Shown in pieces: positions 1 to 64,000 of a stretch of DNA of 64,000 nt. The notes under the pieces are model-generated. The model saw nothing but the letters and a program-made list of their open reading frames with translations, had not been told where the DNA came from and made no database searches. Both the position numbers and the translations under genes were made by a program. This DNA comes from Deltaproteobacteria bacterium (GTDB taxonomy: Bacteria; Myxococcota_A; UBA9160; UBA6930): NCBI GenBank assembly GCA_016875395.1, contig VGRF01000013.1, positions 1 through 64,000 of the forward strand, in the 5' to 3' direction. How positions within the stretch are numbered: position 1 is the stretch's first letter; each line of letters starts with the position of its first letter.

Positions 1-219
1 CACAGCTCGTCGGGAATCCGCCAGCCCCGGTGAGCCTTCCCTCGTGCAGACACTTCACCCCCGGTCGCCAGTCGGAGGGTCACGGCTTGTCAATCATTAA
101 CACCCTGGGCGGTTTTCGGATAGGCTCTTAGGGCGCAGGAGCGGGTGCGTGTCCTCAGCCTTCTCGCCCGCATCGTCGTCCGCCGCTTCCTGGATCGTGT
201 CGATCAGCGCGAGGTGCGT
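1..219. other. Non-coding stretch downstream of divIVA
   Basis: No convincing gene is seen here. The frame that opens near 145 on the plus strand is an arginine-rich antisense shadow of the divIVA-like gene. The stretch lies 3' of that gene (minus strand) and at the window edge, so it could hold its terminator or the end of a feature outside the window. The AT-richer patch around 91-130 is the only break in the base composition. Confidence 0.4.
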
Positions 220-630
220 CTAGACCGTCTGCCGCAGCGCCTGCGCGAGGCGGCTGCGCAGCGCGCGCAGCTCACGCACGTCGTCGGCGAGCTTCGCGGC
301 CCGGCGATGCGCGGCGTCGAGCAGCTTCTCCGCCATCACCTCGGCCTCGGACACGCGCACCTCGCTCTCGCGAATCGCGGTCTGCTTCAAGTCCGCCGCG
401 AGCGACTGCGCCGTCACCAGCGTGTCGCGCATCAGCCGCTCCGTCCCCTGCAGCTCCTCGACGCGCTCCTCGAGCTCGCGCACCCGCTCCGCGAGCTGGT
501 CGCGCTCCTTCGACAGCGCCGCGTAGTCCTCGCTCACGAGGTGCAGGAAGTTCTCCACCTCGCCGCCATCCACGCCGCGCAGCCGCGACGCGAAGCGCTG
601 GCTGCGAGTGTCGAGCGACGTGAGACGCAC
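220..630 (-). CDS. DivIVA-domain coiled-coil protein
   Basis: A protein of about 136 residues. Its N-terminus (VRLTSLDTRSQRFASRLRG, then EVENFLHLVSEDY) matches the DivIVA N-terminal pattern of a membrane-curvature-binding segment followed by a parallel coiled coil. The rest is a heptad-rich coiled coil with many Glu, Arg and Leu. DivIVA-family proteins sit at division sites or poles and recruit partners; the exact role here is unknown. The frame stays open further upstream, but the GTG at 630 is chosen because GGAGG sits five bases before it and the domain begins right there. Family members are often found near yggS and proC, which fits the genes upstream on the same strand. Confidence 0.8.
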   Translation of the reverse strand: MRLTSLDTRSQRFASRLRGVDGGEVENFLHLVSEDYAALSKERDQLAERVRELEERVEELQGTERLMRDTLVTAQSLAADLKQTAIRESEVRVSEAEVMAEKLLDAAHRRAAKLADDVRELRALRSRLAQALRQTV

Positions 631-724
631 CGGTGCCTCCAACCTGCGCGCGACGTGCGCACTCAGGAATGGGCAACTTGTCGGCGCGGAAGGGAGGGGG
701 CTTGAGGGCGTCCCTTGGCCAGCT

Positions 725-1447
725 TCACAACCGTTCGAGGTACGTAGACGTGTCGGGGGCCGCCCACTGGACGTTCCGAGCAAGCCATGCGACGTCATTT
801 GCGAACGAAAGCAGTCCGGCCGCGCCACGTGCGGCGACGCTACTTGGGTTTAGTTCGCACCCCGAGTACGCACACGAGTCGATCACGAGCACCCCATCTG
901 GGCGGTCGGTGCCGGGTGTCTCTGCCAGCCGTCGACAGATGTCATTTTCGTCGGACGGTCCGCGGTAACCGACTGCCAGAACTGGAGTCCGCGAGAGCGA
1001 AGACGCAACGGCCTCCTTGGCTCCGCTCGGTCCGATGGCTTCGTGTCCATGCCAAACGCGCTTGAGAAGCTTCACTCCGGCGGTGGTCTTCCGGACTTGG
1101 TCCCACTGCTTGGCGATGTCCGACTTCACTTCAATCACTAGGGCTACCGATTCGACGAGATACAACCGATCGGGCGTACCGGGAGCGGGAAAGCTCGGGA
1201 GGAACGGGAACTCAACGACAATGTCCACCTGACCTGAGCTTGCGCCGAAGCCGTCGACCACCGCCCCGGTTCCGAATCGATAGGGCGTCGGGAAGACCTG
1301 GGAAAGAAATTCCCGCACGAGAACTTCGCGCTCAGAACCAACGACAGCTGAGGGCAGGGTCCGGCCGGCCTCCCAATGAGCCATCAGGATCGCTCGGATG
1401 CCAGCGAGCCGCGTGCCGAGTTCCACTCCTCTGCTCCCGTGACTCAC
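725..1447 (-). CDS. DUF6602-like protein, PD-(D/E)XK nuclease-like fold
   Basis: About 240 residues. The central part has the DUF6602 layout: a segment reading RFGTGAVVDGFGASSGQVDI, a strand ending VDIVVEF, then ALVIEVKSDI. The spaced D and E-x-K look like the PD-(D/E)XK nuclease core. Substrate and role are unknown; relatives occur in variable, sometimes defence-linked gene content. The GTG at 1447 overlaps the proC stop as GTGA; a GTG at 1426 with GGGAG upstream is an equally good start. Base composition is visibly less GC-rich than its neighbours (about 55-67% in 60-base lines counted by hand, versus about 72% in proC), which suggests acquisition. It separates proC from the divIVA-like gene. 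Confidence 0.65.
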   Translation of the reverse strand: MSHGSRGVELGTRLAGIRAILMAHWEAGRTLPSAVVGSEREVLVREFLSQVFPTPYRFGTGAVVDGFGASSGQVDIVVEFPFLPSFPAPGTPDRLYLVESVALVIEVKSDIAKQWDQVRKTTAGVKLLKRVWHGHEAIGPSGAKEAVASSLSRTPVLAVGYRGPSDENDICRRLAETPGTDRPDGVLVIDSCAYSGCELNPSSVAARGAAGLLSFANDVAWLARNVQWAAPDTSTYLERL

Positions 1448-2274
1448 GCCCCCAACTCCCGACTTCTCCTCGTCGCCGCCGCCACCGCCTCGTGCACCGC
1501 TGCCCGGAACCCTCCGGCCTCTAGTCGCTCCAGCCCCGCGATCGTGGTGCCGCCCGGCGACGTGACTTGGTCTTTCAGCGAGGCGGGGTGGCGCTTCGTC
1601 TCCTGCGCGAGCTTGGCGCTGCCTAACACCGTCTGCGTTGCGAGCGCGCTTGCAGCGTCGCGGGGGAGACCCATGCGCACGCCGGCGTCGCTGAGGGCTT
1701 CGAGGAGCACGAAGACGTAGGCGGGGCCGCTGCCGCTGAGACCCGTGACGGCGTCGAGGAGCGATTCGCTCGGGCACTCCCAGGCGAGGCCGACGCCGGC
1801 GAAGAGCGCGTGCGCGAGCGCGCGGTCAGAGGCGCTGCACGCGGCGTTCGGCGTGTAGGCGGTGGCGCCGGCGCGCACGAGCGCGGGCGTGTTCGGCATG
1901 GCGCGCACGACGCGCGTGCCGGCGGGGAGCGCGCTCTCGATCGCGGCGATGGAGACGCCGGCGGCGATCGAGACCCAGAGCGGCTTCGCGAGCGCGGTGT
2001 TGTTAGGGCCGCCGAGCGCGGCGAGCACGCTCTTCACGAGGCCGGGCTTCACGGCGATCACGACCAGGTCGCTCGCGGCGGCGTCGGCGTTGCTCGCGCT
2101 CACGCGGACGCCGAGCGCGCGCGCGAGGTGGTCGCGGCGCGCGGCTTCGGGGTCGGCGGCGCACACGCGGCTCGCGGGGACGCCGGCGGCGAGCACGCCC
2201 GCGGCGAGCGCCTCGCCCATGGCGCCGCCGCCGAGCAGGCCGATCGAGGCGGAGGCGAGTGCGGAAGCAGTCAT
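1444..2274 (-). CDS. proC: Pyrroline-5-carboxylate reductase
   Basis: Catalyses the NAD(P)H-dependent reduction of 1-pyrroline-5-carboxylate to proline, the last step of proline synthesis, in the cytoplasm. The 276-residue product is of normal family length. It has a Rossmann motif near the N-terminus (GLLGGGAMGEALAAG), the conserved VVIAVKP strand, RAMPNTPALV, the SGSGPAYVF dimerisation segment and the late SPGGTT motif. The ATG at 2274 overlaps the yggS stop as ATGA, so translation is probably coupled to the upstream gene. The frame is open upstream of this ATG, but that part is arginine-rich shadow of yggS. Confidence 0.95.
   Translation of the reverse strand: MTASALASASIGLLGGGAMGEALAAGVLAAGVPASRVCAADPEAARRDHLARALGVRVSASNADAAASDLVVIAVKPGLVKSVLAALGGPNNTALAKPLWVSIAAGVSIAAIESALPAGTRVVRAMPNTPALVRAGATAYTPNAACSASDRALAHALFAGVGLAWECPSESLLDAVTGLSGSGPAYVFVLLEALSDAGVRMGLPRDAASALATQTVLGSAKLAQETKRHPASLKDQVTSPGGTTIAGLERLEAGGFRAAVHEAVAAATRRSRELGA
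2000..2008 (+). repeat. First of at least 18 dispersed TTGTTA(C/G)G motif copies
   Basis: Copies found by eye. Plus strand: 2000-2008, 5898-5906, 6835-6843, 11118-11126, 12885-12893, 49967-49975, 54407-54415, 57538-57546. Minus strand: 9836-9844, 14010-14018, 20248-20256, 23607-23615, 27608-27616, 35439-35447, 45818-45826, 53889-53897, 62134-62142, 63326-63334. They occur in different reading frames and outside genes. See the corresponding finding. Confidence 0.7.
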
Positions 2275-2978
2275 TGCGTAGCTCCTCGGGATCCGAACAG
2301 GGCGGTGCCGATGCGCACGTGCGTCGCGCCCTCGGCGATCGCGCTCTCGAAGTCGTCGGACATGCCCATCGAGAGCATGGAACACTCGGCGCCGCTCACG
2401 CGCGAGAGCTCGTCGCGCAGCGTGCGCAGCCGCGCGAACGCGGGGCGCATGTCGGCGACCGGCTCCGGGATCGCCATCAGGCCGCGCACTTCGAGCGAGG
2501 GCAGGGCGCGCACGGCATCGAGCAGCGCGCGCAGCTCGCCCGGCTCGCAGCCGCCTTTCTGCGGCTCGGCGTCGACGTTCACTTGCAGCGTCACCGCGAG
2601 CCTCTTCCCCGCGGCCTGCGCTCGTCGCGAGAGCTCCTGCGCGAGGTCGAGGCGATCCACGGTCTGCACGCAGTCGAACAGCGGCACGACGAGGCGCGCC
2701 TTGTTGCGCTGCAGCTGGCCGAGGAAGTGCCAGCGCGGCGGCTCGATGCCGCGCGCGGCGAGCAGCTCGTGCACGAGGGGGATCTTCTCGCGCGCCTCCT
2801 GCGCGAAGTTCTCGCCGATGTCGTGCACGCCCGCGGCGACGGCTTCGGCGACGGCCTCCGCGCCGTGCTTCTTCGCGACACCGATGAGTGTCAGCTCGCG
2901 CGGATCGCGGCCCGCGCGCTTGGCTGCGGTCTCGATACGCTCGCGCAGCGCCGCGAGTCGTGCGGCGATCTCGCTCAC
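2271..2978 (-). CDS. yggS: YggS/PLPBP-type PLP-homeostasis protein
   Basis: A 235-residue single-domain alanine-racemase-fold protein that binds pyridoxal 5'-phosphate and buffers B6 and amino-acid balance; the family has no proven catalytic activity. Visible marks are LIGVAKKHG (PLP lysine region), DIGENFAQE, WHFLGQLQRNK and the C-terminal phosphate-binding end GATHVRIGTALFG. The GTG at 2978 overlaps the maf stop as GTGA; proC then overlaps this gene by ATGA. The maf-yggS-proC run is a housekeeping cluster and yggS next to proC is a widespread arrangement. Confidence 0.93.
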   Translation of the reverse strand: MSEIAARLAALRERIETAAKRAGRDPRELTLIGVAKKHGAEAVAEAVAAGVHDIGENFAQEAREKIPLVHELLAARGIEPPRWHFLGQLQRNKARLVVPLFDCVQTVDRLDLAQELSRRAQAAGKRLAVTLQVNVDAEPQKGGCEPGELRALLDAVRALPSLEVRGLMAIPEPVADMRPAFARLRTLRDELSRVSGAECSMLSMGMSDDFESAIAEGATHVRIGTALFGSRGATQ

Positions 2979-3574
2979 GCGCGCACCGCGAAGCCGGCCT
3001 CGCGCAGCAGCGCGAGCGTCTCGTCCATCGGCAGGCCGATCACACACGTCTCGCTGCCGATCACGCGCGTCACGAACTTGCGCCCCTCGCCCTGCAGCGC
3101 GTAGGCGCCCGCCTTGTCGAGCGGCTCGCCGCCCGCGACGTAGGCGCGCACCTCGGTCTCGCTCGCGGCGCGCATCACGACGTCGCTCGCCACGCAAGCG
3201 CTGCGCGCCGTCGCGTCCGCGGTGTCGACCAGCGCGACGCCGGTGAAGACGGTGTGCGTGCGGCCGAGGATCCGCCCCAACAGCTCGACTGCGTGCTCCG
3301 GGTCACGCGGCTTGCCGAGCACGTCCTCGCCGATCACCACGATGGTGTCCGAGCCGAGCACGAGCCGGCGCGGGGTGGGGCCGAGCTTCGCGGCGACTGC
3401 TTGCGCCTTCTCGCGCGCGAGGCGCAGCACGAGCTCGCGCGGGTGCTCGCCGGCGCGCGCCGTCTCGTCGATGTCCGCGGGCAGCACGGTGAAGCGAACG
3501 CCCGCCTCCGCGAGCAGCATGCGCCGCCGCGGCGACGCGCTCGCCAGCACCAGCTCGGGCGATGAGGACGACAT
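2975..3574 (-). CDS. maf: Maf-family nucleotide pyrophosphatase
   Basis: A 199-residue Maf/HAM1-fold protein that hydrolyses non-canonical or canonical nucleoside triphosphates to monophosphates, a house-cleaning role; substrate preference (dTTP/UTP or modified pyrimidines) is not clear from sequence. The N-terminal signature LVLASASPRRRMLL, the catalytic region LVLGSDTIV and KPRDPEHA are intact, as is the C-terminal VIGLPM. The ATG at 3574 is preferred over an upstream in-frame start because the domain begins there. It is the first gene of the minus-strand run and is divergent from the HAD gene at 3649. Confidence 0.92.
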   Translation of the reverse strand: MSSSSPELVLASASPRRRMLLAEAGVRFTVLPADIDETARAGEHPRELVLRLAREKAQAVAAKLGPTPRRLVLGSDTIVVIGEDVLGKPRDPEHAVELLGRILGRTHTVFTGVALVDTADATARSACVASDVVMRAASETEVRAYVAGGEPLDKAGAYALQGEGRKFVTRVIGSETCVIGLPMDETLALLREAGFAVRA

Positions 3575-3648
3575 CGCGCGCGAGGTAGGCGGCGGCGCGC
3601 GGGGCGTCAAGGAATGCCGGCGGTGGTGCGAGCGATTAAGGTGCGCGG

Positions 3649-4314
3649 ATGGACGCGGTGATCTTCGATTGCGACGGCGTGCTGGTCGATTCCGAGGTGC
3701 TCGCGCTCGAGATCGAGCACGCGACGCTGCGCGAGTTCGGCGTCGCGATCGACCCGGCGGAGTACGCGCAGCTCTGCTTGGGGCTGAACGAGGTGGACTG
3801 GTTCGCGGCGGTCGGACGCGCAGCGCCTTCGCTGCGGGAGCGCATGACTGAGTTCCGGGCGGTCAGCAACGCGCGCTATCGCGCCGCCATGGAGAGCGAC
3901 CGCCTGCGCGCGATCGACGGCGCCCAGCGCGCCGTGTCCGCCGTTCGCGGCCAGCGCGCCGTCGCGAGCTCGAGCTCTTCTGCGAGCCTGCGCGGGAAGC
4001 TCGATCGCACGGGCCTGCTCGCGCTGTTCGATCCGCACGTGTACTCCGCGGACCTCGTCGCGCGCGGGAAGCCCTGGCCCGATCTGTTCGCGCACACGGC
4101 GCGCTCGCTCGGCGTCGCGCCCGCACGCTGCGTCGTGTTCGAGGACAGCGTGAACGGCGTGCGCGCCGCGCGCGCGGCCGGCATGCGCGTGTGGGGCTTC
4201 GCGGGCGGCGGCCACATGACGCCCGCGATCGCGAGCGACTTACTCGCGCATGGCGCGGAGCGCGTGGTCGCAAGCTGGGGCGAGGCCGCGATGCTCATCG
4301 AGCAGATCGCTTAG
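3649..4314 (+). CDS. HAD-superfamily hydrolase (phosphoglucomutase/phosphatase subclass)
   Basis: A 221-residue HAD protein with motif I FDCDGVLVDSE at residues 6-16, a helical cap, a serine-rich motif II region (VASSSSSASLR), the motif III lysine in ARGKPWPDLF and the motif IV acids in VVFEDSVNG. This pattern is typical of beta-phosphoglucomutase-like phosphatases that act on small sugar phosphates; the substrate cannot be read from sequence. It is divergent from maf, 74 bases away, and is followed after 49 bases by the lipoprotein-Mla group. Confidence 0.85.
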   Translation: MDAVIFDCDGVLVDSEVLALEIEHATLREFGVAIDPAEYAQLCLGLNEVDWFAAVGRAAPSLRERMTEFRAVSNARYRAAMESDRLRAIDGAQRAVSAVRGQRAVASSSSSASLRGKLDRTGLLALFDPHVYSADLVARGKPWPDLFAHTARSLGVAPARCVVFEDSVNGVRAARAAGMRVWGFAGGGHMTPAIASDLLAHGAERVVASWGEAAMLIEQIA

Positions 4315-4363
4315 GCGCGTGCCTACCTCGCACGCGCCGCGCGCTGCGAGTACGGTGCGCGAG

Positions 4364-4903
4364 ATGGCGTACCGAGGGGGAACGGGGCGCTGGCAGAGCT
4401 GGGCGCGCGTGGGGTTCGCGCTGGGGGCGCTCGTGTTCGCAGCGTGCGCCTCGGGGCCGAAGTGGCCGGACGGGCGCTTCGTGCACGGTGAGCTGGGCGG
4501 ATCGATCGGCGACCTCGCGGCGCTCGAGCCGGGCTGGCGCGCGGAGAGCGCGCCCGACGCGTCGCTCGCGTATCGCCACGTGGACGGCTCGCACGCGTCG
4601 TGGCTGCGCGACTGCCGCCGCGCCCGTGCGAACCCGAAGGCATTGGGGCGCGCGCTCTGGATCGCGCTGCCGGGCGCGCAAGTCGAAGAGAACGCCGCCC
4701 TCGAGGTGGCGGGCGAGCCGGCGCACCGGCACCTCGGGCGCGCACAAGAAGGTGCGACGAGCCTGCGCGTCGCGACGATCGCGCGCGTGGCGGAGCGCTG
4801 CGAGGACTACTGGATGCTCGTCGTGCCGCACGGCGAGCTGCATCACCTCGAAGCGTTCGAGGCGTGGGTGCACGGCTTCGCGGAGACGGAGCCTTCGCAA
4901 TGA
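4364..4903 (+). CDS. Putative lipoprotein heading the mlaEFD operon
   Basis: A 179-residue protein with a hydrophobic N-terminal segment ending VFAACASG, a lipobox-like site (F rather than the usual L three residues before the cysteine). The rest is hydrophilic and matches no family I recognise. Its stop overlaps the mlaE start by ATGA, so it is co-translated with the lipid-transport genes. Its position suggests an envelope component of the same system, by analogy with the periplasmic or outer-membrane partners of Mla systems, but no MlaA or MlaC signature is visible. The ATG at 4364 is chosen because the signal sequence begins there. Confidence 0.6.
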   Translation: MAYRGGTGRWQSWARVGFALGALVFAACASGPKWPDGRFVHGELGGSIGDLAALEPGWRAESAPDASLAYRHVDGSHASWLRDCRRARANPKALGRALWIALPGAQVEENAALEVAGEPAHRHLGRAQEGATSLRVATIARVAERCEDYWMLVVPHGELHHLEAFEAWVHGFAETEPSQ

Positions 4904-5727
4904 ACACGCCGCTCGTGCCGGTCGGGAAGCTCGGCGCGCGCGTGCTCGGTGCCGTCGCGGCGGCGGGCGACTTCCTCTTGTTGGGACTCGAGACCGCGCG
5001 CGCGTTCCTGCGCCCGCGCTTCCCGTTCCGCGACACGCTCGCGCAGTTCGACGCGATCGCGGTGCGCTCGACGCCGATCGTGATCATCACCGCGATCTTC
5101 ACCGGCATGGTGCTCGCGCTGCAGGCGGCCTTCGCGCTCACGCGCTTCGGCGCGAAGCCGTACGTCGGCTCGATCGTCGGGCTCTCGATCGTGCGCGAGC
5201 TCGGACCCGTGCTCGCCGCGCTCATGGTCGGCGGGCGCGTCGGCGCGGGCATCGCCTCCGAGCTCGGCTCGATGGCGGTGACGGAGCAGGTCGACGCGAT
5301 TCGCGCGATGGGCGCCGACCCCGCGCAGAAGCTCGCGCTACCGCGCGTGATCGCGACGACGCTCGGGCTCCCGCTCCTCACGTGCATGGCGATCGTGCTC
5401 GGCATCGCCGGCGGCATGCTCGTGGCCGATCTGCAGTTCGCGATCGCGCCGAGCTTCTACCGCCAAACCGTCGTCAGCAGCGTCGAGCTCGGCGACTTCT
5501 TCTCGGGCGTGCTGAAGACGTTCTTCTTCGGCTGGTGGATCGGCATGGTGGGCGCCTTCGTCGGCCTGCGCACGACGGGCGGCACCGCGGGTGTCGGCCG
5601 CGCGACCACGCAGGCCGTCGTGATCTCCTCGATCGGCGTGCTGATCAGCGACTTCTTCCTCACCAAGCTGTTCATGCTCGTGCCGACCGAGCGCCTGTTC
5701 ATGCGCGCGATCGAGGCGCTGCGATGA
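4900..5727 (+). CDS. mlaE: MlaE-family ABC transporter permease
   Basis: A 275-residue inner-membrane permease of the MCE/Mla phospholipid transport system, which moves lipids between the inner membrane and the periplasmic MCE ring. Several hydrophobic segments are seen. The hallmark family stretch includes FTGMVLALQ, SIVRELGPVLAALMVGGRVG and TEQVDAIRAMG, in the middle third. ATGA overlaps occur at both ends (with the lipoprotein and mlaF), so the operon is tightly coupled. Confidence 0.93.
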   Translation: MNTPLVPVGKLGARVLGAVAAAGDFLLLGLETARAFLRPRFPFRDTLAQFDAIAVRSTPIVIITAIFTGMVLALQAAFALTRFGAKPYVGSIVGLSIVRELGPVLAALMVGGRVGAGIASELGSMAVTEQVDAIRAMGADPAQKLALPRVIATTLGLPLLTCMAIVLGIAGGMLVADLQFAIAPSFYRQTVVSSVELGDFFSGVLKTFFFGWWIGMVGAFVGLRTTGGTAGVGRATTQAVVISSIGVLISDFFLTKLFMLVPTERLFMRAIEALR

Positions 5728-6515
5728 GCGCGGGCGAGCCGCGAGCTCCCGCGATCGAGCTGCGCGGCGTGACGAAGGCGTTCGCCGGGAAGCCCGTGCT
5801 GCGCGGCGTCGATCTCTCGATCGGCGCGGGCGAAACCACCGTGATCCTCGGCGGCTCGGGCTCGGGCAAGAGCGTGTGCATGAAGCACATGATCGGGTTG
5901 TTACGGGCCGACGCGGGGGTGATCCGCGTGCTCGGGCGCGACGTGACGCGCATCTCGGAGCGCGCCTGGGTCGAGGTGCGACGCGACTTCGGCATGGTGT
6001 TCCAGAGCGCCGCGTTGTTCGACTCGCTCTCGGTCTACGAGAACGTCGCGTACACGATCCGCGAGCACGAGCGCTGGGACGAGGAGCGCGTGGGCGAGCG
6101 CGTCGCGTGGTGCCTCGACAACGTCGGCCTCACGGGCGCCGAGAAGCTGCTGCCCGCGGAGTTATCAGGCGGGATGCGCAAGCGCGTCGGCGTCGCGCGC
6201 GCGATCGCGCTGGCGCCGAAGATCATCCTCTACGACGAGCCGACCACGGGCCTCGATCCCGCGAACTCGCGCCGCGTCGGCGAGCTGATCCAGCGCCTCC
6301 AGCGCGAGCTCTCGGTCACGAGCGTCGTCGTCACGCACGATCTCGAGCTCGCCTTCGCGATCGCGGATCGCGTGGCGCTGCTGAAGCTGGGCCGCATCGT
6401 CGTGGACGGCCCGGCGCAATCCGTGCGCGGGTCGGGCAACGCCGACCTGCGCGAATTCATCGAGGGCGCGGATCCGCCCGCGCCCGCCACGTCCGGAGGA
6501 AGACACCATGGATGA
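5724..6515 (+). CDS. mlaF: MlaF-family ABC transporter ATP-binding protein
   Basis: A 263-residue ATPase that powers the MlaE/MlaD lipid transporter. Walker A GGSGSGKS is at 43-50, the Q-loop glutamine at 94, the signature LSGGM at 147-151, Walker B IILYDEPTTGLD at 167-178 and the switch histidine at 205, all intact. The start overlaps mlaE as ATGA. The end overlaps mlaD by 8 bases, with the mlaD ribosome-binding purines (GGAGGAAG) inside the mlaF 3' end. Confidence 0.94.
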   Translation: MSAGEPRAPAIELRGVTKAFAGKPVLRGVDLSIGAGETTVILGGSGSGKSVCMKHMIGLLRADAGVIRVLGRDVTRISERAWVEVRRDFGMVFQSAALFDSLSVYENVAYTIREHERWDEERVGERVAWCLDNVGLTGAEKLLPAELSGGMRKRVGVARAIALAPKIILYDEPTTGLDPANSRRVGELIQRLQRELSVTSVVVTHDLELAFAIADRVALLKLGRIVVDGPAQSVRGSGNADLREFIEGADPPAPATSGGRHHG

Positions 6516-7494
6516 TCGCGGCCGCCTCAGCCTCGTCGTCGGCCTGTTCGTGCTCGGCGCGCTCGCGTTCGCGGGCTTCGCGCTCTGGAACCTCGGCGCG
6601 GACCAAGGCCTGCTCGCGGAGCGCTACCGCCTCACGACCTACTTCGAGGACGTGCAGGGCCTCGTCTCCGGCGGCGCGGTGCGGCTCGCGGGCAAGGACG
6701 TGGGCACGATCGAGTCGGTCTCGTTCGCGCCGGCGAAGGAAGGGCGCCCGCCGGTGCGCGTGATCATGCAGCTCACGACCGAGGTGCAGCCGCTGATCCG
6801 CAGCGATTCCGTCGCGGGCATCGGCACGGTGGGCTTGTTAGGGGACAAGTACGTCTCTCTCTCGATCGGCACCGACTCCGGCAAGGTGCTGCCCGACGGC
6901 GCCGAGATCGCAAGCGTCAGCCCGCTCGATCTGAACATGGCGGTGGTGCGCGGCACCGAGGCCATCGACAACATCGCGACGCTCGCGCAGAACTTGAACA
7001 AGGTCGTGACCGACTTCGACAAGGGCACGGGCGGCGCCAAGCTCGCGGACTCGGCTGCGGGGCTCAGCGAGATCGTTCGGGAGATCCAGTCGGGCGACGG
7101 GATGCTGCACACGCTGATCTACGACCCGTACCAGGGCAGCGCGCTTTCCGACGCGGAGGCTTCGATCGCGAGCCTGCGCAAAGTGATCGAGCAGGTGGAG
7201 ACGGGCGACGGGATTCTGCACGGCCTGATCTACGAGCCGGTCGGCGATCGCGGCGTGATCGAGGATGCGCTGTCGGCGGCGGCGAGCGTGGAGAAGGCGG
7301 GGGTTCGGCTCGAGTCGGTGCTCGCGAAGGTGGACGAGGGCGAGGGCACGCTCGGGCTGCTCGTGAACGATCCGACGGCCTACGCGGACCTGAAGGCGGT
7401 GCTCGGGGGCGCGAAGGGGAATCGCGTGCTGACGTGGATGGTGCAGCGGGCGGCGGAGTCGGGGGCGAAAAAAAATACGTCGTCCTCTGAGTAG
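6508..7494 (+). CDS. mlaD: MlaD-family MCE-domain lipid transport protein
   Basis: A 328-residue protein with one N-terminal transmembrane helix (about residues 8-28) followed by an MCE domain (about 40-120; DVQGLVSGGAVRLAGKDVG and VGLLGDKYVSLSIG are typical). The C-terminal half is helical, with two similar segments (GDGMLHTLIYDP and GDGILHGLIYEP) and a related third (GEGTLGLLVNDP), a repeat pattern common in longer MlaD proteins. It anchors in the inner membrane and forms the periplasmic hexameric ring that receives lipid. It is the last gene of the operon. Confidence 0.92.
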   Translation: MDDRGRLSLVVGLFVLGALAFAGFALWNLGADQGLLAERYRLTTYFEDVQGLVSGGAVRLAGKDVGTIESVSFAPAKEGRPPVRVIMQLTTEVQPLIRSDSVAGIGTVGLLGDKYVSLSIGTDSGKVLPDGAEIASVSPLDLNMAVVRGTEAIDNIATLAQNLNKVVTDFDKGTGGAKLADSAAGLSEIVREIQSGDGMLHTLIYDPYQGSALSDAEASIASLRKVIEQVETGDGILHGLIYEPVGDRGVIEDALSAAASVEKAGVRLESVLAKVDEGEGTLGLLVNDPTAYADLKAVLGGAKGNRVLTWMVQRAAESGAKKNTSSSE

Positions 7495-7914
7495 GAGGCG
7501 GCGGAATCGAAGACTCTCCGCCGCAGAGCCGGAGGAAGCTCTCTTGCACCGGCTCCGCTCGGGGTGGGAGGGGGGCCGTTCGGCTGCGGGCCTAATCACT
7601 GTGCCGTGCGGGCAGGAGGGCTGCGGGCGTTCGAGTGGGTGATGCAGCGAGGTGCGTCGCCGGTTGGCTGGAGACTTGGGCGCCCGCGGGCGCCCGACGT
7701 GTGTCCCTGCTGCGAGCCGTGCGGCTGCTTCTGCCGGTAGCCGGCTCCTCGCCTCAGACCCCGCCGTCCCACCCCTCGCTCCTTGCTCGGGTCAGCCTCG
7801 ATCGTGGGTTGGGAGGCGGATGAAGCAGCCGCGGCATTGAGCCGCGGCTGCTTCACTCTTCTTCTCGTAGCCTGCGAGTCGTTGGCTCTTTGATCGTGTT
7901 GTTGGGGAATGCCT
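7495..7914. other. Intergenic region between mlaD and the DUF2203 gene
   Basis: About 420 bases with no gene I can support; short frames on either strand lack family resemblance. It contains an 8-base inverted repeat right after mlaD (7498-7505 with 7517-7524), which could end the mla transcript although no T-run follows. It also has a perfect 18-base GC palindrome at 7678-7695 (GGGCGCCCGCGGGCGCCC) and a strong hairpin at 7822-7854, listed separately. Confidence 0.5.
7822..7854. terminator. Perfect 14-bp stem-loop, probable terminator
   Basis: A 14-base arm (7822-7835), a 5-base loop ATTGA and a perfectly complementary 14-base arm (7841-7854), followed on the plus strand by pyrimidine-rich ACTCTTCTTCTC. 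There is no uninterrupted T-run, so termination strength is uncertain. It lies 60 bases before the DUF2203 gene and would isolate it from upstream transcription. Confidence 0.55.
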
Positions 7915-8247
7915 ATGAAGAAGCAATGGAGCCTCGAGGCGGCGCGGGAGATGATTCCGGACGTGCGTTCGCGCACGGCGCGTGCGGTCGAGGAAGTGGA
8001 GCGACTCGAGGCGGAGCGGGATGCGCTGCGACCGGGCGCGACGCGCGCGGAGGCCGAGGAGCGCGTGCAGGAGGCGGTGCAGCGCTGGGCGCGCGAGATT
8101 GAGGCGCTCGGGGCGGACGTGAAGGGGCTTTGGCTCGTCGATTTCGATTCTGGCGCGGGTTATTACTGCTGGACCTGGCCCGAGGAAGAGCTCGCCTTCT
8201 TCCACACCTACGAGGAAGGCTTCGGCGGGCGCGCGCGGATTCAGTAG
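7915..8247 (+). CDS. DUF2203 family protein
   Basis: A small soluble protein of 110 residues. The start reads KQWSLEAAREMIPDVRS, followed by a coiled-coil-like helix, then GADVKGLWLVDFDSGAGYY, CWTWPEEELAFFHTYEEGF and GGRARIQ. These match the DUF2203 pattern in order (aromatic-led helix, VKD/VKG, GLVDF, LCW, E-x-x-FxH, GFAGR). Function is unknown. There are two in-frame ATGs; the second (7915) is chosen because GGGGA at 7904-7908 gives it normal spacing, while it would abut the first (7909). Confidence 0.8.
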   Translation: MKKQWSLEAAREMIPDVRSRTARAVEEVERLEAERDALRPGATRAEAEERVQEAVQRWAREIEALGADVKGLWLVDFDSGAGYYCWTWPEEELAFFHTYEEGFGGRARIQ

Positions 8248-8254
8248 TGCGGTG

Positions 8255-8914
8255 TCAGCCCGCGCTCGGGAACAGCGCCGGATACGCGGCGCGCTCGCGC
8301 GCGAGTTGCGCGGAGAAGAGTGGCGTCGCCCACACGTGCTCGAGCAGGGCGCGCAGCTTCGGATGCGCGCTCGCGTCGGGCGCGTAGCCGGCGTAGCGCG
8401 CGTTCGTGAAGGCGGCGGCGAGCGACAGGTCGGCAATCGAGAGCTCGCCGCAGAAGTAGCCGTCGCGCGGCGCGACGGATTCGAGGTACGCGAGCGGCTC
8501 GGGGAGCTCTTCGCGCACGACGCGCGCGACGTTGGCTTCGTCCGTCGGCTGCTTCATGAACACGGGCTTGAACAGCCGCTCGCCGGCGATGGCAGCGAGC
8601 GATAGCGCGAGCTTCGAGTCCGAGAGCTCTTCCAGCCAGCACGCGAACGCGCGCTTCCGAACGTCGTGTGGATACAGCGCGGGCTCGGGGTGGGCGTCCT
8701 CGAGGTAGCGGCAGATCACGCTCGAATCGGGCAGCACGAAGTCGCCGTCGCGCAGCACCGGGATCTTGCGCAGCGGGCTGATGCGCAGGAACTCCTCGCT
8801 CGGGTTCACCACGGGCGAGAGCGGATCCTGCTCGTACGGGATGCGCTTGTGCTCGAGCACGAGCACGACTTTGCGCACGTAAGGGGAGAGCGAGCTGCCG
8901 AAGAGCTCGATCAC
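8255..8914 (-). CDS. Glutathione S-transferase family protein
   Basis: A 219-residue two-domain GST. The thioredoxin-like N-terminal domain starts MIELFGSSLSPYVRKV, with the catalytic-region serines at 7, 8 and 10. It contains the cis-proline segment RKIPVLRDGDFVL and the glutathione gamma-glutamyl contact DSSVICRYLED. The C-terminal helical domain contains GELSIADLSLAAAF, the folding-motif aspartate. The physiological substrate is unknown. It faces the DUF2203 gene tail-to-tail and is followed 16 bases upstream by the end of the DUF3501 gene on the same strand, so it may be the last gene of the rubrerythrin cluster. Confidence 0.9.
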   Translation of the reverse strand: MIELFGSSLSPYVRKVVLVLEHKRIPYEQDPLSPVVNPSEEFLRISPLRKIPVLRDGDFVLPDSSVICRYLEDAHPEPALYPHDVRKRAFACWLEELSDSKLALSLAAIAGERLFKPVFMKQPTDEANVARVVREELPEPLAYLESVAPRDGYFCGELSIADLSLAAAFTNARYAGYAPDASAHPKLRALLEHVWATPLFSAQLARERAAYPALFPSAG

Positions 8915-8930
8915 GGCGACGCCTCCGCGC

Positions 8931-9812
8931 TCACGCGAGGCGCACGACCTCGATGCGCAGCGGCGCGGCGCTCGCGTCGATCACGATGCGCGCGGCGCCT
9001 CCTGCGCGCGCGATCTCGCTCGCGCACTTCTGCGCGAGGGCCATCGCCTCGGCGAGCTGCGCAGGTGGCGTCGCGGCGAAGCCGGGCGCGTTCGCATCGC
9101 GCGCTTCGACGCGCAGGCTGCCGGGCGCCTGCGGGCGCGCGGGCGCGACCACGCGGAAGTGCGTGCGCTCCTCGAGCACGCGGTCGCGGGGCGCCGAGGC
9201 TGCGGCGCGCGCGAAGTCGAGCAGCGGGGCAGGGTCGCCCGTGAGGTCGACGAGCAAGCTCGCGCGCGTCTCGGGCGAGAGCGGTGTGTCGGCCTGACAC
9301 GCGCGGTGGTCGACGCGCAAGCTCACGGGTGTCGCTGCATCGCGGAACGCTGCGACGGCTTCGGGCGCGAGGCGGAAGCGCAGGTAGTGCACGGCCGAGA
9401 TGCGGTCCTCGTCGAGCTGGCGCGTGTCGAACTCGCCGCGCACGTCGTGGGCGCCGACGCGCAGCGCGACGCACTCGTCGATGCCGACCAGCTTGTCGAG
9501 CTCGCTGCGGATCTTCGCCTGCTCGGTGATCTCGATGAACATCGTCGCGCTGAGCTCGCCCGCGGCGGGGATCAGCTCGTTGTAGACCGCCACTTCCTGC
9601 GCGATCGCAGTCGCGTCGCGCGTGCGCTCGACGCGGCACATCTCGAGGATCTGCCAGCGCAGCGTCTCGCGGTCCTCGAACAGAAGCGTGACGCGATCGC
9701 CCACCGCAACGCGGCGTGGCTGCTTGTGCGCGATCACGCGCGCGCGCAGCTCGTCGCGGATCGCCTCGAACGCGTCGAGCGGCGGGATGTCGGCGGGCGT
9801 GAGCGGGTTCAT
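8931..9812 (-). CDS. DUF3501 family protein with C-terminal extension
   Basis: A 293-residue protein. The first about 195 residues follow DUF3501 closely: an N-terminal LDAFEAIRDELRARVIAHK, then VAVGDRVTLLFEDRETLRWQ, GELSATMFIEI, LDKLVGIDE and HYLRFRL. Known family members usually stop near there. This one continues for about 95 residues rich in Ala and Arg, with alternating strand/helix character, and that part resembles nothing I recognise. The family habitually sits beside rubrerythrin and an Fe-S CCG-domain protein, as here, and is thought to take part in oxidative-stress or electron-transfer chemistry. ATGA overlap with the Fe-S gene. Confidence 0.85.
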   Translation of the reverse strand: MNPLTPADIPPLDAFEAIRDELRARVIAHKQPRRVAVGDRVTLLFEDRETLRWQILEMCRVERTRDATAIAQEVAVYNELIPAAGELSATMFIEITEQAKIRSELDKLVGIDECVALRVGAHDVRGEFDTRQLDEDRISAVHYLRFRLAPEAVAAFRDAATPVSLRVDHRACQADTPLSPETRASLLVDLTGDPAPLLDFARAAASAPRDRVLEERTHFRVVAPARPQAPGSLRVEARDANAPGFAATPPAQLAEAMALAQKCASEIARAGGAARIVIDASAAPLRIEVVRLA

Positions 9813-11104
9813 TCGGCGGCGATCCCGTAGGCGTGTCGTAACAACACGATCGGATGCACGGCCTTCTTGTGCAGGCCTTCCTCGATGCGCAGGCCGGAGA
9901 GGGGGCAATCCGTCGCGAAGTGCTCGGCACCGCTCGCGCCGAGCGTGTCGAGCAGCTTCTTCGCCACCTGCAGCGAGGCGTCGTGGAACTTCGCCTGCAT
10001 GCCCCACGTTCCGTCCACGCCCGAGCAGGCGTCGATCAGCGTGACCTCGTCGGCGACGAGCCTCAGCACGTCGCGCGAACGGAAGCCGATGTTCTGCGCG
10101 CGCAGATGGCACGGCGCGTGGTAGGCGACGTGGCCGAGCTTGTGCTGGAAGTCGCGCTTCAGCTTCTTCGCGCGCGCGAGCTCGACCACGTACTCCATCA
10201 GATCGCGCGTCGCGGCCGCGACTCTCTGCGCGGCGTCGCCCGGAACGAGCTTCGGGTACTCGTGCTTGAGCATCAGCGAGCAGGAAGGGCCAGGCGCGAC
10301 GATCGTGGCGCCCGCCTCCACGAGCGGCAGCAAGTCCGCGACGTTCTGCGCCGCGTTGCGCCGCGCGCTGTCGAGGTCGCCCACGTCGGTGAACGGCATG
10401 CCGCAGCAGCGCTCGTAGGCGACGTCGACGCGTACGCCCGAGTGCTCGAGCACGGCGACCGCGCTGCGCGCGGCGACCGGGTCGCTGTAGTTCACGAAGC
10501 AGGTCGTGAACAACACGGCGCGCCCGTTCTCGCCCGAGCCCTTCGCGCCGCCGCGGCGCTTCCACCAGCGGTCGGCGGTCTCGAAGTAGTAGCTCGGCTG
10601 CACCCAGTCGCGGTGGATGCCGACGGTCTTCTCCATCGCGATGCGCGAGAGCCGGTTCGTGTTGGCGAAGTTCATCAGCGGCGGCGCGAGCGAGGCGACT
10701 TTCCCTAACAGGTCAGTCTGCGTCGTGAGCTTGCGCGCGAGCGGTACGCCGTCGCGCTTCGCGCGGGCCTGCTGGTGGCGGCGCATCAGCAAGGGGAAGT
10801 CGATGTCCCACTCGTGCGGCGTGGTCGGCGTGTAGGGGCAGTGGTTGTAACAGAGCTTGCAGTGGTAACAGAGCTCGTTCACCGCATCGAAGCCGGCCAT
10901 CGTGACGCCGGCGATCTCGTGCTCGGTCGCGTCGATCAGGTCGAAAAGCTTCGGAAACGAGGGGCAAAGCGGCAGACAGCGGCGGCACTGGTGGCACACC
11001 TCGCCCGCGCGGCGCAGCTCCTTCTCGACCTTCGCCAGATCGGCGAAGTCGGGGTCGTCGTAGGAAAGCGAGGTGCTCGGGCGTTCGGGGAGATCGACTT
11101 TCAA
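9809..11104 (-). CDS. Fe-S oxidoreductase, HdrD/GlpC-like
   Basis: A 431-residue protein with two 4Fe-4S ferredoxin motifs near the N-terminus (CHQCRRCLPLCP and CYHCKLCYNHCP). Two CCG-type cysteine-rich regions follow (ERCCGMPF; then YHAPCHLRAQNIG with DACSGVDGTWG). This is the architecture of GlpC or heterodisulfide-reductase D-type subunits, which pass electrons through Fe-S clusters. No flavin subunit is adjacent; the partners are rubrerythrin and DUF3501. The start is TTG at 11104, supported by GGAG six bases upstream. A terminator-like hairpin lies between this gene and rubrerythrin. Confidence 0.9.
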   Translation of the reverse strand: MKVDLPERPSTSLSYDDPDFADLAKVEKELRRAGEVCHQCRRCLPLCPSFPKLFDLIDATEHEIAGVTMAGFDAVNELCYHCKLCYNHCPYTPTTPHEWDIDFPLLMRRHQQARAKRDGVPLARKLTTQTDLLGKVASLAPPLMNFANTNRLSRIAMEKTVGIHRDWVQPSYYFETADRWWKRRGGAKGSGENGRAVLFTTCFVNYSDPVAARSAVAVLEHSGVRVDVAYERCCGMPFTDVGDLDSARRNAAQNVADLLPLVEAGATIVAPGPSCSLMLKHEYPKLVPGDAAQRVAAATRDLMEYVVELARAKKLKRDFQHKLGHVAYHAPCHLRAQNIGFRSRDVLRLVADEVTLIDACSGVDGTWGMQAKFHDASLQVAKKLLDTLGASGAEHFATDCPLSGLRIEEGLHKKAVHPIVLLRHAYGIAAE

Positions 11105-11143
11105 CGGCGGCTCCGGGTTGTTAGGAGAACGACAGCGAGAGAA

Positions 11144-11182
11144 AAGCAGGGGTGAGGCTCACCAGGAACCTCACCCCTGCTT
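11144..11182 (-). terminator. Rho-independent terminator after rubrerythrin
   Basis: Perfect 14-base arms 11144-11157 and 11169-11182 with an 11-base loop. Read on the minus strand the stem is followed by TTTTCTCTC, a reasonable U-tract. It lies between the rubrerythrin stop and the TTG start of the Fe-S gene, so it would end or attenuate the rubrerythrin message before the two downstream genes. Confidence 0.75.
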
Positions 11183-11277
11183 GGAACGAGGCCGCCTCGA
11201 GCAGCCCAACCTCGAGTGCGCGATCACCGCACAGCGAAGGTCCGAGCACATCGAGGCAGCTGTGCGAGCTTCGCTTG

Positions 11278-11703
<426 letters not shown>

Positions 11704-11794
11704 GAAACCCTCCTGTGGCGTGTGAGAAAGCGAAGGCGCGCAGCATATGGCAGGGCGCGAAAGGGGCCTAGAGGCGCGGCGCGAATCGTCACGA

Positions 11795-11883
11795 AGGTGT
11801 CTGATGCCGGCGCTACGGAAGATCGCAGCGCCGGAGTCGGAGACCTTCGCTGCGAGAAGCCGCAGCGCGGGCGTCAGACACCT
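11795..11883. repeat. Three-stem inverted-repeat element
   Basis: Outer arms 11795-11808 and 11870-11883 pair over 14 positions with one G-T wobble (arms begin AGGTGTCTGA and end TCAGACACCT). Inside are two separate 7-bp hairpins: 11808-11814 with 11827-11833, and 11848-11854 with 11861-11867. It sits between the end of the CoA-transferase gene and the start region of rubrerythrin, both on the minus strand. It could be a REP-like dispersed element, a structured RNA or a terminator without a U-tract. No second full copy was seen in this window. Confidence 0.6.
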
Positions 11884-11899
11884 CGGCTGCGGTGCGCGC

Positions 11900-13129
11900 T
11901 CAAACCACGCCGCTCTTCTTCAGCTCTGCGCGCTCGCTCGCATCGACGCCGAGCTCCGCGAGAATCTCCTCGTTGTGCGCGCCGATGGCTGGCGCGCCGC
12001 TGCGCACGCGCACCGGCGTGCGCGAGAACTTCGCGGCGGGGCCGACGACGGGGATGCGCGGGTTCCCCTCGACCGTCGTGGCCTGGAGCATCTCGCGGTC
12101 CGCGACGTGCGGGTCGCGCGCCGCTTCCGCGTAGGTGCGCACCGGCGCGATCGGCAGGCCCTCGGCGAGCAGCGCAGCTTCGGCCTCGGCGACGGTGCGC
12201 TCTGCCATCCAGTCCGCCACGAGCGCGTCGACCTGCGCGCGCCGCGCGAGACGCGCCGCCGTGGTCGCGTAGCCCGGGTCGTCCGCGAGCTCGGGGCGAC
12301 CGAGTACGCGCGCGAGACGCTTCCAGTGCGCGTCGACGAGCACGCCCACCATCGCGCTGCCGTCGCGGCACTTGTAGACGTTCGCAGGCGCGGCGATGCG
12401 GAACTGGTTGCCGAGCCGCGGCAGCTCCACGTCCATCGCACCGAGCGTCAAGTAGCCCGTGCTCTGGAAGAGGATCGAGTCGAGCAGCGAGATGTCGACG
12501 TGCTGTCCCTCGCCGGTGCGATCGCGGTGGCGCAGCGCGGCCATCGCGCCGAGTGCGGCGTGGAGCCCTGACAAGTCGTCGCCGATGAACGTCGGAGCCT
12601 TCACCGGCTCGCCGTCGGGCGAGCCGTTCAGCGAGATGAAGCCGCTCGCCGCCTGCGCGAGTGGGTCGTAGCCGGCGCGGTCGTGATCGCGGCCGTACTG
12701 CCCGAAGCCGCTGATCGAGACGAGGATCAGGTCGTGCTTGCGCGCGCGCAGCTCGCGGTAGCCCACGCCCCAGCCATCGAGCGCACCGGGGCGGAAGTTC
12801 TCGATCACGATGTCGGAGCGCCCGCACAGGTCGAGGAAGATCTCGCGCCCGCGCGGTGCGTGCAGATCGAGCGTGAGGCTGCGCTTGTTACGGTTCAGCG
12901 TGGCCTGCATGAACGACACGGGCGGGTTCGTGCCCGGGAGCAGCGGCGGCGAGCGCCGCGCGACTTCACCTGCGGGATGCTCGACCTTGATCACGTCGGC
13001 GCCGAAGTCGGCGAGGATGCAGCCCGCCATCGGCCCGGCCCAAGTCGTCGTGAACTCGACGATGCGCACCCCAGCGAGCGGCCCCGCGATGTCGCTGCGG
13101 GCTTCGCGGTAGAACTCGGACTTCTGCAT
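11900..13129 (-). CDS. CaiB/BaiF family CoA transferase
   Basis: A 409-residue class III CoA transferase, which moves CoA between an acyl-CoA and a free carboxylic acid through an aspartyl-CoA anhydride. It has the N-terminal GVRIVEFTTTWAGPMAG, DFGADVIKVEHP, NRNKRSLTLDL, ENFRPGALDGWG and AGYDPLAQAASGF, the latter carrying the probable catalytic Asp. Length and motif order are normal; the substrate is unknown (carnitine, bile-acid or aromatic-acid type). The ATG at 13129 has GAGG five bases upstream. A 73-base gap separates it from the HEAT-repeat gene on the same strand. Confidence 0.92.
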   Translation of the reverse strand: MQKSEFYREARSDIAGPLAGVRIVEFTTTWAGPMAGCILADFGADVIKVEHPAGEVARRSPPLLPGTNPPVSFMQATLNRNKRSLTLDLHAPRGREIFLDLCGRSDIVIENFRPGALDGWGVGYRELRARKHDLILVSISGFGQYGRDHDRAGYDPLAQAASGFISLNGSPDGEPVKAPTFIGDDLSGLHAALGAMAALRHRDRTGEGQHVDISLLDSILFQSTGYLTLGAMDVELPRLGNQFRIAAPANVYKCRDGSAMVGVLVDAHWKRLARVLGRPELADDPGYATTAARLARRAQVDALVADWMAERTVAEAEAALLAEGLPIAPVRTYAEAARDPHVADREMLQATTVEGNPRIPVVGPAAKFSRTPVRVRSGAPAIGAHNEEILAELGVDASERAELKKSGVV

Positions 13130-13202
13130 GTGCACCTCGTTCGGCGTGAGCGGGCGATAGCGGACGAAGGCGCACGCACGCGAGGCCCCGCGTGCCGTTC
13201 GC

Positions 13203-14033
13203 CTACGTGCGCCCCGCGCCTCGGTCTCCCGCAGCGAGCCGCGCGAGCGCGCGCTCCGCCGCGCGGCGCAGGTCCGCGTCGGCGTTCTTGGCAGCGGCCG
13301 CGGCTTCGAGTTGGTCGCGCGCATCGGGCGGGATGCACCGCGGGTCACGCGCGCCGAGCTCACCGAGCGCCAGCGCCGCGAGGCGCCGCGAGGCCGCGTC
13401 GGCATCGCTCGCGAGCACGCGCACGAGCTGCCCGCCCACTCGCGCGGGCGGGCTCCAGAGCGCAGCCATCGCGGTGAGCGCGGCGCGGCGCACGTGCACG
13501 TCGCGGTCGCGCGCCGCTTCGAGCAGCGCGTCGGCGGCCTCGGGGCGCTCGGGCGCGAGCTCCCGCAGCGCGAAGGTCGCCATGCGGCGCACGAGCGGGC
13601 TCTCGCCCGTGCGCGCGAGGCCCGTGAGGAGCGGGAAGACTTCGCCGTGCACGCGGCCCGCATCGACCAAGAGGCGCGCCGCTGCCCAGCGCACGTCGCC
13701 GTCGGGGCTGCCGAGCGCTTCCACCAGCGCGGGCAGAAGCCGAGGTCCGGGAGGCGCGATGCGCGCGAGCGTGAACGCCGCGGCGAAGCGGCGCGCGGGC
13801 TCGTTGCCGTGCAGCGCGGCGCGCAGGCCGGGGTCGACGTCGCCGTGCTTGCGGCCGATCTCGACGAGCGCGTCCGAGGCCGCGCGCGAGACCGCCTTCA
13901 CGGGATCGCCGAGCGCCGCGCACAGCGCCTCGGTGAAGAGCGTCGCCGCCGGGTCGCTCGCGGCCGCGATGCAGGCCGCGCGCCGCTCGTTCGGATCCGC
14001 GCTGGCGAGCCCTAACAAGACCGGGTGCGTCAC
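13203..14033 (-). CDS. HEAT-repeat protein
   Basis: About 276 residues made almost wholly of HEAT/armadillo-like helical repeats with recurring patterns such as VRWAAARLLVDAG, VRRMATFALRELA and VRRAALTAMAAL. Such repeats form a solenoid for protein binding; no catalytic part is visible. The GTG at 14033 overlaps the stop of the upstream hydrolase as GTGA; a GTG at 14045 is also possible. It lies between a metallo-hydrolase and the CoA-transferase, suggesting one transcript. Confidence 0.8.
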   Translation of the reverse strand: MTHPVLLGLASADPNERRAACIAAASDPAATLFTEALCAALGDPVKAVSRAASDALVEIGRKHGDVDPGLRAALHGNEPARRFAAAFTLARIAPPGPRLLPALVEALGSPDGDVRWAAARLLVDAGRVHGEVFPLLTGLARTGESPLVRRMATFALRELAPERPEAADALLEAARDRDVHVRRAALTAMAALWSPPARVGGQLVRVLASDADAASRRLAALALGELGARDPRCIPPDARDQLEAAAAAKNADADLRRAAERALARLAAGDRGAGRT

Positions 14034-14932
14034 ACCCGCTGCCACTTCGCGTCGAGGTCGCTCGCGGCGCCGTCGCGCGAGGCGCGCTTCTCGCGCACGA
14101 GCTTGCGCAGATGCTGGATCACCGACTGCGCCGCCGCTGCGTGCAGCGCCGCCGGATACGCCGCGTACACGACCTGCACGATCTCCATAGCGCGCGACGG
14201 CCCGCGCTCCAGCGCGTCGAGAATCTGCCCCTCGCGCTCGCCGCGATGCGCGATGTACTCGCGCAGCTTCGCGGCGCCGTGCTCGATCACCGGCCCGTGC
14301 GCCGGGTAGATGCGGCGCGGCTCTTCCGCGAGCAGGCGGTCGAGCGAGCGCATGTAGTCGCCGAGGTCGCCGCTCTCGGCGGGGATGACGGTCGTTCCGA
14401 CCCCTAACACATTGTCGCCGCTGAACAGCGCGCGCTCTTCTTCGAGGATGAAGTTGAGGTGGTCCGGAGCGTGGCCCGGCGCGTGAATCGCGCGCAGCGT
14501 GGCGCCCTCGGCGCGCACGATGTCGCCCGGAGCGAGCGGCTCGAGCGCGAGGTCGCCGTAGGGCCCATCGAAGAGAGCGCTAGGCATCTTGCGCACGCGC
14601 AACTTCCCGAAGCGTGACATCACCGAGCGCACGCCGCCGATGTGATCGGGGTGGCCGTGCGTGCACACGATCTCGGCGATGCGCTCGCAGCCGCTGCGCT
14701 GCATCGCCTGCTCGAGCACCGGCAGGAACTTCTCTTCGCCTTGCCCGGGGTCGATCAGCAGCCGCGCTTTCCCCGTGCCCACGAGGTACGCGTTCGTGCC
14801 CGGGCCGGTGAACATGCTCGGGTTCTGCCCGAGCGCGACGGTCACGCGCGGCGACCAGACGCCCACGTCGGGCATTTTCATCCCGAGCATCACCTGCGGA
14901 GCGGGAGCCTGCGGCGCGGCGGCATTCGACAT
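14030..14932 (-). CDS. Metallo-beta-lactamase-fold hydrolase (LACTB2-like)
   Basis: A 300-residue protein with the metal-binding motif THGHPDHIGG (H92, H94, D96, H97), the later ligand histidines in IHAPGHAPDHL and the metal-bridging aspartate in FSGDNVLG, then YPAHGPVI. A C-terminal winged-helix-like region (about 230-300) is typical of the LACTB2/RBBP9-neighbour group of ribonuclease or thioesterase-like enzymes; the exact substrate is unknown. The ATG at 14932 is used because the upstream in-frame part reads into the intergenic region shared with the divergent haloperoxidase. Confidence 0.87.
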   Translation of the reverse strand: MSNAAAPQAPAPQVMLGMKMPDVGVWSPRVTVALGQNPSMFTGPGTNAYLVGTGKARLLIDPGQGEEKFLPVLEQAMQRSGCERIAEIVCTHGHPDHIGGVRSVMSRFGKLRVRKMPSALFDGPYGDLALEPLAPGDIVRAEGATLRAIHAPGHAPDHLNFILEEERALFSGDNVLGVGTTVIPAESGDLGDYMRSLDRLLAEEPRRIYPAHGPVIEHGAAKLREYIAHRGEREGQILDALERGPSRAMEIVQVVYAAYPAALHAAAAQSVIQHLRKLVREKRASRDGAASDLDAKWQRV

Positions 14933-15062
14933 GGCGGCGATTCTATGTGGAGAGCCGACGGAAGGCTCGATCTCGCCCAAACGGGGGAGCCCAACTGCTC
15001 GCATCTCCGTCAATTCATGCAAGTGCGTGTCTGTTGCCCATCGAGCCGGAGTAGCTTGCTCC

Positions 15063-15084
15063 GACGTGGCGTTAATGCCACGTC
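15063..15084. promoter_or_regulatory. Inverted repeat upstream of haloperoxidase gene, possible operator
   Basis: GACGTGGC (15063-15070) and GCCACGTC (15077-15084) are perfect 8-base arms around GTTAAT. The site is 20 bases before the haloperoxidase start, inside the divergent intergenic region. Arms of this size and spacing suit a dimeric regulator; alternatively it is a leader hairpin. No clear -35/-10 pair could be assigned. Confidence 0.4.
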
Positions 15085-15103
15085 ACCAATCGAGGAAGCT
15101 GAC

Positions 15104-16768
15104 GTGAGCGAGCGCAGGGAATCCGATCAGGCTGAAGCGGGAATCATTTCACGACGAGGGTTCTTGGGCGGCGTGAGCGCGATCGCAGCCGCGGCCGCGG
15201 TGGTGGGGCCGAGCGCAGCCGCCGACGCTGGCGCAGCGGGACCCGGCACACCGCTCGCGAACGTGGCGGCGCGACGCCGGCGCGCGAACTCGCTGCGCGT
15301 GAGCGCGGCGCGCAGACATCTGCTCGCGCCGCTGACCGTGCAGGCCACGAACGGCGACGAAGCCCGCTACGGCGACTTCCGCGCGAGCTACTCCAAGGGG
15401 CTCCCGCACAACGCGCTCGGCGAGGTCGACCCGGCAGCGTTCGCCGCGCTTCAGGTCGCTGGCAACGCGACGAATGGCGCGGGATACGAGCTGATTCCCC
15501 TGGGCGGAGCGCGCAAGCAGGTCAGCCCGCAGGCTTGTCTCTCGTACGAGCTTTCGGGCATCGACGGGCAGGACACGCGCATTGCGCCGCCGCCGACGTT
15601 CGCGAGCGCGGACCAAGCCACTGAAATGCTCGAGGTCTACTGGCAGGCGCTCACCCGCGACGTGCCCTACCGCGTGTACGACCTCGACTCGACCGTCGCG
15701 GATGCGGTGGACGAGCTCAACGCGGTCAGCGTACGCATCGGCACCGGCGCCACGGTCACGCCCGGAAATCTCTTCCGAGGCGAGACGCCCGGCGACCTGA
15801 TCGGGCCGTACATCAGCCAGTTCCTCTGGTTGCCCGTGCCTTACGGGCCGACCCGAATCGATCAGCGCTACGCCCAGCCGAATCCCGAAGACTTCATGAC
15901 GAGCTACGGCGAGTGGCTCGCCATCCAAAACGGGGTCAACCCGACGCGGACGCTCACCTTCGGGCCGGGCGTCTACATCCACGACAATCGCACCCTCGGC
16001 GAGTGGGTACGGGTCGACGTCTCCTTCCAGGGCCCCCTGAATGCGGCGTTGATCTGCCTCGGCTTCGGTGGCGCGGCGCTGTCGCCGACCAACCCGTACC
16101 GCTCGCTCGCGAAGCAAGCTGCGTTCGCGAACTTCGGCGGCCCGGAGATTCTGCACCTCGTGACGATGTCGGCGCGCGCTGCGCTCGTCGGCGCGTGGTT
16201 CCAGAAGTGGTCGTGCCATCGCTGGCTGCGCCCGGAAGCCTTCGCGGGCCGCGTCCACAACCAGGTGACCGGCGTGAAGGACTACGGCATCCACCCCGAC
16301 GCCACGAGCTCGGAGGCTGTCCTCCGGCTGCTGTCGGCGAACGGCACGGCGCTGCTGCCGCTCGCGTTCCCGGAGGGCTCGCCGACGCATCCTTCGTTCC
16401 CGGCGGGCCACGCCGCGATCGCTGGCGCGGGCTCGACGATGCTGAAGGCGCTCTTCGACGAGAACTTCGTGATTCCGAATCCGGTGGAAGCGAGCGCGGA
16501 CGGCAGCACGCTCGACCCGTACGCGGGCACGCTCACGCTCGGGAACGAGTTCAACAAGCTCGCGGCGAACATCGCGATCGGACGCGACGCGGCGGGCGTG
16601 CACTACCGGGCGGACGGCGTCGATGGCATGGCGCTCGGTGAACAGATCGCGATCGGAATCCTGCAGGACTACTCGGTGACCCACAGCGAGGAGTTCGCAG
16701 GGTTCCGCTTCACGCGCTTCGACGGCGTGAGGATCCAGATTCGAAACGGTGCCGTTTCGATCCTGTGA
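15104..16768 (+). CDS. Vanadium-dependent haloperoxidase (PAP2 superfamily), Tat-exported
   Basis: A 554-residue protein with a twin-arginine signal near residues 17-40 (SRRGFLGG followed by an Ala-rich hydrophobic run). The C-terminal half holds the vanadate site: KWSCHRWLRPEAF (Lys and Arg contacts), HPSFPAGHAAIAGA (acid-base His) and IGRDAAGVHYRADG (Arg plus the vanadate-ligating His). The family oxidises halides with hydrogen peroxide; which halide cannot be told from sequence. The GTG at 15104 has GAGGAAG upstream. It is followed by a strong terminator, then the FG-GAP gene. Confidence 0.92.
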   Translation: MSERRESDQAEAGIISRRGFLGGVSAIAAAAAVVGPSAAADAGAAGPGTPLANVAARRRRANSLRVSAARRHLLAPLTVQATNGDEARYGDFRASYSKGLPHNALGEVDPAAFAALQVAGNATNGAGYELIPLGGARKQVSPQACLSYELSGIDGQDTRIAPPPTFASADQATEMLEVYWQALTRDVPYRVYDLDSTVADAVDELNAVSVRIGTGATVTPGNLFRGETPGDLIGPYISQFLWLPVPYGPTRIDQRYAQPNPEDFMTSYGEWLAIQNGVNPTRTLTFGPGVYIHDNRTLGEWVRVDVSFQGPLNAALICLGFGGAALSPTNPYRSLAKQAAFANFGGPEILHLVTMSARAALVGAWFQKWSCHRWLRPEAFAGRVHNQVTGVKDYGIHPDATSSEAVLRLLSANGTALLPLAFPEGSPTHPSFPAGHAAIAGAGSTMLKALFDENFVIPNPVEASADGSTLDPYAGTLTLGNEFNKLAANIAIGRDAAGVHYRADGVDGMALGEQIAIGILQDYSVTHSEEFAGFRFTRFDGVRIQIRNGAVSIL

Positions 16769-16781
16769 GGTGACGTTCGCG

Positions 16782-16822
16782 GCGACCGGCGAGCGAACGG
16801 TCGCTCGCCGGTCGCTCGTTTT
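16782..16822 (+). terminator. Rho-independent terminator of haloperoxidase gene
   Basis: A perfect 15-base stem (16782-16796 with 16801-16815), tetraloop ACGG, followed by TCGTTTT. It starts 14 bases after the haloperoxidase stop. It is one of the clearest terminators in the window. Confidence 0.88.
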
Positions 16823-16897
16823 GTGGCAGAGCGTGCGACCCAAGTGAGGCCGAGGGGCCACCCACACAGCCACGAAGCAACTTCAGAAAGGGATCCC

Positions 16898-19342
16898 ATG
16901 CGACGCACGTCGGCTCCGGCGCTCTGCGGCGGACTGCTCACCGCGCTTCTTGGATGGACGGATGCGACCGCGCAGGCCGCATTCACGGACCAGACCGCCG
17001 CCGCCGGCTTGGTTTACTCGGTTGCCACGGCATCAGACGCGCCCGGCGTTCCCATGTGGGGCGGCCTCTCGGTCGGAGACTTCAACAACGACGGCTTCCC
17101 GGACTTGTTCGTCGCGTCGGGCGGCGGCAGCGCCGATGCACTGTTCATCAACCAGGGAGATGGCACCTTCGTCGACGAAGCGGCGGCCTGGGGACTCACC
17201 GACCTCCACCGCGGAAACGGCACCGCTGTCGGCGACTACGACGGCGACGGCGACCTCGACTTGTACGTATCGAGCGCGGGCCCGATGAGCGGACCGGTCG
17301 TGGCTGGCGCAAACCGCCTCTACCAGAACAACTTCGCGCAGGGCTCGGCGACGTTCACGGAAGTCGCCGCCGCAGCCGGGGTCGCCCTCACGGCGCCCAC
17401 GGACGCGACGGTGTTTCCGTTCGGCGTTGCCTTCGGCGACTACGACCTCGACGGCGATCTCGATCTGTTCGCCTGCAACTGGCGCCCCCCGACCTACCAG
17501 TTCCAGGACGGGAACCGGCTGTTCCGAAACAACGGCGACGGCACCTTCACCGATGTGACGGTTGCCGCGGGCGTGCTCGCGGACTTCGCCGGCTTCTCAC
17601 CGCGCTTCGCCGACATGAACGGCGATCGCTACCCGGAGTTGATCATCGCCGCCGATTGGGTGGGAAGTAAGTACTTCCGCAACAACGGCGACGGAACCTT
17701 CTCCAACCTCGCACCGGGGAACGGAACCGCGCTCGATCAGAACGGCATGGGCAGCACGATCGGCGACTTCAACCGCGACGGTCGCTTCGACTGGTACGTC
17801 ACGTCGATCGAAAACGCCCAAGGAAACTTCCTCTACGTCAACCAAGGCAACCACACGTTCTCGGCGCTGCCGGCAGCGAACGGCGCGAAGAACGGAGGCT
17901 GGGGCTGGGGCGCGACCGCACTCGACGCGGATCACGATGGCTTCGTCGACATTGCGGAGACCAACGGCTGGTTCAACGGGATCTACTCGAATGACCCGGC
18001 GTATCTGTTCCGCAACAACGGCAACATGACCTTCACGGATGTCGCAGCTAGCTCCGGCTTCGTGAACACTTCTGGCGGCCGCGCGCTCGTCACGTTCGAC
18101 TACGACCTCGACGGGGACCTCGACCTCGTGATGTCGACGAACGACAACACGGTCGGCGGGCCAATCTTCCTGTACCGCAGCGAGCTGTCTGGCTCGAACG
18201 CGAACTGGCTCGAGCTCTCGCTCTCTGCGGCCGGTCATCCGGGGATCGCGGCGAACGGCGAGGGGAGCATCATTCGCATCTCCGCGGGCGGCGCTTTCCA
18301 GTACTTCAATCTCGCCGGCGGTTCGAACTTCCTTGGCCAAGGCGAGCTGATCGCTCACTTCGGTCTTGGCTCCGCCACGAACGTCGACGAGATCGCCGTG
18401 ATGTGGCCGAGCGGTACGACGACCGTGCTCACCAACGTCGCCGCGAATCAGCGCGTGCTCGTGACTCCGCCCGCCACCTTCACGCCCGCGCTCAGGGTCG
18501 CGGACGCGTCGCTCTCAGAAGGAAACGCGGGCACGACCAACGCAGGCTTCGCGTTGACCCTCTCCGCTGCGGTCGGGTCGGACGTGGTCGTCGACTACGC
18601 GACTCTCGATGGGACTGCGACCGCGGCCGGCAACGACTACGTGCCGGCGATCGCTCAGGCGACGATTCCCATGGGAGCTACGACCGCGTCGATCGACGTC
18701 GGCATCCTCGGAGACGTCACCCCGGAGCTGACGGAGACGTTCCAGGTGCAGATCACTGCAGCGCCTGGCACCGCGGTCCTCGACGGGACTGCCACCGGCA
18801 CGATCGTCGACGACGACGGGACGCTGCTGCACGAAGAGTTCGATGACGGCGTTCAATCCTGGATCGCGACCTCCGGGACGTGGACAGAGATTGGCGGCGC
18901 GCTGAACGGCTCCGCGGCATCGGGCTTGGCGCGAATCTCCTCCCCGGCAACTTGGTCGCCTTCCGGACTGTCCGCCTGCTTGGTCTGCACGGTGGAGACT
19001 CAGATGACGCTCGGCGGGCAAGCGAAACAGGCCGACATCGCGGCGTGGAGAACCGGGTGGACCAACTTCATCTCGGTGACCGCGAACGCCCAGAGGAAGC
19101 GTTGGGAGCTCCTGGAGGTGAGGAACGGCGTGACGGTGCAGAGCCGCCGCTTCAATCAGACGATCCTTCCGAACGTCGCCTACAACCTGCGCGTGGAGCA
19201 CACCGGCGCCGCAGTCCGCGTGTACATCAACGGAGTCCTGCGGTTGACCCTCATACCGACCCAGCCGCTCGTGGCGGGCGATGTCGGAATGCGCGTCTCG
19301 TCGGGCATGACGGCAAAGTACGAGTTCGTGAAGATTTACTGA
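16898..19342 (+). CDS. Secreted FG-GAP/VCBS-repeat protein with ASPIC/UnbV and Calx-beta domains
   Basis: An 814-residue protein with a signal peptide (cleavage near ATAQA, about residue 27). About seven Ca-binding FG-GAP repeats follow, with loops such as DFNNDGFPDLF, DYDGDGDLDLY, DYDLDGDLDLF and DFNRDGRFDW (about residues 45-420). Next is an ASPIC/UnbV domain (GLGSATNVDEIAVMWPSG), a Calx-beta domain (about 540-630; SLSEGNAGTTNAGF ... DDDG) and a jelly-roll-like C-terminal segment (about 640-814; AVRVYINGVLRL). It is probably an extracellular or surface adhesion or scaffold protein; T2SS export is conceivable, as T2SS genes are nearby. AAAGG precedes the ATG. Confidence 0.88.
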   Translation: MRRTSAPALCGGLLTALLGWTDATAQAAFTDQTAAAGLVYSVATASDAPGVPMWGGLSVGDFNNDGFPDLFVASGGGSADALFINQGDGTFVDEAAAWGLTDLHRGNGTAVGDYDGDGDLDLYVSSAGPMSGPVVAGANRLYQNNFAQGSATFTEVAAAAGVALTAPTDATVFPFGVAFGDYDLDGDLDLFACNWRPPTYQFQDGNRLFRNNGDGTFTDVTVAAGVLADFAGFSPRFADMNGDRYPELIIAADWVGSKYFRNNGDGTFSNLAPGNGTALDQNGMGSTIGDFNRDGRFDWYVTSIENAQGNFLYVNQGNHTFSALPAANGAKNGGWGWGATALDADHDGFVDIAETNGWFNGIYSNDPAYLFRNNGNMTFTDVAASSGFVNTSGGRALVTFDYDLDGDLDLVMSTNDNTVGGPIFLYRSELSGSNANWLELSLSAAGHPGIAANGEGSIIRISAGGAFQYFNLAGGSNFLGQGELIAHFGLGSATNVDEIAVMWPSGTTTVLTNVAANQRVLVTPPATFTPALRVADASLSEGNAGTTNAGFALTLSAAVGSDVVVDYATLDGTATAAGNDYVPAIAQATIPMGATTASIDVGILGDVTPELTETFQVQITAAPGTAVLDGTATGTIVDDDGTLLHEEFDDGVQSWIATSGTWTEIGGALNGSAASGLARISSPATWSPSGLSACLVCTVETQMTLGGQAKQADIAAWRTGWTNFISVTANAQRKRWELLEVRNGVTVQSRRFNQTILPNVAYNLRVEHTGAAVRVYINGVLRLTLIPTQPLVAGDVGMRVSSGMTAKYEFVKIY

Positions 19343-19350
19343 CGACGGTC

Positions 19351-19386
19351 AGCGTGCCGCGCGCGACGCATCGCGCGCGGCACGCT
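19351..19386. terminator. Bidirectional hairpin between convergent genes
   Basis: A perfect 16-base stem (19351-19366 with 19371-19386) with loop CGCA, between the stop of the plus-strand FG-GAP gene and the stop of the minus-strand pmbA; the right arm touches the pmbA stop codon. It is very GC-rich with no U-tract on either side, so it may act as a barrier hairpin rather than a textbook terminator. Confidence 0.7.
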
Positions 19387-20747
19387 CACTCGCCCGCGAT
19401 CGTCATCCGCGCGATGCGTAGGCTCGGCGCACCGAGGGATCCGAGGAAGCGCGTGTCCGCGGCGATGGCCTCGATCTGCTCGAACATCGTGCCGAGATTC
19501 CCCGCGATCGTGATCTCCTGAACCGGAAACGCGCGCTCACCGCGCTCGATCCAGAAGCCGTGGGCGCCGCGCGAGAAGTCGCCGGTCACCGCGTTGAAGC
19601 CGTGGCCGAACATGCCTGTCACGAGCAGCCCGCGTTCCATGCCGCGGATCAGCGTGTCGAGATCGCCCGCGCCGGGCTCGAGCCAGAGGTTCGTGGGCGC
19701 CGCGGTCGGCGCGCTGGCGGCGGAGCGCGCGGCGTTGCCCGTGGTCGTCAGGCCGAGCTTGCGCGCGGAGTAGGAGTCGAGTAGCCAGCTGCGCAGCACG
19801 CCGTTCTCGACGAGCACGTTGCGGCGCGTCGGCTGGCCCTCGCCGTCGAAGGGCTTGCTGCCGAGTCCGGCGCGCACGCGGCCGTCGTCGACGATCGTGA
19901 CGCGCTCGCTCGCGACGCGCGCTCGCATCTTCTCGCGCAGGAACGAGCTGCCGCGGTAGACGCCGTATCCCGAGAGGCAACCGACGAGGTTGCCGAGCAG
20001 GTCGCGCGCGGAGGGCGCATCGAAGATCACCGGCACTTCACAGGTGGGGACGCGCCTCGCGCCCAGCCGCGCGAGTGTGCGCTGCGCCGCGATGCGGCCC
20101 ACTTCCTCCGGCGCGTCGAGCTTCGAGGCGTGCCGGCTCGCGGTCATCCACCACGAGGTCTGCATCTCACCGTTCTCCGCGGCGACGGGCTGGGAGAACA
20201 TCGAGTGTGAGGCCGTCTCGTAGCCGCCTGCGAAGCCGGCGCTCGATCCGTAACAAATGCTCGTGCGCGCAGCGTTCGCGCTCGAGCCCTCGGAGTTGGT
20301 GATGCGAGCGTCGAAGCCTCGCGCCGCGTCCTCCGCCCGCTGAGCGCGCGCGATCCAGTCCGCGGTCGTGAGCGCGCGATCGGCGGGGTCGAAGAGCTCG
20401 AGATCGGGCAGGGCGCTCGCGAAGCCGTCGCTCGGCAGCCCCGCCGTGTGATCCGGCGCCGTCGCGCGCGCGAGCGCGACCGTGTCCTCCGCGAGCCGCG
20501 CGATCGCATCGCGCGCGAGGTCGCTCGACGAAGTGACCGCACTGCGCAGGCCGCCAGCGCCGTCCGCGAACACGCGAATGCCGAGCGTGCGCTCGCGCGA
20601 CTGCTGAACTGTGTCCACTTCCTTGCCGCGCACGCGCACTTCCAGCGCATCGCTGTCCGCGAGCACCGCGTCGCACGAGTGCGCGCCCGCGGCTTTCGCG
20701 CGCTCGAGCGCGAACTGCACCGCATCGAGCCCCGACAGCTTGGTCAT
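19386..20747 (-). CDS. pmbA: PmbA/TldE-type metalloprotease subunit
   Basis: A 453-residue member of the TldD/PmbA family, the partner that forms the TldD-TldE protease, which degrades unfolded peptides and matures ribosomal peptides such as microcin B17 in enterobacteria. It lacks an HExxH motif, as expected for the TldE subunit. Visible features are FDARITNSEGSSANAART, PVIFDAPSARDLLGNLVG, the DDGRVRAGLGSKPFDGEG segment and a C-terminal GAHGFWIERGERAFPVQEIT. ATGA overlap with tldD. Confidence 0.93.
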   Translation of the reverse strand: MTKLSGLDAVQFALERAKAAGAHSCDAVLADSDALEVRVRGKEVDTVQQSRERTLGIRVFADGAGGLRSAVTSSSDLARDAIARLAEDTVALARATAPDHTAGLPSDGFASALPDLELFDPADRALTTADWIARAQRAEDAARGFDARITNSEGSSANAARTSICYGSSAGFAGGYETASHSMFSQPVAAENGEMQTSWWMTASRHASKLDAPEEVGRIAAQRTLARLGARRVPTCEVPVIFDAPSARDLLGNLVGCLSGYGVYRGSSFLREKMRARVASERVTIVDDGRVRAGLGSKPFDGEGQPTRRNVLVENGVLRSWLLDSYSARKLGLTTTGNAARSAASAPTAAPTNLWLEPGAGDLDTLIRGMERGLLVTGMFGHGFNAVTGDFSRGAHGFWIERGERAFPVQEITIAGNLGTMFEQIEAIAADTRFLGSLGAPSLRIARMTIAGE

Positions 20748-22189
20748 CGCTCGGTGCCGCCGACCGTGAGGCCGTCCACGCGAATCGTCGGGAGCCCGAC
20801 GCCGACGGGCACCGACTGCCCGTCCTTGCCGCACGTGCCGACGCCGAGGTCCAGCGCGAGATCGTTCCCGATGCGCGAGACGCGCGTGAGCACGTCGGGG
20901 CCGTTGCCGATCAGGGACGCGCCGCGCAGCGGCTCGGCGAGCTTGCCGTCGACGATGCGATAGGCCTCGCTCGCCGAGAACACGAACTTGCCGCTCGTGA
21001 TGTCGACTTGGCCGCCGCCGAACGTCTTCGCGTAGAGGCCGTTCTTCACCGAGCGCAGCACGTCCTCGGGGTCGTCGCTCCCGGCGAGCATGAACGTGTT
21101 CGTCATGCGCGGCATCGGGAGGTGCGCGTAGCTCTGGCGGCGGCCGTTGCCCGTGGGCGTGTGGCCCATCAGGCGCGCGTTCAGGCGGTCGTGCAAGTAG
21201 CCCACGAGAATGCCGTCCTCGATCAGCACCGTGCGCGACGTGGGCGTGCCTTCGTCGTCGACGTTCAGCGAGCCGCGCCGGCCAGGGATCGTGCCGTCGT
21301 CGATCACCGTGACGCCCGGCGCGGCGACGCGCTGGCCGATGCGGCCCGAGAACGCGGACACTCCCTTGCGATTGAAGTCGCCCTCGAGGCCGTGGCCGAC
21401 CGCTTCGTGCAGCAGCACGCCCGGCCAGCCGGGTCCCAACACCACGTCGAATGCGCCGGCGGGGCACGGGCGCGCGTCGAGATTCACGAGCGCGAGGCGG
21501 ATCGCTTCGTCGGCGAGCGGCTGCCAGTTCTCAGGCAGCAGGAACTCCGCGAGCTCGCGGCGCCCGCCCGCGCCCTGATAACCCACCTCGCGCCGTCCAC
21601 CCGCGCCGTGCGCGATCACCTGCACGTTGAGGCGCACGAGCGGCTGCGCGTCCGCCACCCACCCGCCGTCGCTCGCGGCGACCATCACGTTGCGGTGCTG
21701 CGTGATGACGCTCGCCATCACCTGCACGATGCGCGGGTCCTTGGCGCGCGCGTAGCGGTCGATCGCGTCGAGCAGCGCCACCTTCGTCGCGATCGGCACC
21801 TCGGTCGGTGCGAGCGCGACGGGATAGAGGTCGAGCGCGGGCTTTCCCGCGCGCACCGCCACGACGCCGCCCTGCGGCGCGCCGGCCGCGATCTCGCGCG
21901 CGGTGCCCGCGGCGACCTGCAGCGCCTCTACCGTGATGTCGTCGGCGTGCGCGTAGCCCTGCTTCTCGCCCGAGATCGCGCGCACGCCGACGCCTTGTAC
22001 TAGGTGGCGGTCGCCGCTCTTCACGATGCCGTCTTCGAGCGAGACGGAGTCCATCGTCGAGGCTTCGAAGAACAGATCCGCGTGGTCGATCTTGCCATCG
22101 AGCGCCGTGCCGAGCGCGCGCTCGAGCTCGCGTGTGCCGATGCCAAAGCGTGCGCCGAATGCGGGCGCCGAACTGTTAGGGCTGGACAT
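20744..22189 (-). CDS. tldD: TldD metalloprotease catalytic subunit
   Basis: A 481-residue protein with the zinc-binding HEAVGH at 261-266 in VLLHEAVGHGLEGD, and the strand DDEGTPTSRTVLIEDG typical of the active subunit. It forms the peptidase with PmbA encoded directly downstream (ATGA overlap). The ATG at 22189 is chosen; it overlaps the end of the preceding HAD gene by 14 bases. The N-terminus (MSSPNSSAPAFGARFG) is short of any signal, consistent with a cytoplasmic enzyme. Confidence 0.94.
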   Translation of the reverse strand: MSSPNSSAPAFGARFGIGTRELERALGTALDGKIDHADLFFEASTMDSVSLEDGIVKSGDRHLVQGVGVRAISGEKQGYAHADDITVEALQVAAGTAREIAAGAPQGGVVAVRAGKPALDLYPVALAPTEVPIATKVALLDAIDRYARAKDPRIVQVMASVITQHRNVMVAASDGGWVADAQPLVRLNVQVIAHGAGGRREVGYQGAGGRRELAEFLLPENWQPLADEAIRLALVNLDARPCPAGAFDVVLGPGWPGVLLHEAVGHGLEGDFNRKGVSAFSGRIGQRVAAPGVTVIDDGTIPGRRGSLNVDDEGTPTSRTVLIEDGILVGYLHDRLNARLMGHTPTGNGRRQSYAHLPMPRMTNTFMLAGSDDPEDVLRSVKNGLYAKTFGGGQVDITSGKFVFSASEAYRIVDGKLAEPLRGASLIGNGPDVLTRVSRIGNDLALDLGVGTCGKDGQSVPVGVGLPTIRVDGLTVGGTER

Positions 22190-22874
22190 CGCTCTCCAAT
22201 GCTTCGAGGCGGGCGGGAAGGTCGGCCAAGCTAGCAAGCTCCGTGACATCGATCGGTGTCATGCCCGCCTCGTGCGAGGCCTCGACATCGAGCTGCGCGT
22301 GGTCGCCCACGTAAACACACGCGCTCGCCGCGACGCCGAGGCGCGCGAGGCACGCGTCGAAGATGAGCCGCGCAGGCTTCGCCGCGCCGCAGTCTACGGG
22401 CAGCACGATCTCCGCGAAGGCGTCGTGCAGACCGAGCTCGCGCAGGATCGGGTGCAGGCGTTGGTCGAAGTTCGAGACGATCGCGAGCGCGCGGCCCGAA
22501 TCGCGCAGTACGGTGAGCGCTGCGTACGCACCTTCGCGCGCGCGCCAGGCAGCGCCGCGCGCGAAGTGATCCCAGAGCGCCGCGAAGTAGGCGTCGAAGT
22601 CGCGAAAGCGCGCGGTGCCGTCCGCGGCGAGAAAGGTCTCGCGCACGCGCGCGCGCCACCACGCGCGCTCGAGCTCGGCGGCACGCGCGGGCGGCTCGCC
22701 CGGATGCACGTTCGCCGGCGCCGCCGCGAACACGCGGCGGAAGGCGTCCTCGATGCGCGCGGGCGAGAGCGCGACGCCGTGCTGCGCGGCGAGGCGGGCG
22801 TAAGTGGCGCCGACCGGCTCGGCGGGAGTGATTAGGGTGCCGGCGGCGTCGAACAGAACGGCGGCGATGCGCAT
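22176..22874 (-). CDS. HAD-superfamily hydrolase (HDHD3-like)
   Basis: A 232-residue HAD protein. Motif I is LFDAAGTLITP, where the first aspartate is present but the residue two positions later is Ala instead of Asp, as in some dehalogenase- and HDHD3-like branches. Motif II is ALAIVSNFDQRL, motif III has the lysine in CGAAKPARLIFDA and motif IV the aspartate in CVYVGDHAQLDVE. A helical cap occupies about residues 20-110. The replaced acid argues against a classical phosphatase; the substrate is unknown. It overlaps the tldD start by 14 bases and probably heads that operon. Confidence 0.85.
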   Translation of the reverse strand: MRIAAVLFDAAGTLITPAEPVGATYARLAAQHGVALSPARIEDAFRRVFAAAPANVHPGEPPARAAELERAWWRARVRETFLAADGTARFRDFDAYFAALWDHFARGAAWRAREGAYAALTVLRDSGRALAIVSNFDQRLHPILRELGLHDAFAEIVLPVDCGAAKPARLIFDACLARLGVAASACVYVGDHAQLDVEASHEAGMTPIDVTELASLADLPARLEALESDVQP

Positions 22875-22905
22875 GGGCGGCGCAGCGTAGGAGCGGGGCG
22901 AGGCG

Positions 22906-23325
22906 TCAGCGAGCTGCGACTCGCGCCGGGTCGCCCAGGTCGCGGCGCTTGTACCCGTCGCAGGCGCGCTCGGTGCGAGCGATGTTCAGGAGCACCAGCT
23001 CGTATTGGATGCTCGCGTCCTTCAGCAACTCGACTTCGACCGGGGGCACGCCGCCAAGCTCTCGCGCGAGGCGTGCCCGAATCTCGGCGAGGAGTGCGCG
23101 TGGCTCGCGTCCGAGGACGCCAAACTCACCGAGCGCGAGCATCGGATGTGAGGCGCTCTCGATCCGAATCACCTCGACCAGGCGGAGCCGATCGGGACAG
23201 CGGAGCACTCGGCCGTGCACGAGCAGGAGGTCGCCGAGCTCGATCACTTGCTCCGCGTGGATGGGAGCGGCGAGCAGGGAGAGTGCGAGCGCGAGAGTCA
23301 CAGAGCGAAGTACGCGTGGGCGCAT
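22906..23325 (-). CDS. Small secreted protein with polysaccharide-export (Wza)-like domain
   Basis: A 139-residue protein with a clear signal peptide (hydrophobic run LALALSLLAAPIHAE, cleavage about residue 24). The mature part begins VIELGDLLLVHGRV and later reads LALGEFGVLGREPRALLAEI followed by VPPVEVELL. This follows the Poly_export pattern (GD start, a G-xx-G-V-xx-G-x-T-x-x-EL helix, then a p-x-V-x-V strand) of outer-membrane polysaccharide export proteins, but without SLBB domains or the C-terminal helix. The resemblance is by eye; two C-terminal cysteines might form a disulfide. It stands alone between metH and the HAD gene. Confidence 0.55.
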   Translation of the reverse strand: MRPRVLRSVTLALALSLLAAPIHAEQVIELGDLLLVHGRVLRCPDRLRLVEVIRIESASHPMLALGEFGVLGREPRALLAEIRARLARELGGVPPVEVELLKDASIQYELVLLNIARTERACDGYKRRDLGDPARVAAR

Positions 23326-23387
23326 GACGGAGAGATCGCCCGCGAACGCCGCCTCTCGCCACCTCGAACATGAAGCTGCGATGAAGC

Positions 23388-26300
23388 TCAGCGCTCGTCG
23401 GGGTCGTATCCCAAGTTCGGCGCCAGCCAGCGCTCCACTTCCGCGAGCGGCACGCCTTTGCGCGCGGCGTAGTCGCTCGCCTGGTCGCGCCCGATCGCGC
23501 CCACGTTGAAGTAGCGCGCCTGCGGGTGCGCGAAGTAGAGGCCCGAGACGCTCGCGGCGGGCCACATCGCGCAGCTCTCGGTGAGCGTGATGCCCACCTG
23601 CTCGGCGCCTAACAAGCGGAACAGCGTGCGCTTCTCGCTGTGGTCGGGGCAGGCCGGGTAGCCGAACGCGGGGCGGATGCCGCGGTACTTCTCGTCGATC
23701 AGCTCCTCGTTCGAGAGGCGCTCACCCGCGCCGTAGCCCCACTCGCGGCGCACGCGCGCGTGCAGCATCTCGGCGAAGGCCTCCGCGAGGCGATCGGCGA
23801 CGGCCTTCACCAGGATCGCGCGGTAGTCGTCATTCGCGGCCTCGGCTTTCTTCGCGAGCTCGTCGGCGCCGAGCCCCGCCGTGACGGCGAAGGCGGCGAC
23901 CGAGTCCGCGAGGCCGCTCTCGCGCGGCGCCACGAAGTCTGCGAGCGAGCGCTGCGGCGCAGCGTCGTCGTGCGGGCGCTGCTGGCGCAGCATCGGGAAG
24001 CGCGCGACCTCGCGCGTGAGAGCCTCGTCGTCGTACAGCACGACGTCGTCGCCGTCGGCGCGCGCGCGCCAGAAGCCGTAGACGGCGTTCGCGTGGATCG
24101 CGCGGCTCTTCTCCAGCTCGTCGAGCAGCGCGTTGGCGTCGTCGTAGAGGCGCTTCGCTTCGGCGCCGTACTGCACGTGCTCGAAGATCCTCGGGAACTT
24201 CCCTGACAACTCCCACGCCGAGAAGAAGAAAGTCCAGTCGATGTACGGGCGAATCTCGGCGAGCGGCACGTTCTTCAGCTCGCGGCGACCGAAGAACGCC
24301 GGCTGCGCGAGATCGTCTTTGCGCCACGCGACCTGCGTCCGCTTCGCGCGCGCGTCGGCGAGCGCGAGCAGCGGCTTCTCCTGCTTGCTCGCGTAGACGA
24401 GGCGCAGCCGCTCCTGCGCGGCGCGGTTCTTCGCGTCGAGCTCGGCGCGCTGCGCGGCGTCGAGCAGCGCGGCCGCGACGCCCACCGCGCGCGATGCGTC
24501 GTTCACGTGCACGACGGTCTGCGCGTAGGTGGGCGCGATCTTGACCGCGGTGTGCTGCCGGCTCGTCGTCGCGCCGCCGATGAGCAGCGGCTGCTGCATG
24601 CCGCGCCGCTCCATCTCCTTCGCGACGTGCACCATCTCGTCGAGCGAGGGCGTGATCAGCCCCGACAACCCGACCAGGTCGCACTTCTCGGCGATCGCGG
24701 TGTCGAGGATCTTGTCCGCGGGCACCATCACGCCGAGGTCGAGCACCTCGTAGCTGTTACAGCGCAGCACCACGCCGACGATGTTCTTCCCGATGTCGTG
24801 AACGTCGCCCTTCACGGTCGCCATCACGACTTTGCCCTTGGCCGCGGCAGCGCCCGTCGTCGCGCGCTCCCGCTCCATGAAGGGTTCGAGGTAGGCGACC
24901 GCCTTCTTCATCGCGCGCGCGCTCTTCACGACCTGCGGCAGGAACATCTTGCCCGCGCCGAACAGGTCGCCGACGTGGTTCATCCCGCTCATCAGCGGGC
25001 CCTCGATCACGGCGAGGGGACGCCCGAGCTTCACGCGCGCCTCTTCCGCGTCGGCTTCGATGAAGTCGGTGATGCCGTGCACGAGCGCGTGCGAGAGGCG
25101 CTGCTCGACGCTCGCCTCGCGCCAGGCGAGGTCGACCTCGCGCTTCTTGCCGCCGCTCGCGAGCGTGGCCGCAGTCTCGAGCATGCGCTCGGTCGCGTCC
25201 GCGCGGCGGTTGAAGAGCAGATCCTCGACGCGCTCGAGCAAGTCGGGCGCGATGTCTTCGTACACCTGCAGCTGGCCCGCGTTCACGATGCCGAAGTCCA
25301 TGCCCGCGCGGATCGCGTGGTAGAGGAACGCGGAGTGGATCGCCTCGCGCACGGCGTCGTTGCCGCGGAACGAGAACGAGAGATTCGAGACGCCGCCCGA
25401 GATGTGCGCGCCGGGGCAGCGCCGCTTGATCTCACGCGCGGCCTCGATGAACGCCTTCGCGTACTCCGCGTGCTCCTCGATGCCGGTGCCGATCGCCAAG
25501 ATGTTGGGGTCGAAGAGGATGTCCTCGGGCGGGAAGCCGGCTTGCTCCGTGAGCAGGCGATACGCGCGCTCGCAGATCTCCACCTTGCGCGCGGTGGTGT
25601 CGGCTTGCCCAGTTTCGTCGAACGCCATCACCACGACCGCCGCGCCGTACTGCCGGATGCGCCGCGCCTTCGCGAGGAAGTCGGCCTCGCCTTCCTTCAG
25701 CGAGATGGAGTTCACGACGCTCTTGCCCTGGCAGCTCTGCAGCCCGGCTTCGAGCACCTCCCACTTCGAGGAGTCGATCACGATCGGGACGCGTGCGATC
25801 TCGGGCTCCGAGCCGATCCACGCGAGGAACGTGCGCATGCACGCGGCGGAATCGAGCAGGCCCTCGTCCATGTTCACGTCGAGCAGGTTCGCGCCGCTGC
25901 GCACCTGCTCGAGCGCGACGTGCGTCGCGGCTTCCCAGTCGCCCGCCTTCACGAGCTTCCGGAACTTCGCGGAGCCGGTGACGTTCGTGCGCTCGCCGAT
26001 CATCTGGAAGTTCGAGTCGGAGCGAACCGTGATCGCGTCCATGCCCGAGAAGTGCGTGAGCCTCTCGCGCGGCTGCGCGAGCGCGCGCGGCGCGACGTCG
26101 CGCACCACACGCGCGATCGCGGCGATGTGCTCGGGCTTCGTGCCGCAGCAGCCGCCGACGACGTTGAGGAAGCCGCTCTGCGCCCAATCCGAGATGAGCC
26201 CCGACATCTCCGCGGGCGTCTCGTCGTACGCGCCCATCGCGTTGGGCAGCCCGGCGTTGGGGTACGCGCTGATCGCGACGTCGGCGAGCTGCGCGATCTC

Positions 26301-27077
26301 GGCGATGTGCGGGCGCATCTGGCGCGCGCCGAGCGAGCAGTTGAGGCCGACCAGGATCGGGCTCGCGTGGCGGATCGAGCGATAGAACGCCTCGAGCGTC
26401 TGACCCGACAGCGTGCGCCCGCTCGCGTCGGTCATCGTGCCACTGATCATGATCGGCACGCGCTCGCCGCGCTCCGCGAACACGCGCTCGGCGGCGATCA
26501 GCGCGGCCTTCGCGTTCAGCGTGTCGAAGATCGTCTCGATCACGAGGAGATGGACGCCGCCTTCGAGCAGGCCGTGGATTTGATCGGCGTAGGCATCTTC
26601 CAGCTCGGCCCACGTCACGGCGCGGAAGCCGGGGTTGTTCACGTCCGGCGAGAGCGAGAGCGTGCGATTGGTCGGCCCGATCGAGCCCGCCACGAAGCGC
26701 GGGCGGTCCGGCGTCCTGTCGCTCCACTTGTCCGCGGCGATGCGCGCGAGCCGTGCCGATTCGCGGCTGATCTCGCGCGCCAGGTGCGCGAGGCCGTAGT
26801 CGGCTTGCGAGATCGCGTTGCCGTTGAAGCTCGTCGTCCCGAGCAAGTCGGCGCCGGCGGAGAGGAAGCGCTCGTGTACGTCGACCACGAGCTGCGGGCG
26901 CGTCAGCACGAGCAGGTCGTTGTCGCCCTTCAGCGGGTGGGCGTGGTCGCGGAAGCGCTCGCCGCGGAAGTCGGCCTCCGTGAGGCCCTCCGCCTGGAAC
27001 ATCGTGCCCATCGCGCCGTCCTTGATCAGGATGCGCTGGCTCATCAGGGCGCGAAGCTGCGACTCGACCGCGCTCAC
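23388..27077 (-). CDS. metH: Cobalamin-dependent methionine synthase
   Basis: A 1229-residue full-length MetH, which transfers methyl from methyltetrahydrofolate to homocysteine via cobalamin. Domains in order: homocysteine-binding barrel (about 1-330; zinc cysteines in LVGLNCSLG and [12 protein letters not shown]), pterin-binding barrel (about 360-620; [16 protein letters not shown]), cap and B12-binding Rossmann domain (about 640-880; [14 protein letters not shown] with the lower-ligand His) and the AdoMet reactivation domain (about 890-1229; [15 protein letters not shown]). The GTG at 27077 overlaps the regulator's stop as GTGA and has AAGGAGAA upstream; an ATG ten codons in is less likely. 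The AdoMet domain is fused, so no separate activator is needed. Confidence 0.96.
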
Positions 27078-28021
27078 GACTTCTCCTTGCGTCCGCTGGC
27101 AATGAAGGTCGCCGGCAAATCGGCGCCGCGCGCCGCGGGGGGCTGCGCAGCGACGCGAACGTCGCGCAGGCCGGCGCTCGCGAACACGCGCGCGATCTCG
27201 TCCGGCGCAAAGCCCATCCACACCACGCCGAGCTCTTCGCGCATCCACTCGCGCTCGTGCGCGACGAAGTCGATCGCGACGACCGCGCCGCCGGGCTTCG
27301 TCGCGCGCGCCATCTCCGCGATCGCCTCCGAAGGCGAGGGCAGGTACTGAAGCACCATGTGCGCGAACGCGGCGTCGACCTCGGCGTCGGCGAGCGGGAG
27401 CGCCGCGGCGTCGCCCGCGCGCAGCTCGACGTTCGCGATGCCAGCGGCGGCGAGCTTCTCGCGCGCGGCGTCGAGCATGCGCTGCGAGTGGTCCACGGCG
27501 ATCACGCTGCAGCCCGCGCTCGCGAGCTCGGCGGCGAGCGCGCCGGTGCCCGTGCCGAGGTCGAGCACGCGCAGCCCGCGCGGAATCAGCGCGTGGAGCG
27601 CGCGCGCCCGTAACAACTCGTCGCCCCACACCTTGCGGATCGCGTCCCACTCGGGGCCGACCTCGTCGAAGAAGCTGCGGCTCTTCGCGCTGCGCGCCTC
27701 GAGCACGCGCGCGAGCGCAGCTTGATCGCGCCTCGCGGCGGGGTCGCTCGCGAAGCTGCGGCGCGTGAGCGCGAGGGCGTCGCGCCACGCGGCGTCGTCG
27801 GGCGGCGCGAAGCGGTAGAGCACGAAGGTGCCCTCGCGGCGATCGCGGAGCAGGCGCGCCTCCCGCAGCACGCCGAGGTGCCGCGACACGCGCGATTGCG
27901 CCATGCCGAGCACCTCCATCAGCTCCTGCACCGCCAGCTCCTCGCGTTCGAGCAGCGCGAGGATGCGCAGGCGCGTCGGGTCGCCGAGCGTGCGGAAGAT
28001 CTTCTGAAGCGAGCTGGCCAT
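27074..28021 (-). CDS. ArsR-family regulator fused to SAM-dependent methyltransferase domain
   Basis: A 315-residue protein. Residues 1-85 are an ArsR winged helix ([38 protein letters not shown]); residues about 115-315 are a class I methyltransferase with motif [17 protein letters not shown] and the acidic strand [12 protein letters not shown]. No cysteine metal-binding pair is seen in the winged helix. Proteins of this layout next to methionine-cycle genes resemble SahR, a SAH-responsive regulator known in Proteobacteria; overlapping metH by GTGA supports that role here, but ligand and activity are inferred. A pair of AGTGATC/GATCACT half-sites lies just upstream. Confidence 0.88.
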
Positions 28022-28040
28022 GCCGTCCCCGAACGTGCCA

Positions 28041-28068
28041 AGTGATCGGCCGGGCAGGCTGGATCACT
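28041..28068. promoter_or_regulatory. Inverted half-sites upstream of arsR-type regulator, candidate operator
   Basis: AGTGATC (28041-28047) and GATCACT (28062-28068) are perfect 7-base inverted half-sites separated by 14 bases, centred about 35 bases upstream of the regulator's ATG. The geometry (two turns, 21 bases centre to centre) fits a dimeric winged-helix repressor acting on its own operon with metH. No consensus promoter could be placed with confidence. Confidence 0.45.
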
Positions 28069-28174
28069 GAATGCGGATGAAGGAATGTGGCCAGCCTAAC
28101 GGTTCAGGTCACGCCGGGGCAACGCGCTCGAACGCGACTTCTGAACTTTCCGGGGCCCGCGCCGGCTGCCCCGA

Positions 28175-29038
28175 TCAACGGGGCCGCGCCAGGATCGCGT
28201 CCGGCGTGCCGGTCACCTGCACACGGCCCGCACCGCTCGCGTCGAGGGCGATGCCGTACGCCGCCAGGGCTGGCTGCAGCGCGGGGTCGAAGTGCGCGAT
28301 CTCGGCGTCGATCGAGATCGCCCCGGTGGCCGGGCCTGCAAAGCCCGCCGCGACCTCGCCCTGCGCCGTCGCCGAGACCATCGGGCCCTGGAGCGAAAAC
28401 GAGTCGACGTGCAGCGTGCCGAGCTCGTCGAGGCGCAGCGCGCTGGCGAGCGACTCGTACGGAATCGCGAGCGGCGAGCCGGGCGGCTGCAGCGATCCGT
28501 CGCGGCCCGTGATCTGCACCTCGCCGGTCCTCGGGTCCGCGAGGCGCGCGACCACGAGCTTCGCGTCGACCGGCCCCGCGAGCGGCGAGCCCTGCTCCCC
28601 GAACCACGATGCGGGGAGTGCGGCGAGGTCGAAGCCCAAGAGCGTCGCCGCCATCGACTCGCGGGAGACGGTGGCTTCGCAGGCCCCGAACGCGGCGCGC
28701 GCGGCGACGTGGGCGGCCGGGATGCCGCGCAGCCAGCTGAGCGGGCGCGCCGCGCGCAGCCGCACCGAGTCGAGCGCGAGCGTCTCGCCTGCGGGCCAGC
28801 GCAGCGACACGCCGCGCGCCTCGAGCTCGGGGCCGCGCCAGCCGAGCCCCACCTCGAGCGCGTCGATCGTCGTGGCGATGCGCGTCTCGGCTTCGATGCG
28901 CGCAGCCAGCGCGGGGGCGAGGCGCTCGAAGGGAAAGAAGGCGATTGCGACGAGCGCGATCGCGAGCAGCGTGAGCAGCGCGAAGCCGAGCCCGCGCGCG
29001 AGGCGCGCTGCGATGCCGCGCTCGCCGCGCCGAGGCAT
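28175..29038 (-). CDS. gspN: Type II secretion system protein N
   Basis: A 287-residue protein with one N-terminal transmembrane helix (about 15-37) and a periplasmic beta-rich part, matching the GspN family of AsmA-like T2SS accessory proteins. It is last of twelve gsp genes; its ATG shares one base with the gspM stop (TGATG). GspN is present only in some T2SS, notably in deltaproteobacteria and xanthomonads. The 3' side (28101-28174) contains small GC-rich hairpins that may end the operon. Confidence 0.75.
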   Translation of the reverse strand: MPRRGERGIAARLARGLGFALLTLLAIALVAIAFFPFERLAPALAARIEAETRIATTIDALEVGLGWRGPELEARGVSLRWPAGETLALDSVRLRAARPLSWLRGIPAAHVAARAAFGACEATVSRESMAATLLGFDLAALPASWFGEQGSPLAGPVDAKLVVARLADPRTGEVQITGRDGSLQPPGSPLAIPYESLASALRLDELGTLHVDSFSLQGPMVSATAQGEVAAGFAGPATGAISIDAEIAHFDPALQPALAAYGIALDASGAGRVQVTGTPDAILARPR

Positions 29039-29586
29039 CAGGCGCGCTCGAAGGACGAGACGGTGAAGCTCACCTCGAGCATGCCGGGCTGGTCGGCGCG
29101 CGTGCGGATCTTGAGGCTCTTCACCGACAGCACCTGCGGCGCGGACTCGATCTTGTGCAGGAAGCTGATCACCTGCGGCAGCGACGCGTTCGCGAGGGTC
29201 ACCTGCAGCTTCGTCTCGCGATAGGGCGGCGTTGCCGGCGACGTGCGCGGCTCGATCGAGTCCACCTTCACCGCGCTCTGCTGAGCGAGGTCCTGCAGCG
29301 TGGCGAGCAGGTTGCCCTGCGGCCCGCCCGCGATGCGCTGCTCGACCCCCGCGAGCCGGCCGTTCACCTCGTCGAAGCGCAGCTTCAGCTCACGCACCGC
29401 CGCGAGCTGCTGCTCCGCGTTCGACGCGCGCAGCCGAGAGCTCGCGCGTGCATCGATCAGCGTCTGAACGCCGAACACCCACACGAGCGAGAGCAGCGTG
29501 AGCCCGCCGGCCGCCGAGACGAGCAGCTTCTCGCGGCGCCCGAGCCCCTCGAACCAGGCGCGAAAGCGGTTCAGCCACTCGCTCAC
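29038..29586 (-). CDS. gspM: Type II secretion system protein M
   Basis: A 182-residue bitopic inner-membrane protein: cytoplasmic N-terminus, a transmembrane helix about 24-41, a coiled-coil segment (about 50-90) and a small ferredoxin-like periplasmic domain. It partners GspL in the inner-membrane platform. The N-terminal RFRAWFEGLGRREKLLVSAA is typical of GspM. The GTG start overlaps the gspL stop as GTGA. Confidence 0.85.
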   Translation of the reverse strand: MSEWLNRFRAWFEGLGRREKLLVSAAGGLTLLSLVWVFGVQTLIDARASSRLRASNAEQQLAAVRELKLRFDEVNGRLAGVEQRIAGGPQGNLLATLQDLAQQSAVKVDSIEPRTSPATPPYRETKLQVTLANASLPQVISFLHKIESAPQVLSVKSLKIRTRADQPGMLEVSFTVSSFERA

Positions 29587-31130
29587 GACGCCTCTCCTCC
29601 CGCGGCCACGCGGATGCGCAGGTCGAAGTTCACGCCGCCGCGCCGCGCGTCGGAGCCGCTCTCTCCGATCGTCACGTCGGAGAACGCGGGGAATTTCTTC
29701 ACTTCGGCGACGAGGCGGTCCACGGCTTTGTAGTCCGGCGTGTGGCCGCGAATCTGCACGGTGTCGCGCTCGATCGAGAACTCCTCGAACACGACTTGGA
29801 GATCCTTCGGCACGTTCTTCGAAATCTCGGTGAGGATGTCGAGGGCCGACAAGTTGCCTCGGTAGACGCCGAGCATCTCGGCGCGGCGCTGTGCGTCGCG
29901 CACGGCGCTCTCCATCGCGGCGAGCGGGTCGTCGCCCGGAGCGGCGCCCGTCTCGGCCACGATCTCGCGCGCGGCGTCCTCGTACGCGCCCGCGCTGCTC
30001 GAGCTCTTCCAGATGTCGGCGGCGCCGGCGATCAGGGCCGCCCCGAGGAAGCCCGCCCCCAACAATGCAGTGGGGCGCAGGTCGCGCGCGATGCCGCGCA
30101 GATCGATGCGCTCGGCGAACTCGCCCTGGCGCAGGTTCACGCGCGTGGCGCTGCGCGTCGTGCCGCGCAGCGCGAGCGCCATCGCGGGCGCGAACGTGAG
30201 CGTGTCGCCCTTCGCGACGAAGGCGGTGCCGAGCGGCCCGCGCGGCAGCGGCAGGCGCTCGAAGGTCGTGCCCGAGCGCTCCGTCAGCAGCTGGTCGAAG
30301 CCCGCGAGCTTGGCCGATCCGCCGAGCAAGTGCGCGCGCTCGATGGCGGGCGCGCCGGCGAGAAGCGGCTCGAAGCTCGCGATCGTGCGCGCGAGCTCAC
30401 GCGCGAGGCGGTCGAGCACCGCTGCGGCGGCGAGCGCGCGGCGGTTGCCGATCACGCCTTCTTCCCGCTTCGCGCGCTCCGCCTCGACCTCGCCGATACC
30501 GCGCTCCTGCGCGATCGCGAGCGTGATCGCCTTGCCCGCGATCGGGATCGTGCGCGTCGCGAGCACGCGGCCGTCGCGGCACAGCGCGAGAGTCGTCTTG
30601 CGGTGCCCGACGTCGGCGAGCAGGCGCAGGCCCGGCAGCTCCACCAGCGTCCCGAGGTTCGAGAGCACCAGCCCCTCGGCCTCGATCACGCGCGGCGTCA
30701 CCTCCGCTTCGCGCAGCGTCTCGAGCAGCAGCGACACCTCGGCGCGCGGCACCACGCACGCCGCGACGTCAACGCCCGCAGCGCTCTCGCCCGCGAATTC
30801 CCAGTCGACCACGTAGTCCTTGAGGTCGAAGGGCACTTGCTCCTCGACCTCGAACGGCACCGCGGCGGCGACCTTGCGGCGATCCTGGAACGGGAAGCTG
30901 AGTCGCCGCGTCGAGAGCCGGTCACCGGCGACGCTCACCACCACGTGCTGCAGCGGCAGGTCGTGGGCCGTGATCAGCTGGCGCAGCTCGGTCGCGAGCG
31001 CGGGCGCCGGATCGTCGAGCTCGAAGGTGCGCAGCTGCACCACCTCGATGTCGCGTCCGAGCGGCTGGCGCAGCTCGACCGCCTTCACGGAGTGGCTGCC
31101 GATGTCGAGCCCGAGCACGCGTCTGGCCAT
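29583..31130 (-). CDS. gspL: Type II secretion system protein L (PilM/actin-like)
   Basis: A 515-residue protein with an N-terminal actin-like fold of the PilM type: LGLDIGSHSVKAVEL phosphate-binding loop, LADVGHRKTTLALCRDG in the middle, and HLLGGSAKLAGFDQLL. A transmembrane helix at about 350-370 is followed by a periplasmic ferredoxin-like domain (about 400-510). It links the GspE ATPase to the inner-membrane platform through GspM. This long PilM-like GspL form is usual in deltaproteobacterial systems. Confidence 0.88.
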   Translation of the reverse strand: MARRVLGLDIGSHSVKAVELRQPLGRDIEVVQLRTFELDDPAPALATELRQLITAHDLPLQHVVVSVAGDRLSTRRLSFPFQDRRKVAAAVPFEVEEQVPFDLKDYVVDWEFAGESAAGVDVAACVVPRAEVSLLLETLREAEVTPRVIEAEGLVLSNLGTLVELPGLRLLADVGHRKTTLALCRDGRVLATRTIPIAGKAITLAIAQERGIGEVEAERAKREEGVIGNRRALAAAAVLDRLARELARTIASFEPLLAGAPAIERAHLLGGSAKLAGFDQLLTERSGTTFERLPLPRGPLGTAFVAKGDTLTFAPAMALALRGTTRSATRVNLRQGEFAERIDLRGIARDLRPTALLGAGFLGAALIAGAADIWKSSSSAGAYEDAAREIVAETGAAPGDDPLAAMESAVRDAQRRAEMLGVYRGNLSALDILTEISKNVPKDLQVVFEEFSIERDTVQIRGHTPDYKAVDRLVAEVKKFPAFSDVTIGESGSDARRGGVNFDLRIRVAAGGEAS

Positions 31131-31145
31131 GGCGGGTCCTTAGCC

Positions 31146-32168
31146 TCAATAGGTTTGGATCGCGAGCAGCTTCGGGTCGCCGAGCTCGCTGCGATCGACC
31201 ACCGCGGTCACCGTGCGCACCGTCGCCCCCGACTGCGCCTCTGCGGTCACCATGAACACGTCCGACTCGAAGCTGGGCGCGGGAAACACGCCGTCGGGGA
31301 GCACGCTGCGCAGCGGCGTGCAGCCCGGCGCGTTCGCTTCGTCCGCGCACAGCAGGGCGCCGCCCTCGCGCACTTCGAGGATGCGCCGCACTTCGCTCTC
31401 GTCCACGAGTCGGAAGTGCCCGCTCGTGCCGGTGTAGAGCAGGGCGAGCACCCACGGCGGCGCCGTGTTCGGGTTGATTCCGGCGTTCTCGCCCTGATAC
31501 GGGAACACCGTGATGTACGGGCGCAGCACCTCGACCAGCGCCGCGTCGAAGCCCTCCACGGCGCCGAGCTCGTCGACCGAGAGCAGTGCGCGGTTCGCGG
31601 CGCGCGACGGCGGACGCCGCGCGAGGTAGGTGTCGTCCTCGGTGCCGCCCTTCGTGCGCTCCTCGTCCTGATCGATGTAGTCCATCAAGGCGTGCGCGAG
31701 CTCCTCGGGGTCGTAGGCGTGCTTTTCGGCCGCCTCGGGCAGCTCGTCGATCGCCTTTTCCATGAGCGCGAGCAGATAGGTCTCGGTCGCGGCGTCCTTG
31801 GCGGCGCCGTCCGCGAAAAGCGCGTTCAGGTTGAGCCGCGAGCCGCTGTCCTCGATCGCGAGCACGAGCGCGTCGCCGTTCGGCAGCGTGATCGGTGCCG
31901 CGCGCGCGCGCGCCCAGTCGTCCGCGAGCGAGTCGGCGCGGAAGTCGGCCTCGTCTTCGCGCACGCGATCGTCGATCAGGAGCGCCTGCGCGAGCCGCAC
32001 CCCGCCGCGCGCGAGAGCCTCGGCGCGGGCGCTCGCATCGTGATTGTTGATCGCGAGCACGTTGTACGTACTGCGCTGCACGAACAGCACCACGGCGCTG
32101 ATCGCGACCGCGACGAACACCAGCACGGCGATCAGCGCAACGCCTCGCTCGCCTCGCCGCGGCGTCAT
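31146..32168 (-). CDS. gspK: Type II secretion system minor pseudopilin K
   Basis: A 340-residue protein with the type III prepilin signal GERGVALIAVLVFVAVAIS; GspK normally lacks the Glu at +5, and here it is absent. The large globular domain (SRLNLNAL, LMDYIDQDEERT, GINPNTAPPWVLALL) matches the GspK alpha-domain. It caps the pseudopilus tip with GspI and GspJ. The ATG overlaps the gspJ stop (ATGA). Confidence 0.9.
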   Translation of the reverse strand: MTPRRGERGVALIAVLVFVAVAISAVVLFVQRSTYNVLAINNHDASARAEALARGGVRLAQALLIDDRVREDEADFRADSLADDWARARAAPITLPNGDALVLAIEDSGSRLNLNALFADGAAKDAATETYLLALMEKAIDELPEAAEKHAYDPEELAHALMDYIDQDEERTKGGTEDDTYLARRPPSRAANRALLSVDELGAVEGFDAALVEVLRPYITVFPYQGENAGINPNTAPPWVLALLYTGTSGHFRLVDESEVRRILEVREGGALLCADEANAPGCTPLRSVLPDGVFPAPSFESDVFMVTAEAQSGATVRTVTAVVDRSELGDPKLLAIQTY

Positions 32169-33061
32169 TCGCAGAACTCCAGGCCGTCGATGTCTTCGGC
32201 GCACGCGTTCGCGTTCGCGTCGAGCATCGCCTGCGCCGCCGCCGGGTCGGGCTGCTGCGCGATCCACGCCGCGAAGGCCGGCGCGTTGTCCGCGCGGCAC
32301 TGTGCGATCGTCACGCATTCTTCGTCCCCCTCGTCGTCTTCGTCGTCCTCGTCCTCGTCGCCGCTCTCGCCGCTGAGGGCCTTCGCGAGGTCGATCGGCC
32401 GGATCGGCAGCACGACCCGCCGCGAGAACTCGCGCTCGCCGTCGGGTGCGCTGGCATCGGCGAGCGCGAGCGTGATCTCGGCCGCGATCGGGAGCTGCCC
32501 CGAGCGTTCGAGCGTGGACGAGTCCCAGCTCTGCGCGACCTGGCCCTCGTCGTCGACGAAGCTCACCGCGAAGCGCGTCACGCCGCGCGCGAGCACCTGC
32601 GCAGCGCCATCGCTGCTGCGCGGGAAGTCGCGATCGAGGCCCTCGGGCAGGGCCGGCGAGGTCCAGCGCAAGAGCTGCAAGTCGTCCGCGTCGCCGGGTT
32701 CGGTCCAGTACGCGACGACGCCGAGATCACTCGCGTGCTCGCCCGCGGGCCGCGCGCTGCGCGAGTCGAACTTGAGGCGGTTCGAGCCGCCGCGACCGCC
32801 GCGCGATTCGGCGAGGAAGAGCCACGGATGCTCGAGCGGGTCGACCTCCTCGGGCTTCTCGACGAGGGTGGCGCCCGCGAGGTCGTCGGCGACGCGGTCG
32901 AGCAACAACAACCCGCGCCGCGTCACGACCGAGTGGTCCGCGGTCGTCGTCACGTCGGCGATCCCGCTGAACACGCTCGCCATCACGACGAACAACCCGC
33001 CGAGGATCAGCACGACGGCCATCACCTCGAGCAGCGTGAATGCGCGCGTGCGGCGGGTCAT
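32165..33061 (-). CDS. gspJ: Type II secretion system minor pseudopilin J with acidic, cysteine-bearing tail
   Basis: A 298-residue pseudopilin with the prepilin motif AFTLLEVMAVVLILGGLF. The core to about residue 225 is a normal GspJ. It then carries an unusual tail of about 70 residues: a run of Asp and Glu (ESGDEDEDDEDDEGDEE) followed by a segment with four cysteines (CVTIAQC ... NACAEDIDGLEFC). The tail could bind calcium and be disulfide-closed; this is inference. ATGA overlaps join it to gspI and gspK. Confidence 0.88.
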   Translation of the reverse strand: MTRRTRAFTLLEVMAVVLILGGLFVVMASVFSGIADVTTTADHSVVTRRGLLLLDRVADDLAGATLVEKPEEVDPLEHPWLFLAESRGGRGGSNRLKFDSRSARPAGEHASDLGVVAYWTEPGDADDLQLLRWTSPALPEGLDRDFPRSSDGAAQVLARGVTRFAVSFVDDEGQVAQSWDSSTLERSGQLPIAAEITLALADASAPDGEREFSRRVVLPIRPIDLAKALSGESGDEDEDDEDDEGDEECVTIAQCRADNAPAFAAWIAQQPDPAAAQAMLDANANACAEDIDGLEFCE

Positions 33062-33618
33062 CCGTCGCCCTCGCCGTCGTCCTCGTTCTCGTCGCCTTTC
33101 CCCTCGAGCGTCGCGAGCGCGGCGGGGTTGAGCGCGAAGGTGGTGCGCTCGGCGAGCGGCGGCGCCTCGGCATCCGGCGCCGCGTCGCTGCGGCTCACGC
33201 GCACCGAGATCTCTAGCACGGGCGGCGTGTTCTGCGCGGCGGGCGATGCGAGCCAGCCGCCGCTCGGCTGCGCGCCGGCCGCAGCGGCGGCCTCGGGGCC
33301 CGCGTCCCGCGCGGCGCCGAGCAGCGCGCTCGCGGCGGCGGCGGAGTCGAACGCGCGCACCTCGATCGTGGCGCGCAGGTCGTCCTCGCTGCGCTCCGTG
33401 CGCCCGAGCTGCGGCGCCGCGCCGCGCGCGATGCTCTCCTCGATCTCGGCGATCGCGCGGTCCGCGAACAGCGCCGCCAATGCTTCGCCGCGCGCGTCGC
33501 CTTCGCGGCGCGCCTGCGAGGCGAGCATCTCCGAGAGCGCCGCGACCACGAGCAGCAGGATGATCGCGGCGGCCATCACCTCGATCAGCGTGAAGCCGCG
33601 CGCGTGACTAGGGCGCAT
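33058..33618 (-). CDS. gspI: Type II secretion system minor pseudopilin I
   Basis: A 186-residue pseudopilin with RGFTLIEVMAAAIILLLVV and the conserved Glu at +5. The C-terminus ends in a short acidic run (GDENEDDGEGDG), echoing the longer acidic tail of GspJ encoded next to it. GspI, J and K form the tip complex of the pseudopilus. It overlaps the end of gspH by 11 bases. Confidence 0.85.
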   Translation of the reverse strand: MRPSHARGFTLIEVMAAAIILLLVVAALSEMLASQARREGDARGEALAALFADRAIAEIEESIARGAAPQLGRTERSEDDLRATIEVRAFDSAAAASALLGAARDAGPEAAAAAGAQPSGGWLASPAAQNTPPVLEISVRVSRSDAAPDAEAPPLAERTTFALNPAALATLEGKGDENEDDGEGDG

Positions 33619-34174
33619 CGAAGCTCACCAGCGTCGGGTCGGCGAACGGCGCCACCTCGACCGTGACGCTCGCTTCTTCGCCGCGCGCGAGGCGGATCGT
33701 GGCGGCGGCGGCCGAGCCGTCGGGCTCGAACGCGATCGCGCCGAGGCCGTCCGTGAGCGACTCGCGCTCGCTCTCGATCGAGACGAAGGAGCAGCCGCTG
33801 TCCAGGCGCTGCCCGGGGCCTGCCTCGCCCGGCAGGCGCACGAACTCCGGACCCTCGCTGCGCGGCGCGACGAGGGGCAGCTCGTCGAGCTCCGCCCAGG
33901 CGAGCGTGGGATCGAGCGGCGGCCTGGGGGGACGCTCCTCGATCCAGAAGCTCGCGCCCGCGAAGTCGATCACCACGCGGTGCGCGCGGCCGGTCGCCTG
34001 CCCGCGCTCGCGCGCGAAGTCGAGGGTCGCCGCGAGCGCCGCGCCGCTGTCGCGCAGCGCCTGCGTCCCGACCAGGCCGAGGCGCGGCAGCATCACGCCC
34101 GCGATCAGCGCGAAGATCAGGATCACCGCGAGGATCTCGATCAACGTGAAGGCGCGGGAGCGGCGGGCGCGCAC
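33608..34174 (-). CDS. gspH: Type II secretion system pseudopilin H
   Basis: A 188-residue minor pseudopilin with SRAFTLIEILAVILIFALI (Glu at +5) and the GspH segment LAATLDFARERGQATGRAHR. It joins the pseudopilus shaft to the I-J-K tip. The start is a GTG at 34174. Confidence 0.87.
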   Translation of the reverse strand: MRARRSRAFTLIEILAVILIFALIAGVMLPRLGLVGTQALRDSGAALAATLDFARERGQATGRAHRVVIDFAGASFWIEERPPRPPLDPTLAWAELDELPLVAPRSEGPEFVRLPGEAGPGQRLDSGCSFVSIESERESLTDGLGAIAFEPDGSAAAATIRLARGEEASVTVEVAPFADPTLVSFDAP

Positions 34175-34189
34175 TGCGCGGGCTCCGAG

Positions 34190-34654
34190 CTACTCGGCCG
34201 TGTCTTCGGCCGCCCAGTTCCCGATGTCCGCGGCCGTGCCGCTGCCGCCCGCCTGGCCGTCGGCGCCGACCGACCACAGGTCGTAGGAGTCCGGGTTGCG
34301 CTCGCCGGGGTAGGCGTACTGGAAGTCCTGCTTCCATGCGTCCTGGGGAATCGTCTTGCCGTCGAGGTAGCCGCCGGGCCGCCAGCCGCGCGCTTCGGGC
34401 GGCGTGGTCGGCTTCTCGATCAGCGCGCGCAGACCCTGCTCGGTGGACGGGAAGCGCCCGTTGTCCATGTAGTACGTGGAGAGCGCGGTCTTGATCGAGT
34501 TCAGCTGGAGGCCCGTCGTCGTCACGTTGCCCTGGTCGAACACCGCGAGCACGCGCGGCCCGACGATCGCCATCAGCAGGCCGATGATCACCACCACGGC
34601 CATGATCTCGATCAGCGTGAACGCGCTTCGTCGCTTGTTGGGGATCGCGTGCAT
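34190..34654 (-). CDS. gspG: Type II secretion system major pseudopilin G
   Basis: A 154-residue major pseudopilin with SAFTLIEIMAVVVIIGLL, the loop YYMDNGRFPSTEQGLRALI and a calcium-site C-terminal part (YDLWSVGADGQAGG). It assembles into the piston-like pseudopilus after cleavage by the prepilin peptidase GspO; no gspO gene is in this window. Confidence 0.95.
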   Translation of the reverse strand: MHAIPNKRRSAFTLIEIMAVVVIIGLLMAIVGPRVLAVFDQGNVTTTGLQLNSIKTALSTYYMDNGRFPSTEQGLRALIEKPTTPPEARGWRPGGYLDGKTIPQDAWKQDFQYAYPGERNPDSYDLWSVGADGQAGGSGTAADIGNWAAEDTAE

Positions 34655-34673
34655 GTCGTTCTCCCGAGCTCGC

Positions 34674-35900
34674 TCAGCGTTGCATCTGCTGAGTGATGTT
34701 CATGAGCGGTAGGAGCACCGCGAGGATGATCACGGCCACGATGCCGACCATGAAGAGAATCAGAACGGGCTGGAGCACGGCGGTGAAACGAGTCACCGCG
34801 GTCTCCACCTGCTCGTCGTAGGTGTCGGCGACCTTCGCGAGCATCGCCTCCAGCTGCCCGGAGCGCTCGCCGACGGCGACCATGTGCGTGACCAGCGGCG
34901 GGAACTGCCCGCTCGTGCGCAGCGGCGTCGCGATGCTGGCGCCGCCCGTGATCGACTCGCGCGCGCGGTCTACCGCGTCTGCGATCACCACGTTGCCCGC
35001 GACGCGTCCCGCGGTCTCCAGTGCGCGCACGATCGGGATGCCGCCCGCGAGCAGCGTCGCCAGCGTGCGCGCCCAGCGTGCGATCGCGACGGTGCGCACG
35101 AGCTTCCCGAAGTAGGGCGCGCGCAGCTTCGCGCCGTCGATCGCCCAGCGTCCGCGCTCGGTGCGGCCGAGCGAGCTCACGAACACGACCGCGCCGATCA
35201 CGAGTGCGAGCAGCGCCCACCAGTACGAGGTCAGGAAGTCCGACGCGCCCATGATCACGCGCGTGATCAGCGGAAGCTCGCTGCCGAAGCCTTCGAGCAA
35301 GGAGCGAATCTTCGGCAGCACCACGGTCACCAGCGCGATCGCGACGATCACCGCGACGGTCAGCACGATGATCGGGTAGAGCACAATGCCGAGCACGCGG
35401 TTTCGCGTGCGCACCTGGTTCTCGAGGTAGTCGGCGAGCCGTAACAACACCACGTCGAGCGCGCCGCTGGCTTCGCCGGCGCGCACGAGGTTCACGTAGA
35501 GATCCGAGAACGGCCCCGCCGCGGCGAGCGCGTCGGCGAGGCTCGAGCCTTCGTTCACGCGATCGCGCACGCCGCCGATCGCGGCCTTGAGGCGCGCGCT
35601 CTCGACCTGCTCGGTGAGCGCGCCGAGCGCCTCCACGAGCGGCACGGCGGCGCCGACCAGCGTTGCGAGCTGTCGCGTCGCGATCGCGAGATCGGTGTCG
35701 GACACGCTGCGCCCGAAGCGCGGCGCGTCGCGCCGTCCCGCTGCGCCCTCGGGCGCCGCGCCATCGCTCGCGGAGATCTCGGTGGGGAACACGCCGTCGC
35801 GGCGCAGCTTGGAGCGCGCCGTGGCCGCGCTCTCGGCGTCGACGAAGCCGCGCAGGTTCTTGCCCGCCGCGTTGACGCCTTTGTAAGTGAAGACGGGCAT
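34674..35900 (-). CDS. gspF: Type II secretion system inner-membrane protein F
   Basis: A 408-residue polytopic protein with the tandem GspF domains (about 75-200 and 275-400) and three transmembrane helices. The N-terminal MPVFTYKGVNAAGKNLRGFV and the family segment SGQLEAMLAKVADTYDEQVE are visible. It is the central inner-membrane platform protein that couples GspE to pseudopilus assembly. Confidence 0.95.
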   Translation of the reverse strand: MPVFTYKGVNAAGKNLRGFVDAESAATARSKLRRDGVFPTEISASDGAAPEGAAGRRDAPRFGRSVSDTDLAIATRQLATLVGAAVPLVEALGALTEQVESARLKAAIGGVRDRVNEGSSLADALAAAGPFSDLYVNLVRAGEASGALDVVLLRLADYLENQVRTRNRVLGIVLYPIIVLTVAVIVAIALVTVVLPKIRSLLEGFGSELPLITRVIMGASDFLTSYWWALLALVIGAVVFVSSLGRTERGRWAIDGAKLRAPYFGKLVRTVAIARWARTLATLLAGGIPIVRALETAGRVAGNVVIADAVDRARESITGGASIATPLRTSGQFPPLVTHMVAVGERSGQLEAMLAKVADTYDEQVETAVTRFTAVLQPVLILFMVGIVAVIILAVLLPLMNITQQMQR

Positions 35901-35924
35901 CGGTGATTAGGCCGCGCGCAGGGG

Positions 35925-37661
35925 TCACACCTGCGCGAGGACTCCCTCTTCTTCGGTTGCGCGCAGCACTTCGTCGATGGAGGTGACGCCGTCCAGCACC
36001 TTGCGTGCGCCGTCGATGCGCAGCGGCTGCATGCCGTGCTCGACGGCGACCTTCTTGATCGTCTTGGCGTCGGTCGACTGTGTGACGTGCGCACGAATCG
36101 CGTCGTCGATGATCATCAGCTCGAAGATGCCGACGCGGCCGTGGTAGCCGGTCTGATGGCAGTGCGCGCAGCCGACCGCCTTGTACGCGGTGACGGGGCG
36201 CGTCGCGCGCACGCCGATCTCGGCGAGCGACTCGGCGGTGGGCGTGTACGGCTCGCGGCAGTGCGTGCACAGCACGCGCACGAGGCGCTGCGCGAGCACC
36301 GCGACGAGCGACGACGCCACGAGGTACGGCTCGACGCCCATGTCGACCAGGCGCGTGATCGAGCTGGGTGCGTCGTTGGTGTGCAGCGTGGAGAACACGA
36401 GGTGGCCCGTGAGCGAGGCCTGAATCGCGATCTCGGCGGTCTCGAGATCGCGAATCTCGCCCACCAGCACGATGTTCGGGTTTTGGCGCAGCACCGCGCG
36501 CAGCGCGTTCGCGAAAGTGAGGCCGACCTTGTTGTTGACCTCGATCTGGCCGACGCCCGGCAGCTGAATCTCGACGGGATCGTCGATCGTGATGATCGCG
36601 CGGTCGTCCGTGTTCACGCGCGCGAGTGCGCCGTAGAGCGTCGTGGTCTTGCCCGAGCCGGTCGGGCCCGTGACGAGCACGATCCCGTTGGGCCGCTTGA
36701 TCAGCTTCTCCCACACCGCGAGTTGCTTCTCGCTGAAGCCGAGGCGCCCGAGGTCGAGCATCTCGGAGGTGCGCGGCAAGAGGCGCAGCACGACGCGCTC
36801 GCCGTGCGTGACGGGCACCGTGCTGAGGCGCACGTCGTAGTCGCGCCCCGCGATCTTGAGGCGGATGCGGCCGTCCTGCGGGATGCGCTTCTCGGCGATG
36901 TCGACGCCGCCGAGGATCTTGATGCGCGACACGATCGACGGCATCAGCGCCTTCGGCAGCGCGCTGACCGGCTCGTACAGCACGTTGTCGCAGCGGAAGC
37001 GCACGCGCAGCGCGCGCTCGAACGGCTCGATGTGGATGTCGCTCGCGCGCTCCTTCACGGCCTGCTGCAAGAGCGAGTCGACGAGACGCACGATCGGCGC
37101 GTCGTCCTCGGACTCGAGCAGGTCCTGCGGCTCGGCGGCGAGCTCGCTCGCGACGGCGGCGAAGTCTTCGTGCGCTTCGTCGACGATCGCGTCGATCGAG
37201 CCGGTGCCGCGGTCGTAGACCTGGTTGATCGTGGCGAGCACTTTGCTCTTGGGCGCGAGCTCGGCCTCGACCTCGGCGCCGTCGAAGAGCAGGCGCAGAT
37301 CGTCGAGCGAACCCGTGTCGAAGGGGTCGGAGATGGCGACGCGCACGCCGGTTTCGGTGCGCGCGAGCGGCACGAGCCAGTGCGCCTTCGCGAACGCGAT
37401 CGGGACGCGGGCGACCAGCTCGCTGTCGACCTCGCTCGCGCGCAGCTCGGCGTGCACGCCCATGCCGAACTGCGCCCCTAACACCTGCAGCACCTCGTCC
37501 TCGCGCAGGTGCCCGAGCTCGAGGATCGCGTCGGTGAGGCGGCCGCCTTTCTCGCGCTGGTGGCGCGCCGCCTCCTCGAGCTGCTCGAGGCGCAGCCGCG
37601 TCGAGCGCAGCAGCGTCTCGCGCAGCGCGAGCCGCTCGCCGCCCGTGCCGGCGGCGCTCAC
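35925..37661 (-). CDS. gspE: Type II secretion system ATPase E
   Basis: A 578-residue secretion ATPase. It has an N-terminal MshEN-like region (about 20-150), the NTD segment ASDIHIEPFERALRVRFRCD, Walker A GPTGSGKT at 332-339, a Walker B region ending LVGEIRDLETAEIA and a His box (FSTLHTNDAPSSI). A zinc-type tetracysteine is present (CTHC ... CAHC). The Asp box reads DDPVEIQ where EDPVE is usual, a conservative change. It powers pseudopilus extension. The GTG start overlaps the gspD stop (GTGA). Confidence 0.96.
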   Translation of the reverse strand: MSAAGTGGERLALRETLLRSTRLRLEQLEEAARHQREKGGRLTDAILELGHLREDEVLQVLGAQFGMGVHAELRASEVDSELVARVPIAFAKAHWLVPLARTETGVRVAISDPFDTGSLDDLRLLFDGAEVEAELAPKSKVLATINQVYDRGTGSIDAIVDEAHEDFAAVASELAAEPQDLLESEDDAPIVRLVDSLLQQAVKERASDIHIEPFERALRVRFRCDNVLYEPVSALPKALMPSIVSRIKILGGVDIAEKRIPQDGRIRLKIAGRDYDVRLSTVPVTHGERVVLRLLPRTSEMLDLGRLGFSEKQLAVWEKLIKRPNGIVLVTGPTGSGKTTTLYGALARVNTDDRAIITIDDPVEIQLPGVGQIEVNNKVGLTFANALRAVLRQNPNIVLVGEIRDLETAEIAIQASLTGHLVFSTLHTNDAPSSITRLVDMGVEPYLVASSLVAVLAQRLVRVLCTHCREPYTPTAESLAEIGVRATRPVTAYKAVGCAHCHQTGYHGRVGIFELMIIDDAIRAHVTQSTDAKTIKKVAVEHGMQPLRIDGARKVLDGVTSIDEVLRATEEEGVLAQV

Positions 37662-40129
37662 GGCGCGTTCTCGCGCACGAGCATCACCTTCGGCGAGAGC
37701 TCGAACGGCTCGGCGAGCGCGGCGGCCTTGTCCTCGGCGGCGTCGACGTCGTCGAAGGGCCCAACGTAGATCTCGTAGAGCACCGTGCCGGACTTGCCTT
37801 CCGTTCGCAGCGTGCCGTCGTGCCCGGCGTCGATCAGCTGCTGCAGCTTCGACATCGCCGCGACTTCGTCACCGTAGGTGGCGGCGAGCACTTCGTAGCG
37901 CGTGCTCGGCTTCGCCCCGTTCGCCGCATCCATGCCCTCCGCAGCCGCGCGTTCTTCGCGCGACTTCGCGTCCAGCTCGCTCAGCTGCTCGACGGGGTAG
38001 GCCTCGCGGTGCGAGCGCAGCGCGCTTCGCACCGGATTCGAGCCTGAGTAGTCCGGCACGGGCTTGCCTTGCCGAGTGGCCTCCTCCGCGAGCCGGTCCG
38101 CTTCCTTCCGCTCGCGTCGCGAGAGCTGGAGGTTGTCTTCCGAGCTCTGCCAGAACTCCTCGCGCTTGCGGATCGTTTCGCCGGCGTGGTCGCCGTGAGT
38201 TCGGATGATGTGCGGCGTGAGGAAGATCAGCAGGTTCGTCTTGACGATGTCATCGCTCGTCGACTTGAAGAGCCAACCGAGCAGCGGGATGTCGCCGAGC
38301 CACGGGACCTTGCTCTCGTCCTGCGTGTTGGTCTCGTCGATCAGGCCGCCGATCACGACCGTCTCGCCGTCTGAGACCACCACCGAGTTCTCGACCTTGC
38401 GGTTCGTGAGCGTTGGGCCGACTTCGTTTTCGATCGTGGCGCTGCCGAACTGCGAAGAGGTGACGCCTGTGATCTCCTGGAACAGCTTGAGCCGAAGCGT
38501 CTCGCCCTCCGAGATCTGCGGCGTCACGCGCAGGGTCACGCCGATGTCGAGGCGCTCGACGTTCACGCTCGAAGCGAGGCCGGGATTGCTCTGGCCCTGC
38601 GCCGACTCGATGCGGCTCGTGATGATCGGGATGTTCGAGCCGACCTTGATCTCGGCCTGCTCGTTGTCGAGCGTCAGGATGTGAGGCGCCGACAGCACGT
38701 TGGTGCCGGTCGTCTTCGCGCTCGCCGTGAGCAGCGCCTGGATCACGGTCTTGCCCGTCTCGATCTGGGCGCCGCCCGCGAACGACTTGCCCGCTGCGGC
38801 TGCGAGGAGCTGCGAGAGGTTTCCCGCGGTTCCGATGTTGCCGCCGGAGAGCGAGCCGACGCCGAAGCTGTCGTTGCCATCGGTGATCGTCGCGAGGCCG
38901 CTGAAGCCGAGGTCGATGCCATCGCTCACGTCGACCTCGAGGATCAGCGCCTCGACCAGCACCTGAGGGCGCGGCGTGTCGAGCTTCGCGATCACCTCGG
39001 AGAGCGCGTTGAAGCCTTCGACGCTGCCCTGGATCACGAGCGAGTTCGTGGGCGGATCGGGCGTGACCGAGAGGCCGCCTTCCGCGAGCTCGGTGACCGC
39101 GGCGCGCAAGGGGGCTCCGATCGCCGCGCCCCCGGCGATCGCGACGCCGCCGCCGCTCGGAGCCGCGCTCGCGCCGCCGAGCAGCGTGTTCAGCGTGGTG
39201 CCGAGCTCCTCGGCATCGGCGTGCTTGAGGCGGTACACGTGAATGCGGCCACCGCCTTCGGCCTTCACGTCGAGCCGCGCGATCGCCTCCTTGATCTCCG
39301 CGGTCTTCTGCCGCGAGGAGAGAATCAGCAGCGAGTTCGTGCGCGCGTCGGTGATGATGCGAACGCTCGCGCCGGGGCCCGCGTCGCCGGGCTGCTGCGG
39401 AATGCCGGGCTGGGGCTGAAGGGCGCGGCGCTGGCGTGCGCTCGCCGGCAAGCCGACCCCGCCGCCGGGTGTCGAGACTTCGGCGAAGAAAATCTCGGAG
39501 AGCTGCTGCGCGAGGGTCGTCGCGTCGGCGTGCTTCAGGTGCACGACCGTCAGCTCTTCCTTGTACGTCTCGATGTCGATGTCGCGCAGGATGTCGAGAA
39601 TGCGCCGGATGTTGGTGCCGCTGTCGGTGAGGATGATCGTGTTGGTCGGCGGGTAGGCGACCATCGAGGCGTCTTTGGAGACGAGCGGCTTCAGCGTGTT
39701 CGAGATTTGCTCGGCGTCGATGTACCGCAGCGGGATCAGGCGCGTGATGAAGCGGTCGCTGCTCGGCGTGGTGCCGCGCACCGTCTCGACGTTCGTCTCC
39801 TTCGCCTCGCGCAGCGGGATCACCTTGATCGCGCCGCCGGGCGCCGCGACGGTCGTGAAGCCCTTCACCTGCAGCACGGACTGAAAGACCTCGTAGGCCT
39901 CGTCGATCGTCACGCAGGTCGGCGAGACGATCGTGACGCGCCCGCGCACGCGGTCGTCGTAGATGAAGTTCTTGCCGGTGAAGTTCGACATCGCGTCGAC
40001 GACTTCGTTGATCTCGCGGTCGGGGAAGTTCAGCTGGACCTTGCCGGGCGGGCACTCCTCCTGCGCGAGCGCGGGCGCACAGAAGGCGAGGGCGAGGAGC
40101 GCCGCGAGCGCGCGCGTCGGCGTGAGCAT
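37658..40129 (-). CDS. gspD: Type II secretin D with C-terminal SPOR-like domain
   Basis: An 823-residue outer-membrane secretin. It has a signal peptide (LAALLALAFCAPALAQ), then N0-N3 domains, the secretin core with KTTGTNVLSAPHILTLDN and VPWLGDIPLLGWLF, and an S-domain-like stretch. The last about 70 residues (RYEVLAATYGDEVAAMSKLQ ... VLYEIYVGPFDDVDAAEDKA) look like a SPOR peptidoglycan-binding domain, an unusual addition to a secretin. The start chosen is the ATG at 40129, with GAGGA upstream; an ATG at 40171 overlapping the gspC stop (ATGA) is the alternative. Confidence 0.93.
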   Translation of the reverse strand: MLTPTRALAALLALAFCAPALAQEECPPGKVQLNFPDREINEVVDAMSNFTGKNFIYDDRVRGRVTIVSPTCVTIDEAYEVFQSVLQVKGFTTVAAPGGAIKVIPLREAKETNVETVRGTTPSSDRFITRLIPLRYIDAEQISNTLKPLVSKDASMVAYPPTNTIILTDSGTNIRRILDILRDIDIETYKEELTVVHLKHADATTLAQQLSEIFFAEVSTPGGGVGLPASARQRRALQPQPGIPQQPGDAGPGASVRIITDARTNSLLILSSRQKTAEIKEAIARLDVKAEGGGRIHVYRLKHADAEELGTTLNTLLGGASAAPSGGGVAIAGGAAIGAPLRAAVTELAEGGLSVTPDPPTNSLVIQGSVEGFNALSEVIAKLDTPRPQVLVEALILEVDVSDGIDLGFSGLATITDGNDSFGVGSLSGGNIGTAGNLSQLLAAAAGKSFAGGAQIETGKTVIQALLTASAKTTGTNVLSAPHILTLDNEQAEIKVGSNIPIITSRIESAQGQSNPGLASSVNVERLDIGVTLRVTPQISEGETLRLKLFQEITGVTSSQFGSATIENEVGPTLTNRKVENSVVVSDGETVVIGGLIDETNTQDESKVPWLGDIPLLGWLFKSTSDDIVKTNLLIFLTPHIIRTHGDHAGETIRKREEFWQSSEDNLQLSRRERKEADRLAEEATRQGKPVPDYSGSNPVRSALRSHREAYPVEQLSELDAKSREERAAAEGMDAANGAKPSTRYEVLAATYGDEVAAMSKLQQLIDAGHDGTLRTEGKSGTVLYEIYVGPFDDVDAAEDKAAALAEPFELSPKVMLVRENAP

Positions 40130-40167
40130 GGTCGTGATTCCTCTTCGCACTGCGTTTCCCCGCGCGT

Positions 40168-41064
40168 TCATTGAGCGACGTACTCGAGCTGGCGCACCGC
40201 GCCGTCGCGCCCCGTGACCGTGACGTTGAGCTGCCCGCCCTGCGCGAACTCCTGCAGCAGTCGTTGGCTGTCTTCCGGCGTCGCGACTGTGACGCGGTTC
40301 ACTTCCGTGACCGTGTCGCCGTCCTGAATCCCCGCTTGCGCGAAAATGCTGCCCGGGCGGATCGCGTTCAGCTGCACGCCGACCATCTTGCCTTGGTCGT
40401 AGCGGGGCAGAATCCGCGCCTGCGAGAACAGCGCCGCGGGGTTCGCCGCGGCCGCTTCCATCTGCCCGCGCTCGACCGCGAAGCGGTTCTCCGCGAGCCG
40501 CTGCACCGCGCTGTTCACGGCGCGCCCGCGCGCCTGCACGGGCGGCGCGCTGCTACGCGCCGCGCGCGCGACTCCGCCCGCCGCGCAGGCCGCGAGCGTG
40601 TCGAGCCGTAGCTCCTCGCGCCGGCCCTGGTTCAGCACGACCACGCGGCAGCGCTCGACGCGCTGGAGGGTCACGCTCGAGAACTGGCAGTCGCGGCACA
40701 GCTCCTGGTTCACACGCGCGACGAGGTGCTTGCGGCTCGCTTGGTCCTCGAACACGGCCCACGACTGGTCGCCCGCGGCGAGCGTGGCGCGCAGCTCGAG
40801 CGGAAGGCGCGTCTGCTCGTACTGCTCCGAGGCCGTGACTTCGGCCGGCGCGAGCGTCGAGGCGTTGAACAGGTTGCGATCGATGATCTGCGCGATCTCG
40901 GACCACGGCCGCGCCTGTGGCGGCGGCGCCGGCGCCTTCGCTCCGGCGGTGTCGATCGGCGGAGCCACGATCGCCGCCACGACCTGCGAGACCGCCCAGC
41001 CCAGACACACCACCGCAGCGATCGCGAGCAGCACGTTGGTGGCAGTGATCCAGGGGCGCTTCAT
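40168..41064 (-). CDS. gspC: Type II secretion system protein C
   Basis: A 298-residue bitopic protein with a transmembrane helix (about 10-32), a homology-region domain (about 55-155, with cysteines in CRDCQF) and a C-terminal PDZ-like domain (VGVQLNAIRPGSIFAQAGIQ, DGDTVTEVNRVTV). It connects the inner platform to the secretin encoded next. It is the first gene of the gsp operon. Confidence 0.92.
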   Translation of the reverse strand: MKRPWITATNVLLAIAAVVCLGWAVSQVVAAIVAPPIDTAGAKAPAPPPQARPWSEIAQIIDRNLFNASTLAPAEVTASEQYEQTRLPLELRATLAAGDQSWAVFEDQASRKHLVARVNQELCRDCQFSSVTLQRVERCRVVVLNQGRREELRLDTLAACAAGGVARAARSSAPPVQARGRAVNSAVQRLAENRFAVERGQMEAAAANPAALFSQARILPRYDQGKMVGVQLNAIRPGSIFAQAGIQDGDTVTEVNRVTVATPEDSQRLLQEFAQGGQLNVTVTGRDGAVRQLEYVAQ

Positions 41065-41124
41065 GCGGGCTCTCGGCGGGGACGACGCGGGCCGCGAGGC
41101 CCAAGCAGTGCGTGGAAGCCGGGC

Positions 41125-41130
41125 ACTATA
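41125..41130 (-). promoter_or_regulatory. gspC: Candidate -10 element of the gsp operon
   Basis: On the minus strand GGGTATAGTGCC provides TATAGT, a near-consensus -10 with an extended-type G upstream, about 60 bases before the gspC start. No good -35 is present at 16-18 bases. Confidence 0.4.
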
Positions 41131-41478
41131 CCCGTGGAAAGCGCAGCCAAACCGTGCATCTGCGTGCGCTTCCGCGGACTTTGCCTGCGCTCTGCGGTCG
41201 CCATCCACGCCCCCACGAATCCCGATCCGAACCCGATCGGGGTCGCTTCGTTTTCCGAGCCGCGGCCTCGCGTTGGGGGATCGCTTGCCGCGCGCTGAGC
41301 CTCATCGGCGGCACGCTTCGGGGGATGGAGCGCTGATTCGACTCGCTGGGCACGACCCCGAGGACGGAGTCCGCACTCTTTCGCAGGTGGGCCGCGAGCT
41401 TCCGCGGGCTTTTTCTTTGACACGCCGCGCTCGCGCCCAAGCCTTCGATGAATCGAACCACTGGAGGGCGCCAGAGCC
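41131..41478. other. Divergent intergenic region between gspC and dnaK
   Basis: About 350 bases without a gene I can support. On the plus strand there is a weak hairpin (CCGCG-AGCTTC-CGCGG) followed by GCTTTTTCTTT (about 41392-41418), which looks terminator-like, and directly after it TTGACA (41417-41422), a perfect -35 for dnaK although no good -10 follows at 16-18 bases. There is no CIRCE element and no clear heat-shock sigma-32 site. A purine-rich GGAGG precedes dnaK. Confidence 0.4.
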
Positions 41479-43389
<1,911 letters not shown>

Positions 43390-43414
43390 CGGAGGCTGGG
43401 CCCAACAAATCATC

Positions 43415-45823
<2,409 letters not shown>

Positions 45824-45855
45824 CAAGGGCGAGTCTCGAGCGGAGACGCCCCGTG

Positions 45856-46662
45856 ATGACTGCCCGCCACGCTCTCGCCGCACTCGCCCTCGCGCCGCTG
45901 CTCGGCTGCGTCGGCATGGACACGCACAGCGCCGTCGTCGAGGAGCGCGATCTCTTGAAGACGCGCGCGGCGCAGCTCGAGCAGAGCAACGAGAACCTCG
46001 ACAACGAGCGCGTCGCGCTGATCGAGCAGCTGGAGGTGCTGCGCCAGAACAAGGAGTCCCTCGACGCGAGCGTGGCCGAGCTGGCGGCGCGCAAGGAAGA
46101 GCTCGAGATCGACCTCGCGAAGACGTCGAAGGCGCTCGCGGAGCGCACGCACGAGGTGGACGAGCTGCGCTCGACCTACGACGGGCTCGTGCAGGATCTG
46201 CAGAGCGAGGTGGCTGCGGGCCGCGTGCAGATCGAGCAGATGCGCGACGGTCTGCACGTGAAGCTCGCCCAGGAGATTCTGTTCGCGTCGGGCTCCGCGG
46301 ATCTCTCGCGCGAGGGGCAAGGCGTGCTCAAGAAAGTCGCGGGCCGGCTCGTCGACATCGAGCACCAGATCGAGGTCGCGGGCCACACCGACAACGTGCA
46401 GATCAGCGGGCCGCTCGCGCAGCGTTACCCGACGAACTGGGAGCTGGCTGGCGCGCGCGCCGCAATCGTGGTGCGCCTGCTCGTGAAGCAGGGCGTACCC
46501 GCGGAGCGGCTCGTGGCTGCGTCGTTCGGCGAGACGAAGCCGATCGAGTCGAACAAGACCGCGGAAGGCCGCGCGCACAATCGCCGCATCGACATTCGCT
46601 TGATCCCGCTCGAGAAAAAGGCTCCCGCGCCGGCGGAGCCGGAAGACGCACCCGCCGCGTGA
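45856..46662 (+). CDS. OmpA-family lipoprotein with coiled coil
   Basis: About 268 residues. It has a lipoprotein signal with lipobox LLGC near residue 17, a long coiled coil (about 30-130) and a C-terminal OmpA domain (ILFASGSADLSREGQGVLKK, VAGHTDNVQISG, AEGRAHNRRIDIRLIP) that binds peptidoglycan. It is probably an outer-membrane lipoprotein tethered to the wall. The ATG at 45856 is chosen; a GTG immediately before it (45853) has slightly better Shine-Dalgarno spacing. The stop overlaps the glycerate kinase start as GTGA. Confidence 0.88.
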   Translation: MTARHALAALALAPLLGCVGMDTHSAVVEERDLLKTRAAQLEQSNENLDNERVALIEQLEVLRQNKESLDASVAELAARKEELEIDLAKTSKALAERTHEVDELRSTYDGLVQDLQSEVAAGRVQIEQMRDGLHVKLAQEILFASGSADLSREGQGVLKKVAGRLVDIEHQIEVAGHTDNVQISGPLAQRYPTNWELAGARAAIVVRLLVKQGVPAERLVAASFGETKPIESNKTAEGRAHNRRIDIRLIPLEKKAPAPAEPEDAPAA

Positions 46663-47972
46663 GCGGCGACGCGGCCCGCGCGCTGCTCCGCGAGCTGTTC
46701 GACGCCGCGCTCGCGGCGGTCGCGCCGGGAACCGCGGTCGCACGCGTGATCGAGCACGGTCCGCACTCGCTGCGCGTCGCGGGTCGCGAGCTCGCGCCCG
46801 AGCACTGCTGCGTGCTCGCGGCCGGCAAGGCCTCGCTCGCGATGGCGCGCGCCTGGCACGCGCAGGCCGGGCCGCCGCGCGTGGGTCTCGCAGTCCCGCG
46901 CGAGGCGAGCGAGCTGCCGGCCCCGTGGCGCGTGATCGCGGGGGCGCATCCGCTCCCGAACGAGGCGAGCGCGCTCGCCGGCCGCGCCGCACTCGAGCTC
47001 GCCGCCAGCACGCGCGCGGACGAGACCCTCGTGGTGCTGCTCTCGGGCGGGGCGTCCGCGCTGCTCAGTGCGCCGCTCCCCGGTCTCGCGCTGGCGGACT
47101 TGATCGCGACGACGCAGCTGCTGCTGCGCAGCGGCGCCGAGATCGGCGAGCTGAACTGCGTGCGCAAGCACCTCACCGCCGCGAGCGGCGGACGCATCGC
47201 CGCGGCGACGCGCGCGCGCGAGGTGATCGTGCTCGCGATCTCCGACGTGATCGGCGACGACCTCGCCACGATCGGCTCCGGACCGTGCGCGCCGGATCCC
47301 ACGACGTTCGCGGACGCGACCTCGGTGCTGCGTGAGCGGGGGGTCTGGGATGCGGCGCCGCCGAGCGTTCGGCTGCATCTCGAGCGTGGCGCGCGCGGCG
47401 AAGTGCCCGAGTCGCCGAAGCCAGGCGACGCGACGTTCGCGCGCGTACACCACCACATCCTGGCGTCGAATCGTGACGCGCTCGCGGCAGCCGAGGTCCG
47501 CGCCCGCGCGCGTGGAACCGAGGTGCGCCGCGAGAGCGAGCCGCTTCGCGGCGAGGCGCGCGCTGTCGGTGCGGCGATTGCCCGCCGTGCGCTCGCCCTG
47601 CGCGGCGCGCAGCCGCAGTTGTTACTGGCGGGCGGCGAGACGACCGTCACCGTGCGCGGCGCAGGCCGCGGCGGCCGCTGCCAAGAGCTCGCGCTCGGCG
47701 CAGCGCTCGCGCTCGACGGCGCCCGCGGCGTGACGCTGCTCGCGGCGGGCACCGATGGCAGCGATGGCCCGACCGATGCGGCGGGTGCGTTCGCGGACGG
47801 CGGAACCGTCGCGCGCGGTCGCGCCGCCGGTGTCGAAGCGCGAGGCGCGCTCGCGCGCAACGACGCGTACGACTTCTTCGCGCGGGAAGGCGGTCTCTTT
47901 CGCACGGGCGCGACCGGCACGAACGCGCTCGACATCGTCCTCGCGCTCGTGGAACCCGACTCGGGAGCTTAA
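46659..47972 (+). CDS. Glycerate 2-kinase (MOFRL/DUF4147 family)
   Basis: A 437-residue kinase of the GckA/TtuD type, which phosphorylates D-glycerate to 2-phosphoglycerate. The N-terminal DUF4147 domain has VLAAGKASLAMA, SGGASALLSAPLPGL and RKHLTAASGGRI; the C-terminal MOFRL domain has LLLAGGETTVTVRG and AGTDGSDGPTDAAGAF. Length and motifs are normal. The GTG overlaps the previous stop. Its product would feed lower glycolysis; tpiA, pgk and gap lie 5 kb away. Confidence 0.92.
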   Translation: MSGDAARALLRELFDAALAAVAPGTAVARVIEHGPHSLRVAGRELAPEHCCVLAAGKASLAMARAWHAQAGPPRVGLAVPREASELPAPWRVIAGAHPLPNEASALAGRAALELAASTRADETLVVLLSGGASALLSAPLPGLALADLIATTQLLLRSGAEIGELNCVRKHLTAASGGRIAAATRAREVIVLAISDVIGDDLATIGSGPCAPDPTTFADATSVLRERGVWDAAPPSVRLHLERGARGEVPESPKPGDATFARVHHHILASNRDALAAAEVRARARGTEVRRESEPLRGEARAVGAAIARRALALRGAQPQLLLAGGETTVTVRGAGRGGRCQELALGAALALDGARGVTLLAAGTDGSDGPTDAAGAFADGGTVARGRAAGVEARGALARNDAYDFFAREGGLFRTGATGTNALDIVLALVEPDSGA

Positions 47973-47984
47973 GCTCGCGCGCCC

Positions 47985-49331
47985 ATGTCGGAAGCCCGCT
48001 CCCCCGCGCTGCACACGCGCGCTCTCCGCTTCGCCGTGCTGCTCGGGCTCGTCGCGCAGGCCGCGTGGATCTACGCGCGCTACTGGGTCGACGACCGTGG
48101 CGTCTTGCGCGCGCGCGATGGCGCGATCGCGGACGCGATGCGCCGCTTCGCGGTGCGCTTCGTGCGCATCGCCGTCGCGTACAAGGGCGGTCTGATCAAG
48201 CTCGGCCAAGTCGCGAGCCTGCGCGTCGACGTGCTGCCCGAAGAGGTGAGCGCGGAGCTCGCGAAGCTGCAGGATCGCGTGGACGCGCATCCGCTCGCCG
48301 AGATCCGCGAGCAGATCGAGCGCGAGCTCGGCGGCAAGCTCGAGCAGCACTTCGCGTCGTTCTCGGAGCATGCGATCGCCGCGGCGAGCCTCGGGCAAGT
48401 GCACGAGGCGCGCCTCCCGAGCGGGGAGCGCGTGGCGGTGAAGGTGCTCTACCCGGGCGTGCACAAGTCCGTCGCGGTCGATCTCGCGGCGGCGCGCGTC
48501 GGTCTCTGGCTGTTCGACTTCGTGACCGTCGCCGATCTCGATCAGGTCTACGCGCAGGTGCGCGACTCCATCCGCGGCGAGATGGATTACGTGGCCGAGG
48601 GGCGCGCCGCGGAAGAGGTCGCGCGCAATCTCGCGGCGGACCCCGAGCTCGCGAAGCGCACGCGCGTGCCGCGCATCCATTGGCAGACGACGCGCCGCCG
48701 CGTGCTCACGATGGAGTTCGTGGAGGGCGTGAAGATCAACGACCGCGCGGCGCTCGCAGCGCGCGGCGTCGACCTGCGCGAGGTGGCGACGTGGACTGCG
48801 CGCGCGTTCCTTCATCAGATGTTTCGCGACGGGTTCTTCCACTGCGATCCGCACCCGGGCAACCTCGTCGTCGACGACGAGGGCCGCATCGGCATCCTCG
48901 ATTTCGGCATGCACCAGCGGCTCGACCCTCGCGTGCTCGCGATGCTGCGCGAGAACCTGCTCGCGACGATCGCCCGCGATCCCGTGCGCTACGCGCGCGC
49001 GTTCTTGAACGCGGGAATGATCCGCGGCGACGATCTCGCGACGGTGGAGGAGATCGGGCGCATCTCGTTCGACCCGAAGTACTTCAATCTCACGCCGAAG
49101 GAGCTCGCGCAGATCGACGTGGGCGCCTACGTGCTGCGCATGCGCGCGCAGATGAAGAAGGTGCGCAGCTTCCAGATCCCGGCTGGCCTCGTGCTGTGGG
49201 CGCGCGGGTTCAGCTTGTTATTGGGACTCGCTTCCGAGCTGGCGCCGGGCGTGCGGCCGATGGACGTCGTCGGCCCCTACGTGATCCGTTTCCTCGGAGC
49301 ACCCCCCGCGAAGGCTGCGCGGGCTGGATAG
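47985..49331 (+). CDS. ABC1/AarF/UbiB-family atypical kinase
   Basis: A 448-residue protein-kinase-like ATPase with the family's KxGQ motif (KGGLIKLGQVASLR), the Ala-rich loop AAASLGQVHEA, catalytic-region FFHCDPHPGNLV and metal-binding LDFGMHQRL. In characterised members this family supports ubiquinone synthesis or lipid handling. A hydrophobic segment lies at the N-terminus (about 14-31) instead of the usual C-terminal anchor. No ubi genes are adjacent. Confidence 0.9.
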   Translation: MSEARSPALHTRALRFAVLLGLVAQAAWIYARYWVDDRGVLRARDGAIADAMRRFAVRFVRIAVAYKGGLIKLGQVASLRVDVLPEEVSAELAKLQDRVDAHPLAEIREQIERELGGKLEQHFASFSEHAIAAASLGQVHEARLPSGERVAVKVLYPGVHKSVAVDLAAARVGLWLFDFVTVADLDQVYAQVRDSIRGEMDYVAEGRAAEEVARNLAADPELAKRTRVPRIHWQTTRRRVLTMEFVEGVKINDRAALAARGVDLREVATWTARAFLHQMFRDGFFHCDPHPGNLVVDDEGRIGILDFGMHQRLDPRVLAMLRENLLATIARDPVRYARAFLNAGMIRGDDLATVEEIGRISFDPKYFNLTPKELAQIDVGAYVLRMRAQMKKVRSFQIPAGLVLWARGFSLLLGLASELAPGVRPMDVVGPYVIRFLGAPPAKAARAG

Positions 49332-49356
49332 AATCGGCGCCTTCGAGGAGACCGCG

Positions 49357-49836
49357 ATGCCGATCAGCGCCGACGAGTTCAAGACCGCCCTCGGTCTGCG
49401 CGCGAGCGGCGTGTCGATCGTGACGTCGCGCGCGGGCGACGAGATCCACGGCATGACGATGACGGACTTCGCCGGCGTCTCGCTGAGCCCGCCGCTCGCG
49501 CTGATCTGCGCGGACAAGAACGCGAACACGCTGAAGGTGATCCAAAAGGGCGGCAACTTCGCGATCAACCTGCTCGCGCGCGGGCAGGACGCGCTCAGTA
49601 ACAAGTTCGCGTCGAAGAAGGAGGAGTGGACGCGCTTCCAAGGCCTCGCCTGCGCCAGCGCGGTCACCGGGGCGCCGCTGATCCCCGGCGCCCTCGCGAG
49701 CCTCGACTGCGTCGTGACCGCGCAGCACGACGCGGGCGACCACGTCGTCGTGGTCGGCCAGATCGAGGCCGTCGTGCGCGGCGGCGGCGCCGAGCCGCTG
49801 CTCTACTTCGGCGGCGCCTACAAGGCGCTGGTCTGA
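49357..49836 (+). CDS. Flavin reductase-like FMN-binding protein
   Basis: A 159-residue split-barrel protein of the HpaC/flavin-reductase group (ASGVSIVTSR, HGMTMTDFAGVSLSPPLAL, GNFAINLLARGQ, EPLLYFGGAYKAL). It supplies reduced flavin to two-component monooxygenases in known cases; no oxygenase gene is adjacent. A GAGGAGACC stretch precedes the ATG. Confidence 0.9.
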   Translation: MPISADEFKTALGLRASGVSIVTSRAGDEIHGMTMTDFAGVSLSPPLALICADKNANTLKVIQKGGNFAINLLARGQDALSNKFASKKEEWTRFQGLACASAVTGAPLIPGALASLDCVVTAQHDAGDHVVVVGQIEAVVRGGGAEPLLYFGGAYKALV

Positions 49837-49840
49837 CGTC

Positions 49841-50467
49841 GTGGCGAGAGTCCAGCTCGAAGTCTTCTCGGACTTCTTGTGCCCGTGGTGCCACCTCGCG
49901 GCGCATCGCATGAAGCTGCTCGAGGCCGAGTTCGGCGACGCGATCGAGCTCAGTTGGCGCGCCTACTTGTTACGGCCGTACGCCGAGGAGGGGCGCGACC
50001 TGCACAAGTTCGTGCGGTACACGCAGGGTTGGCTGCGGCCCGCCGCGGAGCCCGATGCGCCGCGCTTCCGCGTGTGGGAGACCACGGAGGGCCCGCCGAC
50101 GCACAGCATTCCCGCCCACGTCGCCGCGAAGGCAGCGCGTGCGCAGAGCGCCGACGCGGGGCGCGCGATGCACGAGCGTCTGCTGCGCGCCTACTTCGAG
50201 GAGAACCGCGACATCAGCCGCGAGCCCGTGCTGCGCGAGCTGTGGCGCGACGTGGGCCTCGCGGACGACACCTTCGCCACTTGCTACGACCAGAACCTCG
50301 CGCGCCGCGTGGTCGACGATCACAACGAGGCCGTCGAGCTCGGCATGACCGGCGTGCCGGCGGTGCGCATCGCGGGCACGGACGCGTTCGTGATGGGCGC
50401 GCAACCGCTCGACGTCTATCGGCGCTGGGTGACGAAGCTGATCGCGCGGGAAGAGCAGGGCGCGTGA
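49841..50467 (+). CDS. DsbA-family oxidoreductase (FrnE-like)
   Basis: A 208-residue thioredoxin-fold protein with the active site CPWC in SDFLCPWCHLAAHRM, a helical insertion and the late cis-proline region MTGVPAVRIAG. There is no signal peptide, so it is cytoplasmic like FrnE-type isomerases. The start is a GTG four bases after the flavin reductase stop. Its stop overlaps the SDR start by GTGA. Confidence 0.9.
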   Translation: MARVQLEVFSDFLCPWCHLAAHRMKLLEAEFGDAIELSWRAYLLRPYAEEGRDLHKFVRYTQGWLRPAAEPDAPRFRVWETTEGPPTHSIPAHVAAKAARAQSADAGRAMHERLLRAYFEENRDISREPVLRELWRDVGLADDTFATCYDQNLARRVVDDHNEAVELGMTGVPAVRIAGTDAFVMGAQPLDVYRRWVTKLIAREEQGA

Positions 50468-51240
50468 AGGATCCGGCGCAGCAGTTTCGCCTCGACGGCA
50501 AGGTCGCGGTCGTCACGGGCGCGTCGTCCGGCATGGGCGTCGCATTCGCGCACGGCCTCGCCGCCGCGGGCGCGCGGGTCGTGATCGCGGCGCGCCGCGA
50601 GGAGCGCCTCCACGAAGTCGCCGCCGCGATTCGCGCGCAGAGCGGCGATGCGTTGGTCGTGCGCTGCGACGTCGCGCGCGAGAGCGACATCGACGCGCTC
50701 GTCGCCGCGACGCTCGGGGCGTTCGGCGCTTGCGACGTGCTCGTGAACAACGCGGGCTTCACCACGATCGTGCCCGCGGAGACGCAGTCGCTCGCGGACT
50801 GGCGCGCGCACATCGACGTGATGCTCAGCGGCTCGTTCTTGACCGCGCAGCGCTTCGGCCGCCACATGCTCGCCGCCGGTCGCGGCAGCATCGTCAACGT
50901 CGCGTCGATGCTCGGCGTGGTGGGCTCCGGCCAAGTCCGGCAAGCCGCCTACGCCGCGGCGAAGGGCGGGCAGGTGAACCTCACGCGCGAGCTCGCCGCC
51001 CAGTGGGCGCGCCGCGGGGTGCGCGTCAACGCGCTCGCGCCCGGCTGGTTCCCCACCGAGATGACCGACGACATGTTCCACGACGAGCGCTCGATGAAGT
51101 GGCTCCGCAATCGCACGCCGATGGGCCGCGGCGGCAAGCTCGACGAGCTCGTCGGCCCACTCCTTTTCCTCGCCAGCGACGCCTCCTCCTTCGTCACCGG
51201 CCAAGTCCTCGTCGTCGACGGCGGCTGGACCATCGTCTGA
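50464..51240 (+). CDS. Short-chain dehydrogenase/reductase
   Basis: A 258-residue classical SDR: TGASSGMGVAFAHGLA cofactor loop near residue 19, NNAG motif (VLVNNAGF), catalytic serine in IVNVASMLGV, the YxxxK pair in AAYAAAKGGQ and PGWFPTEM. The C-terminal LFLASDASSFVTGQVLVVDG is typical. The substrate is unknown; an arginine after the loop (AARREERL) suggests NADP preference. It is the last gene of the plus-strand run. Confidence 0.93.
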   Translation: MKDPAQQFRLDGKVAVVTGASSGMGVAFAHGLAAAGARVVIAARREERLHEVAAAIRAQSGDALVVRCDVARESDIDALVAATLGAFGACDVLVNNAGFTTIVPAETQSLADWRAHIDVMLSGSFLTAQRFGRHMLAAGRGSIVNVASMLGVVGSGQVRQAAYAAAKGGQVNLTRELAAQWARRGVRVNALAPGWFPTEMTDDMFHDERSMKWLRNRTPMGRGGKLDELVGPLLFLASDASSFVTGQVLVVDGGWTIV

Positions 51241-51506
51241 AGACGGCGCAAGCGCCCAACAACCTCGACGCCTCGCAACTGCCAGACTGGCTGCGCAGAG
51301 GAAACACCTGACGCGCCAAGAAGACGTCAGAAAATCCTCGCTGACGAACGCTCCGACCCTGCGCGTCGGCCGAGACCGCAAGCGAAGCGCGCAGCGAGCC
51401 GCAGGCGAGCGAAGTCAACCGGGAAGATTCGCCGACGCGCACCCGAGCCTGACCGAACCCCGATGCATCGGTGCGCGTCGGCGAAACGCGCACCTCGCTG
51501 AAACGA
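51241..51506. other. Intergenic region after the SDR gene
   Basis: No gene is supported. It has a 15-base inverted repeat (51428-51442 with 51471-51485) around a 28-base loop whose last 10 bases, CGATGCATCG, form a perfect palindrome. It also has a smaller stem, CTGACG (51309-51314) with CGTCAG a few bases on. The stretch CGAAGCGCGCAGCGAGCCGC is built of GCGAGC-like words, similar in style to 59655-59740. Confidence 0.5.
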
Positions 51507-51543
51507 CGAAGCCGCCCGATGCCAACGGCATCGGGCGGCTTCG
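51507..51543 (-). terminator. Perfect 17-bp hairpin, terminator of the AP2-like gene
   Basis: Arms 51507-51523 and 51527-51543 are fully complementary with a 3-base loop. On the minus strand TCGTTTCA follows. It is 18 bases downstream of the minus-strand small gene at 51561-51761. Confidence 0.82.
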
Positions 51544-51560
51544 CATGTACCGCTCGCGCG

Positions 51561-51761
51561 CTACTTCTTCTTTCTCTTCGGCTTGATCTTCGCGAGCACC
51601 GAGTCGCGCCAGCGCGAGGCGGCGGTGCGGGCCTGACCCTTCCCGCCGTGGAGCCGGATGGCGAAGAACTTCTGATACTTCTTGCCGCCGCGCTGGATGT
51701 TCACGTACCAGCCCTTGGTGTCGCTCGTCTCGATCCAATACACGTTGGGAAGATTCTGCAT
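51561..51761 (-). CDS. Small AP2-like protein
   Basis: A 66-residue basic protein: WIETSDTKGWYVNIQRGGKK, YQKFFAIRLHGGKGQARTAA, SRWRDSVLAKIKPKRKKK. The strand-strand-strand-helix order with WYVxIxRxGKKYxKxF, GGKxxA and a final WRD helix resembles AP2/integrase-type DNA-binding modules. The lysine-rich tail supports nucleic-acid binding. The start is an ATG with GAGGAA eight bases upstream, and a strong terminator follows, so it is a real single-gene unit. The nearest upstream gene on the strand is tRNA-Leu. The family call is by eye. Confidence 0.65.
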   Translation of the reverse strand: MQNLPNVYWIETSDTKGWYVNIQRGGKKYQKFFAIRLHGGKGQARTAASRWRDSVLAKIKPKRKKK

Positions 51762-51910
51762 GGTTTCCTCGGGCGCGGGCGCCGCGACTTCGTTCGCCGT
51801 TCGACGGGGCCCCTCGTTACGGCCGGCTCGCGCTCTTGAGCCCCGAGCCGCCAGCGGCGCAGCCGCTAGGGATCGGGACGGGGTGATTAGGGATTGGGTT
51901 CGGGAATGCC

Positions 51911-51997
51911 TGGTGCGGCAGAGAGGATTCGAACCTCCACGAGATTGCTCCCGCCAGCCCCTCAAGCTGGTGCGTCTGCCAGTTTCGCCACTGCCGC
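51911..51997 (-). tRNA. tRNA-Leu (GAG anticodon)
   Basis: 87 bases including an encoded CCA (51911-51913). On the minus strand the acceptor stem GCGGCAG pairs with CTGCCGC. The D-arm, the anticodon arm CCAGC-TTGAGGG-GCTGG giving GAG, a long variable arm typical of class II tRNA and the T-loop GGTTCGAATCC are all present. It reads CUC/CUU leucine codons. Confidence 0.95.
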
Positions 51998-52009
51998 ACG
52001 CAAAAGTCA

Positions 52010-52015
52010 ATCTAA
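52010..52015 (-). promoter_or_regulatory. Possible -10 of the tRNA-Leu gene
   Basis: TTAGAT on the minus strand, ending 12 bases before the tRNA 5' end. The matching -35 region is only TTTTCG/GTTTTC, so support is weak. The stretch to the secG stop is AT-richer than the surroundings. Confidence 0.3.
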
Positions 52016-52042
52016 CTGAAGTCATCAGGTGCGAAAACAGAT

Positions 52043-52474
52043 TTATTGAGGTGGCGCGCTCGCGTCCGCGTCGCTGTTCGCACTCGCGGCGGGGTTTTCT
52101 TCGGGCGTCGCGTCCGCTCGCGCCGGCGCCTCGCTCATCACTTCGACGAAGTCGTTCGCGGGCGCGGGAGCAGCGCCAGCCGCGGCCGACGGTGTCGTCG
52201 ACGCCGCCGCGGGCGGCGGCGTGTCGTAGACGCTGCTGCGCTCGGCGCTGAGCGCGACGTATGCGAGATAGAAGCTCGTCGCCATGAAGACCGCCGCCGA
52301 CGCGGTCGTGAGCTTCGTGAGGAAGTTCCCGGCGCCGCGGCTGCCGAAGAGCGTCGATGCGGCGCTGCCGCCGAAGACTGCGCCGATCTCGGCACCCTTC
52401 CCGCGCTGTAACAACACGACGAAGATCAGCACGATGCACGCGACCGCGTGCAGGATCGTCACGAAAATGGTCAT
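52043..52474 (-). CDS. secG: Preprotein translocase subunit SecG
   Basis: A 143-residue SecG with two transmembrane helices (about 3-22 and 52-74) around the conserved cytoplasmic LLQRGKGAEIGAVFGGSAAS. It stimulates SecYEG-dependent export. The C-terminal about 65 residues are an Ala/Pro/Glu-rich low-complexity tail, longer than in enterobacteria. The ATG overlaps the tpiA stop. The tpiA-secG order is widespread in bacteria. Confidence 0.94.
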   Translation of the reverse strand: MTIFVTILHAVACIVLIFVVLLQRGKGAEIGAVFGGSAASTLFGSRGAGNFLTKLTTASAAVFMATSFYLAYVALSAERSSVYDTPPPAAASTTPSAAAGAAPAPANDFVEVMSEAPARADATPEENPAASANSDADASAPPQ

Positions 52475-53228
52475 GCCACCCCTCCCGCCGCACGCACGAT
52501 CGCGGCGAAGCTCTTCGCTTCGAGACTCGCGCCGCCGACCAGCGCGCCATCGATGTCCGGCTGAGCCATTAGGTCCGCCGTGTTGTCGGGTTTGACCGAG
52601 CCTCCGTAGAGGATTCGAATCTCGCCCGCGCCCGCGCCGAAGAGCTGTGCGAGCTCGCGGCGCAGCGCAGCGTGGACCTCCTGCGCGATCGCGGGCGTGG
52701 CCGTGCGCCCGGTCCCGATGGCCCAGACTGGCTCGTAGGCGACCACGACCTCGGCCGCACGCTCGCGGGCCACGCCCGCGAGGCTCTCCCGCAGCTGCGC
52801 GCCAACCACCGCGAGCGTCTGGCCCGCCTCGCGCTCCGCGAGCGATTCGCCCACGCACACGATCGGTCGGACGTTCTTTGCGAGCAGCGCGTTCGTCTTC
52901 TGCGCCACGAACGCGCTCGACTCTCCGAAAAGCGCGCGCCGCTCGCTGTGGCCGACGATGCCGTACGTGCAGCCGGCATCGACGAGCATCCCCGGCGAGA
53001 TCTCGCCCGTGAAGGCGCCTTGCTCGTTCGGGTTCACGTTCTGCGCTGCGAGCGCGACGTTCGAGCCCGCCAGCGCGCGGCCGAGCGCCGCCAGCGCGAC
53101 GAAGCTCGGCGCCACCGCGATCTCGGCGCGCGCGCCCGCCGCGAGCGGCACGAGCTCGCGCGCGAAGGCCTCCGCCTCGGTGAGCGTCTTGTGCATCTTC
53201 CAGTTCGCAGCGATGAGAGGCCTGCGCG

Positions 53229-53232
<4 letters not shown>
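52471..53232 (-). CDS. tpiA: Triosephosphate isomerase
   Basis: A 253-residue TIM-barrel enzyme converting DHAP and glyceraldehyde 3-phosphate. Visible residues: ANWKMHKT (Asn, Lys), the electrophilic His in GIVGHSERR, catalytic Glu in AYEPVWAIGTG, and the phosphate-binding LYGGSVKPDN. It overlaps pgk and secG by ATGA at both ends. Confidence 0.97.
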
Positions 53233-54419
<1,187 letters not shown>

Positions 54420-54533
54420 GGGGCGCGAGCTCTCACCCTTGGGTGTTGCGTTCCGCGGAGGTCACCGTTCGATCTCCGCTCGACTCCGAGGACTCCGCCT
54501 CGCCGCGCGCCTCACGAAGCGCGCGGGCTTGCC

Positions 54534-58217
<3,684 letters not shown>

Positions 58218-58218
<1 letters not shown>

Positions 58219-59276
58219 TGCTGATCTACGCCGAGGTGCCGGGCTTCTATGCGGAGTTTGAGCGCGCGGCGGATCCCGCGCTGGCCGGGCGACCCGTGAT
58301 AGTCGGAGGCGATGCGCGCAAGCGCGGCGCGGTGCAGGCGGCGACGGCGGACGCGCGCGCGTCTGGCGTCGCGGAAGGAATGCTCGTGCTCGAGGCGCTC
58401 GAGCGCTGCCCGCGCGCGCGCGCGTTCGTGACGAACATGCGCCGCTATCGCGAGGCTGGCGCGGAGCTGCGCACGCAGTTCCGGCGCGCCACCGATCGCG
58501 TGGAGCCGGCGGGCGTCGCGGCCGCGTACCTCGACGTGTCCGCGCGCAGCGAGCCGCCGAGCGAAATCGCGGCGCGTCTTCGCGATGCGGTGCGCGATGA
58601 GCTTGGGCTGCCGCTCCGCGTCGGCATCTCGGGCGTGAAGTTCCTGGCCAAGCTCGCCGCGGAGACGCTCGACCGCGAAGGCGTCTTCGAGATCGCGCCC
58701 GATGCGGCGCGCGCCTTCCTCGACCCGCTTCCGGTGGGGCGGCTGCCGGGCGTCGGGCCGAAGACCGAGGCGACCTTCGCCGAGCTCGGCGTCGCGACCG
58801 CGGGCGACCTCGTGCGGGTCGACCGGCGCTGGCTCGAAGAGCGGCTCGGGAACCACGGCCTCGCGATTCTCTCCTACGCCCAGGGCCGGGATCCCGCTGG
58901 GCTTCGGGCCGCGCCGCACCCGCGCAGCGTGAGCCAAGAGGCGACGTTCCCTGCGCCCGAGACCGATCGCGCCGCCCTCGAGGAGAGGCTTGCGAGCCTC
59001 GCGACGCGGCTCGAAGAGGCGCTCGCCCGCGAGCGGCTCGCCGCGAAGCGCGTGGCCGTGAAGATTCGGTACGCGGACGACGAGGTCGTCACGCGGAGTC
59101 ACACCGTCGTGCACGCCCTCAGCAGCGCACGCGAGCTGCTCGCCCAGGCCGCGCCGCTGCTGAACCGCACCCAGGTTGGGACGCGCGCCGTCCGCGGCCT
59201 CGCGCTGGTCGCGGGCGAGCTCACGCGCGCGCGCCGCGACGACCGCCAGCTCGATCTGTTCGGGCGTCGTCTCTAG
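58218..59276 (+). CDS. Y-family DNA polymerase-like protein lacking the catalytic acids
   Basis: A 352-residue DinB/ImuB-like protein. Fold marks remain: finger-palm region FERAADPALAGRPVIVGG, the helix-hairpin-helix LPGVGPKTEATFAELG and a little-finger domain (about 240-330). A C-terminal clamp-binding motif QLDLF is at 344-348. But the palm acids are gone: the D-x-D of the first motif reads E6-V-P8, and the usual S-x-DEA-x-LD reads GVAAAYLD (Ala at 101-102). It is therefore probably not a polymerase; it may be an ImuB-like adaptor, though no imuA or dnaE2 is adjacent. TGATG overlap with the acylase gene. Confidence 0.82.
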
Positions 59277-59335
59277 GCCTTCGCCCCTCAAGGGGCCGCG
59301 CAGGCGCTCCGATGAGCCCCGAATCGGGGGCGGGC

Positions 59336-59653
59336 ATGCGCAAAGAGCGACGCAAATACGCGCGGATCGCGACGGATCAGGTGATCTCGTTCTCGATGCT
59401 CGAGTCGCGCGATCAGCTGGCCGTCGGCAAGGACGTGTCGAGCGGCGGCATTCGCTTCCATGCGATCGGCTGCGAGATCAACGCGGGCGAGCGCATTCGG
59501 GTCACGTTCAACGTGGGCCGACGCACGATCGCGGCCGACGGGCTGGTCGCGTGGTCCACCGAGCTCGATGCCGTGACTCTCGACGTCGGCCTCGAGTTCG
59601 AGTCGCTCGATCCCGAAGTCGCGCGCCTGCTCGACGAGATCGGCGAGGAGTAA
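59336..59653 (+). CDS. PilZ-domain protein
   Basis: A single PilZ domain of about 105 residues with the c-di-GMP-binding arginines in KERRKYARI and the DxSxxG motif in GKDVSSGGIRF. It would be a stand-alone c-di-GMP receptor. An ATG at 59312 is possible, but the one at 59336 has GGGGGCGGG upstream and starts just before the domain. Confidence 0.85.
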   Translation: MRKERRKYARIATDQVISFSMLESRDQLAVGKDVSSGGIRFHAIGCEINAGERIRVTFNVGRRTIAADGLVAWSTELDAVTLDVGLEFESLDPEVARLLDEIGEE

Positions 59654-59827
59654 GCCGCAAGCGGAGCGGGCGGCGAGGCGGAGCCGAGCGGAGTCGAACG
59701 CTGGAGCGGGGCGCACAGCGAGGCCAAGCGGGGCGGGTTCACGCGGAAGTCATCGCCCTGACTCCGGTTCGCACTGCGCTCCCAAACAGCTGTTGCCGCG
59801 GGCGCGCGATTCGGGCAGGGTCGCCCC
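59654..59827. other. Intergenic, GCGGAG-rich stretch
   Basis: No gene. The first 90 bases are made of GCGGAG/GCGGGG/GCGAGG-like words in loose tandem. A similar style is seen near 51380-51420. No clear hairpin terminator is seen for the PilZ gene. Confidence 0.35.
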
Positions 59828-61051
59828 GTGGCCGACTTTCACCAAACCGGCGTCGTCTCGACCCTCCATCGCCTCGGCCGCCGCGACCTCATGCGGCTCG
59901 AGCGCGAGCTCGGCGATCCCGCGCGCTCGCGCTCGGTGGCGCTCGTGCTGCCGTGCCTGCACAGCGAGCTCCACGACATCGCGCTGAAGGGCATCATCGA
60001 TCAGCTGCAGCGCGTGCCTTACCTCGCGGAGATCGTGGTGAGCGTCGCGGGCGCGCCCGAGCGCGAGCAGTTCGACGAGATGAAGCGCGCCTTCGAGCCT
60101 GTGCGCGCCGCCGATGGCCGGCCCGCCACGCTGCTGTGGAACGACGGACCGCGCCTACAGCAGCTCTACGGTGCGCTCGCGGAGGAGGGCCTGCACGCGG
60201 GGCCCGAAGGCAAGGGCCGCGGTGTGTGGCTCGCGTTCGGGGCGGTGCTCGCGAGCGATCGCGCGCGCGTGATCGCGATCCACGACTGCGACATTCGCGA
60301 CTACGACCGCGAGCTCGTCGCGCGCCTCGCGTACCCCATCGCCAACCGCAACATGAACTACGAGTTCGCGAAGGGGTACTACGCGCGCGTCTCCGACCGC
60401 CTCTACGGTCGCGTGACGCGCCTCTTCATGACGCCGGTCCTGCGCGCGATGAAGGCCGTGCTCGGTCCGAACCCGCTGCTCGAGTACCTCGACTCGTTCC
60501 GCTTCCCGCTCTCGGGCGAGTGCGCGATGACGACCGACCTGGCGAGGTCGATCCGCATCCCGAGCGACTGGGGCCTCGAGATCGGCATGCTGACCGAGGT
60601 CTACCGGAACTCCTCGCTGAAGCGGATCTGCCAGGTCGAGCTCGCCGACAACTACGACCACAAGCACCGCGATCTCTCGGCCCTCGACGGCACGCGAGGG
60701 CTGCACCGCATGGTGGCCGACATCGGCGCCTCACTGATCCGCAATCTCGCGTCCTACGGCGTCGAGTTCGACGCGGGCTTCCTCAACACGATCTCGACCG
60801 CCTACGTGCGCACCGCGCAGGACGCCGTCGCGCGCTACTCGGACGTCGCGGCGCTGAACGGCATCGGTTTCGATCGGCACGAGGAGGAGATCGCGGTCGA
60901 GACGTTCTCCTCCGCCCTGCGCGCCGCGGGCCTCACCTTCGTGCGGGACCCGATGGGCGCGCCGCAGATCCCGAACTGGAATCGCGTCACCTCCGCGCTG
61001 CCGGAGTTTTTGCCAGCGCTGCGCGAAGCCATCGAGGCGGACGCTCGCTAA
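59828..61051 (+). CDS. Glycosyltransferase, GT81-like (glucosyl-3-phosphoglycerate synthase type)
   Basis: A 407-residue GT-A-fold enzyme. Visible are SVALVLPCLHSELHD, the sugar-nucleotide region EIVVSVAGAPEREQFDEMK, a DxD-like metal motif IAIHDCDIRDYD and the acceptor-side GECAMTTDLARSI and WGLEIGMLTEVYR. This order matches GpgS/MpgS-type synthases that make glucosyl- or mannosyl-glycerate from 3-phosphoglycerate; donor specificity is uncertain. The start is GTG. Ten bases separate it from kdsA. Confidence 0.78.
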   Translation: MADFHQTGVVSTLHRLGRRDLMRLERELGDPARSRSVALVLPCLHSELHDIALKGIIDQLQRVPYLAEIVVSVAGAPEREQFDEMKRAFEPVRAADGRPATLLWNDGPRLQQLYGALAEEGLHAGPEGKGRGVWLAFGAVLASDRARVIAIHDCDIRDYDRELVARLAYPIANRNMNYEFAKGYYARVSDRLYGRVTRLFMTPVLRAMKAVLGPNPLLEYLDSFRFPLSGECAMTTDLARSIRIPSDWGLEIGMLTEVYRNSSLKRICQVELADNYDHKHRDLSALDGTRGLHRMVADIGASLIRNLASYGVEFDAGFLNTISTAYVRTAQDAVARYSDVAALNGIGFDRHEEEIAVETFSSALRAAGLTFVRDPMGAPQIPNWNRVTSALPEFLPALREAIEADAR

Positions 61052-61061
61052 AGAGCGGCCC

Positions 61062-61870
61062 ATGGCGCGGACAGCTCGCATCGGCGCGATCGAGATTGGC
61101 GGCGGCTGGCCGCTCGCTCTGATCGCTGGCCTGAACGTGATCGAGGCCGAGGACGAGACGCTCGACGTCGCGCGCCGCGTGCGCGACGCCGCCGCGCGCC
61201 ACGGCTTCCCCTTCGTGTTCAAAGCCTCGTGCGACAAGGCGAACCGCTCGTCGCTCGCGAGCTACCGCGGCCCGGGCTTCGACGAGGGGCTGCGCATCCT
61301 CGCGCGCGTGAAGCGCGAGCTCGGCGTGCCCGTGTTGACGGACGTGCACGAGCCGCCGCAGGCGAAGCAAGCCGCCGCGGTGTGCGACGCGCTGCAGGTG
61401 CCCGCGTTCCTGTGCCGCCAGACCGACTTGTTATTGGCGTGCGCCGCCACGGGCCTGCCGGTGAACGTGAAGAAGGGCCAGTTCATGGCGCCCGACGACA
61501 TGCGCCTCGCCGTCGCAAAGATCGAGGCGGGCGGCGGTGCAGCGCTGGTGACGGAGCGCGGCACGAGCTTCGGCTACGGCGATCTCGTCGTGGACATGCG
61601 CAGCCTCGTGCGCCTGCGCGCCTTCGCGCCGGTGTGCTTCGACGCGACGCACGCGGTGCAGCGCCCCGGGGCTGCAGGCGACGCCACGGGCGGCGAGCGC
61701 GAGATGGTCGCGCCGCTCGCGCGCGGCGCGGTGGCGGTGGGTATCGACGCGCTGTTCCTCGAGGTGCACCCCGACCCCGAGCGCGCGCCGTGCGACGGCG
61801 CGAGTCAGCTCGGATTCGAGGCGCTCGAGGCGCTGCTCGCGCAGCTGCGGCGCCTCGAGTCCGCGCGCGG

Positions 61871-61874
<4 letters not shown>
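61062..61874 (+). CDS. kdsA: 3-deoxy-8-phosphooctulonate synthase (Kdo8P synthase)
   Basis: A 270-residue barrel enzyme joining PEP and arabinose 5-phosphate to Kdo 8-phosphate for LPS. Signature parts are FVFKASCDKANRSS, VLTDVHEPPQA, VNVKKGQFMAP and FDATHAVQRPG. The Asn in LIAGLNVIEAED, rather than Cys, suggests the metal-independent class. Its stop shares bases with that of the convergent lon (CTAG). No other LPS genes are in the window. Confidence 0.94.

Positions 61875-64000
<2,126 letters not shown>

Follow-up and report, generated by a model that had tools for sequence, protein, structure and literature searches.

The stretch of DNA analysed here, referred to as the window, comprises the first 64,000 nucleotides of contig VGRF01000013.1 (GCA_016875395.1) from a Deltaproteobacteria bacterium. 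A family III CoA-transferase gene and a rubrerythrin gene follow one another in it on the same strand, and a repeat lies between them, 4 bp from the CoA-transferase stop codon (Table 1). The closest named relatives of the rubrerythrin belong to Myxococcota and Deltaproteobacteria MAGs, no more than a taxonomic hint. A preliminary description of the locus had reported an 89-base inverted repeat in this spacer; its sequence and coordinates are correct, and the structure is far beyond chance. The two arms pair over 14 positions, by 13 Watson-Crick pairs and one G-U pair. Folded as RNA, the element has a minimum free energy of -61.9 kcal/mol, compared with -34.8 +/- 3.2 kcal/mol for 200 shuffled sequences (z -8.5), and its z against shuffles is -7.0 when it is folded as DNA. 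The minus strand, which is the sense of both flanking genes, reaches -75 kcal/mol over 122 nt around the element (z -6.2).

Table 1. Genes, stems and putative repeat parts at the locus, in positions of the window.
Feature	Position	Strand	Basis
Rubrerythrin gene, downstream of the element, same strand as the CoA-transferase gene	11278..11703	-	PF02915, E 1.8e-30
Putative composite repeat: two degenerate units 74 bp apart and a linker, 113 bp	11783..11895	-	Joint PWM score
Putative unit B, degenerate; intact box GAATCG (+ strand, 11783-11788), core GTCTGAT; 6 mismatches	11783..11821	-	Second unit PWM score in the window
Outer stem (14 bp), left arm; core of putative unit B	11795..11808	+	Pairing and fold
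Local hairpin 1	11807..11834 (11807-11814 with 11827-11834)	+	Constrained fold
Linker region; alternatively a putative third unit, very degenerate, whose centre at 11839 is 37 bp away from that of either outer unit	11820..11858		PWM, mismatch count
Local hairpin 2	11848..11867 (11848-11854 with 11861-11867)	+	Constrained fold
Putative linker motif TCTCGCAGC, as in L037 and L058 but one base earlier, overlapping the last base of unit A	11849..11857	-	Comparison of copies
Putative unit A, degenerate, with 5 mismatches to the consensus and GTCAGAC (+ strand, 11873-11879) as its core	11857..11895	-	Top unit PWM score in the window
Outer stem (14 bp), right arm; core of putative unit A	11870..11883	+	Pairing and fold
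CoA-transferase family III gene, upstream of the element	11900..13135	-	PF02515, E 1.5e-119

The minimum-energy shape is one long rod, in which the arms of both hairpins pair with each other. The three-way junction proposed earlier therefore stands only in part: both local hairpins can form, but the best structure that keeps them together with the outer stem has -52.5 kcal/mol, which is 9.4 kcal/mol worse than the rod. The proposed extent of 89 bases is probably also too short: the arms pair as given, but the element reads as a longer one, of about 11783-11895.

Then, could the CoA-transferase mRNA carry in its 3' region a functional structured RNA, or a non-canonical terminator, formed by the element? 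A very stable fold on either strand, placed directly behind the stop codon, would suit such a role, and some relatives share the gene order. However, a search of 11600-12000 gave neither a terminator-like nor a promoter-like match, and the element lacks the stem followed by a U-tract that marks an intrinsic terminator. A simple terminator was thus rejected, in agreement with the preliminary description, which had noted the missing U-tract. No Rfam family reached its gathering score within 11600-12100, and the miRNA, sRNA and thermometer families of Rfam, which scored far below it, were discarded as identities. For comparison with relatives, 91 related rubrerythrin loci were available, five of which have a CoA-transferase gene adjoining on the same strand within the DNA examined, two of these five (L178 and L187) looking like one genome. 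The core motif described below occurs in none of the five syntenic spacers, all of which are shorter than the one studied here. Since no Rfam family matches at gathering score and the core motif is absent from these five spacers, a conserved RNA, and with it the small structured RNA once suggested, is unlikely, and the explanation by an RNA or a terminator as a whole is very unlikely.

The spacer between the two genes is 196 bp long here, compared with 100, 138 and 106 bp in three genomes of the same family, and two named records of matching gene order have spacers of 100 and 104 bp. This excess of 58-96 bp is in the direction expected from an insertion. It is smaller than the element itself (113 bp), and therefore there has also been drift in spacer length or a loss of some sequence.

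When the whole element was used as a 109-bp query, no second copy was found in its own genome or in 39 relatives. In its own genome the query matched itself and one 34-bp stretch (85%, E 4e-4); the latter sits inside long open frames, one of them membrane-protein-like, and was regarded as a chance match. As there is no second full copy, the multiple near-identical copies with terminal inverted repeats that define a MITE are lacking. The genome-wide search for the arm sequence, advised in the preliminary description, was more productive and leads to a family of intergenic palindromes, some of them paired around a common linker. The arm GGTGTCTGAYRCC, with no more than one mismatch, occurs at 18 places, two of which are the arms in the window, compared with 5 in a reversed control, and 9 of the 18 matches read GGCGTCTGACGCC. 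Several of their surroundings have GAATCG or CGATTC in common at a fixed distance. The pattern GAATCG-N(4-12)-GTCWGAC gives 57 matches in the genome, whereas the reversed control gives 1, and the spacer of the half-site is 10 in 46 of 50 cases among the fetched loci.

An intact unit of the family is a 39-bp interrupted palindrome, RAATCG-N8-GCGTCWGACGC-N8-CGATTY. With no more than three mismatches, 44 sites were identified in the genome (27, 10, 4 and 3 sites with 0, 1, 2 and 3 mismatches, respectively), while the reversed pattern gave none. The preliminary description had made its case depend on further copies in the genome and on compensatory changes; copies are indeed lacking for the whole 109-bp query, but the 39-bp unit has both its 44 sites and arms that covary. 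The family appears to be confined to a narrow lineage: among 79 genomes of the order, exact half-sites number 65 in this genome, one in G001, which was taken as a chance occurrence, and zero in the other 77. A scan for the exact full palindrome over one genome per species, a set from which records of this genome or near it may be absent, returned none. The full-text literature search found no description of the 39-bp family, which is weak evidence because sequence strings are poorly searchable.

Across 41 units, there is hardly any change in the core and the outer boxes, whereas the two 8-base stretches are variable, with a conservation of only about 55%. The constancy of core and boxes is partly produced by the selection inherent in the search, and therefore the box opposite the searched one was examined. 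Among 61 half-sites, a set that counts a site twice, once from either side, if both of its boxes are good, this box has no mismatch in 50, one in 6, and four or five in 5. The N8 arms covary: Watson-Crick cells number 144 in the 41 units, whereas 2000 shuffles average 117 and never exceed 142, and with G-U pairs allowed the arm pairing is 61% vs. 55%, a value reached by about 1 shuffle in 1000; kinship among the copies may inflate these figures as well as the box counts. Eight units contain neither GAATCG nor CGATTC. Their boxes are fully complementary in three (GACCCG/CGGGTC, AGATCG/CGATCT and AAATCG/CGATTT), and not in five. At L014 (G000:C25:34951), two units 54 bp apart have the boxes GACCCG/CGGGTC, changed on both sides, and GACCCG/CGAGTC. 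A mini-hairpin inside the half-unit (GAATC-GAG-GATTC) was also considered and dropped, as its pairing did not clearly stand out from that of shuffles (p 0.065 and 0.146).

The units are extragenic almost without exception: 42 of 43 fetched sites are intergenic according to a codon-usage gene prediction, by which 93% of the window is coding. Tandem genes flank 20 of these 42, divergent genes 11 and convergent genes 7, and the remaining 4 lack a predicted gene to one side. The 64 proteins read out from the flanks are unrelated and mostly metabolic or housekeeping proteins (58 with a Pfam match and 6 without), and no transposase family was found among them by Pfam. At L033, L039, L047 and L059 a GTCCGCTCGCGTCCGC-like sequence comes directly after the unit, perhaps as a second, family-associated repeat.

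Such a pattern of constancy raises the question of whether the 39-bp unit is a selected binding site of a regulator or nucleoid protein, in which case the copy in the window would be a weak or dead site. Boxes and a core that are nearly invariant beside poorly conserved N8 stretches would be expected of a binding site, as would the opposite box, which no search selected and which has no more than one mismatch in 56 of the 61 half-sites. On the other hand, the flanking genes with Pfam matches are unrelated housekeeping genes, and the 20 tandem and 7 convergent pairs among the 38 sites with both neighbours predicted mean that the units are not only upstream of genes. Moreover, a site bound as duplex has no need of covarying arms. 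We consider this explanation rather unlikely. A wider version of it, to which we give quite a small chance, is that the tripartite palindrome would be a putative genome-wide site of an undescribed protein of the genus (a nucleoid protein, a chromosome-organising protein or a domesticated transposase), with the boxes kept by selection and the spacers drifting, and that the window holds a decaying double site.

Some units occur in larger arrangements, with spacings of 36-37, 42-44, 54, 57 and 74-75 bp between the centres of neighbouring units. In six copies (L005, L018, L037, L040, L054 and L058), a common linker directly follows a unit and starts with TCTCGCAAC, TCTCGCAGC or a one-base variant, the consensus start being TCTCGCARC. 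A loose linker pattern had marked nine sequences, from which these six were taken; L052 and two sequences of L060 were dropped since the match was off the linker start or the sequence was a different one. A second unit or core is located 74-75 bp from the first in five of the six linker copies, L054 being the exception, and is degenerate in L005. In the best composites (L018, L037 and L058), both units have one T-centred orientation and each is a full palindrome.

The element in the window can be read as a composite of the same kind (Table 1). To assess this reading, a position weight matrix (PWM) was built from the 41 units, which do not include those of the window. The two outer units of the element rank first and second among the 63,962 positions of the window, and the middle reading ranks eighth, with 8 mismatches, as one of 29 places that have no more than 8. 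Taken singly, the scores are not outstanding, for the best score of 300 shuffled 20-kb stretches reaches that of unit A in 2% and that of unit B in 23% of cases. Scored jointly, two units at 74-75 bp and the linker give 21.2 bits; the second-best place in the window gives -48.4 bits, and none of 400 shuffled 64-kb windows reaches the score of the element (maximum -3.2). It should be noted that the search for the family was opened with the element's own arms, so that the match of the core is not independent, and the core columns were therefore masked in a second test. With this mask, the pair with linker still ranks first of 63,962 positions, the pair without linker ranks 22nd, and the single units centred at 11802, 11839 and 11876 rank only 487, 47 and 396. 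Against the composite reading, L054, itself one of the six linker copies, scores only -18.9 in the joint test, and an nhmmer profile of the six copies meets the element with E 0.71 on the plus strand and E 2.1 on the minus strand, the strand of the composite reading. These matches are the second and third in the window, and against 5.8 bits here, shuffled sequence gives up to 10.3 bits. In addition, the window units, at 5 and 6 mismatches, exceed the limit of three by which the 44 copies were defined. Kinship of the element with the 39-bp family is consequently likely, yet uncertain, the joint PWM score speaking for it, nhmmer against it, and the single-unit and core-masked ranks giving a mixed picture.

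The same data bear on another explanation, by which the element would be an unrelated single-copy inverted repeat, such as a decayed MITE bounded by the 14-bp terminal repeats AGGTGTCTGAYGCC, and its likeness to the family would go no further than the GTCTGA core and be due to chance. The failure to find a second full copy, the nhmmer result, which does not link the element with the six copies, and the single units, which are not significant alone and fall to low ranks once the core is masked, all agree with it. By contrast, the GAATCG box stands at the exact spacing of the family, the units are 74 bp apart, TCTCGCAGC deviates by no more than one base from its place in the linker copies, and no shuffle attains the joint score. 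Nor was a target-site duplication seen by eye around the element. Such a single-copy repeat is therefore unlikely.

Taken together, the element is probably a degenerate copy of a lineage-specific, REP/BIME-like intergenic palindromic repeat, rather than a new RNA. Of the two identities suggested in the preliminary description, the "REP/BIME-like mobile repeat" is the better one, and it is the REP/BIME-like part that is backed by the genome-wide intergenic family. According to this explanation, two decayed units and a linker would fill 11783-11895, between the CoA-transferase stop codon and the rubrerythrin gene. The cores are nearly self-complementary, so any two of them can pair, which would give the 14-bp outer stem, and the adjoining half-units would supply the two inner hairpins. 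The units may have spread as non-autonomous elements, mobilised most likely by an IS200/IS605-like HUH transposase (RAYT/TIRYT-type) that would act on the single-stranded hairpin and that is now lost or unrecognised; the copy in the window would have decayed after its arrival. If it is transcribed together with the CoA-transferase gene, the rod in the 3' region could hinder exonucleases or favour Rho termination, by analogy with what is described for REPs. No dedicated function is expected of this copy.

The natural candidates for such a mobiliser are the RAYT-like genes of the genome itself. Pfam family PF01797 identifies one gene, and a relative's protein used as query finds a second; a profile of four proteins, two of which are the products of these genes, finds three RAYT-like genes, at C6, C25 and C30, one of them below the Pfam cut-off (17.5 bits vs. 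23). Palindromes particular to the locus flank each gene on either side: GGGACGTACGTGCAC at C6, GACATTTCGGCCCGGCCGAA at C25 and GGGACGTTCCGCAAGTAAGTAAAG at C30. The three loci (L021, G000:C6:88585; L170, G000:C25:61950; L185, G000:C30:6150) carry different sets of long self-complementary repeats, all of them unrelated to the GTCWGAC family. GTCWGAC does not occur within about 1.5 kb of the three genes, which were consequently rejected as mobilisers. The check for a RAYT gene proposed in the preliminary description thus had a positive outcome for the gene and a negative one for the association. On sequence grounds, the genome harbours RAYT/TIRYT-type units, none of which was found with the 39-bp repeat.

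In the sister genus G013, GGNGTCWGACNCC was found at 12 sites (L151-L162), 11 of which are GGGGTCWGACCCC, with none in the control, and the flanks differ from those of the family. One of the 12 sites of this GGGGTCTGACCCC-type palindrome precedes a RAYT reading frame by about 440 bp; this frame runs to the end of its contig with its other flank unseen, and the motif is absent from the other two loci with PF01797 matches; as a hint of a link this arrangement is suggestive only. For G004, a genome of the same family, 31 PF01797 matches were recorded, many of them in short frames near contig ends, which suggests an expansion.

With respect to known systems, the family resembles the REP/BIME sequences in the broad sense. 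It consists of many short palindromic copies in one genome (44 sites, with none in the control), these are extragenic, and the spacings of the units together with the TCTCGCARC-like linker in six copies form higher-order arrays. Like the GTAG REPs of enterobacteria and pseudomonads, it comprises dozens of short intergenic palindromes in one lineage, including pairs with common linkers able to form larger folds. Unlike them, the unit has no GTAG in its consensus columns, and no RAYT gene flanked by the 39-bp repeat was found; GTAG or CTAC lies within 12 bases outside a box at 1 of 43 sites, compared with 3 in stretches further out. Its 44 sites are also fewer than the more than 100 copies per genome that are usual for REPs according to PMC2817692. 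The same source describes the R0 repeats of Pseudomonas fluorescens as 89 bp long with two inverted elements at their ends. REPINs and R0 repeats are similar in having two palindromic units around a linker with a total of about 90-110 bp, and differ from L018, L037 and L058, whose units have one orientation and are each a full palindrome.

The TIR repeats of TIRYT (RAYT-like) genes, according to PMC3733652, have the motif GGGGWSAS and likewise form dimers, some being self-complementary. This motif fits GGGGTCAG of the G013 palindrome GGGGTCAGACCCC, and GGCGTCAG of the family is one base off; the three RAYT-like genes of this genome, however, carry other terminal palindromes. CGTC-tagged REPs consist of a stem of 8-9 bp with CGTC unpaired on one side of it and a likewise unpaired tail, mostly CCA (Di Nocera et al., 2013; PMC3733652). 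They share with the present family the CGTC sequence, the formation of dimers and the lack of a transposase gene found flanked by them despite tyrosine transposases in the genome; in the 39-bp unit, by contrast, CGTC is central in the palindrome on both strands rather than a tag at one end. The element in the window is therefore ordinary in itself, but it reveals a lineage-specific palindrome with near-invariant boxes and core and variable spacers, with which no transposase gene was found. The puzzle is the one posed by the CGTC REPs (PMC3733652), namely repeats without a dedicated transposase, here in a Myxococcota-related-looking bacterium, and a defined motif is now at hand with which spread by a transposase can be tested against upkeep by selection.
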